From Thermoanaerobacter wiegelii Rt8.B1 (GTDB taxonomy: Bacteria; Bacillota; Thermoanaerobacteria; Thermoanaerobacterales; Thermoanaerobacteraceae), in assembly GCF_000147695.2 (NCBI RefSeq), contig NC_015958.1:226501-290500 (forward strand): a stretch of 64,000 nt of DNA, given 5' to 3'. Below are positions 1 to 64,000 of the stretch, piece by piece. A model generated the notes under the pieces. It did no database searches, was not told where the DNA came from, and saw only the letters and a program-made list of their open reading frames with translations. A program made the position numbers and the translations under genes. How positions within the stretch are numbered: position 1 is the first letter of the stretch; each line of letters opens with the position of its first letter.

Positions 1-1
1 T

Positions 2-1066
2 AATATTCTTTTAAATCAAAAAAGAGAAATTGCTGAATTTTTAAACCCAATATTACAACTAAAAGATTTAAAAATCATACTAACTGGTGCAGGAACATCT
101 GCCTTTGTAGGCTATAGCAGTGAAGGTTATTTAAGAAAAATGCTGGGACAAGACGTAGAAGCGATTGACACAACGGATATTGTTGCATCACCAGAGAACT
201 TTTTCTTTAAAGACAAACCTACTCTTTTAATTTCCCACGGAAGGTCTGGCGACAGTCCAGAAAGTGTGGCTACAATAGAGTTAGCAGAAAAAATTATAAA
301 AGATGTTTATTTTTTAAACATCACCTGTAATAAAAATGGCAAAATGGCAAAAAGCACAATTGACAAGAAAAATTCTTTAAACATATTTATGCCGGAAGAA
401 TCAAATGATGAAGGCTTTGCCATGACAAGTAGTTTTACATGTATGCTTTTAACAGATTTAATGCTGCCACACATAGAAGAAATTGAGAGCAAAAAAGACT
501 TATTTGAAAAATTAGCAAAAGAAGCAGAGAGAATAATAGAAGAAGAGGCGAGTATAGTAGAAGAGATATCAAAAATTGACTATGACAGATTGATATACTT
601 AGGCAGTGGCAACTTAAAAGGATGTGCAGCAGAAGCTGCATTAAAATCTTTAGAATTATCACGAGGAGAAGTCAATACTAATTTTAATACGCCTTTAGGA
701 TTTAGGCACGGACCAAAATCTGTGATAAATGATAAAACACTTTTAGGGTTTTTTGTGTCAAACAATCCTTATACACAAAAATATGATTTAGACCTCATAA
801 AAGAGATAGCAAATGAACCCGGGCAAAGAAAATTAATGGCTTTTCTGCCAGAAGATTTGCAAATAGATGGAATAGATTATATATTCAAATTGAGACAGGA
901 CTTTACCAATGTAGAAGAAGCTTTTTTAACACCTCTATATATTATTTATGCACAAATGTTAGCTTTTTATAAGTCCTTAAACTTAGGAATAACACCAGAC
1001 AATCCAAACCCTGAAGGAAGAGTAAATAGAGTTGTTAAAGGTGTTATAATTTATGAATATGTTTAA
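2..1066 (+). CDS. SIS-domain sugar-phosphate isomerase (AgaS type), 5' end cut by window
   Basis: The reading frame is open from base 2, so the gene begins before the window; the first in-frame ATG at 140 is internal because a conserved SIS motif (TGAGTSAFVG) lies upstream of it. About 354 residues are visible. Two SIS domains are recognisable: the first with the Gly/Thr/Ser phosphosugar loop and SHGRSGDSPESV, the second with LGSGNLKGCAAEAALK followed by GFRHGPKSV. This arrangement is typical of AgaS-like ketose/aldose isomerases, which deaminate or isomerise amino-sugar phosphates in the cytoplasm (family knowledge). The exact substrate cannot be told from sequence. A hairpin follows the stop codon. 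AgaS genes usually sit with amino-sugar uptake genes, which would be upstream and out of view. Confidence 0.85.
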   Translation, partial: NILLNQKREIAEFLNPILQLKDLKIILTGAGTSAFVGYSSEGYLRKMLGQDVEAIDTTDIVASPENFFFKDKPTLLISHGRSGDSPESVATIELAEKIIKDVYFLNITCNKNGKMAKSTIDKKNSLNIFMPEESNDEGFAMTSSFTCMLLTDLMLPHIEEIESKKDLFEKLAKEAERIIEEEASIVEEISKIDYDRLIYLGSGNLKGCAAEAALKSLELSRGEVNTNFNTPLGFRHGPKSVINDKTLLGFFVSNNPYTQKYDLDLIKEIANEPGQRKLMAFLPEDLQIDGIDYIFKLRQDFTNVEEAFLTPLYIIYAQMLAFYKSLNLGITPDNPNPEGRVNRVVKGVIIYEYV

Positions 1067-1080
1067 TATAAAATTTTATT

Positions 1081-1116
1081 AAAGCCATGGAGAGATTGCT
1101 CCATGGCTTTATAAGT
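1081..1116 (+). terminator. hairpin terminator after the SIS gene
   Basis: Perfect 12-bp stem AAAGCCATGGAG (1081-1092) and CTCCATGGCTTT (1099-1110) around a 6-nt loop, 15 bases past the stop codon. The U-tract is short (CTTTAT), so termination strength is uncertain. Confidence 0.65.
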
Positions 1117-1149
1117 GAAATGAATACTGAATCGAGAGAAGTAGGAAGG

Positions 1150-1178
1150 TTGACTCGATGACAGTAATTTGTTATAAT
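1150..1178 (+). promoter_or_regulatory. sigma-A promoter for ktrBA
   Basis: TTGACT at 1150-1155, exactly 17 bases, then TATAAT at 1173-1178. The transcript would start near 1185, leaving a leader of about 90 bases before the ktrB ribosome binding site. That leader contains a 7-bp hairpin (AAAGGCC 1233-1239 with GGCCTTT 1246-1252) just before the ribosome binding site. No known riboswitch class was recognised in it. Confidence 0.75.
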
Positions 1179-1275
1179 TTAAACGTTATAAAAATTTTTT
1201 GTTTTAGACATTTTATCAGTAAAATCGATTATAAAGGCCTCAATGGGCCTTTTCTCCATAGGAAGGTGATTTTTT

Positions 1276-2610
1276 ATAATAAAAATAAAACTAACGCCTA
1301 CTCAAGTACTTGCTTTAGGATTTGCAGCTATTATATTAATTGGAACTTTATTACTGATGTTACCTGTGGCAACTAAAAGTGGAGAAGGTGCAGATTTTCT
1401 AACTGCACTTTTTACATCCACATCAGCCACATGTGTTACGGGCCTTACAGTTGTTGACACAAAAACATATTGGTCTGTTTTTGGGCAAATAGTGATAATG
1501 GTGCTTATACAAATTGGTGGTCTAGGTATTATGACCATGTCAACGCTTTTCGCGTTGATCCTTGGTAGGAGAATAACCTTTAAAGAGAGATTGGTAATGC
1601 AAGAAGCTTTTAATACAAATAGTCTTGGAGGCATTGTAAAATTTGCTAAGTATATATTAATGTTTTCTTTTTTATTTGAAAGTATTGGAGCAGTTATATT
1701 GACTTTGAGATTTTTACCCCAGATGGGATTAAAAAAGGCAGTGTATTACGGCTTTTTCCATTCTATTTCTGCATTTAATAATGCTGGCTTTGATCTTATG
1801 GGCAATTTTAGGAGTCTAACGGGTTATGTATCTGACTGGGTGGTAAATCTGGTCATAATGGGTTTGATAATATTTGGTGGATTAGGGTTTTACGTTTTGC
1901 TTGATATATACGAACATAGACATTTTAATAAATTTACATTGCATTCAAAAATTGTTATAACTATTACATTGTTTTTGATTGCTGCTGGAACATTGTTTAT
2001 ATTCTTATTTGAATACAATAATCCAAAAACTTTAAAGCCATTAGATTTTCCTACAAAGATACTTGCATCATTATTTCAAGCTGTGACACCCAGAACAGCA
2101 GGTTTTAATACGTTATCGCTTTCTGACATGACTATAGCGTCTAAATTTTTGACAATAATACTCATGTTTATTGGAGCTTCCCCTGCTGGAACAGGTGGAG
2201 GTATAAAGACAACCACTTTTGGGGTTATACTATATACGGTATTATCAGTAATAAAGGGTGAAGAAGAGACAGTACTTTATAAGCGCACTATTAGCAGACA
2301 TATAGTTTATAGAGCTGTAGCTATATTTTTTATAAGTATTTTTATTGTTTTTTCTGCTACTATGGTTTTATCTATTACTGAAACATCTAATTTTATTACT
2401 GTATTATATGAGGCAACCTCAGCTTTTGGAACTGTGGGGCTATCACTCGGGCTTACACCTGAATTGACTACAATTGGCAGAATCATTATAATATTTACAA
2501 TGTATACTGGAAGAGTTGGTCCTTTAACGTTGGCGTTAGCATTGGCACAAAGGCAGAAGAAACCTAAACCTATAATGAAGTATGCGGAAGAGAAAATTAT
2601 GGTAGGCTAA
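1276..2610 (+). CDS. ktrB: potassium uptake channel subunit KtrB/TrkH
   Basis: Membrane subunit of a Ktr/Trk K+ uptake system. Four pore-loop repeats are visible, each with its selectivity-filter glycine: CVTGL, FNNAGF, PRTAGF and FGTVGL. The first ATG (1357) would cut into the first transmembrane helix. The frame is open back to a stop at 1267 and encodes a typical TrkH/KtrB start (KIKLTPTQVLALGFAA). Between 1270 and 1357 there is no ATG, GTG or TTG in frame. A near-perfect Shine-Dalgarno AAGGTGAT (1263-1270) lies 5 bases before ATA at 1276, so I place the start there; this is an unusual start and could instead reflect a 1-base error in the T-run at 1270-1275. The ktrA gene follows after 15 bases. 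Confidence 0.85.
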   Translation: MIKIKLTPTQVLALGFAAIILIGTLLLMLPVATKSGEGADFLTALFTSTSATCVTGLTVVDTKTYWSVFGQIVIMVLIQIGGLGIMTMSTLFALILGRRITFKERLVMQEAFNTNSLGGIVKFAKYILMFSFLFESIGAVILTLRFLPQMGLKKAVYYGFFHSISAFNNAGFDLMGNFRSLTGYVSDWVVNLVIMGLIIFGGLGFYVLLDIYEHRHFNKFTLHSKIVITITLFLIAAGTLFIFLFEYNNPKTLKPLDFPTKILASLFQAVTPRTAGFNTLSLSDMTIASKFLTIILMFIGASPAGTGGGIKTTTFGVILYTVLSVIKGEEETVLYKRTISRHIVYRAVAIFFISIFIVFSATMVLSITETSNFITVLYEATSAFGTVGLSLGLTPELTTIGRIIIIFTMYTGRVGPLTLALALAQRQKKPKPIMKYAEEKIMVG

Positions 2611-2625
2611 AATAGAGGTGGAAAT

Positions 2626-3279
2626 ATGAAACAGTTTATTGTTATTGGGTTAGGAAGCTTTGGTATAAGTTTGGCCAAAACTTTATATGAAATGGGCAAT
2701 GATGTACTGGTTATAGATGAGAATGAAGAGTTAGTACAATCTATGACTGGTTTGGTAACTCATGCAGTACAGGCTGATGCTACTGATGAAAATGTACTTA
2801 AGTCACTTGGTGTGAAAAACTTTGATGTGGCTATAATAGCTATAGGGAGTAATATGGAATCAAGTATTATGGTAACAATGCTTATCAAAGAGATGGGTGT
2901 AAAGTATGTAATAGCAAAAGCTCACAATGAATTACATGCAAGGGTTCTTTACAAAGTTGGAGCAGATAGAGTTGTAATGCCAGAAAAAGATATGGGTATA
3001 AGGGTTGCCAGAAATATTTTTTCAAGCAATTTATTAGATCTTATTGAGTTTTCTAAGGAATATAGCATAGCAGAAATTCTTCCAATTGAAGAGTGGTTTC
3101 ATAAAACATTAAGGGATATAAACATGAGAGAAAAATATGGATTAAATGTCATAGCTGCAAAAAAGTTGAATGATGAGATTATACTATCACCAGGACCGGA
3201 TTATGTTGTTGATGAAGGGGATGTATTAGCTGTTTGTGGTAAAAATACAGACATTAAAAAATTTGAGATAAAACTATAG
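2626..3279 (+). CDS. ktrA: Ktr potassium system regulatory subunit (RCK domains)
   Basis: A 217-residue cytoplasmic partner of KtrB. The N-terminal RCK-N domain has the Rossmann loop GLGSFG (residues 8-13) and an acidic residue at the end of strand 2 (VIDE), as expected for ATP/ADP or NAD binding. A TrkA-C domain follows from about residue 135. Length fits KtrA/KtrC, which carry a single RCK pair, rather than the double-length TrkA. It starts 15 bases after ktrB with GAGGTGG upstream, so the two form an operon. A hairpin terminator closes the unit. Confidence 0.92.
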   Translation: MKQFIVIGLGSFGISLAKTLYEMGNDVLVIDENEELVQSMTGLVTHAVQADATDENVLKSLGVKNFDVAIIAIGSNMESSIMVTMLIKEMGVKYVIAKAHNELHARVLYKVGADRVVMPEKDMGIRVARNIFSSNLLDLIEFSKEYSIAEILPIEEWFHKTLRDINMREKYGLNVIAAKKLNDEIILSPGPDYVVDEGDVLAVCGKNTDIKKFEIKL

Positions 3280-3300
3280 GACATAGACAGAATATTATAA

Positions 3301-3350
3301 AAAAGCCATTGGAGATTTGTATCACACTCCATGGCTTTTATTTATTTACA
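3301..3350 (+). terminator. terminator after ktrBA
   Basis: AAAAGCCAT, a bulged T, then GGAG (3301-3314) pairs with CTCC ATGGCTTTT (3327-3339). A T-rich tail (TTATTTATTT) follows. The core CCATGGAG element resembles the hairpin at 1081, so nearly the same stem sequence lies on both sides of ktrBA. Confidence 0.75.
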
Positions 3351-3430
3351 ATAGTTTAATAAATTACCGATTATTTTTTTAATTTTTTTACTCAAAAAAA
3401 GAAGGATTTTTTTAAGATACGTCGAATATA

Positions 3431-3460
3431 TATAATATAAGTTTGTTGAATCAATAAACT
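3431..3460 (+). promoter_or_regulatory. -10 box and XylR-like operator of the xyl operon
   Basis: TATAAT at 3431-3436 is followed 3 bases later by an inverted repeat, AGTTTGTT (3440-3447), 5-base spacer, AATAAACT (3453-3460), with 7 of 8 positions matching. This resembles the XylR operators of Firmicutes (GTTTGTT and its complement around a short spacer). The position at the expected transcription start would allow repression. No good -35 box is seen; the -35 position is an all-T stretch. The repressor candidate is the ROK gene at 14688. Confidence 0.65.
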
Positions 3461-3481
3461 ATTTAGGAGTGGTTATATAAA

Positions 3482-4510
3482 ATGGAGAGAAAATTAAAAA
3501 ACAGTGTCGGAATATGGGCATTTGGACATACACCAACAAGATTTGTAGGCACTGGGTACCACCCCAAGCTTTCAAATGAGACAATGGAAGCAAGAACAGA
3601 AAGAGTTCTCAAAGGATTAGGTGATTTTATTGATGGCTATGAATACCATTACCCAAATGAGATAAATGAAAATAATGTAAGCAGTATAAAAGAAATATTA
3701 GCTAGTGAAGGGAAAGACATATATTGTATAGCTCTTGGCCATCATACAAATCCCAAGTATTCTTTAGGTTCTTTAGTAAATCCTTTTCCTGAAATACGCA
3801 AGGAAGCTATAAACATTGCTAAAGATGGTATAGACTTAGCGTCTTCAGTTGGTGCTAATTTTATAATTTGGCCGGGTGGTGAAGGATATAATTATCCTTT
3901 TCAGACTGATTATGAAAGAATGTGGAATGACTTCATAGACGCAATTGCCATTCTTACAGAACATGCAAATAAAAAAGGAGTTACTATATTTCTTGAGCAT
4001 AAAAACAGTGAACCTGCCATGAAAGTAGCTATGAGAAGCATAGGTATGACACTGTATGTTATCAATAAAGTTAAAGAAAGGGGAGTAGATACAAGTAATT
4101 TAAAGGTCAACATGGATTGGCAACATCTTATAATGAATGGTGAAAATTTAGCCGAATATGCAAGGCTATTAGCTATGGAAAATAAATTAGGTCATCAGCA
4201 TGCAAACAGTGGATGGGGAACTTTTGACGACGATAATATGGTTGGTGCCTTACGATTTATGGAGACATTAGAACTGGCGAAAGAATTACAACTTATTGGT
4301 TATGGCAAAAATGGCGAGAGAATAGGCTTTGACCTTTTACCCTATACAGAAGATGCAATAGAAGCTGTTAAAGAGAGTGTGATTCATTGGGAATTTATTT
4401 ATGATTTAGCTTACAAAATAAATACCGAGCGTCTATATGAGGCAAAAAGAACCAAGGATGCTGTAAAAGCCTACAAAGAAGTATATAAAGCACTTGGGGC
4501 AAAATTTTAA
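3482..4510 (+). CDS. xylose isomerase-like TIM-barrel protein, first gene of xyl operon
   Basis: A 342-residue protein of the AP endonuclease 2 / xylose isomerase-like superfamily. Candidate metal ligands fall in order as in sugar isomerases and epimerases: Glu in IFLEHKN (about residue 176), Asp in NMDWQHL, His in LGHQHAN, and Asp/Glu in FDLLPYTED. It is not a copy of XylA: length and motifs are different. Ribosome binding site AGGAG lies upstream, and xylA starts 32 bases after its stop, so it is co-transcribed with xylAB under the XylR-like operator. It may isomerise or epimerise another sugar released from hemicellulose; the substrate is unknown to me. No signal peptide, so cytoplasmic. 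Confidence 0.75.
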
Positions 4511-4542
4511 ATAATTATATTTTTCAGAAGGAGGAGAACAAA

Positions 4543-5859
4543 ATGGAATACTTCAAGAATGTACCACAAATAAAATATGAAGGGCCAAAATCAAACAACC
4601 CATATGCATTCAAATTTTACAATCCTGACGAAATAATAGACGGAAAACCTTTAAAAGAACACTTGCGTTTTTCAGTGGCATACTGGCACACATTTACATG
4701 GAGTGGGACAGATCCATTTGGAGCACCTACAATGCAAAGGCCGTGGGACCATCTAAGTGATCCTATGGATATTGCCAAAGCGAGAGTAGAAGCAGCTTTT
4801 GAATTATTTGAAAAACTCGACGTACCATTTTTCTGCTTTCATGACAGAGATATAGCTCCGGAAGGAGAGACATTAAGAGAGACAAACAAAAATTTAGATA
4901 CAATAGTTGTAATGATAAAAGACTACTTAAAGACGAGTAAAACAAAAGTATTATGGGGTACAGCAAATCTTTTTTCAAATCCGAGATTTGTACATGGTGC
5001 AGCTACTTCCTGTAATGCAGACGTATTTGCATATGCAGCGGCGCAAGTAAAGAAAGCCCTTGAGATAACAAAAGAACTTGGAGGACAGAACTATGTATTT
5101 TGGGGTGGAAGAGAAGGATATGAAACATTACTCAATACAGATATGGAATTGGAATTTGATAACTTAGCAAGATTTTTACATATGGCAGTAGAATATGCAC
5201 AAGAGATAGGATTTGAAGGGCAGTTTTTAATTGAGCCAAAACCTAAAGAACCGACAAAACACCAATATGATTTTGATGCAGCAAGTGTACATGCATTTTT
5301 AAAGAAGTACGACCTTGATAAATACTTCAAATTAAACATAGAAGCGAACCATGCCACACTTGCAGGACATGACTTTCAACATGAATTAAGATATGCAAGA
5401 ATTAACAATATGTTAGGGTCTATAGATGCAAATATGGGAGATATGCTTTTAGGATGGGATACAGACCAATATCCAACAGACATACGAATGACAACCCTTG
5501 CGATGTATGAAGTCATAAAGATGGGAGGTTTTAACAAAGGTGGACTTAACTTCGATGCGAAAGTAAGGCGTGCCTCCTTTGAGCCAGAAGATTTATTTTT
5601 AGGGCATATAGCGGGTATGGATGCATTTGCAAAAGGATTTAAAGTAGCGTATAAGATTGTTAAAGATGGTGTATTTGATAGATTTATAGAAGAAAGATAC
5701 AAAAGTTATCGAGAAGGCATAGGAGCAGAAATAGTAAATGGAAAAGCGAACTTTAAAACTCTTGAAGAATATGCATTAAACAATCCAAAGATTGAGAACA
5801 AATCAGGCAAGCAAGAGTTGTTAGAGTCAATATTAAATCAGTATTTATTTAGTGAATGA
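4543..5859 (+). CDS. xylA: xylose isomerase, class II
   Basis: Converts D-xylose to D-xylulose, the first step toward the pentose phosphate pathway. The 438 residues match the thermophilic class II enzymes. Catalytic His100 in CFHDRD, Trp138 in [13 protein letters not shown], and metal ligands Glu231 (IEPKP), Glu267 and His270 (IEANHA), Asp295 (GSIDAN), Asp306, Asp308 (WDTDQYPTD) and Asp338 are all present, one residue below the usual numbering of the clostridial enzymes. Strong ribosome binding site AAGGAGGAG. xylB begins 14 bases after the stop. Confidence 0.97.
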
Positions 5860-5873
5860 CGGAGGGCTAAAAT

Positions 5874-7376
5874 ATGTATTTTCTTGGGATAGATTTGGGT
5901 ACATCAGCCGTAAAGATAATTTTAATAGAGGAAAAGGGAAATGTAATAGGAAGCACATCAAAAGAATATCCAGTATATTACCCTCAGCCAGGTTGGTCAG
6001 AACAAAATCCTGAAGACTGGTGGAATGCCACAAAAGATGGCATACGTGAGTTAATAATTAAAACTGGTGTAAAAAATGGTGATATAAAAGGCATAGGTTT
6101 AAGTGGCCAAATGCATGGGCTTGTACTTTTAGATGAGAACAACAATGTACTAATGCCTGCTATACTTTGGAATGACCAAAGGACGCAAGAGGAATGTGAT
6201 TATATTACCCAAACATTAGGCAAAGAAAGATTGACAAAATATACAGGGAACAAAGCATTAACAGGATTTACAGCGCCAAAGATATTATGGGTAAAAAAAC
6301 ATCGCCCTGATATATATAAAAAGATTCATCATATACTTTTGCCTAAAGATTACATCAGATTCAAATTGACAGGTGAATATGCAACAGACGTATCAGACGC
6401 ATCAGGTACCTTATTGTTTGATGTAGAAAACAGAAAATGGTCAAAAGAGATGTTAGATATATTGGACATACCCTATAATTGGATGCCAAAATGTTATGAA
6501 TCTACGGAGGTAACTGGATATGTCACAAAAGATGCAGCTGATTTAACAGGATTAAAAGAAGGGACAATAGTTGTAGGTGGAGGAGGAGACCAAGCAAGTG
6601 GAGCAGTAGGGACGGGTACAGTAAAGAGTGGCATAGTATCAGTTGCACTTGGCACTTCAGGAGTTGTATTTGCAAGTCAAGACAAATATGTAGTAGACGG
6701 AGAAAATAGGTTACACTCTTTCTGTCACGCCAATGGCAAATGGCATGTAATGGGAGTAATGCTCTCAGCAGCCGCTTGTTTAAAATGGTGGGTAGATAAC
6801 ATAATCAACTTTAATGGTTCATCTATAACATATGAAAAGCTTTTAGAAGAAGCAGAAAAAGTAACACCAGGTAGCGGCGGACTAATATTTTTACCCTATC
6901 TAATGGGGGAAAGAACTCCATACAGTGACCCCTACGCAAGAGGAAGTTTTATAGGATTAAACATGACACACAATAGAGGGCATATGACAAGAGCAATACT
7001 TGAAGGTGTAGCATTTGGGCTTAGAGATTCACTTGAGATAATAAAAGAACTCAATATACCGGTAAATGAAGTAAGAGTAAGCGGTGGCGGTGCAAAAAGC
7101 GTATTGTGGAGGCAAGTACTTGCAGATATTTTTGGTGTCAGAGTAGACATGGTAAATGCAACTGAAGGACCAGCTTTTGGCGCAGCAATAATGGCGGCTG
7201 TAGGATATGAGGTATTTAAAGATGTCGAGGAGGCATGTAGCAAACTTATCAAAGTCAATGACAGTGTGTATCCAATAGGAGAAAATATGAGTAAATATGA
7301 GGAAGAATATAAGGTTTATAGAGGTCTGTACGAGAAGCTTAAAGAAACGTTTAAAGAGATAAACAGTATAAACTAA
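5874..7376 (+). CDS. xylB: xylulokinase
   Basis: FGGY-family sugar kinase of 500 residues that phosphorylates D-xylulose. The N-terminal ATPase-fold motif MYFLGIDLGTSAVK, the substrate loop SGQMHGLVLLD (residues 77-87), WNDQRT (99-104) and a catalytic Asp in VVGGGGDQASGA (Asp239) are seen, with the C-terminal adenosine motif VSGGGAKSVLWRQ. It follows xylA closely, with ribosome binding site CGGAGG. No clear terminator lies between it and the ABC transporter genes, so some read-through is possible. Confidence 0.95.
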   Translation: MYFLGIDLGTSAVKIILIEEKGNVIGSTSKEYPVYYPQPGWSEQNPEDWWNATKDGIRELIIKTGVKNGDIKGIGLSGQMHGLVLLDENNNVLMPAILWNDQRTQEECDYITQTLGKERLTKYTGNKALTGFTAPKILWVKKHRPDIYKKIHHILLPKDYIRFKLTGEYATDVSDASGTLLFDVENRKWSKEMLDILDIPYNWMPKCYESTEVTGYVTKDAADLTGLKEGTIVVGGGGDQASGAVGTGTVKSGIVSVALGTSGVVFASQDKYVVDGENRLHSFCHANGKWHVMGVMLSAAACLKWWVDNIINFNGSSITYEKLLEEAEKVTPGSGGLIFLPYLMGERTPYSDPYARGSFIGLNMTHNRGHMTRAILEGVAFGLRDSLEIIKELNIPVNEVRVSGGGAKSVLWRQVLADIFGVRVDMVNATEGPAFGAAIMAAVGYEVFKDVEEACSKLIKVNDSVYPIGENMSKYEEEYKVYRGLYEKLKETFKEINSIN

Positions 7377-7519
7377 TTTTAAAATTTTTATTTAAACTAT
7401 ACTTGCAAAAATAAAAAAACATAGTGGCAGAGGAGGTGGTGGTACAAAATTTAAAGAAATTATTAAGAATGGAATTGTTTGAAAAAGAAAATTTTTAAGG
7501 TATAAAAAAGAGGAGGAAT

Positions 7520-8962
7520 ATGAAAAAAATGAGGAAAATTATTGCTTTAATTACAATGGTGATTATGTTAGCGAGTGTATTGTCGGGGTGTGGGACAAAA
7601 ACGCAAACAGCACAAGGAGGCTCAACTAATCCTACGGAAAAAGTATTAAAAATTTGGTCTTTTACTAATGAAGCAAAGGTTTTCGCAACAGCTTTTAAAG
7701 AGAAACATCCAGATGTGAAAATAGAGTTTACTATGATTCCAATGACAGAAGGAGAATATCAATTAAAACTAAAATCAGCATTACAGTCGGGAGATGTTCC
7801 AGATGTTGTTGCTCTGGAAGCAAGTTTTGTGAGAAGTTTTGTGGAAAGTAATTATTTGGCTGACATATCTGATTTGCTTCCTGCAGCAAAAGAGTTGCAA
7901 ACTTATCAATTTACTATAGATATGGGGACAGATCAAAACGGTGTTATAAAAGCCTATTCTTACCAAGCTACTCCTGGTGTTATGTATTATCGTAGAAGTC
8001 TTGCGAAATTATACTTTGGAACGGATGATCCTGCAAAGATCCAAGAACTAATGTCTGACATTGACAAATTTGCAGAAGCAGCAAAAATAATAAAAGAAAA
8101 GTCTAATGGCAATACTTACATGGTAGCTTCTACAGCTGACTTTGGAAATTTATTCTTTGCAAATAGGTCACAACCATGGATAGTGAATAATAAATTGGTT
8201 ATAGATCCACAAATTGATAAATTATTTGATATTGCCAAATTATTTAGACAAAACGGATATGAAGCGCAAACACAACAATGGTCTGAAAGCTGGTTTGCTG
8301 GTATGAACGACTCATTAGTAGATGCAAAAGGTAATCCAAAACAAGTTTTTGCATATTTTCTGCCAACATGGGGATTGTCATACGTATTGCAACCTAATGC
8401 TGTAGCAAAACAAAACAAGGAAGGCAAAACAGTAGGGCATGATACTTCAGGCGATTGGGCTCTTATCCCAGGGCCTTTACCATATCAATGGGGAGGTACT
8501 TGGTTTGGAGTGCCTAAGGACAGCAAGAATATAGAATTAGCAAAGGAATTTATAAAATTTGCTACTTTGAATGAGGAAACATTGAAAAATTGGGCACTAG
8601 GTGTTTATACGAATGAATACCTAAAGAAGATAGATCCAAGCGTTGGTAACGATTTAAAACAGCCAGCTGGAGACTTTGTATCTAGCAAAAAAGTAGTAGA
8701 AGAATTAATACCTCAAATGAAAGATACTCCTGCAAGTAAATTTGTTGGGGGACAAAATCCTTATGAAGTATTTGCAGAAGCAGCAAAACGCATTGATCTT
8801 GCTAATACTCTCAAAAATATTCAAGGTACGGATGATGTGATTCAACGTGCATTATGGGATCCATTGGATGCTTACGCTTCTGGTAAAGTAAGTAAAGAGG
8901 AAGCGGTAAAGCAATTTAAAGACAATGTTAAAAATGCTCTTCCCAATGTTCAAGTTAATTGA
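7520..8962 (+). CDS. sugar ABC transporter, extracellular binding lipoprotein
   Basis: A 480-residue family 1 solute-binding protein. It has a lipoprotein signal: positively charged start, hydrophobic stretch and lipobox VLSGC with Cys24. The mature part starts with a Ser/Thr/Gln-rich linker and then the usual binding-protein fold (LKIWSFTNEAKVF). It sits before two CUT1-type permease genes. The context with xylosidase, glucosidase and xylose genes suggests a xylo- or gluco-oligosaccharide, but the ligand is inferred only. A strong hairpin follows and may raise its level relative to the permeases. Confidence 0.9.
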   Translation: MKKMRKIIALITMVIMLASVLSGCGTKTQTAQGGSTNPTEKVLKIWSFTNEAKVFATAFKEKHPDVKIEFTMIPMTEGEYQLKLKSALQSGDVPDVVALEASFVRSFVESNYLADISDLLPAAKELQTYQFTIDMGTDQNGVIKAYSYQATPGVMYYRRSLAKLYFGTDDPAKIQELMSDIDKFAEAAKIIKEKSNGNTYMVASTADFGNLFFANRSQPWIVNNKLVIDPQIDKLFDIAKLFRQNGYEAQTQQWSESWFAGMNDSLVDAKGNPKQVFAYFLPTWGLSYVLQPNAVAKQNKEGKTVGHDTSGDWALIPGPLPYQWGGTWFGVPKDSKNIELAKEFIKFATLNEETLKNWALGVYTNEYLKKIDPSVGNDLKQPAGDFVSSKKVVEELIPQMKDTPASKFVGGQNPYEVFAEAAKRIDLANTLKNIQGTDDVIQRALWDPLDAYASGKVSKEEAVKQFKDNVKNALPNVQVN

Positions 8963-8966
8963 TATA

Positions 8967-9012
8967 TTAGCTAGAGAAAATGCTAACGTTTTGTTGGCAT
9001 TTTCTCTAGGTT
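8967..9012 (+). terminator. intra-operon stem-loop between binding protein and permeases
   Basis: A 17-bp stem: CTAGAGAAAATGCTAAC (8971-8987) pairs with GTTGGCATTTTCTCTAG (8993-9009) with a single G-U pair and a 5-base loop. No long U-tract follows, so it fits an mRNA 3'-end stabiliser or partial terminator, as in other ABC operons where the binding protein is needed in excess. Confidence 0.7.
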
Positions 9013-9047
9013 TCTTAGTAATTTTATAAAAGTGAGGGAATACAAAT

Positions 9048-9959
9048 ATGGAAGCTGCTAATTTAAAGTCGAAAAGCAAGATTAATAAAAACTATTATGG
9101 TTATATTTTTACTTTGCCATTTATAGTTATCTTTTTAGCTTTTAATCTCTATCCACTTCTTTATACTTTCTATTTAAGTTTAACAGATATGACTCTAATG
9201 AATTCATCATATCACTTTGTTGGATTTGCGAATTTTAAACAATTATTTTCTGATAGCTATTTTTTGAAATCGGCTATAAATACTTGGAAAATTTGGCTTA
9301 TAAATTTTATTCCCCAATTAGGTATTGCTATGCTTTTAGCTATTTGGTTTGTTAATAATAGGTTGAAAATTAAATTTATTGGTTTATGGAGAACAATTTA
9401 TTATTTGCCAAATATACTTATGCCAGTTGCAGTAGCTGCACTTTTTTATAATTTTTTCTCTCTATATGGACCTGTAAATCAGATAGCAGTTCGTACAGGA
9501 ATTTTAAAAGAAGCTTTTGACTTTTTTAGGAGTACTACTTGGACCCAGCTTATTGTAGCGTTTATTCAATGGTGGATGTGGTATGGAGTAACAATAATCT
9601 TTCTAATGGCAGGGTTATCTTCAATTTCACCTTCATATTACGAATCAGCTTTAGTAGATGGTGCCAATTCATGGCAAATGTTTACTAAAATTACTCTTCC
9701 TCTTTTAAAACCAGTGCTAATATATGTACTCGTAACTTCGTTATCAGGTGGAATGCAGATGTTTGATATACCTTATTTATTAACTGACGGGACGGGAGCG
9801 CCTGATGGAGCTATAAGAACAATGAGCGTCTTGATGTATATGAAATTTTCAAGTGGCGATGGTTATATTGGGGCTGCTGCTTCTGTTGGTGTTATGATTT
9901 TTCTTATAACTGCTGTTGCAGCGTTTATTATAATAAGGTTGCTAAAAGAGAGAGAATAA
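9048..9959 (+). CDS. sugar ABC transporter permease (MalF/UgpA type)
   Basis: A 303-residue integral membrane protein with about six hydrophobic helices and the cytoplasmic EAA loop (ESALVDGANSWQMFTKITLP, near residues 203-222) that docks to the ATPase. The helix at residues 18-42 follows a short basic N-terminus. It is the first permease of a CUT1 importer. No ATPase gene is present in the cluster; these systems commonly share a general MsmX-type ATPase encoded elsewhere (family knowledge). Confidence 0.92.
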   Translation: MEAANLKSKSKINKNYYGYIFTLPFIVIFLAFNLYPLLYTFYLSLTDMTLMNSSYHFVGFANFKQLFSDSYFLKSAINTWKIWLINFIPQLGIAMLLAIWFVNNRLKIKFIGLWRTIYYLPNILMPVAVAALFYNFFSLYGPVNQIAVRTGILKEAFDFFRSTTWTQLIVAFIQWWMWYGVTIIFLMAGLSSISPSYYESALVDGANSWQMFTKITLPLLKPVLIYVLVTSLSGGMQMFDIPYLLTDGTGAPDGAIRTMSVLMYMKFSSGDGYIGAAASVGVMIFLITAVAAFIIIRLLKERE

Positions 9960-9991
9960 AGATAAAAATTAGATTAAGAAAGGATGGGACT

Positions 9992-10834
9992 ATGAGTTAT
10001 AAACTTCGAATGAAATTTATAAAAATAGGAGTGTATATCTTTTTAATTATACTTTTCCTACTTGCTATTTTGCCTATATGGCTTTTGCTTGTTAATGCTA
10101 CGCGTTCCACACCTGAAATACAACAAGGAGTTAGTTTGTTGCCAAGTAATAATCTAGTAATAAATTGGAATCATCTTACGGGTATGGGAGTAAACATATG
10201 GCGAGGCTTCTTAAACAGCCTTATTATATCTGCTCCTGTCACTTTTTTAACCGTTTATTTTTCAATGATGACGGCTTATGCAATTCATGTATATGATTTT
10301 AAATGGAAAAAAACATTATATAATACTGTTGTACTTTTGACAATTGTTCCAACTCAATTAGTGCCAATAATTGGATTTTATAAATATATGGCATCTTTAA
10401 AACTATTAAATAGTTATATTCCATTAATTATTCCAGCTATTGCCTCACCTCCAATGGTGTTTTTTGCACTACAATATTTAGAATCTACGATAGTAAAGGA
10501 TTTAATAGAAGCTGCCCGTATCGAAGGAAGTGGAGAACTGGGGATTTTTCATAGAATTATTTTACCTATAGCAAAGCCTGGTGCTTTTACGATGGGAATT
10601 TTATCTTTTGTTGCTTCCTGGAATAACTTTTTTACCCCGTTTATGTTAATTTCAAAAGTTGAAAAGTACACTCTTCCCATGGTTGTTAAATTATTAAGAG
10701 GAGACATGTACAGGACAGAATATGGGGCAATATACCTTGGCCTTGCAATAACGATGGTTCCTATTATAATAGTTTATGCTATATTTTCAAAATATATTGT
10801 AAGCGGAATTGCAATGGGAGCTATAAAAGAGTAA
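9992..10834 (+). CDS. sugar ABC transporter permease (MalG/UgpE type)
   Basis: A 280-residue partner permease with about six transmembrane helices and an EAA loop beginning EAARIEGSGELGIFHRIILP. It starts 32 bases after the first permease with ribosome binding site AAGGATGGG. The C-terminus (VSGIAMGAIKE) is typical of MalG-like subunits. It is followed within 30 bases by the GH3 gene, so uptake and hydrolysis are encoded together. Confidence 0.92.
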   Translation: MSYKLRMKFIKIGVYIFLIILFLLAILPIWLLLVNATRSTPEIQQGVSLLPSNNLVINWNHLTGMGVNIWRGFLNSLIISAPVTFLTVYFSMMTAYAIHVYDFKWKKTLYNTVVLLTIVPTQLVPIIGFYKYMASLKLLNSYIPLIIPAIASPPMVFFALQYLESTIVKDLIEAARIEGSGELGIFHRIILPIAKPGAFTMGILSFVASWNNFFTPFMLISKVEKYTLPMVVKLLRGDMYRTEYGAIYLGLAITMVPIIIVYAIFSKYIVSGIAMGAIKE

Positions 10835-10864
10835 AATGACTTTTAAAAAAGGAGGTTTTTTAAA

Positions 10865-13116
10865 GTGAAGCCATTATATTTAGACCCTGCTCAGTCAATA
10901 GATAAAAGAATAGAGGATTTATTAAATCAAATGACAATTGAAGAAAAGATAGCGCAATTAAGTGGTATATGGGTATATGAAATTTTAGATGATAAAATGA
11001 AATTTTCATATACAAAAGCAGAGCAGTTAATGAAAAATGGGATAGGTCAGATCACCCGCCTTGGTGGAGCAAGTAATTTATCACCACGGGAGACAGTGAG
11101 GATAGCAAATCAGATTCAGAAATTTTTAATTGAAAATACAAGGCTTGGCATACCTGCTTTGATCCATGAGGAATCTTGTAGCGGATATATGGCGAAAGGT
11201 GCTACTATTTTTCCTCAAACTATAGGTGTAGCAAGCACTTGGAACACTAAACTTGTTAAAAAAATGGCTTCTGTAATAAGGGAACAGATGAAAGTTGTTG
11301 GAGCAAGGCAAGCTCTTGCGCCTTTATTGGATGTTACAAGAGATCCAAGATGGGGAAGAACAGAAGAAACATTTGGGGAAGATCCTTATTTAGTAATGAG
11401 CATGGGTGTTTCATATATTCGTGGGCTTCAAACTGAAAGTTTAAAGGAAGGCATTGTAGCTACAGGAAAACATTTTGTGGGATATGGAAATTCAGAGGGA
11501 GGCATGAATTGGGCTCCTGCTCATATTCCTGAAAGGGAGCTTAGAGAAGTTTTTCTTTATCCTTTTGAGGCAGCAGTAAAAGAGGCGAAATTAAGCTCGA
11601 TTATGCCAGGATACCACGAACTTGATGGGGTACCGTGCCACAAATCAAAAAAATTGCTAAACGATATTTTACGTAAAGAGTGGGGCTTTGATGGAATTAT
11701 AGTATCTGATTACTTTGCTATAAACCAGCTTTACGAGTACCATCATGTGGCATCAGATAAAAAAGAAGCAGCAAAATTAGCTTTGGAAGCTGGTGTTGAT
11801 GTAGAACTACCGAGTACCGACTGTTATGGATTGCCGATTAGGGAGTTAATTGAAAGTGGCGAGATTAATGTGAATTTTATAAATGAAGCTGTAAAAAGAG
11901 TTCTAAAATTAAAATTTGAGTTAGGGTTATTTGAAAATCCTTATGTAAATGAAGAAAAGGCTGTTGAGATTTTTGATACAAATGAACAACGAGAACTAGC
12001 TTATAAAATAGCACAGGAATCTATAGTTTTGCTGAAAAATGAAAATAATTTGCTGCCTTTAAAAAAAGATTTGAAATCTATTGCAGTTATTGGTCCTAAT
12101 GCTGACAGTATCCGGAATATGATTGGTGATTATGCATATCCTTGTCATATTGAATCATTACTTGAAATGAGAGAGACAGATAATGTTTTTAATACACCTT
12201 TACCAGAAAGTTTAGAAGCAAAAGATATTTATGTACCTATTGTGACTGTGCTGCAGGGAATTAAGTCAAAAGTTTCTTCTGATACAGAAGTTTTATATGC
12301 AAAAGGCTGCGATGTTCTTGACAATAGTAAGGATGGTTTTAAAAAAGCGGTTGAGATTGCAAAACAGGCTGATGTTGCTGTTGTAGTAGTAGGAGATAAA
12401 TCAGGGTTAACAGATGGCTGTACTTCTGGCGAATCAAGAGATCGGGCAGACCTTAATTTGCCAGGTGTGCAAGAAGAATTGATAAAAGCAGTTTATGAAA
12501 CTGGTACACCAGTAATAGTGGTACTTATAAACGGAAGGCCAATGTCTATTTCTTGGATAGCTGAAAAAATCCCAGCAATTATTGAGGCTTGGTTGCCTGG
12601 TGAAGAGGGGGGAAGGGCTATTGCAGATGTGATTTTTGGTGACTATAATCCTGGAGGTAAATTACCTATTTCCATTCCTCGATCTGTAGGGCAGTTACCA
12701 GTGTATTATTATCATAAACCTTCTGGAGGACGCAGTCATTGGAAGGGAGACTATGTAGATTGGTTGAAATCTCTGTTGATATAAAAAATACAGGTCCGTT
12801 AAAGGGAGATGAGGTTGCTCAACTTTATATACATCAAGAAGGTTTAAATGTTACAAGACCTGTTAAAGAGCTTAAAGGATTCAAACGCATTACTTTAGAT
12901 GTTGGTGAAGAAAAGACAGTTATTTTCAAACTTTCTATTGAACAACTGGGTTTTTATGATGAGAATATGGAGTATGTGGTAGAACCGGGACGTGTAGATG
13001 TAATGATAGGGAGCTCTTCTGAAGATATAAGGTTGAGGTATTATTTTGAAATTATAGGAGAAAAAGAAAAAATAGCTAAAAAATTTATTACGGAGGTAAT
13101 GGTAGAGAATAAATAG
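10865..13116 (+). pseudogene. xarB: GH3 beta-xylosidase/arabinosidase (XarB-like), broken by internal deletion and frameshift
   Basis: The first frame (10865-12784) gives 639 residues with a complete GH3 N-terminal barrel, including the region of the nucleophile Asp (GIIVSDYFAI), and the GH3 C-terminal sandwich (IAVIGPNADS ... GEEGGRAIADVIFGDYNPGGKLPISIP). It then shifts frame after HWKGDYVD. The other frame continues from about 12763 to 13116 with VEISVDIKNTG and a fibronectin-III-like tail (LYIHQEGLNVTRPVKELKGF). The segment that family members carry in between, with the PLYPFGxGLSYT motif, is missing: roughly 35-40 codons are gone as well as the frame. A truncated protein of 639 residues might still fold, but the loss of this motif and the third domain makes activity doubtful. 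RNA should be co-transcribed with the permeases and the GH1 gene. Confidence 0.85.
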
Positions 13117-13148
13117 AAAGCCAAATAATAGAGATAGGAGTGATAATA

Positions 13149-14492
13149 TTGATAAAATTTCCAAAAGAATTTGTTTGGGGTGTAGCTACATCATCGTACC
13201 AAATTGAAGGAGCTGTGAATGAAGATGGAAGAACTCCTTCCATATGGGACACATTTTCAAAAACAGAAGGGAAAACCTATAATGGTCACACAGGAGATGT
13301 AGCCTGTGACCATTATCACCGTTATAAAGAAGATGTAGAGATAATGAAAGAAATAGGCGTTAAAGCTTATAGATTTTCCATTGCATGGCCAAGAATATTC
13401 CCAGAAGAAGGGAAATACAATCCTAAGGGAATGGACTTTTATAAGAGATTAGTAGATGAATTATTGAAGAGAGATATAACGCCAGCTGCAACAATTTACC
13501 ATTGGGATTTACCGAAATGGGCGTATGACAAAAGAGGAGGTTGGCTAAATAGGGACAGTGTAAAATGGTATGTAGAATACGCCACAAAGCTATTTGAAGA
13601 ATTAGGGGATGCAATACCCTTATGGATAACCCACAACGAACCATGGTGTGCATCAATATTAAGCTATGGGATAGGAGAACATGCGCCTGGACACAAAAAC
13701 TACAGAGAAGCACTAATTGCAGCTCATCATATACTACTTTCCCATGGAGAAGCAGTAAAAGCCTTCAGAGAAATGAATATAAAAGGGAGTAAAATAGGCA
13801 TAACACTAAACTTAACCCCTGTATATCCTGCCAGCGAAAAAGAAGAAGACAAATTAGCAGCCCAATATGCTGACGGATTTTCTAACAGATGGTTTTTAGA
13901 TCCAATATTCAAAGGCAATTATCCAGAGGACATGATGGAATTATATAGTAAAATAATTGGAGAATTTGACTTTATAAAAGAAGGAGATTTAGAGACTATA
14001 AGTGTTCCGATAGATTTCCTTGGAGTCAATTATTATACAAGGGGCATTGTAAAATATGATGAAGAATCCATGTTAAAGGCAGAGAATGTGCCGGGTCCAG
14101 GTAAGAGGACAGAGATGGGATGGGAGATAAGCCCAGAGTCTTTGTATGACCTTTTAAAGAGATTAGATAGAGAATATACAAAACTGCCTATGTATATAAC
14201 AGAGAATGGAGCAGCATTTAAAGACGAAGTAACAGAGGATGGACGAGTACGCGACGATGAAAGAATAGAATACATAAAAGAGCATTTAAAAGCGGCAGCA
14301 AAATTTATAGAAGAGGGAGGCAATTTAAAAGGATATTTTGTATGGTCGCTGATGGATAATTTTGAATGGGTCCATGGATATTCTAAAAGGTTTGGGATAG
14401 TTTATGTAGATTATGAGACGCAAAAGAGAATATTAAAAGACAGTGCATTGTGGTATAAGGAGGTAATATTGAGTAATAGTATTGAATATTAA
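13149..14492 (+). CDS. bglA: GH1 beta-glucosidase
   Basis: A 447-residue cytoplasmic retaining beta-glycosidase. Acid/base Glu lies in THNEPW and the nucleophile Glu in MYITENGA; the N-terminal signature FVWGVATSSYQIEG is intact. The frame can be extended to a GTG at 13140, but that GTG overlaps the ribosome binding site AGGAG (13136-13140). The TTG at 13149 is 8 bases downstream of that site and gives the family start MIKFPKEFVWG, so I chose it. It closely resembles the Thermoanaerobacter cellobiase CglT as I remember it. It probably splits cellobiose and other beta-glucosides imported by the preceding transporter. Confidence 0.95.
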   Translation: MIKFPKEFVWGVATSSYQIEGAVNEDGRTPSIWDTFSKTEGKTYNGHTGDVACDHYHRYKEDVEIMKEIGVKAYRFSIAWPRIFPEEGKYNPKGMDFYKRLVDELLKRDITPAATIYHWDLPKWAYDKRGGWLNRDSVKWYVEYATKLFEELGDAIPLWITHNEPWCASILSYGIGEHAPGHKNYREALIAAHHILLSHGEAVKAFREMNIKGSKIGITLNLTPVYPASEKEEDKLAAQYADGFSNRWFLDPIFKGNYPEDMMELYSKIIGEFDFIKEGDLETISVPIDFLGVNYYTRGIVKYDEESMLKAENVPGPGKRTEMGWEISPESLYDLLKRLDREYTKLPMYITENGAAFKDEVTEDGRVRDDERIEYIKEHLKAAAKFIEEGGNLKGYFVWSLMDNFEWVHGYSKRFGIVYVDYETQKRILKDSALWYKEVILSNSIEY

Positions 14493-14641
14493 GTCGATAT
14501 TTTGGCAAAGATGAGGCAAAGTATTTTCATAGCGATGCTGAAATATTTTCATTTTATATCTATACTAGCTATATAATTAATTAATAAGGAGAACTACAAA
14601 ATAAAAAATTATTTCAATTTTCTTTTAAAAATTTAATATGG

Positions 14642-14647
14642 TATAAT
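14642..14647 (+). promoter_or_regulatory. likely -10 box of xylR
   Basis: TATAAT 40 bases before the xylR start; the -35 position has only TTTCTT. Upstream (14493-14640) is AT-rich and holds a 9-base direct repeat, TATTTTCAT at 14522 and 14544, 22 bases apart. No XylR-like operator is visible here. Confidence 0.45.
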
Positions 14648-14687
14648 TTACACTAGAAAATAATAATGGCAATAGAAGGGTGAACAG

Positions 14688-15890
14688 ATGATTACAGCGG
14701 ATCAGTTATTGGTAAAGCAAATAAATAAATCTATAGTATTAAATACTATTCGCAAAAAAGGCAATATTTCTAGGGCAGAAATTGCAGGTATAACGGGCTT
14801 GAATAAGTCAACTGTATCTTTTCTTGTTGATGAACTTATAAACGAAGGTTTTGTCAGAGAAGAGGGGCCTGGTGCATCAAAAGGTGGTAGAAAACCAATC
14901 ATATTAAGCATCAATAACAATGCTGGCTGTATAATAGGTATTGATTTGGATGTAAACTATATATTAATTGTTTTGACTGATTTAATGGCAAATGTCATTT
15001 GGGAAAAGAAAGTTGATGTAAAAATTGGTGAAAGTCAACAGGCTATTATTGAGCGTTTAATAGAATTGATTGACGAAGCAATTTTAAATGCACCTAATAC
15101 TATCAGGGGAATTTTAGGTATTGGGATTGGTGTGCCAGGCATTGTAGATTACAAAAATGGTACTGTATTGATGGCACCTAATCTAAAATGGGAGAATGTG
15201 CCTCTTAAAGAAATTATAGAAAATAAATTCAAAATTAAAGTACACATAGATAACGAAGCAAATGTAGGAGCAATAGGGGAGAAGTGGTTTGGAGCAGGTG
15301 TCAAATATAATAATTTTGTATATGTAAGTGCTGGAATTGGAATTGGGACAGGAATAATAATCAATGGAGAACTGTACAGAGGGACAGTAGGGCTGGCAGG
15401 AGAAATGGGGCATATGACAATAAATATACATGACCATCAATGTAGTTGTGGAAATACAGGATGTTGGGAAAATTATGCTTCAGAAAAAGCACTATTCGAT
15501 TATATACATACACAGTTGATAATGGGAAAATCTGATAATTATATAAATAAAGATAATTTTAATACACTTAATGCTCTTGATATTATAAATTATGCTCAAA
15601 AAGGAAGCGAAATAGCAGTAGAGGCTTTAAAAGAAATTGGAAGGAAATTGGGTGTGGGAATTGTCAATGTAATAAATACATTTAACCCAGAACTTGTGAT
15701 TATTGGAAATACGTTGTCTTTAGCAGGAGATTTGATTTTGGATGAGGTTTTGAAAGAAGTAGAAAAAAAGTGTCTTGTGTATAGATATTATAAAGTAAAA
15801 ATCAAAACCTCTAAACTTCAATTTCATGCAGGAGCAATTGGAGCAGTTTCCTTGGTTATTTCAGAACTGTTTGCATATCCGGGACTTTGA
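14688..15890 (+). CDS. xylR: xylose operon repressor XylR (ROK family)
   Basis: A 400-residue ROK transcription factor. The N-terminal winged helix-turn-helix (SRAEIAGITGLNKSTVSFLV, about residues 26-45) and the following GGRKP linker match Bacillus-type XylR. The C-terminal sugar-kinase-like domain carries the ROK zinc motif CSCGNTGCWENYAS. Xylose would release it from DNA (family knowledge). Its proposed target is the inverted repeat at 3440-3460. It ends 17 bases before the oxidoreductase gene, probably in one transcript. Confidence 0.85.
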   Translation: MITADQLLVKQINKSIVLNTIRKKGNISRAEIAGITGLNKSTVSFLVDELINEGFVREEGPGASKGGRKPIILSINNNAGCIIGIDLDVNYILIVLTDLMANVIWEKKVDVKIGESQQAIIERLIELIDEAILNAPNTIRGILGIGIGVPGIVDYKNGTVLMAPNLKWENVPLKEIIENKFKIKVHIDNEANVGAIGEKWFGAGVKYNNFVYVSAGIGIGTGIIINGELYRGTVGLAGEMGHMTINIHDHQCSCGNTGCWENYASEKALFDYIHTQLIMGKSDNYINKDNFNTLNALDIINYAQKGSEIAVEALKEIGRKLGVGIVNVINTFNPELVIIGNTLSLAGDLILDEVLKEVEKKCLVYRYYKVKIKTSKLQFHAGAIGAVSLVISELFAYPGL

Positions 15891-15907
15891 TTACATGAGG
15901 TGTTGAC

Positions 15908-16825
15908 ATGGAAAAACTAAAAGCTATTATTATAGGTCCATGGAATATTTTTAATAAAGCATATCTTCCTTTTATTTTTAATTTAGAGGAACTAAATATT
16001 GTAGGTATTGTTGGACGAAGTGAAGAAAAGCTTATAAAATATAAAGAAAAATATGGTTGTGATGTTTATACACATATAGAGGAAGCGATTAAATTAAAGC
16101 CAGATTGCGCTTTTGTGCATACATCCACAGAAAGCCATTATGAGATAGTAAAAAAACTGCTGGAAAGCGGGATTCACGTATATGTTGACAAGCCTATAGC
16201 TGAAGAGATAGATAAAACAAAAGAACTTATAAATTTGGCGATGGACAAACCTCTTATTTTGAAAGTGGGTTTTAATAGAAGATATGCTCCTATGTATCGA
16301 AAAGCCTTAGCTTTGTTTGAAGGATTAAAACCTGAATTTTGCATTATGGAGAAAAATAGACATAATGACATAAAAAATAGTGTAAAGTTTACACTTTATG
16401 ACGATTTTATTCATGTAGTAGACACTTTATGCTATATAATTAAAGATGTTGAAAGTATAGAGGTAAATATGTCAAAAGAAGAAGATTCATTAAAATACAT
16501 AGAAGTAGTATTAAAATCCCATAATTCTACAGCAATAGGTGTTATGCATAGAAATAGTGGAAAAGATTATGAAAGATTAGAAATACACGGACATAGCAAT
16601 AGTGCAATTGTGGAAGATATGGAAAGCGCAAAGATAATGGATAATGGCAAAATAGCAATTTACAATTTTGGCAGTTGGGATACTACATCCTATAGAAGAG
16701 GTTTTGAGACTGCTGTAAAAAGCTTTTTAAAGGACGTATTAGAAGGAAATAATGTAAATGACGAATTAAAATGTACTTTAAAATCTCACGAGATTATAGA
16801 GGAAATATTAAAAAAGGCATTATAA
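15908..16825 (+). CDS. Gfo/Idh/MocA-family oxidoreductase
   Basis: A 305-residue NAD(P)-dependent dehydrogenase-like protein. The Rossmann half is visible, with a Lys-Pro signature in YVDKPIAEE and GFNRRYAPMYRKAL after it. The dinucleotide loop near the N-terminus is aberrant (IIGPWNIF rather than GxGxxG), so cofactor use may differ. Short spacing to xylR and location in the sugar island suggest action on a sugar or sugar derivative; the substrate is unknown. A terminator follows immediately. Confidence 0.8.
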   Translation: MEKLKAIIIGPWNIFNKAYLPFIFNLEELNIVGIVGRSEEKLIKYKEKYGCDVYTHIEEAIKLKPDCAFVHTSTESHYEIVKKLLESGIHVYVDKPIAEEIDKTKELINLAMDKPLILKVGFNRRYAPMYRKALALFEGLKPEFCIMEKNRHNDIKNSVKFTLYDDFIHVVDTLCYIIKDVESIEVNMSKEEDSLKYIEVVLKSHNSTAIGVMHRNSGKDYERLEIHGHSNSAIVEDMESAKIMDNGKIAIYNFGSWDTTSYRRGFETAVKSFLKDVLEGNNVNDELKCTLKSHEIIEEILKKAL

Positions 16826-16855
16826 AATCAGGGCAATTAGCCCTGATTTTATAAT
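16824..16855. terminator. bidirectional hairpin terminator
   Basis: AAAATCAGGGC (16824-16834), loop AATTA, GCCCTGATTTT (16840-16850). It can serve the oxidoreductase gene on the + strand and once served the decayed gene on the - strand. Confidence 0.85.
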
Positions 16856-17437
16856 AATTTAGCAGCTAATTCTGCTACTTCTGAGCGTTCGCCTTTTATT
16901 TTTATTAAGGTGACATGACCTAGCCCTTACTGGAAAAACTGGAACAGAGATTTATTACTGCCAAAGGCATCTCTGAATATGACAAATTCATTTGGGAAAA
17001 TATCCTCTACGCCTTTTAGTTCTTCAATATCTTCTCTTTTTAGATATTTTTCATATGTAAAAATAATCTGTAGCGAATGATGGACAGAAATTGTAAAAAA
17101 CTGTATAGAGTTCATTGTAATATTTTATTTTATCGGAAAGGTAATCTTGAGAAAGGATTTCTAAAGCGTCTGCTTTTATTCTTGTTATTACATTTTTCGG
17201 AAATTAAAATTACAGGCATAGGTTTTTCCTTTTTTGTTCTTCGTGGAACAAATTTAAAGCTACTGAAAGAATTCTGTTGTCATTGTTTAGCTGTTTTATC
17301 GATTCATTAGAAATATGATTCAGTTCAATTTTTATACTTCCTCTATTTTCAAGAGGTACACCTTCATTGAGCTTCTATTTTTCACTTAATTTGTCAAGTA
17401 ATCTTTCTACTTGCCTTGCATTTCTCCAAAAACAAAA
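16849..17437 (-). pseudogene. decayed PIN-PhoH (YlaK-like) ATPase gene
   Basis: No intact gene covers this stretch. Read on the minus strand and across frameshifts, it gives RNARQVERLLDKLSE, then after a stop LNEGVPLENRGSIKIELNH, NDNRILSVALNLFHEEQKR, PVILISE, VITRIKADALEILSQDYLSD and YYNELYT. These match, in order, the PIN domain of PhoH-like proteins (nuclease-fold domain fused to a PhoH ATPase). After EDIFPNEFVIFRD the PhoH ATPase core is missing, and only the extreme C-terminus, LIKIKGERSEVAELAAKLL, remains before the stop at 16849. At least one internal stop, one frameshift, one large deletion and a missing N-terminus are seen, so this is dead. The 62-residue open frame at 16927-17115 is only part of it. 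Confidence 0.8.
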
Positions 17438-17514
17438 GAGGATTTATTAAAAAGATGTAGAAATTAATTATTGGAAATGTTTTTATAAAAATATTATGCG
17501 AGAGGTTGAAAGTT

Positions 17515-19092
17515 ATGAAGGTTAATGACATGACCTTAGAAGAAAAAATAGGTCAGATGCTGATGGTTGGTTTCCCATCGCCGATTTATGATGACCATAT
17601 TGAGGAGCTGACTAGTGAGTATAAAATCGGTAATGTGATTTTATTTTCTCGAAATTTAAAAGATAAAGTACAACTTCAAAGTTTATGCAACAATATCCAA
17701 ATGAATATGATAAAGCATACAGGTATTCCAGCTTTAATTGCTATTGACCAAGAAGGTGGAATGGTTACGAGAATTTATAAAGATGCCACTTACTTGCCAG
17801 GTAATATGGCTATAGCAGCTACAAACAATCCTGAAAATGCATATAAAATAGGGGAGATAGCAGGTAAAGAGCTTAGAGCATTGGGCATAAATATTAATTT
17901 TGCTCCTGTCCTTGATGTTAATAATAATCCATCTAATCCTGTAATAGGGGTTAGGTCTTATGGAGAAAATCCAGAAAAAGTAGCGGAGTTCGGAATTAAT
18001 TATATAAAAGGTGTACAAAAAGAAAATGTTATAGCGACAGCGAAGCATTTTCCTGGTCACGGGGATACTTCAGTAGATTCTCATTTTGATTTACCATTGG
18101 TGTCTCACAATAAAGAGCGATTATATAGAATTGAGTTATATCCTTTTAAAAAAGCAATAGAAAATGGAGTGGAAGCCATAATGACAGCCCATATTCTCTT
18201 TTTAGCTCTTGAGAAAAATAAATTGCCTGCAACATTGTCCCATAATATTCTCACCAATATACTGAGAAAGGAACTTAGATTTAATGGAGTAATTATAACT
18301 GATTGTTTGGAAATGAATGCAATTGCAAAATATTTTGGCACGGCCAAAGCAGCTGCGATGGCCATAAAAGCAGGAGCAGATATAGTCCTTGTTTCCCATA
18401 CGAAAAAACTGCAGATAGAGGCATTTAGTGAAATCAAAGAGGCAGTTTTACGAGGTGAAATATCAATTGAAAGAATAGATGAATCTGTTGAAAGAATAAT
18501 CCAATTAAAAGAGAAATACAAACTTTTTGAAAATCCATATCCAGATGAAAATAAAATTAAAACTATTGTGGGGTGTAAAGAACATCAAGAAATTGCAAAA
18601 AACATAAGTTTGAATAGCATCACTATTGTTAAAAACGAAAATAACCTTTTACCAATAAAGAAACAAAAAATATTGGCAGTTTCTCCTGAAACGGTCCCAA
18701 TTTCAGGTGTGGATGATACTTTAATGGATAAAGTATCTTTTGCAAAAGCTTTTGTACAAAAATTTGGGGGGGTTGAAAAAACTATTCCTGTAAATCCTGA
18801 TGAAGACCTTATAAATACTATCAGAGAAGAGTCTAAAGATAAAGAAATTGTTGTAGTAGGCGCTTATAATGCTAGCTTAAATGAAGGCCAAGTAAGGCTT
18901 GTAAACTCATTGTTGGAAGTGAATAAAAATATCATTGTTGTTGCCTTAAGAAATCCATATGATTTATTAAAATTTAAAGATGTGCCTACATATGTTTGTG
19001 CTTATGAATATACTCCACTTTCTGTAGAAAGTGTGCTAGAGGTTTTAAGTGGTAATTATGTGGCAAAAGGAGAATTGCCAGTTTCTTTATAA
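17515..19092 (+). CDS. nagZ: GH3 beta-N-acetylhexosaminidase (NagZ type)
   Basis: A 525-residue GH3 enzyme expected to remove N-acetylglucosamine from cell-wall fragments. The His-Asp catalytic dyad loop KHFPGHGDTSVDSH, which separates GH3 glucosaminidases from glucosidases, is present, as is the nucleophile Asp in ITDCLEMNAI. A degenerate GH3 C-terminal domain follows from about residue 350. The frame opens at a TTG at 17506, but ATG 17515 is 10 bases after GAGAGG and is preferred. No signal peptide, so probably cytoplasmic or exported by another route. It is followed by a GNAT gene and nagA. Confidence 0.9.
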   Translation: MKVNDMTLEEKIGQMLMVGFPSPIYDDHIEELTSEYKIGNVILFSRNLKDKVQLQSLCNNIQMNMIKHTGIPALIAIDQEGGMVTRIYKDATYLPGNMAIAATNNPENAYKIGEIAGKELRALGININFAPVLDVNNNPSNPVIGVRSYGENPEKVAEFGINYIKGVQKENVIATAKHFPGHGDTSVDSHFDLPLVSHNKERLYRIELYPFKKAIENGVEAIMTAHILFLALEKNKLPATLSHNILTNILRKELRFNGVIITDCLEMNAIAKYFGTAKAAAMAIKAGADIVLVSHTKKLQIEAFSEIKEAVLRGEISIERIDESVERIIQLKEKYKLFENPYPDENKIKTIVGCKEHQEIAKNISLNSITIVKNENNLLPIKKQKILAVSPETVPISGVDDTLMDKVSFAKAFVQKFGGVEKTIPVNPDEDLINTIREESKDKEIVVVGAYNASLNEGQVRLVNSLLEVNKNIIVVALRNPYDLLKFKDVPTYVCAYEYTPLSVESVLEVLSGNYVAKGELPVSL

Positions 19093-19133
19093 ACCAAATA
19101 ATTAAAATAAAATAGTAAAAAAGGAGAGTTGAC

Positions 19134-20102
19134 ATGGATATTCAATATATTAACTTGACAGAGGGAAGGGCAGAAGAAATATTTTTTCTTTGGAATAAAG
19201 AAATAGGCGATAATTTTCCCATGAGAAAAGAGTTATTGCGACAAAATACTTTTGAAGATGTAACTGTACTTTTAGAAGGGTCATGGATTGCCATTGATAC
19301 AAAAAACGACAGGACAGTAGGCTTTATAGTATCGAAGATATGGAAAGAAGATATGGAATGTTTAAAAATCCAAAAAGGTGTTGGACATATTCAAGTTATT
19401 TTGGCTGATCACGACTACAGAAATAAAGGAATTGGCAGCGAATTGTTAAAGAGGGCAGAAAAAGCTTTAAATGAAGCAGCTGTTAAAACTGTATTATTAG
19501 GCCAAGATCCATGGCATTACTTTCCTGGCATACCTTCTGAGTTCGAAAAAACGAGGGAATGGTTTGAAAGACGAGGATACGTTAATTATGGGGAAGAGTA
19601 CGATATGTATTGTGATTTAACTAAGAAAAATGAAGTGATATTACCAGATTTACTAGATGTTAAATTTAAACTGTTAGATTTGGCAGAAAAAGATAAATTT
19701 CTTTCATTTTTAAAAAAGAATTTTCCAGGTCGGTGGGAATATGAGGCTATACATTATTTCAAACGAGGAGGTGAAGGGCGGGAATTTGTTGTAGCTGAGA
19801 AAAACGGCGAAATAATAGGTTTTTGTAGAATTAATGACATTAATTCTCCTTTTATTGCGCAAAATGTGTATTGGGCTCCTTTATTTAACCAAGAGCTAGG
19901 AGGTATAGGACCCTTAGGTATTGATAAAAAGGAGAGAGGAAAAGGATTGGGGTTGGCAATTGTTCAGGCTGGCATGTACTTTTTGTATAATAGAGGAATT
20001 AGAAATGTGGTGATAGATTGGACTGAATTGGTTGACTTTTATTCAAGATTGGAGTGCAAAATTTGGAAAAAATACACAGTATATAAAAAAGAATTGAAAT
20101 AA
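19134..20102 (+). CDS. protein with two GNAT acetyltransferase domains
   Basis: A 322-residue protein with tandem GNAT folds. The first has an acetyl-CoA loop in HDYRNKGIGSELLKRA (about residue 98), the second DKKERGKGLGLAIVQAG (about residue 265). It lies between nagZ and nagA with short gaps (41 and 35 bases) and the same strand, so it is likely part of a wall-sugar recycling operon. It may acetylate a glucosamine or muropeptide product, but substrate and activity of each half are unknown. Confidence 0.85.
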   Translation: MDIQYINLTEGRAEEIFFLWNKEIGDNFPMRKELLRQNTFEDVTVLLEGSWIAIDTKNDRTVGFIVSKIWKEDMECLKIQKGVGHIQVILADHDYRNKGIGSELLKRAEKALNEAAVKTVLLGQDPWHYFPGIPSEFEKTREWFERRGYVNYGEEYDMYCDLTKKNEVILPDLLDVKFKLLDLAEKDKFLSFLKKNFPGRWEYEAIHYFKRGGEGREFVVAEKNGEIIGFCRINDINSPFIAQNVYWAPLFNQELGGIGPLGIDKKERGKGLGLAIVQAGMYFLYNRGIRNVVIDWTELVDFYSRLECKIWKKYTVYKKELK

Positions 20103-20137
20103 GAGAGGCAAGTTTTTATTGAAAGGAAGTGATTTCT

Positions 20138-21286
20138 ATGAAAAGCATTTTATTAAAACATGGGGAAATATATACACATGATGAGATAATTTATAATGGT
20201 GATTTATTAATTTCTAAAGGGAAAATTTTAGAGATGGGTAAAAATTTAAGTACTAATGATGCAGAGGTAATTGATGTAGAAGGCAAAAAAATAGTGCCTG
20301 GCTTTATAGACATACATATTCACGGCGGTGTTGGACATGATACAATGGATGCTAATTATGAAGCATTAAATGCTATTTCGATTCACCTTGCAAAGCATGG
20401 AGTTACTTCTTTTTGCGCTACTACAATGACAATGGATAAAAATTATATCTTAAATGCATTAAAAAACATAGATGAGACGATGAAAAAGAAGACGGCTGGA
20501 GCACAAATTTTAGGGGCATATGTTGAGGGACCTTTTATAAGCAAAGAACACAAAGGAGCACAGGATGAAAAATATATAATACCACCTGATAAAAACTTAT
20601 TTGACGAATTCTTGGAAATAGCGGGAGGTAACATTAAAGTAATCGCATTAGCACCTGAAAAAGACCCGGATGGAAGCTTTGTAGAACATGTCACTAAAAA
20701 GGGTGTAAAAGTATCCTTGGGACATACAAATGCCACTTATGAGGAGATGAAAAATGGAGTAGATCATGGTGCTACAATTGCAGTTCACACTTATAATGGC
20801 ATGAAAGGGCTACATCATAGGGAACCTGGTGCATTAGGGGAAGTATTTTTAGACGACAGAATATACAGTGAAATAATTGTAGATTTTATACACACACACC
20901 CTGCTTCAGTAAAGCTTTTGATTAAGATAAAAGGGACGGATAAAGTGATACTTATAACAGATGCAATGTCTGCTTGCGGATTGGGAGACGGAGAATATAA
21001 ACTTGGAGGGCAAAAGGTATTTGTAAAAAATGGAGAAGCAAGATTAGAAAGTGGTTCATTAGCAGGAAGTACTTTGACGTTAGATAAAGCTGTAAAGAAT
21101 ATTACTTCTCTTGGAGTACCACTTTTTGAAGCCTGCAAGATGGCCTCTTTAAATCCTGCAAAAGCAATTGGAGTAGATGATAGAAAAGGGAGCATAGAAG
21201 TTGGCAAAGATGCAGATATAGTTGTGCTAAACAATGATTTGACTGTTTATATGACAATAATAGAGGGAAAGGTTTTCAAAGAGTAA
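20138..21286 (+). CDS. nagA: N-acetylglucosamine-6-phosphate deacetylase
   Basis: A 382-residue amidohydrolase-fold enzyme producing glucosamine-6-phosphate and acetate. The metal-site motif GFIDIHIHGGVGHD, the ligand Glu in YVEGPFIS, His in SLGHTNATY and HTYNGMKGLHHREPG, and catalytic Asp in LITDAMSACG are present. A GTG at 20129 could extend the frame, but AAAGGAAGTGAT (20122-20133) is the ribosome binding site for ATG 20138. It closes the nagZ-GNAT-nagA unit. In the pathway it would act after a GlcNAc kinase that is not in this window. Confidence 0.95.
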   Translation: MKSILLKHGEIYTHDEIIYNGDLLISKGKILEMGKNLSTNDAEVIDVEGKKIVPGFIDIHIHGGVGHDTMDANYEALNAISIHLAKHGVTSFCATTMTMDKNYILNALKNIDETMKKKTAGAQILGAYVEGPFISKEHKGAQDEKYIIPPDKNLFDEFLEIAGGNIKVIALAPEKDPDGSFVEHVTKKGVKVSLGHTNATYEEMKNGVDHGATIAVHTYNGMKGLHHREPGALGEVFLDDRIYSEIIVDFIHTHPASVKLLIKIKGTDKVILITDAMSACGLGDGEYKLGGQKVFVKNGEARLESGSLAGSTLTLDKAVKNITSLGVPLFEACKMASLNPAKAIGVDDRKGSIEVGKDADIVVLNNDLTVYMTIIEGKVFKE

Positions 21287-21374
21287 AGTAAATTAATTTT
21301 ATCAAAAAGTAGTGAGAAACATTTTTTAAAAATTTAACACATGGAAAGATTTTTTGAAATAATATTTTAAATCT

Positions 21375-21420
21375 AATTTGCCCCAGTTTTTTACTAAAAG
21401 TAGGGGCAAATTTTTATTTT
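21375..21420 (+). terminator. terminator after nagA
   Basis: AATTTGCCCC (21375-21384) pairs with GGGGCAAATT (21403-21412), 18-base loop, followed by TTTATTTTT. The rest of 21287-21542 is AT-rich with nothing else recognised. Confidence 0.85.
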
Positions 21421-21542
21421 TAATGATTTGCTATCTCAATTTGTTTGACTGAATTAATTTATTTTTTTATAATTTTTTATAGACTTAAATACTGGTAAAG
21501 TAATGAATGATGTATTTTATTTTTAAAGAGAGGAGTTTTTTA

Positions 21543-21995
21543 ATGAAACTTGATGAATTGGACTTTGAAATAATGAGAATTCTGCAAACGGATGGAAGAA
21601 AATCATTTAGAGAAATCGCACATATACTTGGAAAGCCAGAGAGTACTATACGATTAAGGTATAATCAGCTGGTTGCAAATAATATCTTGCGTGTTGTTGC
21701 TATTCCCGACCCCAAACAGGTTGGTTTTGAAGTAATGGCTATTCTTTGTTTAAAGGTGGACGTAGTTTATTTGCAAGAGGTTGCAGAAACACTTGCTAAG
21801 GTAGAAGAAGTAAGGTTTATAGCCTATACATCAGGAAGGTATGACCTTATAGTGGAAATATATATGAAGTCCAATGATGATTTGATAAAATTTATGACAG
21901 GGTTTTTGCCACAGATTAAAGGAATTAAAGAATGTGACCTGTCGATTGAACTTAAACTTTTTAAAGATACGTATAATTGGATGAATAAAGCTTAA
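21543..21995 (+). CDS. Lrp/AsnC-family transcriptional regulator
   Basis: A 150-residue regulator. The N-terminal helix-turn-helix (DELDFEIMRILQTDGRKSFR, then EIAHILGKPESTIRLRYNQL) is followed by the AsnC/RAM ligand domain with its GRYDLIVEI strand. The frame opens upstream at 21507, but GAGAGGAG (21529-21536) points to ATG 21543, which gives the family-typical start. It stands directly upstream of the peptide transporter and may act on the palindromes there. A terminator separates them. Confidence 0.9.
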   Translation: MKLDELDFEIMRILQTDGRKSFREIAHILGKPESTIRLRYNQLVANNILRVVAIPDPKQVGFEVMAILCLKVDVVYLQEVAETLAKVEEVRFIAYTSGRYDLIVEIYMKSNDDLIKFMTGFLPQIKGIKECDLSIELKLFKDTYNWMNKA

Positions 21996-22015
21996 AAGAA
22001 TAATAACATTTTACG

Positions 22016-22050
22016 GGCATGGTTTAAAAATTAACCATGCTTTTATTTTT
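22016..22050 (+). terminator. terminator after the Lrp-type regulator
   Basis: GCATGGTT (22017-22024) and AACCATGC (22033-22040) with loop TAAAAATT, followed by TTTTATTTTT. Confidence 0.85.
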
Positions 22051-22086
22051 AAATATTTTGATAAATAATTGACTTTTAAATATTTA

Positions 22087-22176
22087 TTGACAATTTTAAT
22101 TTAGTATGCTATATTAGCAATAATAAGAAAAAATATTGCTAATATAGCATGATTATAGTATTAGCAATATTTTTTT
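22087..22176 (+). promoter_or_regulatory. OPT gene promoter with three phased palindromes and a leader hairpin
   Basis: TTGACA (22087-22092), 17 bases, TATATT (22110-22115) form a near-consensus promoter. Three copies of the quasi-palindrome TATTnnnAATA lie at 22112-22122, 22134-22144 and 22159-22169, with centres 22 and 25 bases apart. The first overlaps the -10 box; copies 1 and 2 are part of a perfect 17-bp inverted repeat (22106-22122 with 22134-22150). Copies 2 and 3 also pair perfectly over 11 bp and are followed by seven T (22170-22176), giving a possible intrinsic terminator in the leader. The adjacent Lrp-type regulator is the obvious candidate to bind; that is inference. Confidence 0.7.
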
Positions 22177-22221
22177 AGTAAAAAATTTATCAAATTAAAA
22201 TTATAAAGGGGGAAAGTAGGA

Positions 22222-24105
22222 ATGCAAAAAGAAGATTTAAAAAATGAAGGAGGGTTTAAACCATATGTACCTGCTGATGTTTATTTACCAGAAATTACTC
22301 CCACATCAGTAATTTTAGGAGTAATATTAGTTATTATTTTTGGTGCTGCGAATGCTTATCTTGGTCTTAAAGTTGGTATGACAGTAAGTGCTTCAATTCC
22401 GGCAGCTGTTGTATCCATGTCGATATTAAAAGGAGTCTTAAGAAGAGGTACTATCTTAGAAAACAATATAGTTCAGACATTAGCTTCTGCTGGTGAAGCT
22501 GCCGCGGCAGGTGTGGTATTTAGTATACCAGCACTATATTTTCTTGATTATATTCCTTCCATGTTATTAATCTCATTAATAACTTTATTTGGTGGAATTT
22601 TAGGCGTAATTGGAATGGTTATCTACAGAAGATACTTAATTGTAGAGCAGCATGGAATCCTACCTTATCCTGAAGGTACGGCTTGCGCAGAAATTCTTAT
22701 TGCAGGTGACAAGGGTGGAGTATCTGCAAAAATGGTGTTTAAAGGTGGTATAATAGCTGCAATATATAGATTTGTGCAATCTGGTCTTGGCCTTTTCCCT
22801 GATGTTATTGAGACATCGATTCCAAAACTTCCTGGTGGGGTTATAGGGGGAAATGTTCTTCCAGCTTTAGTAGGGGTAGGTTATTTGATTGGTTACAGGG
22901 TATCGGCAATAATTTTGGCAGGTGGTTTATTAGCATGGTTGGTAATTATTCCTCTTTTCAGTTTTATAGGTACTTATGTAAATACACCGATATTTCCTTC
23001 TCAAACTCCTCTTTCTCAATTAGATGCATGGGGAATGTGGGCAGACTATATTCAATATATTGGCGCGGGAGCATTAACAGTAGGTGGGTTATTTGAATTT
23101 TTTAAGGCACTTCCTGTAGTAAAAGACGCCATTTTGAGTTCTTTTTCTAAGATAAAAGCAAATGGCTCACAGAAAATTTTGCGCACAGAAATGGATATTC
23201 CTTTTCCTTATATAGTTATTACTTTTCTGGCAATAGTAGTATTAATTGCATTAATACCTCAAATGGAAATGAATATAATGGGAGCTTTTCTCACAGCATT
23301 ATTTGGGTTTTTGTTTGTTTCTATTTCTTCAAGAATAGTAGGGGTTGTAGGGAGTTCTTCAAATCCAGTATCTGGAATGACGATTGCGACTATATTTATC
23401 AGTGCTATTGTTATGAAATCAATAGGCTATACTGGAATTAAGGGAATGGTTACAACAGTTGTAATAGGTGCTATTGTAACAGTTGCGGCTGCTATTGCAG
23501 GTGATACGTCTCAAGATTTAAAAACAGGATACATTGTAGGTGCAACTCCAAGAGCTCAACAGATTATAATGATTCCTGGAATTCTAATTTTTGCTGGTAT
23601 GTCAGGTTTTGTTTTGACATTACTTAATAATGCATATCATATTGGCAGCAGTGAACTACCATCACCAGCAACGGCGGTAATTGCTGTATTGGTTAAAGGC
23701 GTATTTGCCGGTAATTTACCTTGGGGACTTCTTCTTATTGGTGCAGCAATAGGAATAATTGTAGAACTTATGGGCATTGCGTCTTTGCCATTTGCCATAG
23801 GGCTATATCTACCAGTACATTTATCAGTTCCAATATTTATTGGCGGATTTGTAAGAAACATTGTAGAAAAATATAGAAGTAATGGTGTTGAAAGTGGGAC
23901 TTTATATGCTTCAGGACTTGTTGCGGGAGATGCTTTGGTAGGGATTATCCTTGCATTGTTTACTACAGCGGGAATAGCTGATAAACTTGCAATAGCCAGT
24001 GGACTTTTGAACAATAATTTAGCATCATTATTAGCTTTGGTGCTTATCTTGATAATTGCTTACACGCTTTATACTAACTCAAGAAGTGATGAAGTATCAG
24101 AATAA
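22222..24105 (+). CDS. oligopeptide transporter, OPT family
   Basis: A 627-residue membrane protein with some 15 hydrophobic helices. OPT signatures are seen: GAANAYLGLKVGMTVSASIP near residue 35, the LPYPEGTACAEILIAG motif near residue 150, and a GxTxxQDLKTG-like stretch (GDTSQDLKTGYIVGATPRAQ) in the second half. The family takes up short peptides or metal chelates by proton symport. The DUF1028 gene follows after 24 bases. Neighbouring Lrp regulators and an aminotransferase favour peptides as substrate. Ribosome binding site AAAGGGGGAAAG. Confidence 0.9.
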   Translation: MQKEDLKNEGGFKPYVPADVYLPEITPTSVILGVILVIIFGAANAYLGLKVGMTVSASIPAAVVSMSILKGVLRRGTILENNIVQTLASAGEAAAAGVVFSIPALYFLDYIPSMLLISLITLFGGILGVIGMVIYRRYLIVEQHGILPYPEGTACAEILIAGDKGGVSAKMVFKGGIIAAIYRFVQSGLGLFPDVIETSIPKLPGGVIGGNVLPALVGVGYLIGYRVSAIILAGGLLAWLVIIPLFSFIGTYVNTPIFPSQTPLSQLDAWGMWADYIQYIGAGALTVGGLFEFFKALPVVKDAILSSFSKIKANGSQKILRTEMDIPFPYIVITFLAIVVLIALIPQMEMNIMGAFLTALFGFLFVSISSRIVGVVGSSSNPVSGMTIATIFISAIVMKSIGYTGIKGMVTTVVIGAIVTVAAAIAGDTSQDLKTGYIVGATPRAQQIIMIPGILIFAGMSGFVLTLLNNAYHIGSSELPSPATAVIAVLVKGVFAGNLPWGLLLIGAAIGIIVELMGIASLPFAIGLYLPVHLSVPIFIGGFVRNIVEKYRSNGVESGTLYASGLVAGDALVGIILALFTTAGIADKLAIASGLLNNNLASLLALVLILIIAYTLYTNSRSDEVSE

Positions 24106-24129
24106 TATTAAGAAGGGAGAGATTGATTT

Positions 24130-25002
24130 ATGAAAAGAATTGCGACTTTTTCTATAGTGGCTCGGGACCCTGAAACGGGTGAATTAGGTGTAGCGGTCCA
24201 ATCTAAATTCCTTGCAGTGGGGTCTGCAGTTGGTTGGGCAAAAGCTGGGGTTGGAGCTATAGCGACTCAGGCTTTAGCCAATCTTGATTTTGGAGAATTA
24301 GGAATAAAACTTCTTGAGAAAGGGTATTCTGCACAGCAGGTTCTTGATGCATTACTGGCGCTAGACCCCGATAGGGAAGATAGACAAGTAGGCATAGTTG
24401 ATGCCAAAGGTAATTCTGCCGCTTTTACAGGGAAAAGGTGTTTTGATTGGGCAGGACATATTACAGGAGAGAATTTTTCTTGTCAGGGTAATATTTTAGT
24501 AAGTGAGGATACTGTAAAAGCTCTTGCTGAGACTTTTGTTAATACGAATGGAACTCTTGCGCGAAGATTGGTTGCTGCTTTAGATGCGGCTCAGAAGGCC
24601 GGTGGTGACAGGAGAGGCAGACAATCGGCATCGTTACTTATTGTCAAAGAAAAGGGAAGCTATGGGGGATATAATGACAGGTATATAGACTTAAGAGTTG
24701 ACGATGATCCGGATCCGATTGGCAAGTTATCTCATCTATTAGACTTACATGAATTGTACTTTAATAAAACTAAACCGGAAGAGATGGTAATGGTAGATGA
24801 AAAGTTAGCTACTGAAATCCAACAAGCCCTTAAGAAATTGGGGTATTACAAGGGAGAAATAACAGGAGAATATGATGAAGCTACAAAAATGGCTTATAAA
24901 GATTTTTGCGGTTGGGAAAACTTTGAAGAAAGAATTTGTGAAGGTGATGTTGTAGATATAAATGTCTTAAACTATTTGAGAGAAAAAGTAAAGGATAGCT
25001 AA
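24130..25002 (+). CDS. DUF1028 protein with C-terminal peptidoglycan-binding-like domain
   Basis: A 290-residue protein. Residues 1-210 are DUF1028, with the conserved start TFSIVARDPETGELGVAVQS and the internal GGDRRGRQSASLLIV; the fold is thought to be of the Ntn-hydrolase type, which would fit a hydrolase for peptides or related amides, though the reaction is unproven. Residues 225-290 (EIQQALKKLGYYKGEITGEY) look like a PG_binding_1 module. No signal peptide is visible. It is co-transcribed with the OPT transporter, suggesting it processes imported peptides. A strong bidirectional terminator follows. Confidence 0.85.
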   Translation: MKRIATFSIVARDPETGELGVAVQSKFLAVGSAVGWAKAGVGAIATQALANLDFGELGIKLLEKGYSAQQVLDALLALDPDREDRQVGIVDAKGNSAAFTGKRCFDWAGHITGENFSCQGNILVSEDTVKALAETFVNTNGTLARRLVAALDAAQKAGGDRRGRQSASLLIVKEKGSYGGYNDRYIDLRVDDDPDPIGKLSHLLDLHELYFNKTKPEEMVMVDEKLATEIQQALKKLGYYKGEITGEYDEATKMAYKDFCGWENFEERICEGDVVDINVLNYLREKVKDS

Positions 25003-25011
25003 AGATGGTTT

Positions 25012-25060
25012 AAAAACCTCTCAGGCTGTTAATAAAATCTATACAGCTTGAGAGGTTTTT
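25012..25060. terminator. bidirectional terminator between DUF1028 and aminotransferase genes
   Basis: An 18-bp stem, AAAAACCTCTCAGGCTGT (25012-25029) with ACAGCTTGAGAGGTTTTT (25043-25060), one G-U pair; the A-run and T-run at the two ends allow termination in both directions. Confidence 0.9.
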
Positions 25061-25079
25061 GAAATATATGATTTTACAT

Positions 25080-26246
25080 TTACAATATTTTCTTTACAAA
25101 ACTTTCTATTCTTTCAAGAGCTTTTGCTATTTTGTCAATGGAATAAGCGTATGAGACACGGATAAATCCTTCACCACTTGGGCCAAAAGCATCTCCCGGC
25201 ACAACAGCAACCTTTTCTTCTTTTAAAAGTTTTTCACAAAATTCCTGTGAAGTCATACCTGTCTTTTTTATCGATGGGAAAATATAAAAAGCTCCCTTTG
25301 GCTCGAAACAGTCAAGGCCCATCTCGCGAAATCCGTTTACAATAAATTTCCTTCTCTTGTCATATGTTTTTCTCATTTTTACTATATCTTCTTCACATTC
25401 ATATATACCCCTTATTGCAGCGTACTGTGCTGTAATTGGAGCGCATATAGTTGTATACTGATGGATTTTATTCATTGCTTCAATAAATCCGTGTTCTGCT
25501 GCAATGTATCCCAATCTCCAACCTGTCATGGCAAAAGCTTTAGAAAAACCGTTTATAAGTATAGTCCTTTCTTTCATGCCAGGCAAGGAGGCTATGCTTA
25601 CGTGTTTTCCTTCATAAGTTAATTCACTGTATATTTCATCAGAAATGACTAGCAAATCATTTTCAATTATTATGTCTATAATTTCTTCTAATTCTTCTTT
25701 TTTCATGATAGCACCTGTAGGGTTATTGGGGTAAGGAAGAATTAATACCTTTGTTTTTGAAGTTATTTTTGATTTTAGGTCGTCAGGGGTTAGTATGAAA
25801 TTGTTTTTTTCGTCGGTAGGAACAAATACAGGGATACCTCTTGTCAAAGTTACACAAGGGGCATATGATACATAGCTTGGTTCGGGGACTAGGACTTCGT
25901 CACCGTCGTTTAAAAGAGCTCTAAGAGCAAGGTCAATTGCTTCACTAGCACCAATAGTCACCATTATTTCTTTTTCTGGGTCATAGGTTAAATTATAATG
26001 AGTTTTTAAAAAATATGATATAGCAATTCTAAGTTCAAGAAGTCCTAAGTTTGAGGTGTATGTTGTACTACCTCTATCTAAGGCGTCAATGCCTTCTTTT
26101 CTTATTTTCCAAGGAGTTACAAAATCCGGTTCGCCAACTCCTAATGATATTATACCCTTTGAATTAGTCACAAGGTCAAAAAATTTTCTGATTCCGGATG
26201 GTGGAATACTTTTTACTACGTTGGATATGTATTTGTCTGTATTCAT
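25080..26246 (-). CDS. PLP-dependent aminotransferase, class I/II
   Basis: A 388-residue fold-type I aminotransferase. The PLP lysine lies in INGFSKAFAMTGWRLGY, the Asn-Pro-Thr-Gly motif in LPYPNNPTGA, and the start NTDKYISNVVKSIPPSGIRKFFD with GVGEPDF is typical of aspartate/aromatic-type enzymes. Its ATG overlaps the stop of the upstream Lrp-type gene by 4 bases (ATGA), so they are translationally coupled. Probable role in amino acid interconversion or catabolism, under that regulator. Exact substrate unknown. Confidence 0.92.
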   Translation of the reverse strand: MNTDKYISNVVKSIPPSGIRKFFDLVTNSKGIISLGVGEPDFVTPWKIRKEGIDALDRGSTTYTSNLGLLELRIAISYFLKTHYNLTYDPEKEIMVTIGASEAIDLALRALLNDGDEVLVPEPSYVSYAPCVTLTRGIPVFVPTDEKNNFILTPDDLKSKITSKTKVLILPYPNNPTGAIMKKEELEEIIDIIIENDLLVISDEIYSELTYEGKHVSIASLPGMKERTILINGFSKAFAMTGWRLGYIAAEHGFIEAMNKIHQYTTICAPITAQYAAIRGIYECEEDIVKMRKTYDKRRKFIVNGFREMGLDCFEPKGAFYIFPSIKKTGMTSQEFCEKLLKEEKVAVVPGDAFGPSGEGFIRVSYAYSIDKIAKALERIESFVKKIL

Positions 26247-26731
26247 GGTGTTATCACCAATCTTTTGTCGTCTTGTCCTTCTTCATAAAAAACTCCGTCT
26301 TTTTTATATCTTTTTAAAATAAAATGTGTGGTAGTGCTTAATACGCCATCAATAGGGGCAAGTCTTTCAGCGACAAAGAAGGCTATTTCTTTCATTGTTT
26401 TACCTTCTACTTCAACGGAAAGGTCATAAGTTCCCGAAATTAAAGATACAGATTTTACTTCCTCAAACTGACATATTCTTTCAGCTATTGCATTAAATCC
26501 ATGTCCTTGCTGGGGTGCTACTCTCACATCTATGAGGGCAGTTATGACTTCTCGGTCAGTTTTTTCCCAATCCACGAGAGCAGTGTATTTTAACAACACT
26601 TTTTTGTCCTCAAGACTTTTTATTGTGTTTTTGACTTCTTCTTCACTAAGCCCTGTAATTGTTGCAATTTGTTTTTCTGTAAGGCGACTGTTTTCGCACA
26701 AAAGGTCAAGGATTTCTATGGTTTTATCCAT
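26243..26731 (-). CDS. Lrp/AsnC-family transcriptional regulator
   Basis: A 162-residue regulator with a winged helix-turn-helix at the start (LTEKQIATITGLSEEEVKNT) and an AsnC ligand domain (VKSVSLISGTYDLSVEV). A consensus AGGAGGTG ribosome binding site precedes the ATG by 6 bases. It forms a two-gene operon with the aminotransferase. It differs clearly from the other Lrp-type protein at 21543, so they are separate family members rather than a recent duplication. Confidence 0.9.
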   Translation of the reverse strand: MDKTIEILDLLCENSRLTEKQIATITGLSEEEVKNTIKSLEDKKVLLKYTALVDWEKTDREVITALIDVRVAPQQGHGFNAIAERICQFEEVKSVSLISGTYDLSVEVEGKTMKEIAFFVAERLAPIDGVLSTTTHFILKRYKKDGVFYEEGQDDKRLVITP

Positions 26732-26799
26732 TTTTGCACCTCCTAAAAAAGTATTTTATGCACATTATAATACAAATATATGTATAATTCAATAATTTA

Positions 26800-28407
26800 A
26801 TAAATTGAGATAGTGTCAAGATACTGTAGGATTTTTTAAGACAACCCCTGAAACTTAGTTAATTTCAGCCTTCAGCTTATCATGCTTTTTATATAACTTG
26901 TGCATATTTTATTGCTCTTAAAACTCTGTATATTGGCGTCACTTTTCCCATATTCAAAACTGTAATATTATTTATTTTTTCATTTGTAGACGTTTTAACT
27001 CTCCTTACCGCCTCTTTTATTTGCTTCTTCGTTAATTTGTAGCTCCCTTCATTTATATTCTCTTTCTTACCCCATTCTATTTCTCTCAAATCTCCTCCAT
27101 TCTTGCTGAATACTCTTAATTTCGCCATTAACTTTAATCCTTCTCTACTCCATCCTAATGGATTCCTACTTAATCTAGAAGAAAATACATGACTTATATG
27201 CCCTTCTGCACTGCACCCTATTACATCTTTGTCTTTACTGTATATCTCTACTCCTTCCCAATTATTTAGTATGTACCTCTTCGCCTCTTTTACCTTCTCT
27301 TTTTCTCTCTCTTCCTTTGTTACCTTTATTAGTTCATTAAATACCTTCTTTAGTTCTTCTTTATCTCCTTCATTTATTGCTCTCCATATCTTATCCCTGT
27401 ATTTTGGCTCTTTCGATGTAGCTTTTAATACGTATTTGTTTAAATGATATCTGTCTAACACAAACCTTGATTTTACTATCCACTCTAATCCCTCTTTTAT
27501 CCACGGCGCTCCATCTCCTGCTATGTATATCTTCTCTATCTTCTCTTCCTTGTAATTTTCTTCTATGTAATTTGCTACATCTATCCATATGTCTTCAGCT
27601 TTCTCTCCTACGTATGCCTTGTAATACACATTTTTCAGTACGTTTCTTCCGTTTCTCTCTTCCCTCCCTTCATGTATGTACACCAATCGAGGTGTTTCAT
27701 CTCCACCCTCTTGTAAAGGTACATGGTCTTCATCTGCCTCTATGTATAATACCCTTACTTCTTTCTTCTCTTTTATTTCTCTCTTTACTTCTACTTCCCC
27801 TATTTCCCTTATTGCGTTTAATACCGTCTGTTTACTTAGCTCCTCTGGACATGCTTTTTTACTACTTCTTTCATATGATTCTTCTATCGCGTTTTCTACT
27901 AACTTTATCTTTACTCCCTTTTCTATCCTATCGTGCCGCCCTATCTCTAATGCATCATCCACCAAATATGTATATCTCCCATCCTGCCTAGATTTGTAAT
28001 ATGTCCTCTCATATTCAATATCTCCAAGAATTGTCGTTAACCTCTTTTTATCTTTTCTTTCTACTATCCATTTTTCTTTCCTTCTCTTGTCTTCTTTTAT
28101 TATCCTATCTAACTCTTCAATAATTGCTTCTATTACTTCACTACCTAGTTTGTCCGTGATTTCCTTTATTCTTGCTACAAGTCTTGTAATATCCATTCCT
28201 TCGTTTAATAAATCACCAAAAATTTCTATCACTTCTCTAGTGAAATTTAGAGCATTTTGTAGTATAATATCTTCAAAAATATATTTTTTCACAAGAGACA
28301 CCCCTTTCTGTGATGTTTTGTTTCCTATTTCTATTTTATCACAGGGGTTGTCTCTTGTTTTTTTCACTCAAAAAATCCTACGATAATTTTACACTATCAT
28401 AAATTGA
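26800..28407 (-). mobile_element. ISLre2-family insertion sequence, complete, 9-bp target duplication
   Basis: The element spans 26809-28398 (1590 bp). Its ends are 28-bp imperfect inverted repeats: outer sequence GATAGTGTCAAGATAC... at 26809-26836 and, on the minus strand, GATAGTGTAAAATTAT... at 28398-28371. Both share the inner block GTAGGATTTTT. The 9-base direct repeat ATAAATTGA flanks it at 26800-26808 and 28399-28407. One transposase gene on the minus strand fills it. It lies between the Lrp-type operon and feoA and interrupts no gene. A second copy starts at 62972 in the opposite orientation. Confidence 0.93.
26889..28292 (-). CDS. ISLre2-family (UPF0236) transposase
   Basis: A 467-residue transposase, intact. 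Candidate acidic triad residues are Asp in [11 protein letters not shown], Asp in [14 protein letters not shown] and Glu in CSAEGHISH. The frame extends to a GTG at 28367, but AAAGGGGTG just before the GTG at 28292 and the family-like start [17 protein letters not shown] favour 28292. The ribosome binding site and start codon lie within one arm of an inverted repeat (28291-28314 with 28338-28358) that could hide them in transcripts entering from outside. Confidence 0.9.
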
Positions 28408-28462
28408 AGTATAAAAAATCAAATAAAAAGGTTTGAAAATTAACGAATGTGTGAATTCTGAG

Positions 28463-28522
28463 TTGACAGGCAGCTATAAATAATGTTACAATTTTATTGA
28501 GATATTGATAATTATTTTCAAT
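28463..28522 (+). promoter_or_regulatory. feo promoter and Fur box
   Basis: TTGACA (28463-28468), 18 bases, TACAAT (28487-28492). Just downstream, ATTGATAAT, T, ATTTTCAAT (28504-28522) is a 9-1-9 inverted repeat with one mismatch per arm pair, close to the Fur box. Its position at the start of the transcript fits iron-dependent repression. Confidence 0.75.
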
Positions 28523-28538
28523 TATGGAGGCATGACAA

Positions 28539-28781
28539 ATGGCAGAAAATGCTATTACAAATCTTACAGAACTAAGGGAAAATCATGAAGGAGAGATTGC
28601 ATTAATAAAAGCCGGAAGAGCAGCTATGCAAAGATTGAATGAAATGGGGCTTGTTCCGGGGACAAAAGTTAAGGTAGTTAGAAAGGGTCCTTTAAAGGGG
28701 CCTGTTGAGCTGGAGGTTAGAAATTCCCACATTGTGATTGGATATGGTCTTGCTTCAAAAATATACGTAAAAATCATCTAA
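28539..28781 (+). CDS. feoA: ferrous iron transport protein A
   Basis: An 80-residue protein with the SH3-like FeoA fold: conserved GRAAMQRLNEMGLVPGTKVKV and the closing strand IVIGYGLASKIYVK. It is thought to act on FeoB at the membrane. feoB starts 18 bases after its stop. Ribosome binding site GGAGG. Confidence 0.95.
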   Translation: MAENAITNLTELRENHEGEIALIKAGRAAMQRLNEMGLVPGTKVKVVRKGPLKGPVELEVRNSHIVIGYGLASKIYVKII

Positions 28782-28799
28782 CAGAAAGGGCGATATGCG

Positions 28800-30770
28800 A
28801 TGAAAAATGAAATAGTCATAGCTTTGGCGGGAAATGCTAATGTGGGTAAAAGCGTTATATTTAATCAACTGACAGGTTTGACTCAGATAATTGGCAACTG
28901 GCCGGGAAAAACAGTGGAAAGGGCAGAAGGGGTATTGAGATTTAAAGGACGAACTATAAAAATTGTTGACCTTCCCGGCATTTATTCACTTTCTGCTTAT
29001 TCTCAAGAGGAAATTGTCTCTCGTGAGTTTATAGCTTTTGAAAAACCAGATGTTGTAATAAATGTAGTGGATGCTTCTAATCTTGAAAGAAATTTGTTTT
29101 TTACCGTGCAGCTATTAGAGCTTCATGTGCCTATGGTTATGGCTTTAAACCAAGTGGATTATGCCATTAAAAAGGGTATAGATATAAATGTAAAAAGGCT
29201 TGAAGAACTTTTGGGAATTCCTGTTGTAAAAACTATCGCTACAAAGGGGAAAGGTCTTGAAGAATTGATAGATAAGGTTTTGGAAATTGTTGATTCACAT
29301 AAAGAAACGACTGCAAAAGAATATGACATAAAACAAGAAAAAATTCTCAAATACAGAAATGAAGTGAGCGAATATGTAATGAGAATTTATAACATCCTTT
29401 TAAAATATAATGTAGAGATTATAAATTTGTTTCATCCTCTTTGGATTTCTCTTAAACTTATAGAAGAGGATAGCGATATAATAGAAAAACTAAAAGGAGA
29501 GCATAACGGGAAAAAAGCTTATGAAGAAATTCAAAAAGAATTAGAAGATTTAAAGGCGAAGATAGATAGTCCTCTTGTGACTTTAGTTACAGCAGACAGG
29601 TATGACATTGCCTCTTTTATAGCAAGTCAGACGGTGTCAGAGATTCACAATAGAATTACATGGACTGATTTGATTGACAATGTTGCTCTTCATAAAATAT
29701 TTGGTTATATATCAATGTTTGCTATTGTATTCATATCATTTTACGGCATATTTAAATTTGGAGAGTATTTTTCTGGTGTGTTGGAGAACTTTTTTGATGG
29801 TTTAAAACCTCTGGTATATAATTTGCATATGCCAAATATGTACAAAGACATTTTATGGAATGGTTTTGCTGAAGGATTTATTTCTGCTATAACCATCGTA
29901 CTACCTTATATACTCCCATTTTATGTATTTTTATCAATACTTGAAAACACGGGTTACCTTGCCAGAATTGCATTTTTAATGGATGAAGTTATGCACAAAG
30001 TAGGACTTCATGGTAAAGCTCTCATTCCAATATTAATGGGATTTGGGTGTAATGTTCCGGCAGTACTGGGGACAAAAATTTTAGAAACTGATAGAGAGAT
30101 ATTTATTGCTTCTTTTATGTCAACTTTAGTTCCTTGTTCTGCAAGGATCGTGATAATTTTAGGAACAATAGGCGTTTTCATGGGGCCACAATACGCACTC
30201 TCTGTTTTTGCCTTAGATGTTTTGGTAGTTTATATAGCAGCGTATTTTGCAAATAAAATAGCGCCTGGAAAACCCTATGATTTGATAATGGAACTTCCTG
30301 GCTACAGAATGCCCGCATTAAAACCCACATTAAAGCAAATATGGTTTAGGATAAAAGACTTTTTGTACGTAGCACTTCCCATAATTGTTGCTGGAAGTCT
30401 TGTGCTTGAAATATTTAAATATACAGGTATATTTAAATATGTGACTTATTTAACGGATCCTATTGTAGTAAAGTGGTTAGGATTGCCATCAATAGTAGGA
30501 ATAGTATTGATTTTTGGGATTTTGAGAAAAGAGCTCACACTTATAATGCTTCTCACACTGTCTGGGACAAGTCATATAACAGAGATTTTAAGCCCAAAGC
30601 AGATGATTGTCTTTGGTGTTGTTACAATGCTTTATATTCCATGTATTGCTACAATTGCAGCATTAAAAAGAACAATTGGCTGGAAAAAGACATGGTGGGT
30701 AGTTTTTGTTGACATTTTCGTTGCAATATTGGCAGGAGGAATATTAAATCAAATTCTTACTTTTATATAA
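28800..30770 (+). CDS. feoB: ferrous iron transport protein B
   Basis: A 656-residue membrane Fe2+ transporter with an N-terminal G domain: G1 GNANVGKSV (residues 11-19), G3 DLPGIYSLSAY, G4 NQVD, followed by a helical spacer and two Gate/FeoB-C membrane halves. Conserved GFGCNVPAV and LVPCSARIVI motifs carry the Cys residues of the pore. It lacks a long C-terminal extension and no feoC gene follows. Co-transcribed with feoA. Confidence 0.96.
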   Translation: MKNEIVIALAGNANVGKSVIFNQLTGLTQIIGNWPGKTVERAEGVLRFKGRTIKIVDLPGIYSLSAYSQEEIVSREFIAFEKPDVVINVVDASNLERNLFFTVQLLELHVPMVMALNQVDYAIKKGIDINVKRLEELLGIPVVKTIATKGKGLEELIDKVLEIVDSHKETTAKEYDIKQEKILKYRNEVSEYVMRIYNILLKYNVEIINLFHPLWISLKLIEEDSDIIEKLKGEHNGKKAYEEIQKELEDLKAKIDSPLVTLVTADRYDIASFIASQTVSEIHNRITWTDLIDNVALHKIFGYISMFAIVFISFYGIFKFGEYFSGVLENFFDGLKPLVYNLHMPNMYKDILWNGFAEGFISAITIVLPYILPFYVFLSILENTGYLARIAFLMDEVMHKVGLHGKALIPILMGFGCNVPAVLGTKILETDREIFIASFMSTLVPCSARIVIILGTIGVFMGPQYALSVFALDVLVVYIAAYFANKIAPGKPYDLIMELPGYRMPALKPTLKQIWFRIKDFLYVALPIIVAGSLVLEIFKYTGIFKYVTYLTDPIVVKWLGLPSIVGIVLIFGILRKELTLIMLLTLSGTSHITEILSPKQMIVFGVVTMLYIPCIATIAALKRTIGWKKTWWVVFVDIFVAILAGGILNQILTFI

Positions 30771-30823
30771 ACATGGTATAAGGTGAATAGGTGATAAAAT
30801 TATGCCATATATAATGATAAAAC

Positions 30824-31381
30824 CTACTCCACATTTGTTTTATTGCTTTTTATGGCATTAATTATCACATTTAGTACGTCCCCAACTCCCTTTTTCATTG
30901 CAGTTTCGTGTAAATAATCAAAATCTATCTCATTCCAATGTATGTTTAACATGTTTTTTGCCCACATACCATCATCTTTTGAATCCCAGAACTTGTAGGC
31001 ACATAATCTATCAATGATAATATCTTCTATTCCAATTATATATACTTTTTCACTATTTATATCAACTTCCAACACTTTATCAATAGAACCATCTAATACA
31101 TTATCGGGTAGTTCTATAGCTATATCGTATTTTTCATTATACCAATGTCTTCCGGTTGTTTTTTTAAAGCCATATAAATCCAACACTTTTGCAATTATAT
31201 CATGTCTTGGTGCTACTACGTCAATATCAATAGTATTATATCCTCCTGTAGTGTAAAATTCTACGGCAGTTCCTCCTACAATTATAGGTTTAATTCCATA
31301 TTTCAATAATTCTTTTGTTATTGTTGCCATCACTTCGAGCACATGGAAAAGTCTGGATTCTCTATTTGTATCTTTCGACAT
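30824..31381 (-). CDS. putative nucleotidyltransferase-fold protein
   Basis: A 185-residue protein. IIVGGTAVEFYTTGGY followed by NTIDIDVVAP matches the GG...DxD core of minimal nucleotidyltransferases (DUF6036/AbiEii-like), with a further acidic strand in VLEVDINSEKVYII. Such proteins often serve as toxins or modifiers in two-gene modules, but this is family knowledge only. It starts inside the preceding gene (20-base overlap, ribosome binding site AGGAGG), so the two are coupled. Confidence 0.7.
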   Translation of the reverse strand: MSKDTNRESRLFHVLEVMATITKELLKYGIKPIIVGGTAVEFYTTGGYNTIDIDVVAPRHDIIAKVLDLYGFKKTTGRHWYNEKYDIAIELPDNVLDGSIDKVLEVDINSEKVYIIGIEDIIIDRLCAYKFWDSKDDGMWAKNMLNIHWNEIDFDYLHETAMKKGVGDVLNVIINAIKSNKTNVE

Positions 31382-31592
31382 TGATCTTATACCTCCTGGG
31401 ACCTATTATTTCAATTACTCCCTCTTTTATTAATCTTTCAAACCTCATTTTGTCTAGCTTTAGTAGGATTTCCTCTTCTGAAGAATCTCTTAATCTTTTT
31501 CTTATCGTTTTTTCATTAGGTATATTTTTATATATCAATTCTTTTTCTGACTTAGTCTTATTAATATATTCATAAAAATTGACTTTTCGCAT
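31362..31592 (-). CDS. small basic protein, partner of the nucleotidyltransferase-like gene
   Basis: A 76-residue, highly charged protein; I do not recognise the family with certainty. Its C-terminal part (FERLIKEGVIEIIGPRRYKI) resembles the last helix and wing of a winged helix domain. It overlaps the next gene by 20 bases, an arrangement common in toxin-antitoxin and abortive-infection pairs. The 180 bases upstream are AT-rich and hold no other gene. Confidence 0.6.
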   Translation of the reverse strand: MRKVNFYEYINKTKSEKELIYKNIPNEKTIRKRLRDSSEEEILLKLDKMRFERLIKEGVIEIIGPRRYKINVERYK

Positions 31593-31749
31593 GCCGAATT
31601 CACCATCCTTTAGTATATTATAGCATTATTTAAGTAGAACGTATACTTTGTTGTAAAATAAAAGTTAAAATAGTTAATGAAATCAGTGTTAAAACAAGAA
31701 ATATGACAAAAATAATGCAGAAAAAATAGGGCAAATAAGATAAAAAATT

Positions 31750-31768
31750 TCCCCCCATTAAGGGGGAT
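31750..31768 (-). terminator. terminator after nikO
   Basis: On the minus strand CCCCC, TTAAT, GGGGG (31766-31752) followed by GAAATTTTTTA; it stands directly after the nikO stop codon. Confidence 0.8.
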
Positions 31769-31771
31769 TCT

Positions 31772-32500
31772 TTAAATAAGATTAACTTTAAGCAGTAACT
31801 CCTCGTTTTTAAGAATTTCATCAGGTTTGCCTATTGTTTCTATTGTGTGATTTTCGTTTAACACTATTATCCTGTCAGAAAACTTTGCTGCCATATCAAG
31901 GTCATGTGTTGCGATTACTATTGTGGTACCATTTTTATTTAATTCTTCTAATTTTTCTAAAAGCCATCTTTTTGATCGTGGGTCAAGGCCATTTGTAGGT
32001 TCGTCAAGAAGCAAAACTTCAGGATTTATGACCATGACTGATGCTAATGCGACTTTTTTCTTTTCTCCTCCGCTTAATCTGTGAGGGGGTCTATCTTTTA
32101 ATTTTTCGAGTCCAAAAGAAATAAGAGATTCTTCCACTATTTTTTGGACTTCGCCTTCCTTTAAGCCCATTTGAAGTGGTGCAAAGGCTACTTCGTCAAA
32201 AACGGTAGTGTTAAAAAGTTGTACATCAGAATCCTGAAACACAAAGCCTACTTTTTTTCTAAATTCATATTCATCAAAAGTTTTTTTATCCCCCAGCAAT
32301 TCGCCAAATGCCCATATTTCACCGCTGTCAGGAGAAATTAAATTGTCCATCAATTTTAAAAGAGTGGATTTTCCACTGCCATTTGCACCGAGAAGAATTA
32401 ACTTTTCTTCTTTTATCACACTAAAATTTATGTCTATAAGTGCCGGTACTGATTTAATATAAGAGTAATACACGTTTTTTAATTCAAATACTGTGTTCAA
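31772..32500 (-). CDS. nikO: ECF nickel/cobalt transporter ATP-binding protein
   Basis: A 242-residue ABC ATPase: Walker A LLGANGSGKSTLLK, Q-loop FVFQDSDVQLF, signature LSGGEKKKVA, Walker B VLLLDEPTNGLD and switch His in ATHD. The frame extends to 32530, but AAGGAGG is 6 bases upstream of TTG 32500, which gives the family start MNTVFELKNVYYSY. It energises the membrane subunits encoded upstream in the same operon. Confidence 0.92.
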   Translation of the reverse strand: MNTVFELKNVYYSYIKSVPALIDINFSVIKEEKLILLGANGSGKSTLLKLMDNLISPDSGEIWAFGELLGDKKTFDEYEFRKKVGFVFQDSDVQLFNTTVFDEVAFAPLQMGLKEGEVQKIVEESLISFGLEKLKDRPPHRLSGGEKKKVALASVMVINPEVLLLDEPTNGLDPRSKRWLLEKLEELNKNGTTIVIATHDLDMAAKFSDRIIVLNENHTIETIGKPDEILKNEELLLKVNLI

Positions 32501-32511
32501 TGCAAACCTCC

Positions 32512-33327
32512 TTATAAATGAATACTCCATAGAACAATTAAAAAGAACATATTAAAAATTATCCATACATAATCATAAAAAGTTATTTTAAAAGTAGTTA
32601 GTGTTTTGTAATCTCCTTTGTAACCTCGAGAAATCATGGCACTATAAACATCATCACTCAGTTGCTGAGATTTTATTAAAACATTTGCCATAGCAGAAGC
32701 GACAAATTTTCTTCCTTCTTTGCTGCTAATTTTTCCTACATTTCTACTTTTTCTTGCAAGAAACATGTTCGTAGCAATTTCTAAAAGCAAAAAGATGTAA
32801 CGTAAGGCCATTTCAAGTGTAGCAGTAAAAATGTGGGGAAGCTTAAAAACTCTCAATGCTTTTAATATTTCTACCCATTTTGTTGATAGAGCTAATATAT
32901 ACACAAAAGATAAAGATATAAATGACCTCATCATAAAAACAATAGCACTTTCTAATCCATCTTTTGTTATATAAAAATTTTTTGTGAAATATACTAAAGG
33001 CTGTCCTTCTTTTACTACATTAAAAAGTGAAGGTATTAGGACAATACCTGTAAAAAATATTGAGACTGCTGATACCCTCACAACATATGCTTTTAAAGGT
33101 ATTTTAGAAAAATAAGCCAACAAAAGTGTATAAGTAAGAAATATGGTCATAAAAGGTATTGTCTTTCCAAAATTGACAATAATGATTAATATAAAAACAG
33201 AAACAAGTTTTATTCTCGTATCAAGAGACTGCATAATACCTTTCTTAGCAGAAATTGTGTCAGAATAAAACATATCTTCAAATGCATTTTGTATACTTAA
33301 GATTGTCTTTTCTAAAAAATTATCCAT
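32512..33327 (-). CDS. nikQ: ECF transporter transmembrane protein (CbiQ/NikQ)
   Basis: A 271-residue T-component with about five to six helices. The two coupling motifs near the C-terminal half are seen: FLARKSRNVGKISS and, later, SAMISRGYKGDYKTL. It couples the ATPase to the substrate-capture proteins. Its start overlaps the end of nikN by 8 bases. Confidence 0.9.
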   Translation of the reverse strand: MDNFLEKTILSIQNAFEDMFYSDTISAKKGIMQSLDTRIKLVSVFILIIIVNFGKTIPFMTIFLTYTLLLAYFSKIPLKAYVVRVSAVSIFFTGIVLIPSLFNVVKEGQPLVYFTKNFYITKDGLESAIVFMMRSFISLSFVYILALSTKWVEILKALRVFKLPHIFTATLEMALRYIFLLLEIATNMFLARKSRNVGKISSKEGRKFVASAMANVLIKSQQLSDDVYSAMISRGYKGDYKTLTTFKITFYDYVWIIFNMFFLIVLWSIHL

Positions 33328-33637
33328 TTTTCTTCTGGGGTTTCCCCATAATCCTCCCTAATATTGCAAATATCAGCAAAATGGCTGCGATTCCTACAAT
33401 TGCAGAGAAAATATAACCTATAGCTTGTTGAAAGAAATTGCTATCAAACCCAGGTATACTGTAATCAGGCAGTATTGCTTTTATAACTTCTGAGAATCGG
33501 TTCATTCCCTTGGGAACATATCCTATCATACTTTTAATTTCATCAAGGCCCCATTCTCCCCAAGCAGAACCAGGAGCCAAAAGCCCCAGAGGAGTAAGGA
33601 GTATTATGACTATAGCCGCAATGTAGAATTTTTTCAT
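33320..33637 (-). CDS. nikN: ECF nickel transporter small membrane subunit (PDGLE/NikN type)
   Basis: A 105-residue protein with a hydrophobic N-terminal helix, an extracellular stretch (GEWGLDEIKSMIGYVPKGM) related to the PDGLE domain, and a second helix near residues 68-93. Two-helix NikN/CbiN proteins are required for metal uptake by NikM/CbiM. Overlaps nikM by 4 bases. Confidence 0.85.
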   Translation of the reverse strand: MKKFYIAAIVIILLTPLGLLAPGSAWGEWGLDEIKSMIGYVPKGMNRFSEVIKAILPDYSIPGFDSNFFQQAIGYIFSAIVGIAAILLIFAILGRIMGKPQKKNG

Positions 33638-34326
33638 CTATTATCACCTCTAAGTTTGTATGAAAATTTATACAGTATATTTTCTTCATCTACTTTTTGT
33701 AAGTAATATACTACGAGGCCAGTTATAACTGCTTCTACAATGCCCGCAACAGTAAGATGAGCAAACATCATTGCAGGTATTGCTACGTTTAATCCATAGG
33801 GAAAGTATAGTGGTGTTCCATTTGCTGTATGAAAAAGCAATGGTTGAAGTCCAAGTTCTATTGCTGTGGCAAGAGCTGCAGCATTTATTCCTACATATCC
33901 CCCTATAGCAGATGATATGACTTTATTTAACTTAAGTGACAACATAAGTTTATAAATTCCGTATCCCACAAAAGGAGCTATAAATGCTATGTTAAAGCTA
34001 TTTGCTCCGAGAGCCAAAATTCCTCCATCTCCAAAAAGCAATGCTTGAATAAATAAGGCTATCGTAAGAGATATACTTGCCGCCCAAGGTCCTAAAGTTA
34101 TTGCAAGCAGTGTGGCGCCAATTGCGTGGGCAGTTGTACCTCCTGGTATTGGCACGTTAAACATCATTATTGTAAAGGCAAAAGCTGACCCTATTGCCAT
34201 AGCAGGAACGTCCTTTTTGTCAAAACTTTCGTTGACTTTTTTTGCTGCAACTGTCAACACTGGTACCATAGCAGCACCCATAACGGCGCAGGTTTGAGGA
34301 CTTAAATATCCTTCTGGTATGTGCAT
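33634..34326 (-). CDS. nikM: ECF nickel transporter substrate-capture protein
   Basis: A 230-residue S-component. The N-terminal MHIPEGYLSP is the signature of the CbiM/NikM family, in which Met1 and His2 help bind the metal. About seven hydrophobic helices follow. CbiM (cobalt) and NikM (nickel) are hard to tell apart, but the adjacent nikR gene and absence of cobalamin genes make nickel the better reading. Confidence 0.9.
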   Translation of the reverse strand: MHIPEGYLSPQTCAVMGAAMVPVLTVAAKKVNESFDKKDVPAMAIGSAFAFTIMMFNVPIPGGTTAHAIGATLLAITLGPWAASISLTIALFIQALLFGDGGILALGANSFNIAFIAPFVGYGIYKLMLSLKLNKVISSAIGGYVGINAAALATAIELGLQPLLFHTANGTPLYFPYGLNVAIPAMMFAHLTVAGIVEAVITGLVVYYLQKVDEENILYKFSYKLRGDNR

Positions 34327-34338
34327 AAAAATTCCCCC

Positions 34339-34764
34339 TTACAAATTTTCCCCTGTTGTTGTCATTACCAGTTTTCCATGCTTTACTCCTTTTGTGCTTA
34401 TTATTTCATCTGCAATTTTTGTAATTTCCTTTGCAGTGCCTTTTACTACCATTACTTCGAGGCAATTATGCTTATCCAAGTGTACGTGCATTGTTGAGAT
34501 TATGTTTTGATAATGTTTGTGTTGCATATCTGTCAGTTTGTCACTTATTTCTCTCACTTCATGATTAAAAACATATGTAATTGTTCCAATGGTCTCTGCA
34601 TCTTCTGCTTCCCACTGATTTTCCACTATAAAATCTCTTATTAAATCTCTTATGGCTTCGGACCTGTTGTTGTAGTTTTTTTTCTTTATAAGCTCGTCAA
34701 ATTGATAAAGAAGTTTTGATTCCATTGAAACTCCAAAACGTGTTATTTCTTCCAGACTTATCAC
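34339..34764 (-). CDS. nikR: nickel-responsive regulator NikR
   Basis: About 141 residues: an N-terminal ribbon-helix-helix ([18 protein letters not shown]) and a C-terminal ACT-like domain with the nickel ligands in [15 protein letters not shown]. The GTG at 34764 overlaps the AGGGGAG ribosome binding site; the true start may be a codon or two downstream (a CTG lies 9 bases on and would give [11 protein letters not shown]). It is the first gene of the nikRMNQO operon and probably controls it through the repeat at 34771-34809. Confidence 0.92.
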
Positions 34765-34770
34765 TCCCCT

Positions 34771-34822
34771 AAAGTAGTGTCATCTTCTTAAAAATAATAG
34801 CACTATTTTATGGTGGAGTCAA
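34771..34822 (-). promoter_or_regulatory. nikR promoter with flanking inverted repeat
   Basis: On the minus strand TTGACT (34822-34817), 17 bases, TATTAT (34799-34794). An inverted repeat brackets the -10 box: AAAGTAGTG (34771-34779) and CACTATTTT (34801-34809), 8 of 9 positions matching, arms 21 bases apart. Separated half-sites are typical of NikR operators, so this is a good autoregulation candidate. Confidence 0.65.
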
Positions 34823-34895
34823 TTTAAAAATTAATTTTAGTTTAATTTTCAATTAATATTGCTTTAAAGTTGAGGTTATAAAATGAACTTGAAAG

Positions 34896-34924
34896 TTGAT
34901 TGTGATAACGATTTAATATATAAT
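34896..34924 (+). promoter_or_regulatory. promoter upstream of the Mn2+ riboswitch
   Basis: TTGATT (34896-34901), 17 bases, TATAAT (34919-34924). Transcription would start near 34931, right at the 5' edge of the aptamer. Confidence 0.7.
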
Positions 34925-34932
34925 AAAATAAA

Positions 34933-35071
34933 TAAAGGGGAGTAGCTCACCACAATGTGTGGTTTAACCTGTCGTCATCACGAGAAATTTTCTCCGGCAG
35001 GTTAGAAACTCTGGACGGAGTTTTGAGCAAGACCTTTATAGTGTTCATCACTATAGAGGTTTTGCTTTTTT
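34933..35071 (+). ncRNA. yybP-ykoY (manganese) riboswitch with terminator
   Basis: AAAGGGGAGTAGC at 34934, the GTCGTCATCACGAG internal loop followed by CTCCGGC, then GGACGGAG, and the closing GAGCAAGACCTTT match the yybP-ykoY aptamer core as known from Bacillus. The closing strand GACCTTT is also the 5' arm of a strong terminator: CAAGACCTTTATAGTG (35028-35043) pairs with CACTATAGAGGTTTTG (35049-35064), then six T. Mn2+ binding would hold the aptamer closed and prevent termination, an ON switch. The controlled gene is the OadB-like protein at 35104. Confidence 0.88.
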
Positions 35072-35103
35072 ATGTATATTTACAAAAGAAGGGAGTATAG
35101 ATA

Positions 35104-36213
35104 ATGAACGCTTTTATAGAAGGTATATTAAATCTTACACCAGGCCATATTATAATGTTTATCATTGGAGGTATCCTTATATATCTTGCGATAAAAAAAG
35201 AATACGAGCCAATGTTACTTTTGCCTATAGGGTTTGGCATAATACTAGCCAATATTCCGCTTTCATCTGCTATAGGTGAAAATGGTTTTCTTACAATTCT
35301 ATACAACGCTGGAATAAGTACAGAACTTTTTCCTATTCTTATTTTTATTGCAGTTGGGGCAATGGTAGATTTTTCACCACTTCTTAAGCAACCGTTAATG
35401 ATATTTTTTGGCGCAGCAGCGCAGTTAGGAATATTTTTAACTATAATTTTTGCGCATATGCTGGGCTTTAATTTAAAAGAAGCAGCTGCTATAGGCATAA
35501 TTGGCGCTGCAGATGGCCCTACATCTATTTATGTAGCTAATTTGTTTGCACCAAAGCTTTTGGGTCCTATATCAGTTGCAGCTTATTCGTATATGGCATT
35601 AGTTCCAATAATCCAGCCCTTTGTGATAAAAATGCTTACCAGTGAAGAAGAACGAAAAATTAGAATGGATTTGCGCATGAATGAAGTTTCAAAAACAGCT
35701 AAAATACTTTTTCCAATAGCAGTGACATTTGTTGCAGGAATTTTAGTACCAACTAGTGTTCCTCTTGTAGGTTCTTTGATGTTTGGCAACCTCATAAGAG
35801 AAAGTGGGGTAGTAGAACGGCTTTCAAAAGCTGCACAAAATGAACTTGCCAATCTTGTGACACTTTTACTTGGGATAACAATAGGTTCTACTATGACTGC
35901 CGACAAATTTTTGACACCTACAACTCTTTTGATATTTGGAATGGGACTTATAGCATTTATATTTGATACAGCAGGAGGAGTATTGTTTGCAAAGTTTTTA
36001 AATTTGTTTTTAAAAAATAAAGTCAATCCAATGGTAGGAGCTGCTGGAATATCAGCTTTTCCAATGTCGTCTCGTGTGATACAGAAAATGGCCCAAAAAG
36101 AAGACCCTACAAATTTTATTTTAATGCAGGCTGTAGGAGCAAATGTTGCAGGTCAGTTAGGTTCTATCATAGCAGGAGGTATTGTAATAGCACTTGTAAG
36201 TTCTATTATGTAA
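35104..36213 (+). CDS. OadB-like membrane protein (Na+-translocating decarboxylase beta subunit family)
   Basis: A 369-residue membrane protein of the OadB/GcdB/MmdB family. The conserved IGAADGPTSIYVAN stretch (around residue 140) contains the Asp that takes part in Na+ transport in oxaloacetate decarboxylase. About nine helices are seen, plus SAFPMSSRVIQKMAQKEDPTNF near the C-terminus, which is typical of the family. No carboxyltransferase alpha subunit or biotin protein gene is nearby; only a tiny OadG-like gene follows. Under an Mn2+ riboswitch, it might export or exchange a cation instead of driving decarboxylation; that is inference. The alternative is an ordinary decarboxylase pump with its alpha subunit encoded elsewhere. 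Confidence 0.88.
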   Translation: MNAFIEGILNLTPGHIIMFIIGGILIYLAIKKEYEPMLLLPIGFGIILANIPLSSAIGENGFLTILYNAGISTELFPILIFIAVGAMVDFSPLLKQPLMIFFGAAAQLGIFLTIIFAHMLGFNLKEAAAIGIIGAADGPTSIYVANLFAPKLLGPISVAAYSYMALVPIIQPFVIKMLTSEEERKIRMDLRMNEVSKTAKILFPIAVTFVAGILVPTSVPLVGSLMFGNLIRESGVVERLSKAAQNELANLVTLLLGITIGSTMTADKFLTPTTLLIFGMGLIAFIFDTAGGVLFAKFLNLFLKNKVNPMVGAAGISAFPMSSRVIQKMAQKEDPTNFILMQAVGANVAGQLGSIIAGGIVIALVSSIM

Positions 36214-36312
36214 TTGAAAGTTATGCAATTAAAAGTGTAGAGTTTGGACTACAGGGAAGAGGTTTTTAGATACTCTCATTAGAGGAGCTAAAATTTGAAA
36301 GAGGTGAACAAA

Positions 36313-36426
36313 ATGGACTTACTTAATGTATTTAAAACTGCTATTGTGGGAATAGGAATGACTTTTTTGATGTTAGTCATATTTTTTGTGATGATTAAAT
36401 TTTTAGTGAAAATATTTAATAAGTGA
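36313..36426 (+). CDS. small OadG-like single-helix membrane protein
   Basis: A 37-residue open frame with ribosome binding site GAAAGAGGTG 6 bases before the ATG. It starts MDLLNVFKTAIVGIGMTFLM and continues as one hydrophobic helix, ending in Lys-rich residues. This looks like the membrane anchor of a decarboxylase gamma (OadG) subunit without the usual cytoplasmic tail. Its position 100 bases after the OadB-like gene supports a functional pair. Too short for standard gene callers. Confidence 0.65.
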   Translation: MDLLNVFKTAIVGIGMTFLMLVIFFVMIKFLVKIFNK

Positions 36427-36518
36427 GATGAATGGAAAAATTTTTCATTCTTTTTTAATTATAAAGCTCTTGTGATATAATAAAATTGTAAAGTTGTTAC
36501 TGCATGGAGGTTTTGGTG

Positions 36519-36989
36519 ATGCCACTTAATGTAGTACTTGTTGAACCTGAAATACCACAAAACACAGGGAATATTGCAAGAACTTGTGTGCTTACAGGCA
36601 GCAGTCTTCATCTTGTAAAACCTTTAGGTTTCAGTATAGACGAAAAATACGTAAAAAGAGCTGGCTTAGACTACTGGCCTCTTTTAAACCTTACTGTTTA
36701 CGATAATCTCGAACAATTTCTTGAACAAAACAAGGGGAAAAAGTTTTATCTTGCTACCACAAAGGCTAAAAAGTATTATCATGAAGTAAAATATGAAGAC
36801 AATTCTTATATACTTTTTGGGAAAGAAACTGCAGGACTTCCTAAGTGGTTGATTGAAAAATACTACGAAGACTGTATACGAATACCAATGCATGAAGTGA
36901 TATCTACAAGGTCTCTAAATTTGTCCAACTCTGTAGCTATAGTACTGTACGAGGCCTTGAGACAACTGGGTTTTCCTAATATGAAATAA
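36519..36989 (+). CDS. trmL: tRNA (cytidine/uridine-34 2'-O)-methyltransferase
   Basis: A 156-residue SPOUT-class methyltransferase. Start motif NVVLVEPEIPQNTGNIART and the knot motifs FGKETAGLP and STRSLNLSNSVAIVLYEA are characteristic. It methylates the wobble base of some leucine tRNAs. An ATG at 36504 is in frame, but GGAGGT at 36507 supports the start at 36519. It is followed after 17 bases by dinB. Confidence 0.93.
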   Translation: MPLNVVLVEPEIPQNTGNIARTCVLTGSSLHLVKPLGFSIDEKYVKRAGLDYWPLLNLTVYDNLEQFLEQNKGKKFYLATTKAKKYYHEVKYEDNSYILFGKETAGLPKWLIEKYYEDCIRIPMHEVISTRSLNLSNSVAIVLYEALRQLGFPNMK

Positions 36990-37006
36990 AAAACTGAGGG
37001 ATGATT

Positions 37007-38176
37007 ATGAAGCGAAAGATTATTCATGTTGATATGGATGCTTTTTTTGCATCTGTAGAACAACATGATAATCCAGAATACAAAGGGAAACCTGTTATTG
37101 TAGGAGGTCTGTCGGAAAGAGGAGTAGTTTCAACTTGTTCCTATGAGGCAAGAAAGTACGGAATACATTCTGCAATGCCGATGTACATGGCAAAAAAGCT
37201 ATGTCCACACGGTATTTTTCTTTCTGTAAGGAGAAAAAGATATGAAGAGGTCTCAAAACAAATTTTTGATATCCTGTACAGTATAACTCCTCTAGTGGAA
37301 CCTGTTTCTATAGATGAAGCCTATCTTGATGTTACATATATTGACAAAAATCCAGAGATTATTGCCCTGGAAATAAAAAAGAAAGTGAAGGAAACGACAG
37401 GACTTACTATTTCTGCAGGAGTTTCCTATAATAAATTTCTTGCAAAACTTGCCTCAGATTGGAATAAACCAGATGGGTTTATGGTCATAACAGAAGATAT
37501 GATTCCCGACATTTTAAAACCACTTCCTGTTTCCAAAGTTTATGGGATAGGAGAAAAGTCTGAGCAAAAACTTAAAGCTATGGGAATAAATACAATAGAT
37601 GACCTATTAAAACTATCACAGGAAAGTCTTATTGAGATTTTTGGGAAATTGGGTTTAGAGATATATAATAGAATTAGGGGCATTGATGAGAGGCCTGTAG
37701 AAACTATGAGAGAGATTAAGTCTATAGGAAAGGAAAAAACACTGGAAAAGGATACAAAGGACAAAAAGCTTTTACTTCATTATGTGAAATTATTTTCCGA
37801 CATAATATCGGAAGAATTAGTTAGAGAGAGACTTTATGCCAGAACGGTTACTGTTAAGATAAAGACACCAGATTTTGCAGTTCATACCAAAAGCAAGACA
37901 TTAAATAAATATATACGATTAGGTGAGGACATATACGATGTAGCCTACGAAATTATTGAAAGTCTAAAATTAGACCAATATATAAGGCTTATTGGTCTAT
38001 CTGTTTCTAACTTGAGTGCAGTAAAATATGAGCAATTGTCCTTTTTGGATAAAAGGGTTATTAAATTTATTAAGGCAGAAAATGTAGTTAGAGAAATAAA
38101 TAAAAAGATGGGGCAGGAAGTAGTGAAAAAAGCAAGTGAACTTTTAAATGAGGAAACGAAGCAACGGAGGGATTAA
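37007..38176 (+). CDS. dinB: DNA polymerase IV
   Basis: A 389-residue Y-family polymerase for translesion synthesis. Catalytic acidic residues are in HVDMDAFFASVEQ and SIDEAYLDVT; the helix-hairpin-helix part (VYGIGEKSEQKLKAMGI) and the little-finger domain follow. An in-frame ATG at 37001 overlaps the ribosome binding site, so ATG 37007 is preferred. The next gene starts 1 base after its stop, so expression is coupled. Confidence 0.95.
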   Translation: MKRKIIHVDMDAFFASVEQHDNPEYKGKPVIVGGLSERGVVSTCSYEARKYGIHSAMPMYMAKKLCPHGIFLSVRRKRYEEVSKQIFDILYSITPLVEPVSIDEAYLDVTYIDKNPEIIALEIKKKVKETTGLTISAGVSYNKFLAKLASDWNKPDGFMVITEDMIPDILKPLPVSKVYGIGEKSEQKLKAMGINTIDDLLKLSQESLIEIFGKLGLEIYNRIRGIDERPVETMREIKSIGKEKTLEKDTKDKKLLLHYVKLFSDIISEELVRERLYARTVTVKIKTPDFAVHTKSKTLNKYIRLGEDIYDVAYEIIESLKLDQYIRLIGLSVSNLSAVKYEQLSFLDKRVIKFIKAENVVREINKKMGQEVVKKASELLNEETKQRRD

Positions 38177-38177
38177 A

Positions 38178-39548
38178 TTGGAAGCAAAAGAGAGGCATAA
38201 GCGCAATGTTGCTAAAGAAATTATAGAATTGGCTTGGCCTTCTATAACAGAACAAATGCTTATAATGACAGTTGGAATGGTGTCAACTATATTTGTAGGT
38301 CGAATAAGTGCCAGTGCAATTGCGGCTGTTGGGATGATTAATTCCCTTATTTTTTTCTTTCAAGCAATTTTTTCAGGGCTTGCCACTGGTTCCACAGTAA
38401 TTGTAGCGAGGCTTATTGGTGAAGAAGACGAAGAAGGGGCTCGCCTTGCAGTTATGCAGTCACTTATTATGAGTATTGCTATTTTCATAGGACTCACTAC
38501 TTTGGGCTATATTTTTGCAGTACCTATTGTTAAAACCTTCTTTGGAAGTGTATCCACTGATGTTTTTAAATTGGCTTTAATGTACTATAGAATAGTGCTT
38601 TTTGGGCTACCTTTTGTGATAATTGATATCATCATAGGCGGGGCTTTAAGAGGTGCAGGGGATACCAAAACCCCAATGTACATAACTGCTACAGTAAATG
38701 TGATAAATCTTTTGTTAAATAGCACACTTGTATTTGGAGTGACTTATCACGGTAGATATTTAATACCTCCTTTAGGAGTAAAAGGTTCTGCACTTTCTGC
38801 TACAATTTCAAGAATAATAGGAGGTTTTTTGCAATTATATGTTTTATATTTTGGCAAAAGGCGAATTAATCTTGATATAAAAGAAAAGATTCGACTTGAC
38901 TTTAACATGATGATGAGGATTATACGAGTAGGAATACCAGCTTCTTTAGAGCAGGTAATAATGCAAGGTGGTTTCCTTGTAATGCAAGTTATCGTTTCCA
39001 CAATGGGGACTATTGCAATTGCTGTATATCAAATAGGTATGAATGCTAATAGTCTTGCTTTTATGCCTATATTTGGATTTTCAATAGCGGCAACCAGTTT
39101 AGTAGGTCGGAGTCTCGGTGCAAAACATTTTATGTTAGCGGAAATATACGCAAAAGTTTCAAGAAACATTGCTGTTGCTGTAATTTCTGTCATAGGTGTT
39201 TTTATGTTTATATTTTCAAGGCAGCTTGCAGCGCTTTATACTACTGATCCTATTGTAATAAAAATAGCTTCTGATATTATAAGGATTTTTGCTGTTGTGG
39301 AACCTTTGCTTGCTATATTAAATGTCATGGCAGGAGTATTAAGGGCTGCAGGCGATATTCCTTATATTGTTCTCACGGCTTTTATTGGATTATGGCTCTT
39401 TAGAGTGACTATTGGATATATTCTTGGTAAAGTGTTTGGTATGGGAGTATATGGAATATGGATTGGTATATGTATCGACTTTGTTGTAAGGTCAGTAATG
39501 TATAGCTATAGATTTAAAGCCGGTAGATGGAAATATATTAAAGTTTAG
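38178..39548 (+). CDS. MATE-family efflux transporter
   Basis: A 456-residue multidrug/toxin exporter-type protein with about 12 helices in two related halves; the motif LAWPSITEQMLIMTVGMVST at the start and GALRGAGDTKTPMY near residue 160 match the family, with VLRAAGDIPYIV in the second half. The frame runs back to 38148 inside dinB, but CGGAGG is 7 bases before TTG 38178, which gives a normal family N-terminus. Substrate unknown. Confidence 0.9.
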   Translation: MEAKERHKRNVAKEIIELAWPSITEQMLIMTVGMVSTIFVGRISASAIAAVGMINSLIFFFQAIFSGLATGSTVIVARLIGEEDEEGARLAVMQSLIMSIAIFIGLTTLGYIFAVPIVKTFFGSVSTDVFKLALMYYRIVLFGLPFVIIDIIIGGALRGAGDTKTPMYITATVNVINLLLNSTLVFGVTYHGRYLIPPLGVKGSALSATISRIIGGFLQLYVLYFGKRRINLDIKEKIRLDFNMMMRIIRVGIPASLEQVIMQGGFLVMQVIVSTMGTIAIAVYQIGMNANSLAFMPIFGFSIAATSLVGRSLGAKHFMLAEIYAKVSRNIAVAVISVIGVFMFIFSRQLAALYTTDPIVIKIASDIIRIFAVVEPLLAILNVMAGVLRAAGDIPYIVLTAFIGLWLFRVTIGYILGKVFGMGVYGIWIGICIDFVVRSVMYSYRFKAGRWKYIKV

Positions 39549-39638
39549 AGTACACAAATTTATCACATATTCTTAATTTTTACATAACATTTTTCTGCTA
39601 TTTTAATTATAACATCAATTTTTAGAAGAGGTGGATTT

Positions 39639-41450
39639 ATGAAGAGGAAATATTTATATGTGATTGTTGCAGTATTAATCATTGGAATTGTCACTTTTTA
39701 CTTTGTAAACAGGGCAAAATCATCACAACCCCAGCAGCTTTCATATGTTACAGTTACTCGTGGTAATATTTCTATGAAAGTCACTGGGACAGGGAACTTA
39801 AATGGTGATGTAAGAGCAATTACGTTAAAAGGCAGTGGAACAGTAAAGAAAGTGTATTTTAAAGTAGGAGACACTGTAAAGAAAGGAGACCTATTATACG
39901 AAATTGAAGATGACGATTTAAACAATCAGCTGGAACAAGCAAAAATAAACCTTAACTTAGCTGAGCAGCAATTAAATCAAGACACACAGAACTACAATAG
40001 TAGCATTGCAAATTTAAACATAACTTCTCCTTCTGGCGGGATTATAGACAGTATACTTGTAAAAGAAGGACAGAATGTCACACCTGGGACACCTGTTGCA
40101 ACCATTGCAGATTACTCCCATGTTACTGTAAAAGTTCCTTTCAATGGTGTTCAAATAAAGAATATAAAAGTTGGGCAAAAGGCGGATATTTTTTTATACG
40201 ACTCATTTACAACTGTAACAGGTACTGTTGAATACGTTTCAGAGCAGCCGGTTCCTAATAATACAGTGCAATACTACTATGTGACAGTAGGGCTTGATAA
40301 TCCGGGGGCATTAAGCGATGGAATGAGGGTACAAGTATCAATACACACAGATAACGGAATAGAAACAGCATTAGAAGATGGCACGTTAACTGCCAAAAAC
40401 ACAGTCAATGTCACAGCGCAAACATCAGGTACGGTAGATAAAATATATATTTCTCAAGGGCAAAGTGTAAAGAAAGGACAGCTTTTAATAAAACTTTCAT
40501 CAGACAACATAAGCAATCTGCAGATGCAGATAGAAAATGACAAATTAAAAGTTATGGAAGCACAAAACAACTACAATCAGATTTTACAGCAAATCAACAA
40601 CTTAAAAATTTATTCTCCTATAGATGGGAAGATCATTAGCCAGAACATAAACGAAGGAGATATATTAGGTACTTCTGTAGCGAGCACTAACATAAGCAAT
40701 ACAAATAGCCAATCACAGCAATCGAGTTTTGTGCCCGTTTTAGATATAACGCAATTATCTACTTATGAGAGTCAACCAGAAACTGCGGTAATAGCAAACA
40801 ACGACAAATACATCATTAACCTTTCAGTGGACGAAACAGACATAAAGCACATAAAAGTAGGGCAACAAGCACAAATTACAACAGATGACTTACCAGACAA
40901 AACATTTACAGGTACTGTTTCAGAAGTGTCACAACTTCCAACAATACAAAATGGAGTTTCTTCTTACAACGTAATTATTGAAGTCGATCCAAGCGAAGGA
41001 TTAATGTTAGGCATGTCAATGAATGTTTCAATAATTGTTGCAGAAAAACAAGATGCTTTAATACTTCCAATACAAGCCGTTCAGACAAACGGAAATAGAA
41101 AATACGTAATACTCTATACAGACGATTTAAAAAATCAAAATATCAATAGCACTAACAATAGCACTAATAACGGGAACTTTTTCAGGAACAACATAAGATT
41201 TGTGGAAACAGGTATTTACAACGACAACTTTATAGAAATTGTGAGCGGTTTACAGGAGGGAGACAAAGTATTAATTCCAACACTTAATTCCTCAACAAAC
41301 GCAAATAACCGTAATCCAAGTGCTTTTGGTATAATGGGTGGCTTTAGGTCAGAAGGCAATTTTAACAGGAATATGACTAATCAAGGTGGTAGTTACCAAG
41401 GCAGAAGCTTTAATGGGACAGGGCAAAATAACACTTCCACAGGGAGGTAA
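39639..41450 (+). CDS. efflux adaptor (MacA/HlyD type) with duplicated lipoyl-barrel region
   Basis: A 603-residue membrane-anchored adaptor: one N-terminal helix (residues 5-24), then a complete lipoyl/beta-barrel unit (GTVKKVYFKVGDTVKKGDLL, then IDSILVKEGQNVTPGTPVA) and a second unit from about residue 250 (GTVDKIYISQGQSVKKGQLL, IDGKIISQNINEGDIL). A Gly/Asn/Ser-rich tail ends it. Most adaptors have a single unit and about 400 residues, so this appears to be an internal duplication. It is the first gene of an operon with a MacB-like ATPase and permease. Confidence 0.88.
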   Translation: MKRKYLYVIVAVLIIGIVTFYFVNRAKSSQPQQLSYVTVTRGNISMKVTGTGNLNGDVRAITLKGSGTVKKVYFKVGDTVKKGDLLYEIEDDDLNNQLEQAKINLNLAEQQLNQDTQNYNSSIANLNITSPSGGIIDSILVKEGQNVTPGTPVATIADYSHVTVKVPFNGVQIKNIKVGQKADIFLYDSFTTVTGTVEYVSEQPVPNNTVQYYYVTVGLDNPGALSDGMRVQVSIHTDNGIETALEDGTLTAKNTVNVTAQTSGTVDKIYISQGQSVKKGQLLIKLSSDNISNLQMQIENDKLKVMEAQNNYNQILQQINNLKIYSPIDGKIISQNINEGDILGTSVASTNISNTNSQSQQSSFVPVLDITQLSTYESQPETAVIANNDKYIINLSVDETDIKHIKVGQQAQITTDDLPDKTFTGTVSEVSQLPTIQNGVSSYNVIIEVDPSEGLMLGMSMNVSIIVAEKQDALILPIQAVQTNGNRKYVILYTDDLKNQNINSTNNSTNNGNFFRNNIRFVETGIYNDNFIEIVSGLQEGDKVLIPTLNSSTNANNRNPSAFGIMGGFRSEGNFNRNMTNQGGSYQGRSFNGTGQNNTSTGR

Positions 41451-42146
41451 ATGATGGATAACATTTTAATAAAAATAAGGAATTTAACAAAGATTTACAA
41501 AATGGGAGAAAATGAAGTAAGAGCGTTAGATGGTATAAACCTTGACATTGAAAAAGGAGAATTTGTATCAATTGTCGGTCAATCAGGTTCAGGTAAAACT
41601 ACTTTAATGAATATAATAGGGTGCTTAGATGTAAAAACTTCTGGAGAATATTTTTTAAATGGCATAGACACAAGCAAACTTTCTGACAATCAATTAGCAG
41701 ATTTAAGATGTAGCGAAATAGGGTTTGTTTTTCAAAATTTCAATTTGCTTCAAAAAATGACGGCTTTAGAAAACGTGGAATTGCCTATGATATACAAAGG
41801 TGTACCTACGAAAGAAAGGCGGCAAAGAGCAGAGATGCTTTTAGAGATGGTAGGACTTAAGGAAAGGATGCACCATAGACCTAATGAATTATCAGGAGGT
41901 CAGCAGCAAAGAGTAGCAATAGCAAGGGCACTAGCAAACAATCCCCATCTAATATTAGCAGATGAGCCGACGGGAAACTTAGACTCAAAAAGTGGTAGTG
42001 AGATAATGAAAATAATAAAAGAGTTAAACGAGAGAGGGAATACAGTAGTACTTATAACTCATGACCCTAATATAGCTGCACAAGCCAAAAGAATAGTAAG
42101 AATAAAAGATGGGCGTATTTTAGAAAACGAGGTGGTAACACCGTGA
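41451..42146 (+). CDS. ABC efflux ATP-binding protein (MacB/LolD type)
   Basis: A 231-residue ATPase with Walker A VGQSGSGKTTLMN, Q-loop FVFQNFNLL, signature LSGGQQQRVA, Walker B LILADEPTGNLD and switch His in LITHD. The start may be either ATG of the pair at 41451 and 41454; it abuts the adaptor stop codon. It belongs to the family that powers FtsX-like permeases for peptide, macrolide or lipoprotein export. Confidence 0.93.
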   Translation: MMDNILIKIRNLTKIYKMGENEVRALDGINLDIEKGEFVSIVGQSGSGKTTLMNIIGCLDVKTSGEYFLNGIDTSKLSDNQLADLRCSEIGFVFQNFNLLQKMTALENVELPMIYKGVPTKERRQRAEMLLEMVGLKERMHHRPNELSGGQQQRVAIARALANNPHLILADEPTGNLDSKSGSEIMKIIKELNERGNTVVLITHDPNIAAQAKRIVRIKDGRILENEVVTP

Positions 42147-43318
42147 GATATGTAGAAGCTTTGAAAATAGCTATACGCAGTATTTTAAGCAATAAAATGA
42201 GGTCTTTTCTCACCATGTTGGGGATTATAATAGGTGTCACAGCTGTTATAGCCTTAGTAAGTATAGGCCAGGGCTCTACAAGAAGTATTACTTCTCAGAT
42301 ACAGAGTATGGGTTCAAACCTCATAATGGTAAACGTAATGGGGAGAGGGGGAGAAAGCTCTTTAACTTATGACCAAGCCATTGTTTTAAAAGACTCAAGC
42401 TTTATAGCTGCTATCTCTCCGGTCATATCTACCAGTGTAACGGCTATGTACGGAAATAATTCAGTGGACAACACAACGGTAAATGGAGTAAATGGAGATT
42501 ATCAATCAATACGCGATATACAAGTAGCAGCTGGCAGATTCATTTTGCCAATGGATGATGAAGGAAGGAACAGGGTAGCAGTTCTTGGCAGCAATGTAGC
42601 GAGAGAGCTTTTTGGCTTTACTGATCCTATTGGCAAGACTATAAAATTAAATGGCCAAAACTTCACGGTAGTAGGTATTTTGTCACAAAAAGGTTCTTCA
42701 ATTGCAGGTTCTGATGATGATTCAATATTTATACCCCTTAAAACAATGTTCTACTTTGCGAAAAATAGAGACATAAGACAAATATATATAGAAGCTACAA
42801 GCCCAGATACCGTGGAACTCGCTAAAAACGAAATAAACAGCAAACTGCTAACTATATTTAAAGGCGATACAAATGCCTTTAGAATAATTGATCAATCACA
42901 AATTTTATCTACAGTAAATAGTGTTACTGCTACATTGAGCTTGCTCCTTGGAGGAATTGCAGGAATATCCCTTTTAGTCGGTGGAATAGGGATAATGAAC
43001 ATAATGCTTGTATCTGTTACTGAAAGGACGAGAGAGATAGGGATAAGAAAAGCATTAGGAGCCAAAAAGAAAGATATATTACTTCAGTTTATAATTGAAT
43101 CATTAACTTTAAGCGGATTAGGAGGAATAGTGGGAATTATAGTAGGATACGTATTGTCGATGGTACTAGGCTCAGCTATGAATATAAATGCTAAGCCTTC
43201 TCTCTCTACAGTATTAATATCCTTTTCCTTCTCAGTAATTGTAGGATTGTTCTTTGGCGTATATCCTGCAAATAAAGCTGCCAATTTAAATCCAATTGAA
43301 GCTCTAAGATACGAGTAA
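42143..43318 (+). CDS. FtsX-like ABC permease (MacB/YknZ type)
   Basis: A 391-residue permease with one N-terminal helix (MLGIIIGVTAVIALVSIGQG), a large extracytoplasmic domain (about residues 45-260) and three C-terminal helices; motif ERTREIGIRKALGAKKKDIL and the end ANLNPIEALRYE are typical. Its GTG start overlaps the ATPase stop (GTGA). Together with the adaptor it forms a tripartite-like efflux unit as in Bacillus YknXYZ. Substrate unknown. Confidence 0.93.
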   Translation: MRYVEALKIAIRSILSNKMRSFLTMLGIIIGVTAVIALVSIGQGSTRSITSQIQSMGSNLIMVNVMGRGGESSLTYDQAIVLKDSSFIAAISPVISTSVTAMYGNNSVDNTTVNGVNGDYQSIRDIQVAAGRFILPMDDEGRNRVAVLGSNVARELFGFTDPIGKTIKLNGQNFTVVGILSQKGSSIAGSDDDSIFIPLKTMFYFAKNRDIRQIYIEATSPDTVELAKNEINSKLLTIFKGDTNAFRIIDQSQILSTVNSVTATLSLLLGGIAGISLLVGGIGIMNIMLVSVTERTREIGIRKALGAKKKDILLQFIIESLTLSGLGGIVGIIVGYVLSMVLGSAMNINAKPSLSTVLISFSFSVIVGLFFGVYPANKAANLNPIEALRYE

Positions 43319-43324
43319 AATACA

Positions 43325-43369
43325 AAAAAGGACAAATTTCTTAGTTTTTCTTGGGAGTTTGTCCTTTTT
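43325..43369 (+). terminator. terminator after the efflux operon
   Basis: AAAAAGGACAAA (43325-43336) pairs perfectly with TTTGTCCTTTTT (43358-43369), 21-base loop. Confidence 0.85.
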
Positions 43370-43371
43370 AA

Positions 43372-43518
43372 ATGCTTGTCAATAAAACGTTGGTGGATTG
43401 GCTTATAAATCACATAAGCAAAGTAGATAAAAAAATTGGGAGAGTACATAAAAAGCCAAATGTAGTTGAGCCTGTAAATGCAGGCCGTTTTTTTGTAACA
43501 GATTATATGATAAAATAA
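43372..43518 (+). pseudogene. remnant of a bacteriohemerythrin gene (C-terminal part)
   Basis: A 48-codon open frame reading MLVNKTLVDWLINHISKVDK and on to a stop at 43518. The WLxxHIxxxD pattern is that of the last helix of bacteriohemerythrins, where the His and Asp bind the di-iron centre. The first three helices are absent and the upstream sequence is the terminator of the previous operon. I see no ribosome binding site. A small terminator-like hairpin (GCCTGT 43470-43475, GCAGGC 43480-43485, T7) lies within it. Best read as a truncated relic. Confidence 0.55.
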
Positions 43519-43559
43519 TTATAAAATACTTTAAATCAAGTTTGAGGAGGTTTTTGGTT

Positions 43560-44288
43560 GTGAAACTTGTGAGAACAGATAAACTGCCAGACGGTTATGG
43601 AATAATTGAAGGAGATAAAGTAATTACATTTGATGGCATAAGCTTTATTTCTTATAAGATGGAGGAAGTAAAGCTTTTGCCTCCTTGTCTACCTACAAAA
43701 GCTATATGCGTAGGGTTAAATTATAGGGATCATATAGAGGAAATGGGGGACAAAGAGCCGGAGGAACCGACATTATTCATAAAACCTTCAACAGCAGTTA
43801 TTGGCCCTGATGATTTTATAGTTATTCCTAAGATGTCAGAGAGGGTTGACTATGAGGGGGAATTGGCTGTTGTAATAGGCAAAAGAGCGAAAAATGTGTC
43901 TGAAAAAGATGCGTTAGATTATGTCCTTGGCTATACGATAGCTAACGATGTAACTGCGCGGGATTTGCAGGCAAAAGATGGTCAATGGACAAGAGCGAAG
44001 TCTTTTGATACCTTTTTGCCCATAGGCCCTTGGATTGTGACAGACTTAGACCCATCTTCTTTGGACATAATTACATATGTAAATGATGAAGTAAAGCAAA
44101 AAAGTAACACCAGACATCTCATATTTGGCGTTCCAAAACTTGTGAGTTTTATATCTCACATAATGACGCTAAACCCTGGCGATGTCATATTGACGGGAAC
44201 ACCCTCTGGCGTTGGCCCTTTAAAACCTGGAGACGTTGTAACTATTGAAATAGAGGGAATAGGTAAATTAACAAATAGAGTAAAATAA
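43560..44288 (+). CDS. fumarylacetoacetate hydrolase-family protein
   Basis: A 242-residue cytoplasmic enzyme. The metal-ligand motifs are seen as [23 protein letters not shown] and [12 protein letters not shown], and the closing [10 protein letters not shown] motif is intact. Family members hydrolyse or decarboxylate keto-acids such as acylpyruvates, hydroxyheptadienedioate or oxaloacetate; the exact reaction is not clear. The frame runs back to 43542, but GAGGAGG with GTG 43560 gives the normal start MKLVR. It ends 2 bases from the end of the convergent DUF1646 gene. Confidence 0.88.
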
Positions 44289-44290
44289 AA

Positions 44291-45340
44291 TCAGACTACA
44301 AAATGAATGATAAAATATATAACTAAACCAATTAAAGATAGAGGAATTCCTACCAAAGCCCATTCACGGCTTTTTATATTCAGCTTTCCTGCTGATATGA
44401 TATTAGGTATGTTTCCTGGAATCAACATGCCGCCACTTATTAGAAGCCCCATCAATATTGCTTGGATTTGTTCTGTTGTCATAGCAGGGCTTATTTCGGC
44501 TGCTGCCAGTGTTGCGTTGTCAAGAACTGCTGAGGTCATGTTTATCCAGTATAAAAGTCGGCTATCAAGATGAATTATATAATTATCAATAATAGGTTTG
44601 AATCCTGCACCTAAAAGTTCCAATGCCAGAATAAAAACAAAAATTTTAAATGCTTGAATAAAGATAAATTGAAATCTTTCAATTTTTTTAATTTCTTCTG
44701 CTTCTTCCACATAATTTTCTTCTATAATGAGACTACTTTTCTCTAATTTATTAATATAAAGTAAACCCAAAAAGCCCAAAGCCAATACAGCTGGTATGAT
44801 GTAAATGCCTAAGGTAGTAAAAAGGTAAAGGAAGCTTTCATTTAATTTTGAGGTTACTATTGTGGCTAAGGGCTCGCCAATTGGTGTTAGTGCAGCACCC
44901 ATGCCTATTGAAAGAGAGGCAATGACAGTAATCACCACTTTGTCTTTGTGTTTTAAGGGCAACGAGTGAATTATTTCCACTAATATTATTGAGGCTATTA
45001 TGGCTGTAATTATACTGGCTGTCAAGCCAAGGATAATAATTACTAAAAATACAAATATTTTAAGCGGAATATGAGTTACTACTGTTCCTATAAATTTTTT
45101 AAATTTATCTTTAAATATCTCAAATAAAAGTCCTGATAAAAATACGGCTGCTGTTATTAAATACAAAAGATGATTTTTAAATATGTGAGCTATCAGGTCA
45201 TAAGAAAATACTCCTGATACAAATGCTGCAGCAACTCCCATTGCAAAAAGAAAATATTCGATGTTGTGTTCTATATGCCTATTTACAAGAGGCAAAATTA
45301 GGATCATTAATAATATTACTAAGAGTGCAACAATGACCAC
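44291..45340 (-). CDS. DUF1646-family putative cation transporter
   Basis: A 349-residue membrane protein with about ten helices. Two conserved loops, GMGAALTPIGEPLATIV and MTSAVLDNATLAAAEISP with GGMLIPGNIPNII, are typical of DUF1646 and the related NhaD/ArsB ion transporters. The family is linked to Na+ handling, mainly because of its riboswitch (family knowledge). A long structured leader with a terminator precedes it on the same strand. Confidence 0.85.
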   Translation of the reverse strand: MVIVALLVILLMILILPLVNRHIEHNIEYFLFAMGVAAAFVSGVFSYDLIAHIFKNHLLYLITAAVFLSGLLFEIFKDKFKKFIGTVVTHIPLKIFVFLVIIILGLTASIITAIIASIILVEIIHSLPLKHKDKVVITVIASLSIGMGAALTPIGEPLATIVTSKLNESFLYLFTTLGIYIIPAVLALGFLGLLYINKLEKSSLIIEENYVEEAEEIKKIERFQFIFIQAFKIFVFILALELLGAGFKPIIDNYIIHLDSRLLYWINMTSAVLDNATLAAAEISPAMTTEQIQAILMGLLISGGMLIPGNIPNIISAGKLNIKSREWALVGIPLSLIGLVIYFIIHFVV

Positions 45341-45379
45341 AATCCATCCTCCTTTTACATTATTATTTGTATTATTTTG

Positions 45380-45489
45380 TAAAATAAAAGGTGGAAAAAC
45401 TCACCTTTAAGATGAGCTTCCCACCCAAGAAGCCGAAAATTCTTGAACAAGTCATAAGACTTGCCAACCGTAAAAACTTTATTTACTTT
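45380..45489 (-). ncRNA. structured leader with terminator, possible Na+ (DUF1646 motif) riboswitch
   Basis: Downstream of the promoter at 45525-45496 (minus strand), the RNA forms two perfect 6-bp hairpins (45462-45447 and 45444-45425) and then a long stem, GGTGGGAAGCTCATC (45424-45410) with GGTGAGTTTTTCCACC (45404-45389), followed by TTTTATTTT. This is an aptamer-plus-terminator layout. I assign it to the DUF1646 riboswitch only because of the gene it precedes; I cannot verify its conserved core. Confidence 0.5.
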
Positions 45490-45495
45490 ATTAAA

Positions 45496-45525
45496 ATTAT
45501 AACATACAGGTATTTATATAAGCAA
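45496..45525 (-). promoter_or_regulatory. promoter of the DUF1646 transcript
   Basis: TTGCTT (45525-45520), 18 bases, TATAAT (45501-45496) on the minus strand. Confidence 0.55.
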
Positions 45526-45553
45526 CAGAGATGAAGATATATGAAGATATAAA

Positions 45554-46549
45554 TTAATGGAGTACAGTGATTAAAAATATTCCGTATAATACTCCTCCAA
45601 ACATCAGCACAAAAGGATTAACTGACTTTCTAAAATTTATCCACATTAAATTTAAAATAGCTGAAGTTAAAGCTAACATGGCACTTAAAAAAGCTATTCC
45701 TGTGATGTTCCATGGTGTAAACAGTATACCAACAGTAACTGGTATGGAAGACTGAAACACCATCGCCCCCGTTATATTTCCAAGTGCAAGAGTATCCTTT
45801 TTTTGTCTTACCCACACAATAGAATTGAGCTTTTCAGGCAGTTCTGTTGCAATAGGCGTTATGACAATTGAAAGCATTAAAGGTGAAATTCCCATCATGT
45901 GAGACAAATCTTTTACATATCCTACAAACAAGTGAGCGCCAAAAATTATTCCTAAAAGAGATAGAATTAATTGACTGGTTATCCAGAGTAAATTAGTTTT
46001 TACTCCTAAAAACTTTGAAAAGTATAGAGTTCCTATATTTTCATCCAATTGCTGTTCATCTGAAAAAGTACGTTTTACATAAAAAGCGTACGCTAAAAGT
46101 ACCAATATAACTGCAGATATTCTAATTTCGTTAACTTGATTAAAGACAGAAGCGAAAATTGCTATTGCGTATACTAAGATAAAATATGTCAAATCTCTTT
46201 GAAACACTTTTTTATTTGCATTCATTTTCAACGTTCTTTTTCCAAAAAGGGAATAAATTATGATGGCAGCACCTGTTATCAAAAATCCTAAGGTAGAAAG
46301 CATAAAAGGAGCTCCTAAAATAGCACCTGTGGCTATTTGACTTGCCTCTCTTCCTCCATAAAAAAGTATAGCGATAATTGGTATAATTGTTTCAGGAAGT
46401 GCGGTGCCTACAGCAGCTAAAATACTTCCCACTACTCCCTGACTTAAGTTTAACTTTTTTCCAAACCATTCTACTGAGTTTGTAAATAAGATACAGGAAA
46501 GAAGTATAAAGGCGAGACTAAAAAGCAACATCACTATATCTTGTGTCAA
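45554..46549 (-). CDS. sodium/calcium exchanger-family (CaCA) membrane protein
   Basis: A 331-residue antiporter with ten or so helices and the two alpha repeats: AAVGTALPETIIPIIAI in the first half and TPIATELPEKLNSIVWV in the second, each with the Glu that binds Ca2+ in known exchangers. The start is a TTG at 46549, 9 bases after AAAGGAG. It stands in the same direction as the DUF1646 gene but that gene has its own promoter. Confidence 0.87.
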   Translation of the reverse strand: MTQDIVMLLFSLAFILLSCILFTNSVEWFGKKLNLSQGVVGSILAAVGTALPETIIPIIAILFYGGREASQIATGAILGAPFMLSTLGFLITGAAIIIYSLFGKRTLKMNANKKVFQRDLTYFILVYAIAIFASVFNQVNEIRISAVILVLLAYAFYVKRTFSDEQQLDENIGTLYFSKFLGVKTNLLWITSQLILSLLGIIFGAHLFVGYVKDLSHMMGISPLMLSIVITPIATELPEKLNSIVWVRQKKDTLALGNITGAMVFQSSIPVTVGILFTPWNITGIAFLSAMLALTSAILNLMWINFRKSVNPFVLMFGGVLYGIFLITVLH

Positions 46550-46636
46550 CTTCTACAACTCCTTTGTGGGTAGTGTTTTAGGTCATTTACAGTAATGTAT
46601 TGTACCACAAAACGAGAAAATAATTCAATAGTTTGA

Positions 46637-48398
46637 GTCTCTTCAGTCTGTGTCAAGTTTTCGTAGGTAAATTTTTTAAAAATTTTTTGCCTAACTTACC
46701 TCACCACCAACACGTAATTCACTTTACTAAATATGAAATATGTTCTATTTATGTTAAATTATTACTCCGAAAGAAAACAACAAACATCCTAATTTTTATT
46801 ACTTTTCAAATGACAAATACTGGCTATTAACCTTCTGCTTTAAACACTTACTGCCAAACCATTAGCTCGTGTTATCTCTTTTAAAACATATTTTATCCAT
46901 GGCCTTCCTGCAAATGGACCTTCTAAAATCGGCAGAGACACCTTTAACCATTTCTCTATGTCTTCAGCTTTATAATCCTTCCCTGTTTTTGATTGTACTA
47001 CTTCTTTTAATTTCTCCTGCTTTAAAAGGCCAACGCATTGTATAGTTTTCTAATTCCCCATTTGCCTTTTCCGCTAATATGCGAGACATTCTGTCTCCAC
47101 CTTCTATTGTCCATCTACAACCAAGCCGCTTCATTCTTCTAGCTATATTGTGCTGTATTTGCCCTTCTATGGCTCCTAATCGTTCTGTTCCAGGAGAATT
47201 TACTATACCTCCCCAGTTATCCAGCAAATACTTTAAAAGCTTAGTAAGTTTTTTCTTACGTTCTCCTTTGGCTCTCTTTATCGCCTCCCTTAATGTTCCC
47301 TCAGTTTTTTGTAGGTCGCCTTGGTAAATAGCTTCACGTACTTTGTCATAAGTTTCTTCGTCATACCAAAGTGCTTCTGTTAATTGTCTGTTAAGATGAT
47401 ATGGATCTAATCTATACTCTGCAGCAGGAAAATATTCTAAACCCTCTTTCGGCCATTCTGCTCCGTCTCCTCCTATGTATACTTTCTCTACACCTTCTAT
47501 ATCCCATTTGCATCCCACTTTTGCATAAGTCTCTTCCCATATCTCTTCACTATTACCTAATCCACTTACTACTAGCTTGTTCTTCAATCTATATCGCTCT
47601 TTATCTATCTTCTCTTTGCCTTCATAGGCTATTAAATGCTTTATTTCTCCCCTCTTTTTATCTGCTCTTTGTAGTCTTATTATCACCCCGTCACTTTCGA
47701 TATACAGTCTCTTTGTAACCTTCTCTCCTTTAGGAACCTCTCCATATTCAAAAACTTCTTTCCTTCTTTCTTCACTATCTTGTTTTAAAATTTCCCCTAA
47801 TTCCTGTACTGCTTTCCAAATTGTCATTGGACTAATGCCAGGGAAAAGATAACTTAATATCTCTGCTGCGCGCCTAAACGGCATTTCTGTACTTAGTTTT
47901 ACAGCTATCTCTCTTAACCTTGGCGTTATTTGGGAACGGGATGGCCAACCCAATAACTCATCTAGCAAAAACTTTGTCTCTCCTGTCTGTTTATTTCTGT
48001 AAAGACGCCTCCTGTAAATAAATTCTCCAAATGTACTAACAACCTGTTTCGCCCTAAATCCTACTACTTCCCATATGTTACGATCACGTTCCTTCATAAG
48101 ACGAGTATCTATTTCTTCTAAAGCCCATGCAAAAATTTGATTGGAAATTCTCTGCGTAAGCTCATGTATACCTTCTTCAAGTTCATAAAAGTCTTTGCTT
48201 TCTTTTATTATTTTTATTAAACCATTAGCAAAAAGCAGGATTGCACCCACTATGTGTCGAATATCTAACATATCAGACCTCACCTTCCTTTTCATTTTGT
48301 TTTTGATTGTGTTTTGGTGGTGAGGTCTTTTTTCTACATTTGACCCCCTTTTTCCTGCTTCATTTCACCTACTTAAATTTTACACTGCCGTCTCTTCA
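46637..48398 (-). mobile_element. second ISLre2-type element, divergent, 9-bp target duplication
   Basis: The element spans 46646-48389 (1744 bp). The 9-base direct repeat GTCTCTTCA lies at 46637-46645 and 48390-48398. Its ends are imperfect inverted repeats: GTCTGTGTCAAGTTTTCGTA at 46646 and, on the minus strand, GGCAGTGTAAAATTTAAGTA at 48389. The inner GTAGG block also occurs in the IS at 26809, so they are distant relatives. It has inserted about 70 bases upstream of addB. Confidence 0.9.
46840..48295 (-). pseudogene. ISLre2-family transposase, frameshifted near the C-terminus
   Basis: The main frame (48295 to 46970) encodes 441 residues with the candidate acidic residues in YIESDGVIIRL, YIGGDGAEWPKEGL and LGAIEGQIQH. 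After RWPFKAGE it shifts; the other frame continues EKLKEVVQSKTGKDYKAEDI and then PILEGPFAGRPWIKYVLKEI to a stop at 46840. One extra base near 47015-47025 would explain it. A functional protein could still result if the tail is dispensable. It is related to, but clearly different from, the transposase at 26889. Confidence 0.8.
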
Positions 48399-48461
48399 CC
48401 AAACATCAATAATGTGGTAACATTTATATTAGATGTCCTTTCGCTTAAAGGAGTGGACGAT

Positions 48462-51400
48462 ATGAGCATAAGATTTATATATGGAAGAGCAGGTACAGGC
48501 AAGACTGCCTTTTGCCTTAATGATATAAAGAGAAAATTGAATGATGGAAAATCCCACCCTCTTATACTACTTGTCCCCGAACAATTTACCTTTGAGGCAG
48601 AAAAATATCTTTTAAATACAATTGAAAAAGACGAAAAAATGAGGGCGCAAGTTTTAAGTTTTAAGACTTTGGTAAATAGGGTATTTACAGAAGTTGGAGG
48701 CCTTACCCGTCAGCACATGAAATCTTGTGGGAGGTCAATGCTTATTTATAAAATAATAGAAGACATACAAAAAGACCTTAAGGTTTATTCCAAAGCCTCC
48801 AGGCAGCAGGGTTTTATCAAAAAAGTTTCAGAAGTTATAACAGAGCTTAAAAGATTTGAAGTGACTCCTGAAAAGTTATTAGAGATAACTGAAACAATAG
48901 ATAATTTAGGATTAAGAGAAAAACTAAAAGACATAAGTTTAATATATTCTAAATTTGAAGAGAGTTTACACCAAAATTATATAGACCAAGAGGATGAGTT
49001 AACTCTTTTAGCAGAGAAACTCGAATATTCTTCTCAATTTGAAGGAGCGGAATTTTGGATAGACGGCTTTACAGGTTTTACGCCAAAGCAGTATAGGGTG
49101 ATAGAAAAGCTTTTAAAGAAAGCTTCAAGAGTAAATGTCACCCTCTGCATGGATACATCACACAACTCTTATGAAATTGATACTACAGACCTTTTTTACA
49201 CTACTAAAAAGACAGAAGACAAACTTTTAGAAATATGCCAAAGAAATAATATATCTTATGAAAAACCGGTGTACTTAAATGGAGAAATACCTGAAAGATT
49301 TAGAGAAAGTGAAGAACTAAGTTTTATAGAAAAACATCTCTTTTCCTACCCTTACAAAGTATATCTAAAAGAAACAGAGGATATAAGCATATTTAAGGCT
49401 GTCAATGTCTATAGCGAAGTTGAAGAGACTGCAAGAGATATCATAAGATTAGTGAGAGATGAGGGGTTTAGGTATTCTGACATTGTGGTAGCTACTCGCG
49501 ATTTAAATAGATATCATAAACTCATAAAAGCTATATTTTCTCAATATGGAATTCCCTATTTTATAGATCTAAAGATAGAAATAAAAAACAACCCCATCAT
49601 CGTTTTTATAACCTCTCTTTTTGATATTCATTTAAAAAGATGGTCTTATGAGTCTGTTTTTAGATACCTAAAGACAGGTTTTACAGATTTAGAAAAAGAG
49701 GACATAAACCTTATTGAGAATTATGTTTTAGCTAACGGTATAAAGGGAGATAAATGGAAAGAGGAAGTTTGGAATTACAGGTTAAATTACAGATTTGATA
49801 GACTTTCAATAGAGGAAGATGAAAAAGAGATAATAGAGAGAGTGAATGAAATAAAAAGAAAAATCGCAACTTCCTTACAGGATTTTTATAAAAAATTTTC
49901 TAAATCGAAGAATATTAAAGAAGCTTGTGGCACTTTGTATGACTTTTTAGTTGAAATGAAATTGCCTCAAAAGATTGAAAAATTAATTGAAAAATTCAAA
50001 GAAGAAAAGGAATATGACACAGCAAATCAATACGCACAGGTTTGGGATATTGTTGTAGATGTTTTAGATCAATTGGTAGAAGTGATGGGGGAAGAGAAAG
50101 TTACAGTAGAACAGTTTGCGAAGATACTCAGCATAGGATTTGATGAATATCAAATTGGAAGTATTCCTCCTGCACTTGATGAAGTTTTGGTTACCAGTGT
50201 CGATAGGATGAAAAGTCACAATGCAAAAGCCCTTTACATAATCGGCGTAAATGATGGTATATTTCCTGCTGCTCTTTTTGAGGAAGGAATTTTGACAGAT
50301 GGGGATAGGGAAATTTTAGCTTCCCATAATGTGGAGTTAGACAGAGATACAAAGACTAAAATATTTGAAGAGCAATTTTTAGTCTACACTGCTCTGACTT
50401 CCACAAGTAAATTTTTAAGGATAAGCTATCCCATTGCTGACCATGAAGGGAAAAGCTTAAGACCCTCTATAATAATTTCCCGCTTGAAAAAGATTTTTCC
50501 TAAAATAAAGCAGTTTAGCAACGTGGTAGAGATGGATACAGCAGAGGAAAATTTAAATCGCGTATCAACACCTTCACCTACTTTTAATGAAATGGTAAGT
50601 GCAGTTAAAAAATGGGATATTACAAACAAAATGCATCCTCTGTGGTTGGATGTGTATAAATGGTATGCTAAAAGTGAATCATGGAAGCCGAAATTGACAA
50701 GGGCTTTAGAAGGACTTTATTACACTAATCAGGTTGAAAAAGTACCTGCCCACAAGGTAAAAAAGTTGTATGGGGATGAAATGTATTTTAGCGTATCCAG
50801 ACTTGAAAAATACGCAGCTTGTCCTTTTGCTTATTTTGTCCAATACGGGCTTAAAGCGAAAGAAAGGAAAATATTTAGTTTCGAGCCTCCTGATTTAGGG
50901 ACCTTTATGCACAATGTCCTTGACAGATTTTCAAAGGCATTGGAGGAAGAAGGACTTACTTGGCAGGATATTGACAGAGAGTGGTGCGATGAGGCTGTGG
51001 CTATTATTGTGGATGACATGATACAAAAAATACCAGGATATATTTTAAACAGCAGTCCCAGATACAAATATCTTGCTGAAAGGTTAAAAAGAGTGCTTTC
51101 TAATGCGGTATGGGTGGTATCTGAGCATATAAAGAGAAGTTCTTTTGTGCCTTTAGACCATGAGGTTGCTTTTGGCGATAACCAAAAGTATCCTCCTATA
51201 AAGATTGTGCTGTCAAATGGTGAGGAGATAAATCTCATAGGGAGGATAGACAGGGTTGATATATTTGAAAAAGAGGATGAAGCCTATATAAGGATAATAG
51301 ATTACAAGTCTGGCAACAAAACTTTAGACCTTTCAGATGTGTTTTATGGTTTAGAACTTCAGCTTTTGATATATTTAGATGCTATATTAGAAAGTGCAAT

Positions 51401-51923
51401 AAACGGAAACACAAATTTAAATCCGGCTGGCATATTCTACTTTAAAATAGATGACCCGATTATAAAGGCAGATAAAGATATATCAGATGAAGAGTTGCAA
51501 ATGCAAATTTTTAAAAAGTTGAGATTGGAAGGGCTTGTTTTAAATGATGCTCAAATCATAAAAGAGATGGACAAATCAATTGAAGGTACTTCTTATATAA
51601 TTCCAGCAACAATCAATAAAGACGGGAGTGTAGGCAAAAACACCAAAGGAGCCACAAAAGAGCAGTTTGAATTGTTGAGAAGGCACGTCAAAAAGACCAT
51701 ACAACGTCTCAGCGAACAGATGTTAGAGGGAAACATTTCAATTTCTCCATATAAAAAAGATAAAGAAACTCCTTGTAAATATTGCCCTTACTCTTCTGTC
51801 TGCCAATTTGAAACGAATTTTAAAGGGAATGAGTACAGGATTATAAAGAGTAAAGATGTTGAGGAGATATGGAGTATATTGGAACAGGAAGTGGAGTCAG
51901 ATGGAAACCAAATGGACTTATGA
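48462..51923 (+). CDS. addB: ATP-dependent helicase/deoxyribonuclease subunit AddB
   Basis: A 1153-residue protein that, with AddA, resects double-strand breaks. Walker [12 protein letters not shown] is at the very N-terminus; the RecB-type nuclease core ([20 protein letters not shown], then YKSG) is at about residue 930, and the four Cys of the iron-sulphur cluster are in YAACPFAY and [11 protein letters not shown]. The frame starts at 48414, but AAAGGAGTGG with ATG 48462 is the proper start. The IS ends 73 bases upstream, so the native promoter may have been displaced. Confidence 0.95.
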
Positions 51924-54900
51924 ACAACAGCTGGCTATAAATACAAGGGGCAGTAATCTCTTGGTGGCAGCAGGTGCAGGCTCTGGCAAAACGGCTGTCT
52001 TAGTTGAAAGAATCATAAAACTTGTCACGGATGACAAAAATCCTGTAGATATTGATAAACTTTTAGTTGTTACTTTTACAAATGCTGCCGCTTCTGAGAT
52101 GAGAGAAAGGATAGCAGAAGCGTTGATTTCTAAGTTAGACCAAAATCCGGAAGACAGGCGGCTTAGCAATCAGCTAACATTACTTAACAAAGCTACAATC
52201 ACCACAATTCACTCCTTCTGCTTGGAAGTAGTGAGAAATAACTTTTTTCTCATAGATTTAGACCCTAACTTTAGAATAGGGGATGATACAGAAACTTTAC
52301 TTTTAAAATTAGAGGCGGTAGAGGAGCTTTTTGAGGAATTATATCAAAAAGAGGATAATGAAGATTTTTTGACATTGGTTGAAAGTTATGGAGGCACAAA
52401 GGACGATAAACCCCTTGTAGATATTCTTTTAAAATTGTACGATTTTGTAAAATCACTTCCCTGGCCTGAAAAATGGCTTAGGGATGTGTTATTAAGCTTT
52501 GAAGTTAAAGAGGATTTTCATTTTGAAAATTCACAATGGGCGGCAGTAATATTAGACAGTTTAAAAGTAGAAATGTCAGGGCTTTTAAATGGAATGTATG
52601 TGGCAATTGATAAGCTTCATGGTGAAAATGGGCTACAAAGCTATCTTGATAATTTTGAAATAGAGGCGGAAAGCTTGGAAAAACTTCTAGACTGTGAAAA
52701 TTGGGAGGAATTTAGAAAACAGATAAATGCCATAGAGTTTGATAGACTTCCCAGAGCAGGTAAAGATGCAGACCATAAAGTAAAAGATGAAGTGACAAAA
52801 ATAAGAAATGAGGTTAAAGCTAAAATTAAGGAGATAAGAAATAAGTTTTTTTCAGATGACATAGAAAAAATTGAAGAAGAAATTAAAGCTTTGTACCCTA
52901 TCATAAAGGCTTTAGTGGATTTGATTCTACTTTTTGATAAAAAATATACTGATAAAAAAAGGGAAAAAGGCATTATAGACTTTAATGACATTGAACATTT
53001 TGCACTGCAAATTTTGACAGAAGTCGATGAAAACGGGAATGTGAAGCCTTCAGAGGCAGCTTTGATGTATAGAGAAAAATTCCAAGAAATTTTTGTGGAT
53101 GAATATCAAGATTCTAATTTAATACAGGAAGTTATACTAAGCACTATAGCCCGAGAAGACACACCTAACAGGTTTATGGTAGGAGATGTAAAACAGAGCA
53201 TATACAGGTTTAGGCAGGCAAATCCTCATATATTTTTTGAAAAGTACAATACTTATTCTTCAAAAGAGGAAGATAAAAATAAAAAGATACTGCTTTATAA
53301 AAATTTCAGAAGCAGACCCCAAATCATAGATGCGGTAAATTTCATTTTCAAAAAAATAATGTCTAAGAATGTAGGGGAGATAGATTATACAGAGGAAGAG
53401 AAGTTAAATTGTGGAGCAGATTTTGGAACACCTCCTCTTGATGCCATTGTAGGTGGACCTGTGGAAATACATTTGATAGAGAAAAATGATGAAACTCCTG
53501 AAGAGGAAGAATTAGAGGTTTATGGGGAAGAAGAGGAAGAGATTATTGACAACATACAAGTAGAAGCAAGGGTGGTAGCTCAAAGGATAAAGGAATTAGT
53601 TACACAAAATGAGAAAAATACCTTTATGGTTTATGATAAAAACCTCAAAAATTATAGGCCTGTTGAGTATAGGGATATAGTAATACTTTTGAGGGCTACA
53701 GAAAGATGGGCACCTGTATTTTTAGAAGAATTTATAAATGTCGGTATTCCTGCTTTTGCGGACACAGGAACGGGATACTTTGAAACAACGGAGATAAAGA
53801 CTATAATATCTCTCCTTCAGGTGATAGACAACCCAATGCAAGATATTCCGTTGTTGGCAGTTTTGAGGTCTCCTATTTTTTCCTTTACCCCAGAAGAATT
53901 AATTGACATAAGGTTAGAAGAGCCTAATAGAGCTATATATGAAGCACTTAAAAAGGTATCACAAAGGGAGGCTGAATTAGGGCAAAAAGCTAAAAGTTTC
54001 TTAGAATCATTGAAAAAGTGGCAAGAGAAAGCCATTTATATGCCGGTGGATGAGTTTTTGTGGTATTTATATCAAGACACTGGTTATTATGCCTATGTAG
54101 GGGCAATGCCTCAAGGAGTGCAGAGGCAGGCAAACTTGAGGATTTTGTTTGAAAGGGCAAAGCAGTACGAGGAAACAAGTTTTAAAGGGCTGTTTAACTT
54201 TATCAATTTTATAAACCGCCTCAAAGTCAGCAGTGGCGATATGGGAAGTGCTAAAATAGTAGGAGAAAATGAAAATGTAGTCAGGATAATGAGTATACAC
54301 AAAAGTAAAGGTCTTGAATTCCCGGTAGTTATAGTTGCAGGCTTAGGTAAACAGTTTAATTTAAAGGATTTAAGTCAAAGCGTATTGTACCATCATTTAT
54401 TAGGATTAGGCCCTGAGTTTGTGGACTTCAAAAGAAGAATTTCTTATCCCAGCATTGTGAAAGAGGCAATAAAAAACAAAATAAAGTTAGAAAGCCTTTC
54501 TGAAGAGATGAGAGTTTTGTACGTTGCTTTGACAAGGGCAAAAGAAAAGTTAATATTAGTTGGAAGTGTTAAAGACATAAAGGAAAAAGTGAAAAAATGG
54601 TGCAATATTGCTATGTTGGAGAGTAAGGTGCCTGAGTATGAAATTTTAAAAGGTAAAAGTTATATAGATTGGATAGGTCCTGCTGTTATAAAGCATGCGG
54701 ATTTAAAACCTTTAAGGGATTTTGCACAGGTACAATATGTGGCTGTGGAAGAGGATAGCTCACAGTGGCAGGTAAGGATTTGGAATAAAAAAGATGTGAT
54801 TTTTGATAAAAAACAGGTTGAGGAAGAGACAAACTTATTGCAAAGGCTTGAAAACTTAGATTTAGATAGCCCTAGCAGTGAATTTTATGATGAAGTGACA

Positions 54901-55593
54901 AGGCGTTTAAATTATGTATATCCTCATGAAAAAGCCTGCCATTTGCCTGCGAAACTTTCTGTTACAGAAATTAAAAGAATTTTAAACGAAGAAGTAATAG
55001 ATGAGGACACTACTTCAATATTTGAAAAAACAGTCCTTAAAATCCCTGCCTTTTTAGAAAAGAAAAAAGGACTTACTGCAGCCGAAAAAGGTATAGCTAT
55101 GCACCTTGTCATGCAAAAATTAGATTTAAATGGGGATTTGAGTGTAGAAGGCATAAAGAAGCAAATTAAGAATATGGTGGATAGAGAGATTTTGACAGAA
55201 GCACAGGCTAAAGAGATAGACATAAGAAGAATTGAAGAATTTTTTAGAGCTTCTCTTGGAAGGAGAATGTTAAGTTCTCAAAATGTAAAAAGGGAAGTGC
55301 CTTTCCATATAAAAATTAAAAGTACAGAAGTTTACAAAGATTTGCCTGAAGAATACGAAAATGAATTTATAGCTGTGCAAGGCATTATTGACTGCTTTTT
55401 TGAAGAAGAGGGAAAAATAATCCTTATTGATTACAAGACGGATTATGTGACAGAGGAAATGATGGAGGAAATAAAAGAAAAATATAAAGTGCAGATAGAT
55501 CTTTATGCAAAGGCTTTAGAAAAGATTACTGGCAAAAGAGTCAAAGAAAAATATATTTACCTCTTCTTTAATGGAATGATTCTGGAATATTAA
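51901..55593 (+). CDS. addA: ATP-dependent helicase/nuclease subunit AddA
   Basis: A 1230-residue UvrD-type helicase with C-terminal nuclease. Motifs in order: Walker [86 protein letters not shown], and the nuclease IDYKTDYV near the end. ATG 51901 overlaps the end of addB by 23 bases and has GTGGAG upstream, so translation is coupled. The gene is intact. Confidence 0.96.
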
Positions 55594-55603
55594 GGGTGAT
55601 AAA

Positions 55604-56820
55604 ATGAGGATTTTACATACTTCAGACTGGCATTTGGGAAAAAGCCTTGAAAATTTTTCAAGGATTGAAGAGCAGGAGAAATTTTTAGAGGATTTTGTGC
55701 AGATGGTGGAGGAAAATAATGTAGACCTGGTCATAATTGCCGGGGATATATACGATTCTTCAAACCCTCCTGCAAGGGCGGAAATGCTTTTTTACACAAC
55801 TTTAAAAAACTTTCCAACGGGGAAAGAGTGATTTTGGTCATAGCAGGAAATCATGATAATCCAGAGAGGCTTTCAGCTGCAAGCCCCCTTGCATATGAAC
55901 ATGGAGTGATACTTTTAGGTACTCCTAAAAGTATTGCTCCTAAAGGAGACTTTGGAAAGTTTAAAATTTTAGATTCGGGAGAAGGTTTTTTAGAAATAGA
56001 GTTAAAAGGCGAAAAAGCTGTAATTATAGCTCTTCCTTATCCCAGTGAAAAAAGGCTAAATGAAATTTTTACATCAGAATTGGAGGAAGAGAAAAGGCAG
56101 AAAAGTTACTCTGAAAGAGTTGGTGAAATTTTTAATGACCTTTCGAAAAAATACAGAGAAGATACTATAAACATTGCGGTATCTCATATTTTTGTTGCAG
56201 GAGGTGAGGAGTCAGGTTCAGAGAGGCCTATTCAGTTAGGAGGAAGTTTTACAGTAGAAATAAGGCACCTGCCACAAAAGGCGCAGTACATAGCTCTCGG
56301 ACACCTTCACAAACCTCAGAGAATTTCTTCTACTCTTCCTGCTTATTATTCTGGTTCCCCTCTTCAGTACAGCAAAAGTGAGATGAACCATTCTAAATGT
56401 GCTTATTTAGTAGATTTAAAGGTAGGAGAACCTGCACTTGTGAAGGAAATATATTTTAAAAATTACAAGCCTATTGAAGTGTTTAGGTGTAATGGTATAG
56501 AGGAGGCTTTAGAGATTTGCAATGAATACAGGGATAAAGATATATGGGCATATTTCGAGATTAAAACTGAGTCTCCACTGCCTTCTTCAAAGATAAAAGA
56601 AATGAAGAGCATATTACCGGATATAGTTGAAATAAAGCCAATTTTGCCAGAGGATGAGATGGAAATTGAAGACTATGAGATAGATGATAAAAGTGTAAAG
56701 GAACTTTTTGAAGAATTTTATTTAAAGGAAAACAAAATTCCTCCAACAGAGGAGGTTTTAGAACTTTTTATGAGTATAGTAAAGGAAGAGGATGAGGAAG
56801 ATGAGACCTCTGAAGCTTAA
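55604..56820 (+). pseudogene. sbcD: exonuclease subunit SbcD, single frameshift
   Basis: The first frame (55604-55831) encodes the Mre11-type start MRILHTSDWHLGKSLEN and IIAGDIYDSSNPPARAE; the second (55828-56820) continues with VILVIAGNHDNPERLSAASP and the remaining phosphodiesterase motifs (ISHIFVAGGEESGSERP-like, LGHLHKPQ). One extra base in the G4 run at 55819-55822 would join them seamlessly. The stop of the first frame overlaps a GTG start (GAGTGA), so limited restart is possible. Either a real inactivating mutation or a homopolymer sequencing error. Confidence 0.9.
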
Positions 56821-59800
56821 AATTGCTGGGCTTAATAGTTTTGTAGAAGAACAAATTATTGATTTTGAAGTCCTAACAGAAAAAGGACTTTTTGGCATAT
56901 TTGGTCCCACAGGAAGTGGAAAATCCACTATTATAGATGCAATTACTCTTTCAATGTACGGGAAAATTCCCAGAAATAGCAAGGATTTTATAAATACTCA
57001 ATCTACATCTATGTCTTTGACATACCAGTTTGAAATAGGTGTTGATGGGGCAAGAAAAAGGTATATAGTTGAGAGAAATGTAAAAAGGGACGCAAAAAGC
57101 GGCGGTTATAAAACTACATTAGCAAGACTGCGGGAAATAGGGGAAAGTGGAGAAAGAGTTTTGGCAGAAAAAGATAGGGAAGTTCAGCAAAAAATAGTGG
57201 ATTTAATTGGACTTACAGCAGAGGATTTTACTCGTTCTGTAGTGCTTCCACAAGGGAAATTTAGTGAATTTTTAAAGCTAACAGGCAAAGAAAGAAGGGA
57301 CATGTTAGAGAGGATTTTTGGCTTAGAAAAGTATGGAAGCAAATTACTTGTTAGAATAAGAGATGTAAAGAGAGAAAAAAGTAATTTATTGAATGAGGTA
57401 ATTGCGAAGTTGAGTCAGCACGAAGGTGTTACTAAAGAAGCATTGGAAGATTTAAAGAAAAAGTTTGAGATTTTAAAAGAAGAAGAGAAAACTTTAAAAG
57501 AACAAAAGGATAAATTAGATAAAGAAAGGGAAAAACTTAAAGGGATATGGGAAAAACAGCAGGAGTTAAATCAATTTTTGCAGAAGAAGGAAGTCTTAGA
57601 CCAGCAATTAAAAGAAATAGAAGGTAAAAAGGAAAAGTTAAAAAAAGCGGAAAAGGCATTATCAGTAAAACCGTATATAGACTCTTTAGTGGAGACAGAG
57701 AAAAAACTCATTTCAAATCAAAAGGATGTGGAAAAGTATTCTAAAGAGTTGGAGGAGGCTGAAAAATTACTTGAGAAGGTAGAAAAAGAATATGAGGCTT
57801 CATTAAAAGAAAAGGAAGAAAAAATTCCTCTCATAATTGAAAAGGAAGAAAGGCTTAAAAGGGCTTTTAAACTGAGAGATGAGATAAAAAAGATTAATAG
57901 TGAAAGGGAGAAACTTGTAAAGGAGTATAAAGATTTAAAAAAGCAGATAGATGGGATAGGAAGAGAAATAAAAGCCCTGTCCGATTCTATAGATATAGCA
58001 AAAAAAAGCTTAAGTGAGAAGGAAAAAAGAATTAATGAAATTAAAGTTGATTCGAATAAAAGGGAAAAAATTTTTGCTGCTTTTGAGATTCAGAAAGAGT
58101 TTGAAAGGGCAGACAAAGAGAAAAAAGAAAAGGAGAAAAGAATTTTAGAATTAAAAGAGCTAATAGGTAAGCAGCAGAAAGATATTGAAAAAATAGATAA
58201 TTTATTGAAACGAAAAGAAAAAGAAATACAAGAGGTTGACAATAATATAAAAAAACTTGAAATGCAAAAGCCTCCCACAAATGAAGACCTTTTGGACCTG
58301 CAAAAAAGTTTAGAAAGAAAAAGAGTAGAAATTTTAGAATTGAAAGAAAAAGAAAAGTTAAAAAATGAGGCGGAAAATAATTTAAAAGAAATTTTAAAAA
58401 TAAAAGAAGAAATAAATAATGAGATAAAAGAGATTGAAGAGAAATTAAAAAATAAAAATAATAGTTTGGAAGAAGTAAAAAAAGATATAGAGGAACTTGT
58501 AAAAAACAACATGGCAGGTGAACTGGCAGAGGGATTAAAAGAAGGTGTTCCCTGTCCTGTCTGTGGTTCGATTCATCATGTAAGATTGGCACAAAAGGTA
58601 GAGGAAGACTTAATAAAAGAAAAGCAGGAAATAAAGGCAAACTTAGAAAAGGATATAATGGACTATCAAAGTAAGCTTTTTAAATTAAAAGGTGAATTAT
58701 CAGGAATAGAAGTCAAAGAAGAGATGTATAAGAAAGAATATGATAAACTGTGGGATATATTAAAAGACATTAACCTTTTAAAGTTAGAAGAAGAATTAAA
58801 TAAGATGGAGTCTGATTTTATACAGTGGAAAGAAAAATTAGAAAAATGGAATAAGAGTAAGGAAGAATTAGAGACCTTAATTAAAAATTAAAGGAGGAAA
58901 AAGCAAGTTTAGATTTAGAACATACAAGATTAAAAGAAGGTATAAATAAAGATATTAGCCTTTTGAAAGAGTTTGAGTCTTCTCTTGAGGCTATTAGTAT
59001 AACTTACAGTGAATTAGAAGGTCAGTTAAGAATATCAAGGGAAGAATTGGGGATTTCAGATTTTAAAGAAAAAGTGGAGGAAATAAATCAAAAAGAGAGG
59101 GAAATAGAAGGGCTGAGGAATGAAATAGAGAATTTTAAAAATACGATTGAAGAATTGACAAATAAAAAGGAAACCCTTTCAAACAATCTCAATGCTCTTT
59201 CAATAAGGAAAGGACAGATAGAGGAAATAGGTAAGGAAAAAAGTAAAAACCTTCGGGAGAGGCAGCAGGAGTTTGATTCTTTATCAGAAGGTAGAGACAT
59301 AGAAGAATATTTAAAAGAGATTCAGTATAATAAAGAAAAAATTACAAAAATGGAGAGTGCTTTAAAAGAAACTTTAGAAAGGGCAAGAAAGGATAAACAA
59401 AATATAGAGAGTAAAAAGATATCTACCCTTGAGAGTCGGGACCTTTTAAATAATATGTTTAGGGAACAAAGTGAAAAATTAGAAAATGCTCTATTAGAAA
59501 AGGGATTCAAGGATAAAAAAGAGGCTTTGGAGTATTTATTAGACAGTGAAAATATTAAAAAAATTGAGGAAGAAATTAAGAATTTTGAAAATGAATATGT
59601 ATCTGTAAACAAAAGTATAGACAGACTGATGGAGATATTGCAAGGGCAGAAAATTAATGAAGAAGAATGGAATCAATTAGAAGAAAGCATTAAAGGGTTG
59701 GAACAGGTCTTAAACGAAAAAAGGAAGGAAATAGGCGCTACAGAAAAGGCTATTTCAGATATGCAAGAGAATTTGCAAAAAGTAGAAGAATTTACGAAGC

Positions 59801-60333
59801 AGAAAAAGGAATTAGAGCGTGTAGTGGATATATTAAATGAATTGGACAATCTTTTTCAGGGGAATAAATTTGTAGATTTTATTGCCGCAAGACAGCTTAA
59901 ATATATAACCTTTTTTGCATCAAAAAGGCTTAAGGAAATAAGCAGGGGAAGGTATGCCCTTGAGATTGATTCAGACAACAATTTTGTAATGAGAGATGAC
60001 TTCAATGGCGGAGTAAGAAGGTCTGTAGATACTTTATCTGGCGGTGAAACTTTTTTGACATCCCTTTCTTTAGCTTTGGCTCTTTCTTCTCATATACAAT
60101 TAAAGGGAAGAGCCCCTTTAGAATTCTTTTTCTTAGATGAAGGTTTTGGAAGTCTTGACGCGGAACTTTTGGATATAGTGATGACCTCTTTAGAAAGGCT
60201 TAAAAAAGACAAAATGGTAGTGGGCATAATAAGCCATGTAGAAGAATTAAAAGACAGAGTACCTGTAAAACTAATTGTTACACCACCTGCCGTCTCTGGC
60301 GAAGGGAGTAAGGTGAGAATAGAATATACATAG
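56801..60333 (+). pseudogene. sbcC: exonuclease subunit SbcC, single frameshift
   Basis: The first part (56801-58891) has the N-terminal ATPase lobe (IFGPTGSGKSTIIDAITLSM), a long coiled coil and the zinc hook PCPVCGS. The second part (58892-60333) continues the coiled coil and holds the signature LSGGETFLTSLSLALALS and Walker B FFFLDEGFGSLDAELLD. One extra A in the A5 run at 58883-58887 would fuse them into a typical protein of about 1177 residues. The start at ATG 56801 overlaps the end of sbcD by 20 bases. Both lobes are needed for ATP binding, so the frameshifted gene should be inactive unless the sequence is in error. Confidence 0.9.
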
Positions 60334-60356
60334 AGAGAAGGGGATACCTTCTCTCT
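60332..60356. terminator. bidirectional terminator between sbcC and ltaE
   Basis: AGAGAGAAGG (60332-60341) with CCTTCTCTCT (60347-60356); it overlaps the stop codons of both convergent genes. Confidence 0.75.
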
Positions 60357-61392
60357 AAAACTGTCTTACAATTTTCTCAATTGCATCGAGAGTTTTTTCA
60401 ATGTCTTTTTTACTTATGTAATAATGAGTTACAAATCTTACTGCAAAATCATTTCCGCCATTTATTAAAATTCCATGCTCTTTTAATTTTAGAGCAAATT
60501 CTTTGCCAGTCATTCCTGTTTTTGATATGTCGGTCATTACTATATTTGTTTGTACCGTTTCCAGGTCGAGGTTTATTCCCGGTATATTTTTTAATCCTTC
60601 TGCTAAAAATCTTGCATTGTCATGGTCTTCCTGTAGCCTTTTTGTCATTTTTTCAAGTGCTACAATGCCAGCAGCTGCAATAAAACCTGCTTGTCTCATT
60701 CCACCACCTAACATTTTGCGGTATTTTCTTGCTTTTTCAATGAAATCTTTTGTGCCGACGACTACCGACCCAATAGGGGCGCATAAGCCTTTGGAGAGGC
60801 AAAACATTACGCTGTCAGTGTATTTTGCAATTTCTTTTACATCTACATTGAGATAAGTAGCGGCATTGAATATTCTCGCACCATCTAAATGAACAGGTAT
60901 ATTGTGTTTTTGAGCTATTTCGTATATTTCCTTCATAATTTCAATTGGAGTTACAGTGCCACCAGCTCTGTTATGAGTATTTTCAAGGCAGATAAGACTT
61001 GTGACGGAGTAATGTATGTCCTTTGGCCTTATGGCCTTTTCTACATCGGCAGGATTTAAGACACCTTTGTTGCTTTTCAAAGCTTTTGTCTGTACGCCTG
61101 CAAGGTATCCCACTCCTCCAACTTCATAAGTTATGATATGGCAGTTTTCTTCTACAATAATTTCTTCTCCTGGATGAGTGTGAGTCATTATTGAGACTTG
61201 GTTACCTTGTGTACCGCTTGTTACTAGCATTGCTGCTTCTTTTCCCAACATTTCTGCTGCCATTTCTTCAAGTTTTCTCACTGTAGGGTCTTCGCCGTAG
61301 ACGTCATCACCTACTTCAGCCTTGTACATAGCTTCTCGCATTTCTTGTGTTGGAAGAGTTATTGTATCGCTTCTCAAATCTATATATTTCAT
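60355..61392 (-). CDS. ltaE: low-specificity L-threonine aldolase
   Basis: A 345-residue PLP enzyme cleaving threonine to glycine and acetaldehyde. The N-terminal DLRSDTITLPTQEMREAM, the substrate loop GDDVYGEDPT, and the PLP lysine in FCLSKGLCAPIGSVV are all present, as is HLDGARIFNAA. Monocistronic; the ribosome binding site is GGGG just upstream of the ATG. Confidence 0.95.
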   Translation of the reverse strand: MKYIDLRSDTITLPTQEMREAMYKAEVGDDVYGEDPTVRKLEEMAAEMLGKEAAMLVTSGTQGNQVSIMTHTHPGEEIIVEENCHIITYEVGGVGYLAGVQTKALKSNKGVLNPADVEKAIRPKDIHYSVTSLICLENTHNRAGGTVTPIEIMKEIYEIAQKHNIPVHLDGARIFNAATYLNVDVKEIAKYTDSVMFCLSKGLCAPIGSVVVGTKDFIEKARKYRKMLGGGMRQAGFIAAAGIVALEKMTKRLQEDHDNARFLAEGLKNIPGINLDLETVQTNIVMTDISKTGMTGKEFALKLKEHGILINGGNDFAVRFVTHYYISKKDIEKTLDAIEKIVRQF

Positions 61393-61467
61393 TTTTATCC
61401 CCCTATCAACTTAAGCTTACTTCCATTATATCACATCTCATAAAAATTTCATTTGTCAACAAACTAA

Positions 61468-61501
61468 AGCGACGATCTGCTTAACAAAGCAGGTCGTCGC
61501 T
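61468..61501 (-). terminator. terminator after the peroxiredoxin gene
   Basis: A 15-bp stem, AGCGACGATCTGCTT (61468-61482) with AAGCAGGTCGTCGCT (61487-61501), one G-U pair, followed on the minus strand by TTTAGTTTG. Confidence 0.75.
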
Positions 61502-61533
61502 GTCGAAAAGAAGGGATATTTTATGGGTGACCT

Positions 61534-62196
61534 TTATTTCAAAGGCTTGTGTACAAACCACCAGTCAAAAGCTTCAATTTCTTTTGATTTAATTTTTTCT
61601 TTTCTTTCATTTGCAGAAGCTTCATTAGTGGATGGTGGGACTATTACATGGTCTTTAATTAAGTAGTTGTTTGGCCATTTCTCAGGGAGTGCCACCCCGT
61701 ATTGGTCTGCTGTTTGCAATGCTTTTAATGCTCTTAATATTTCATCTACATTTCTTCCAACTTCTTGTGGATAATACATTATAAGTCTTATTGTTCCTTT
61801 GTCGTCTACTATAAATACTGCTCTTACAGTATTGGTGCCTTTGCCTGGATGAATCATTCCTAATTGGTTAGAGACTTTTCCTAAGTCATCAGCTATGACT
61901 GGGAAAGGAATAGCTATGTTTGTGTTGTCCTTTATCCACTCTACCCATTTTATGTGGGAGAAAACTTGGTCAACTGATAGACCTATTAATTCAGTGTTTA
62001 ATTCTTTAAAGTCATTAGCTTTCCTTGCAAATTCTACAAATTCTGTTGTGCAAACTGGTGTAAAGTCTGCTGGGTGGCTAAAAAGCACAAACCATTTTCC
62101 CGCGTAATCCTCAGGCAGTCTCTTTACTCCGTGAGTGGTCACTACTTCCATAGATGGGAATTTTTCTCCTAACAATTTCATCCTAATTTCTTCCAT
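61534..62196 (-). CDS. 1-Cys peroxiredoxin (Prx6/AhpC type)
   Basis: A 220-residue thiol peroxidase. The peroxidatic Cys49 is in [13 protein letters not shown] and it is the only cysteine in the protein, so it works as a 1-Cys enzyme and needs an outside reductant. The long C-terminal arm is typical of the Prx6 group. It follows perR by 2 bases, so it is co-transcribed with its probable regulator, a common arrangement for peroxide defence in anaerobes. Confidence 0.94.
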
Positions 62197-62198
62197 TT

Positions 62199-62633
62199 TT
62201 AAACCCCCTTAATTTTTTCATTACATTTTTTGCATATGCCATAAACATTTATGTCAACATTTCTAATTACAAAGCCTTTTAATTCTTCTACATTTATAAT
62301 TTCCTCTGATACGGGAAAATCGTATACGTTGCCACATATTTCACATTTAAGGTGTCCGTGAAAGTAAGTGTTTATATCATATCGCAATTCTTTTTCTTTC
62401 AAAGATAAAGCATTTACAACTCCTTTTTCCATAAACAATTCCAATGTGTTGTAAACACTGGTTTTTGAAAGGGTTGGTATTTCGCTTATCAAGTATTGAT
62501 AAATGTCATCAGCTGTTGGGTGTATTCTATTGTTTAAAAGGTATTCTAATACTTTTATCCTTATGGTAGAAGGCTTTATATCATGTCTCTTTAAATAATC
62601 TTTTAATTGCTCTATTGTATAAGTCATTTTCAT
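62199..62633 (-). CDS. perR: peroxide-responsive regulator PerR (Fur family)
   Basis: A 144-residue Fur-family repressor: winged helix with [11 protein letters not shown], two CxxC zinc motifs (CEICG and CKKC), and the regulatory-metal region [14 protein letters not shown]. The residue after VY in CGNVYDF is Asp rather than Glu, which speaks for PerR over Fur. It lies in an operon with a peroxiredoxin and a small wHTH protein. Confidence 0.85.
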
Positions 62634-62649
62634 TACTTCTTTCTCACGA

Positions 62650-62826
62650 TTATTTTGCTGCGTAGTAGCATCTTTTGGGAGACATTATCAAGTCCTCTTT
62701 TTTTAGCTCTTTTATAGCTTTGTCTACTTCTTTTTTGTCTAAATTAGCTTTTTGAGCAATATCTCCTGGTCTTAAAGGTTCAGAGGATTCTTTTAAAGTT
62801 TTTAGTACCAACTCTTTTACTTCCAT
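62650..62826 (-). CDS. small winged-helix DNA-binding protein
   Basis: A 58-residue protein starting MEVKELVLKTLKESSEPL, with the helix-turn-helix PGDIAQKANLDKKEVDKAIK and a short wing (LIMSPKRCYYAAK). Ribosome binding site GAGGTGGG before the ATG. It is the first gene of the wHTH-perR-peroxiredoxin operon and is too short for many gene callers. It holds a single Cys near the C-terminus; whether this has a redox role is unknown. Confidence 0.75.
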   Translation of the reverse strand: MEVKELVLKTLKESSEPLRPGDIAQKANLDKKEVDKAIKELKKEDLIMSPKRCYYAAK

Positions 62827-62876
62827 TTATCCCACCTCGTTTGTATTAAATTTAATTTTGTATTAATTTCAATTTT

Positions 62877-62905
62877 ATTATAATATTAATTTTTAGTTTT
62901 GTCAA
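62877..62905 (-). promoter_or_regulatory. promoter of the perR operon
   Basis: On the minus strand TTGACA (62905-62900), 17 bases, TATAAT (62882-62877): a consensus sigma-A promoter. The surroundings are extremely AT-rich; a clear Per box could not be picked out. Confidence 0.75.
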
Positions 62906-62971
62906 CAGTTTTTTGTTTTATTTTTTCCTTCATGAGGAGAAATTATTTAAAAATGAATTAGTAATCTTCAA

Positions 62972-64000
62972 GATAGTGTAAAATTATCGTAGGATTTTTA
63001 AAGTGAAAAAAACAAGAGACAACCCCTGTGATAAAATAGAAATAGGAAACAAAACATCACAGAAAGGGGTGTCTCTTGTGAAAAAATATATTTTTGAAGA
63101 TATTATACTACAAAATGCTCTAAATTTCACTAGAGAAGTGATAGAAATTTTTGGTGATTTATTAAACGAAGGAATGGATATTACAAGACTTGTAGCAAGA
63201 ATAAAGGAAATCACGGACAAACTAGGTAGTGAAGTAATAGAAGCAATTATTGAAGAGTTAGATAGGATAATAAAAGAAGACAAGAGAAGGAAAGAAAAAT
63301 GGATAGTAGAAAGAAAAGATAAAAAGAGGTTAACGACAATTCTTGGAGATATTGAATATGAGATGACATATTACAAATCTAGGCAGGATGGGAGATATAC
63401 ATATTTGGTGGATGATGCATTAGAGATAGGGCGGCACGATAGGATAGAAAAGGGAGTAAAGATAAAGTTAGTAGAAAACGCGATAGAAGAATCATATGAA
63501 AGAAGTAGTAAAAAAGCATGTCCAGAGGAGCTAAGTAAACAGACGGTATTAAACGCAATAAGGGAAATAGGAGAAGTAGAAGTAAAGAGAGAAATAAAAG
63601 AGAAGAAAGAAGTAAAGGTATTATACATAGAGGCAGATGAAGACCATGTACCTTTACAAGAGGGTGGAGATGAAACACCTCGATTGGTGTACATACATGA
63701 AGGGAGGGAAGAGAGAAACGGAAGAAACGTACTGAAAAATGTGTATTACAAGGCATACGTAGGAGAGAAAGCTGAAGACATATGGATAGATGTAGCAAAT
63801 TACATAGAAGAAAATTACAAGGAAGAGAAGATAGAGAAGATATACATAGCAGGAGATGGAGCGCCGTGGATAAAAGAGGGATTAGAGTGGATAGTAAAAT
63901 CAAGGTTTGTGTTAGACAGATATCATTTAAACAAATACGTATTAAAAGCTACATCGAAAGAGCCAAAATACAGGGATAAGATATGGAGAGCAATAAATGA
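62972..64000 (+). mobile_element. ISLre2-family element, second copy, cut by window end
   Basis: Starts with the same 28-bp terminal repeat as the IS at 26809-28398 (GATAGTGTAAAATTATCGTA...) and is nearly identical to it as far as visible, but on the opposite strand. The right end and target duplication lie beyond the window. It has inserted upstream of the perR operon promoter without touching it. Confidence 0.92.
63078..64000 (+). CDS. ISLre2-family transposase, 3' end cut by window
   Basis: The N-terminal 307 residues of a transposase almost identical to that at 26889-28292. A difference is Met instead of Arg in the YEMTYYKS stretch (YERTYYKS in the other copy), and [10 protein letters not shown] instead of [13 protein letters not shown] 63078 with AAAGGGGTG upstream is taken as the start; an in-frame GTG at 63003 is also possible. 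Confidence 0.88.

Follow-up and report, generated by a model that had tools for sequence, protein, structure and literature searches.

Comparison with Described Lrp/AsnC-type Systems

Regulators of the Lrp type bind as dimers to palindromes with an AT-rich center, and neighboring sites are placed two or three helical turns apart, the sites themselves usually being degenerate in sequence (PMC2995911). The dimer of FL11, a global regulator, has been crystallized on a 13-bp palindrome (PMC2995911). In Acidianus/Sulfolobus, BarR acts through regularly spaced 15-bp semipalindromic sites of the TTG...CAA type located by its own gene and controls a neighboring gene (PMC10201364).

The locus described here lies in a 64-kb stretch of DNA, termed the window, from a genome of 2.79 Mb (G000) and was compared with the same locus in two relatives, G002 and G010. 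It carries what is probably a two-site operator (sites O1 and O2), at which the Lrp/AsnC-type regulator of the gene immediately upstream would repress an OPT family transporter gene and the DUF1028 gene following it. A close likeness is to FL11 (PH1519, Pyrococcus), a regulator of the same family by sequence whose site, TGAAAnnnTTTCA, is likewise palindromic over 13 bp and AT-rich in its three-base center. Unlike the global FL11, the sites here have arms reading TGCTA and are found at a single promoter in a bacterial host. One strand of O2 reads TTGCTAATATAGCAT, which recalls the TTG...CAA-type sites of BarR. However, the three BarR sites are degenerate and lie between divergent genes, and BarR is an activator of its target, whereas here there are two near-identical sites, tandem genes, and a predicted repression.

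The arrangement has the format of the Lrp/FFRP family, with 13-bp palindromic sites that have an AT-rich center and arms conserved in three genomes, a spacing of 30 bp (G000) or 31 bp (G002 and G010), and inheritance of the regulator together with the operator, in three genomes only. The proposed operator is of a known Lrp/FFRP kind, a neat but ordinary control region, in which the candidate sites are unusually perfect compared with the usually degenerate sites of Lrp-type regulators (PMC2995911). The locus provides a small regulator-transporter cassette with a concrete and readily testable candidate operator. A near-perfectly symmetric candidate Lrp-type site is useful since such sites are usually too degenerate for prediction from sequence.

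Organization of the Regulator-Transporter Cassette

The Lrp/AsnC-type regulator gene (21543-21995, plus strand), which the initial annotation had rightly placed directly upstream of the promoter, encodes a protein of 150 amino acids with an AsnC-type helix-turn-helix (HTH_AsnC-type, PF13404) and a RAM ligand domain (AsnC_trans_reg, PF01037), both above the Pfam cut-offs. The FL11/PH1519 structures 1ri7 and 2e1c are among its best matches of solved structure (E 4.5e-22). The gene is followed by an intrinsic terminator (22015-22042, plus strand) with four G-C pairs and a T-rich tail, which is called by a standard scan, and in G002 and G010 a hairpin plus T-run is likewise present 3' of the regulator gene. 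A gap of 226 bp separates the regulator gene from the OPT family oligopeptide transporter gene (22222-24105, plus strand; PF03169 with E 6e-94 and TIGR00733 above cut-off), which would be the regulated gene. A further 24 bp downstream lies the gene of a DUF1028 protein with a peptidoglycan-binding domain (24130-25002, plus strand), probably co-transcribed with the OPT gene.

These three genes (21543-25002) form a discrete-looking cassette flanked by nagA and an aminotransferase gene. Among the genomes searched, the same cassette occurs in only two others, G002 and G010, where the regulator is ∼90% and the OPT gene 89% identical to those of G000 and where the DUF1028 gene again adjoins the aminotransferase gene. 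In four members of the genus without the cassette, which have no such regulator or operator, nagA directly adjoins the aminotransferase gene. Because the flanking genes are adjacent in these cassette-free relatives, the regulator, operator, transporter, and DUF1028 gene appear to have been gained or lost as a unit. The cassette is known from three genomes, two of which are very close to each other, and a literature search for it returned nothing.

Several further observations concern the surroundings of the cassette. The downstream region 25080-26731 contains a second Lrp-type gene (26243-26731) that overlaps the start of the aminotransferase gene, and this pair is conserved across the family. 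Another genome, G003, carries an OPT remnant of ∼100 residues (L047, G003:C1:158799-159119), an apparent case of gene decay. No tRNA genes were found in the 64-kb window, and a search for reverse gyrase gave nothing beyond topoisomerase-like matches below the cut-off.

Promoter and Conserved Palindromes

The OPT promoter (22087-22115, plus strand) has the form TTGACA-17-TATATT, with the -35 box at 22087-22092 and the -10 box at 22110-22115, and matches the consensus at 11 of 12 positions with a TG preceding the second hexamer. The -35 box is identical in the three genomes (6/6), and transcription presumably starts near 22122, seven bases past the -10 box. The initial annotation had pointed to three TATTnnnAATA words in this area, and all three are exact, with copy 1 (TATTAGCAATA, 22112-22122) overlapping the -10 box as described, copy 2 (TATTGCTAATA) at 22134-22144, and copy 3 (TATTAGCAATA) at 22159-22169, giving start-to-start spacings of 22 and 25. 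Such a triple within 60 bp is unique in the window and arose in 6 of 20,000 sequences simulated from the 226-bp intergenic gap with a first-order Markov model.

Copies 1 and 2 together with the -10 box are spanned by a perfect 17-bp inverted repeat (arms 22106-22122 and 22134-22150, 11-nt gap), which had also been recognized from the outset and constitutes the whole candidate operator. A repeat of this length arose in 2 of 20,000 of the same simulations. A second perfect 17-bp repeat (22128-22144/22159-22175, 14-nt gap) overlaps the first, holds copies 2 and 3, and reaches a run of seven T residues at 22170-22176. It had been described as an 11-bp hairpin followed by seven U; the U-run is real, but the stem was taken too short. 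These two are the only perfect repeats of at least 17 bp with a gap of up to 30 in the window.

In the alignment of the three intergenic gaps the first repeat is conserved. Its arms are identical at 17/17 and 15/17 positions, compared with 50/91 (∼55%) for the upstream intergenic sequence, 2/8 for the loop of the second repeat, and 6/11 for copy 3. Taken together, 32/34 arm positions are conserved versus 71/134 for the other nearby non-promoter intergenic segments compared (Fisher p 3e-6). G000 has three TATTnnnAATA words, G002 has two, and G010, in which the second site no longer matches, has one. Each promoter, by contrast, holds exactly two copies of TGCTAnnnTAGCA, with center distances of 30, 31, and 31 bp, and the two changes in G010 fall one in the free center of this motif and one outside the 13-mer. 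The first palindrome, O1 (TGCTATATTAGCA, 22107-22119), is placed over the -10 box and is exact and conserved in all three genomes. The second, O2 (TGCTAATATAGCA, 22137-22149), lies at approximately +16 to +28, centered 30 bp from O1 (31 bp in the relatives).

As none of the three genomes has lost either TGCTAnnnTAGCA copy, while a single TATTnnnAATA is left in G010 and copy 3 is absent from both relatives, the conserved unit, as judged from this alignment, is TGCTAnnnTAGCA in two copies and not TATTnnnAATA. Copy 3 amounts to half of a TGCTAnnnTAGCA palindrome and is most plausibly the 3' arm of a leader hairpin. The earlier proposal of phased Lrp-type sites retains its palindromes over the promoter, conserved with the regulator gene in G002 and G010, but their number is two. 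Spacings of 22 and 25 bp are not both helically phased, and of the three-site conservation expected in related genomes, the first repeat is kept and the third site is absent. The mis-phasing of a motif read from a single sequence was corrected by two neighboring genomes.

Leader Hairpin

The second repeat would form a leader hairpin of 17-19 pairs (22128-22175, plus strand) running into the T7 run, with a calculated energy of -18.1 kcal/mol (z -3.7) at 37 °C in G000. At 65 °C, which may not be the temperature of the host, the values are -5.8 kcal/mol for G000 and -1.7 kcal/mol for G002. The stem is composed nearly entirely of A-U pairs. In G002 and G010 a hairpin before a U-run occupies the corresponding position but differs in its letters, and 2 of 5000 simulated sequences of G002 intergenic composition contained a repeat of at least 13 bp together with a T-run. 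That both relatives have a hairpin in this position despite the different sequence suggests that a leader structure is maintained.

The hairpin is regarded as a feature separate from the operator, and a 5'-end structure or a by-product is more likely than a regulated terminator. The chances are roughly even that it protects the 5' end of the mRNA or is the by-product of a mutation at the operator that generates repeats (template switching), either of which is compatible with the operator itself. It begins within ∼5-8 bases of the presumed transcription start, and in G000 its arms repeat the operator arm without a mismatch over 17 bp, an outcome that template switching could give. In the relatives the letters differ. 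The recurrence in both lineages speaks, however, against a pure accident.

Proposed Recognition of the Operator

In the proposed mechanism each 13-bp palindrome TGCTAnnnTAGCA would be bound by one regulator dimer. The palindromes are in inverted order and ∼three helical turns (30-31 bp) apart, a spacing at which two dimers could share one DNA face, and two dimers of one oligomer would bind there together. With O1 on the -10 box and O2 a short way into the transcribed leader, the bound regulator would block RNA polymerase, and repression of the OPT and DUF1028 genes would be relieved by an amino acid or a peptide-derived ligand. The placement of the two sites relative to the promoter is best explained by the adjacent Lrp-type regulator acting as a local repressor.

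Palindromes of perfect symmetry fit many dimeric repressors, and the inverted repeat might alternatively be the operator of a regulator encoded elsewhere, the Lrp-type gene being merely a neighbor. The symmetry here is perfect, as would suit such a repressor, where Lrp-type sites are usually degenerate, and co-inheritance does not in itself establish the adjacent regulator as the binder. A regulator encoded elsewhere is nevertheless unlikely. G000, G002, and G010 are the sole members of the class with this Lrp ortholog, so the operator and the ortholog share the same distribution, albeit over a small number of genomes, and they move as one cassette. The other nearby Lrp gene (26243-26731) is present in many operator-free relatives, and two dimer sites three turns apart are the Lrp format.

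Possible Transcription Termination in the Leader

The leader hairpin might also act as a conditional terminator, yielding a short RNA unless termination is prevented, possibly in a way coupled to the regulator on O2 serving as a roadblock. This reading concerns the hairpin and is compatible with the operator, but it is improbable. As in transcription attenuators, a stable leader hairpin runs into a U-run, a combination that recurs in both relatives and is rare in the simulations of G002 composition. Unlike the G-C-rich stem that precedes the U-run of an attenuator, the stem here is almost without G-C pairs and is strongly weaker at higher temperature, and the hairpin is not called by the standard scan, whereas the terminator at 22015-22042 is. 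An antiterminator partner would also be absent from the promoter's own transcript, judging from the presumed start, since the alternative partner (22106-22122) lies upstream of it. No known riboswitch family matches the leader, and the sole match to a known RNA family is a sub-threshold miRNA (23.1 bits against a gathering score of 139). Because the stem is almost all A-U, early termination is a weak possibility, and its regulation is possible but unlikely. It is very doubtful that O2 does double duty as part of, or enclosed within, a leader terminator hairpin whose sequence shifts while its position is kept, with Lrp-type binding and early termination jointly setting the output of the transporter.

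The switch suggested in the initial annotation, a middle copy able to pair with one neighbor or the other, would find no place in this transcript. Arm 1 ends at about the presumed +1, so the RNA would contain copies 2 and 3 and no copy 1, and a choice of partner would be open only to read-through RNA. Three phased Lrp sites combined with such a switch are highly improbable, for although all three words are exact in G000 and RNA reading through from upstream, with arm 1 included, would form the first repeat in preference to the second, the third site is missing in G002 and G010, the second word is broken in G010 with TGCTAnnnTAGCA kept, RNA started at this promoter would lack arm 1, and a terminator precedes the promoter.

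Distribution of the Motif

The preferred reading, a local operator bound by the adjacent regulator, can be compared with the occurrence of TGCTAnnnTAGCA elsewhere. The paired motif is found in G000 and G010 alone among 398 genomes of the phylum (G002 is outside that sample). Seven exact copies of TGCTAnnnTAGCA occur in the 2.79 Mb of G000, two of them at this promoter and five inside long open reading frames. Such a profile is that of a local operator with one target. Against this reading, the upstream region of the regulator's own gene shows no comparable site. At OPT genes of lower identity (53% and 42%) there is neither a palindrome pair nor an adjacent Lrp gene. Lrp homologues of 34-44% identity do not neighbor OPT genes, and their flanks contain no repeated 13-bp palindromes.

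Eleven palindrome pairs in other genomes were set aside, having no Lrp or OPT relative nearby and possibly reflecting chance in so large a collection. An excess of sites with one or two mismatches to TGCTAnnnTAGCA was discounted because the control motif differs in composition and most of the listed window sites are coding. Among the coding-region copies of TGCTAnnnTAGCA in G000, two lie in near-identical genes ∼8.4 kb apart (L091 and L096, G000:C1:48107 and 56500), each containing one copy, which suggests a recent duplication.
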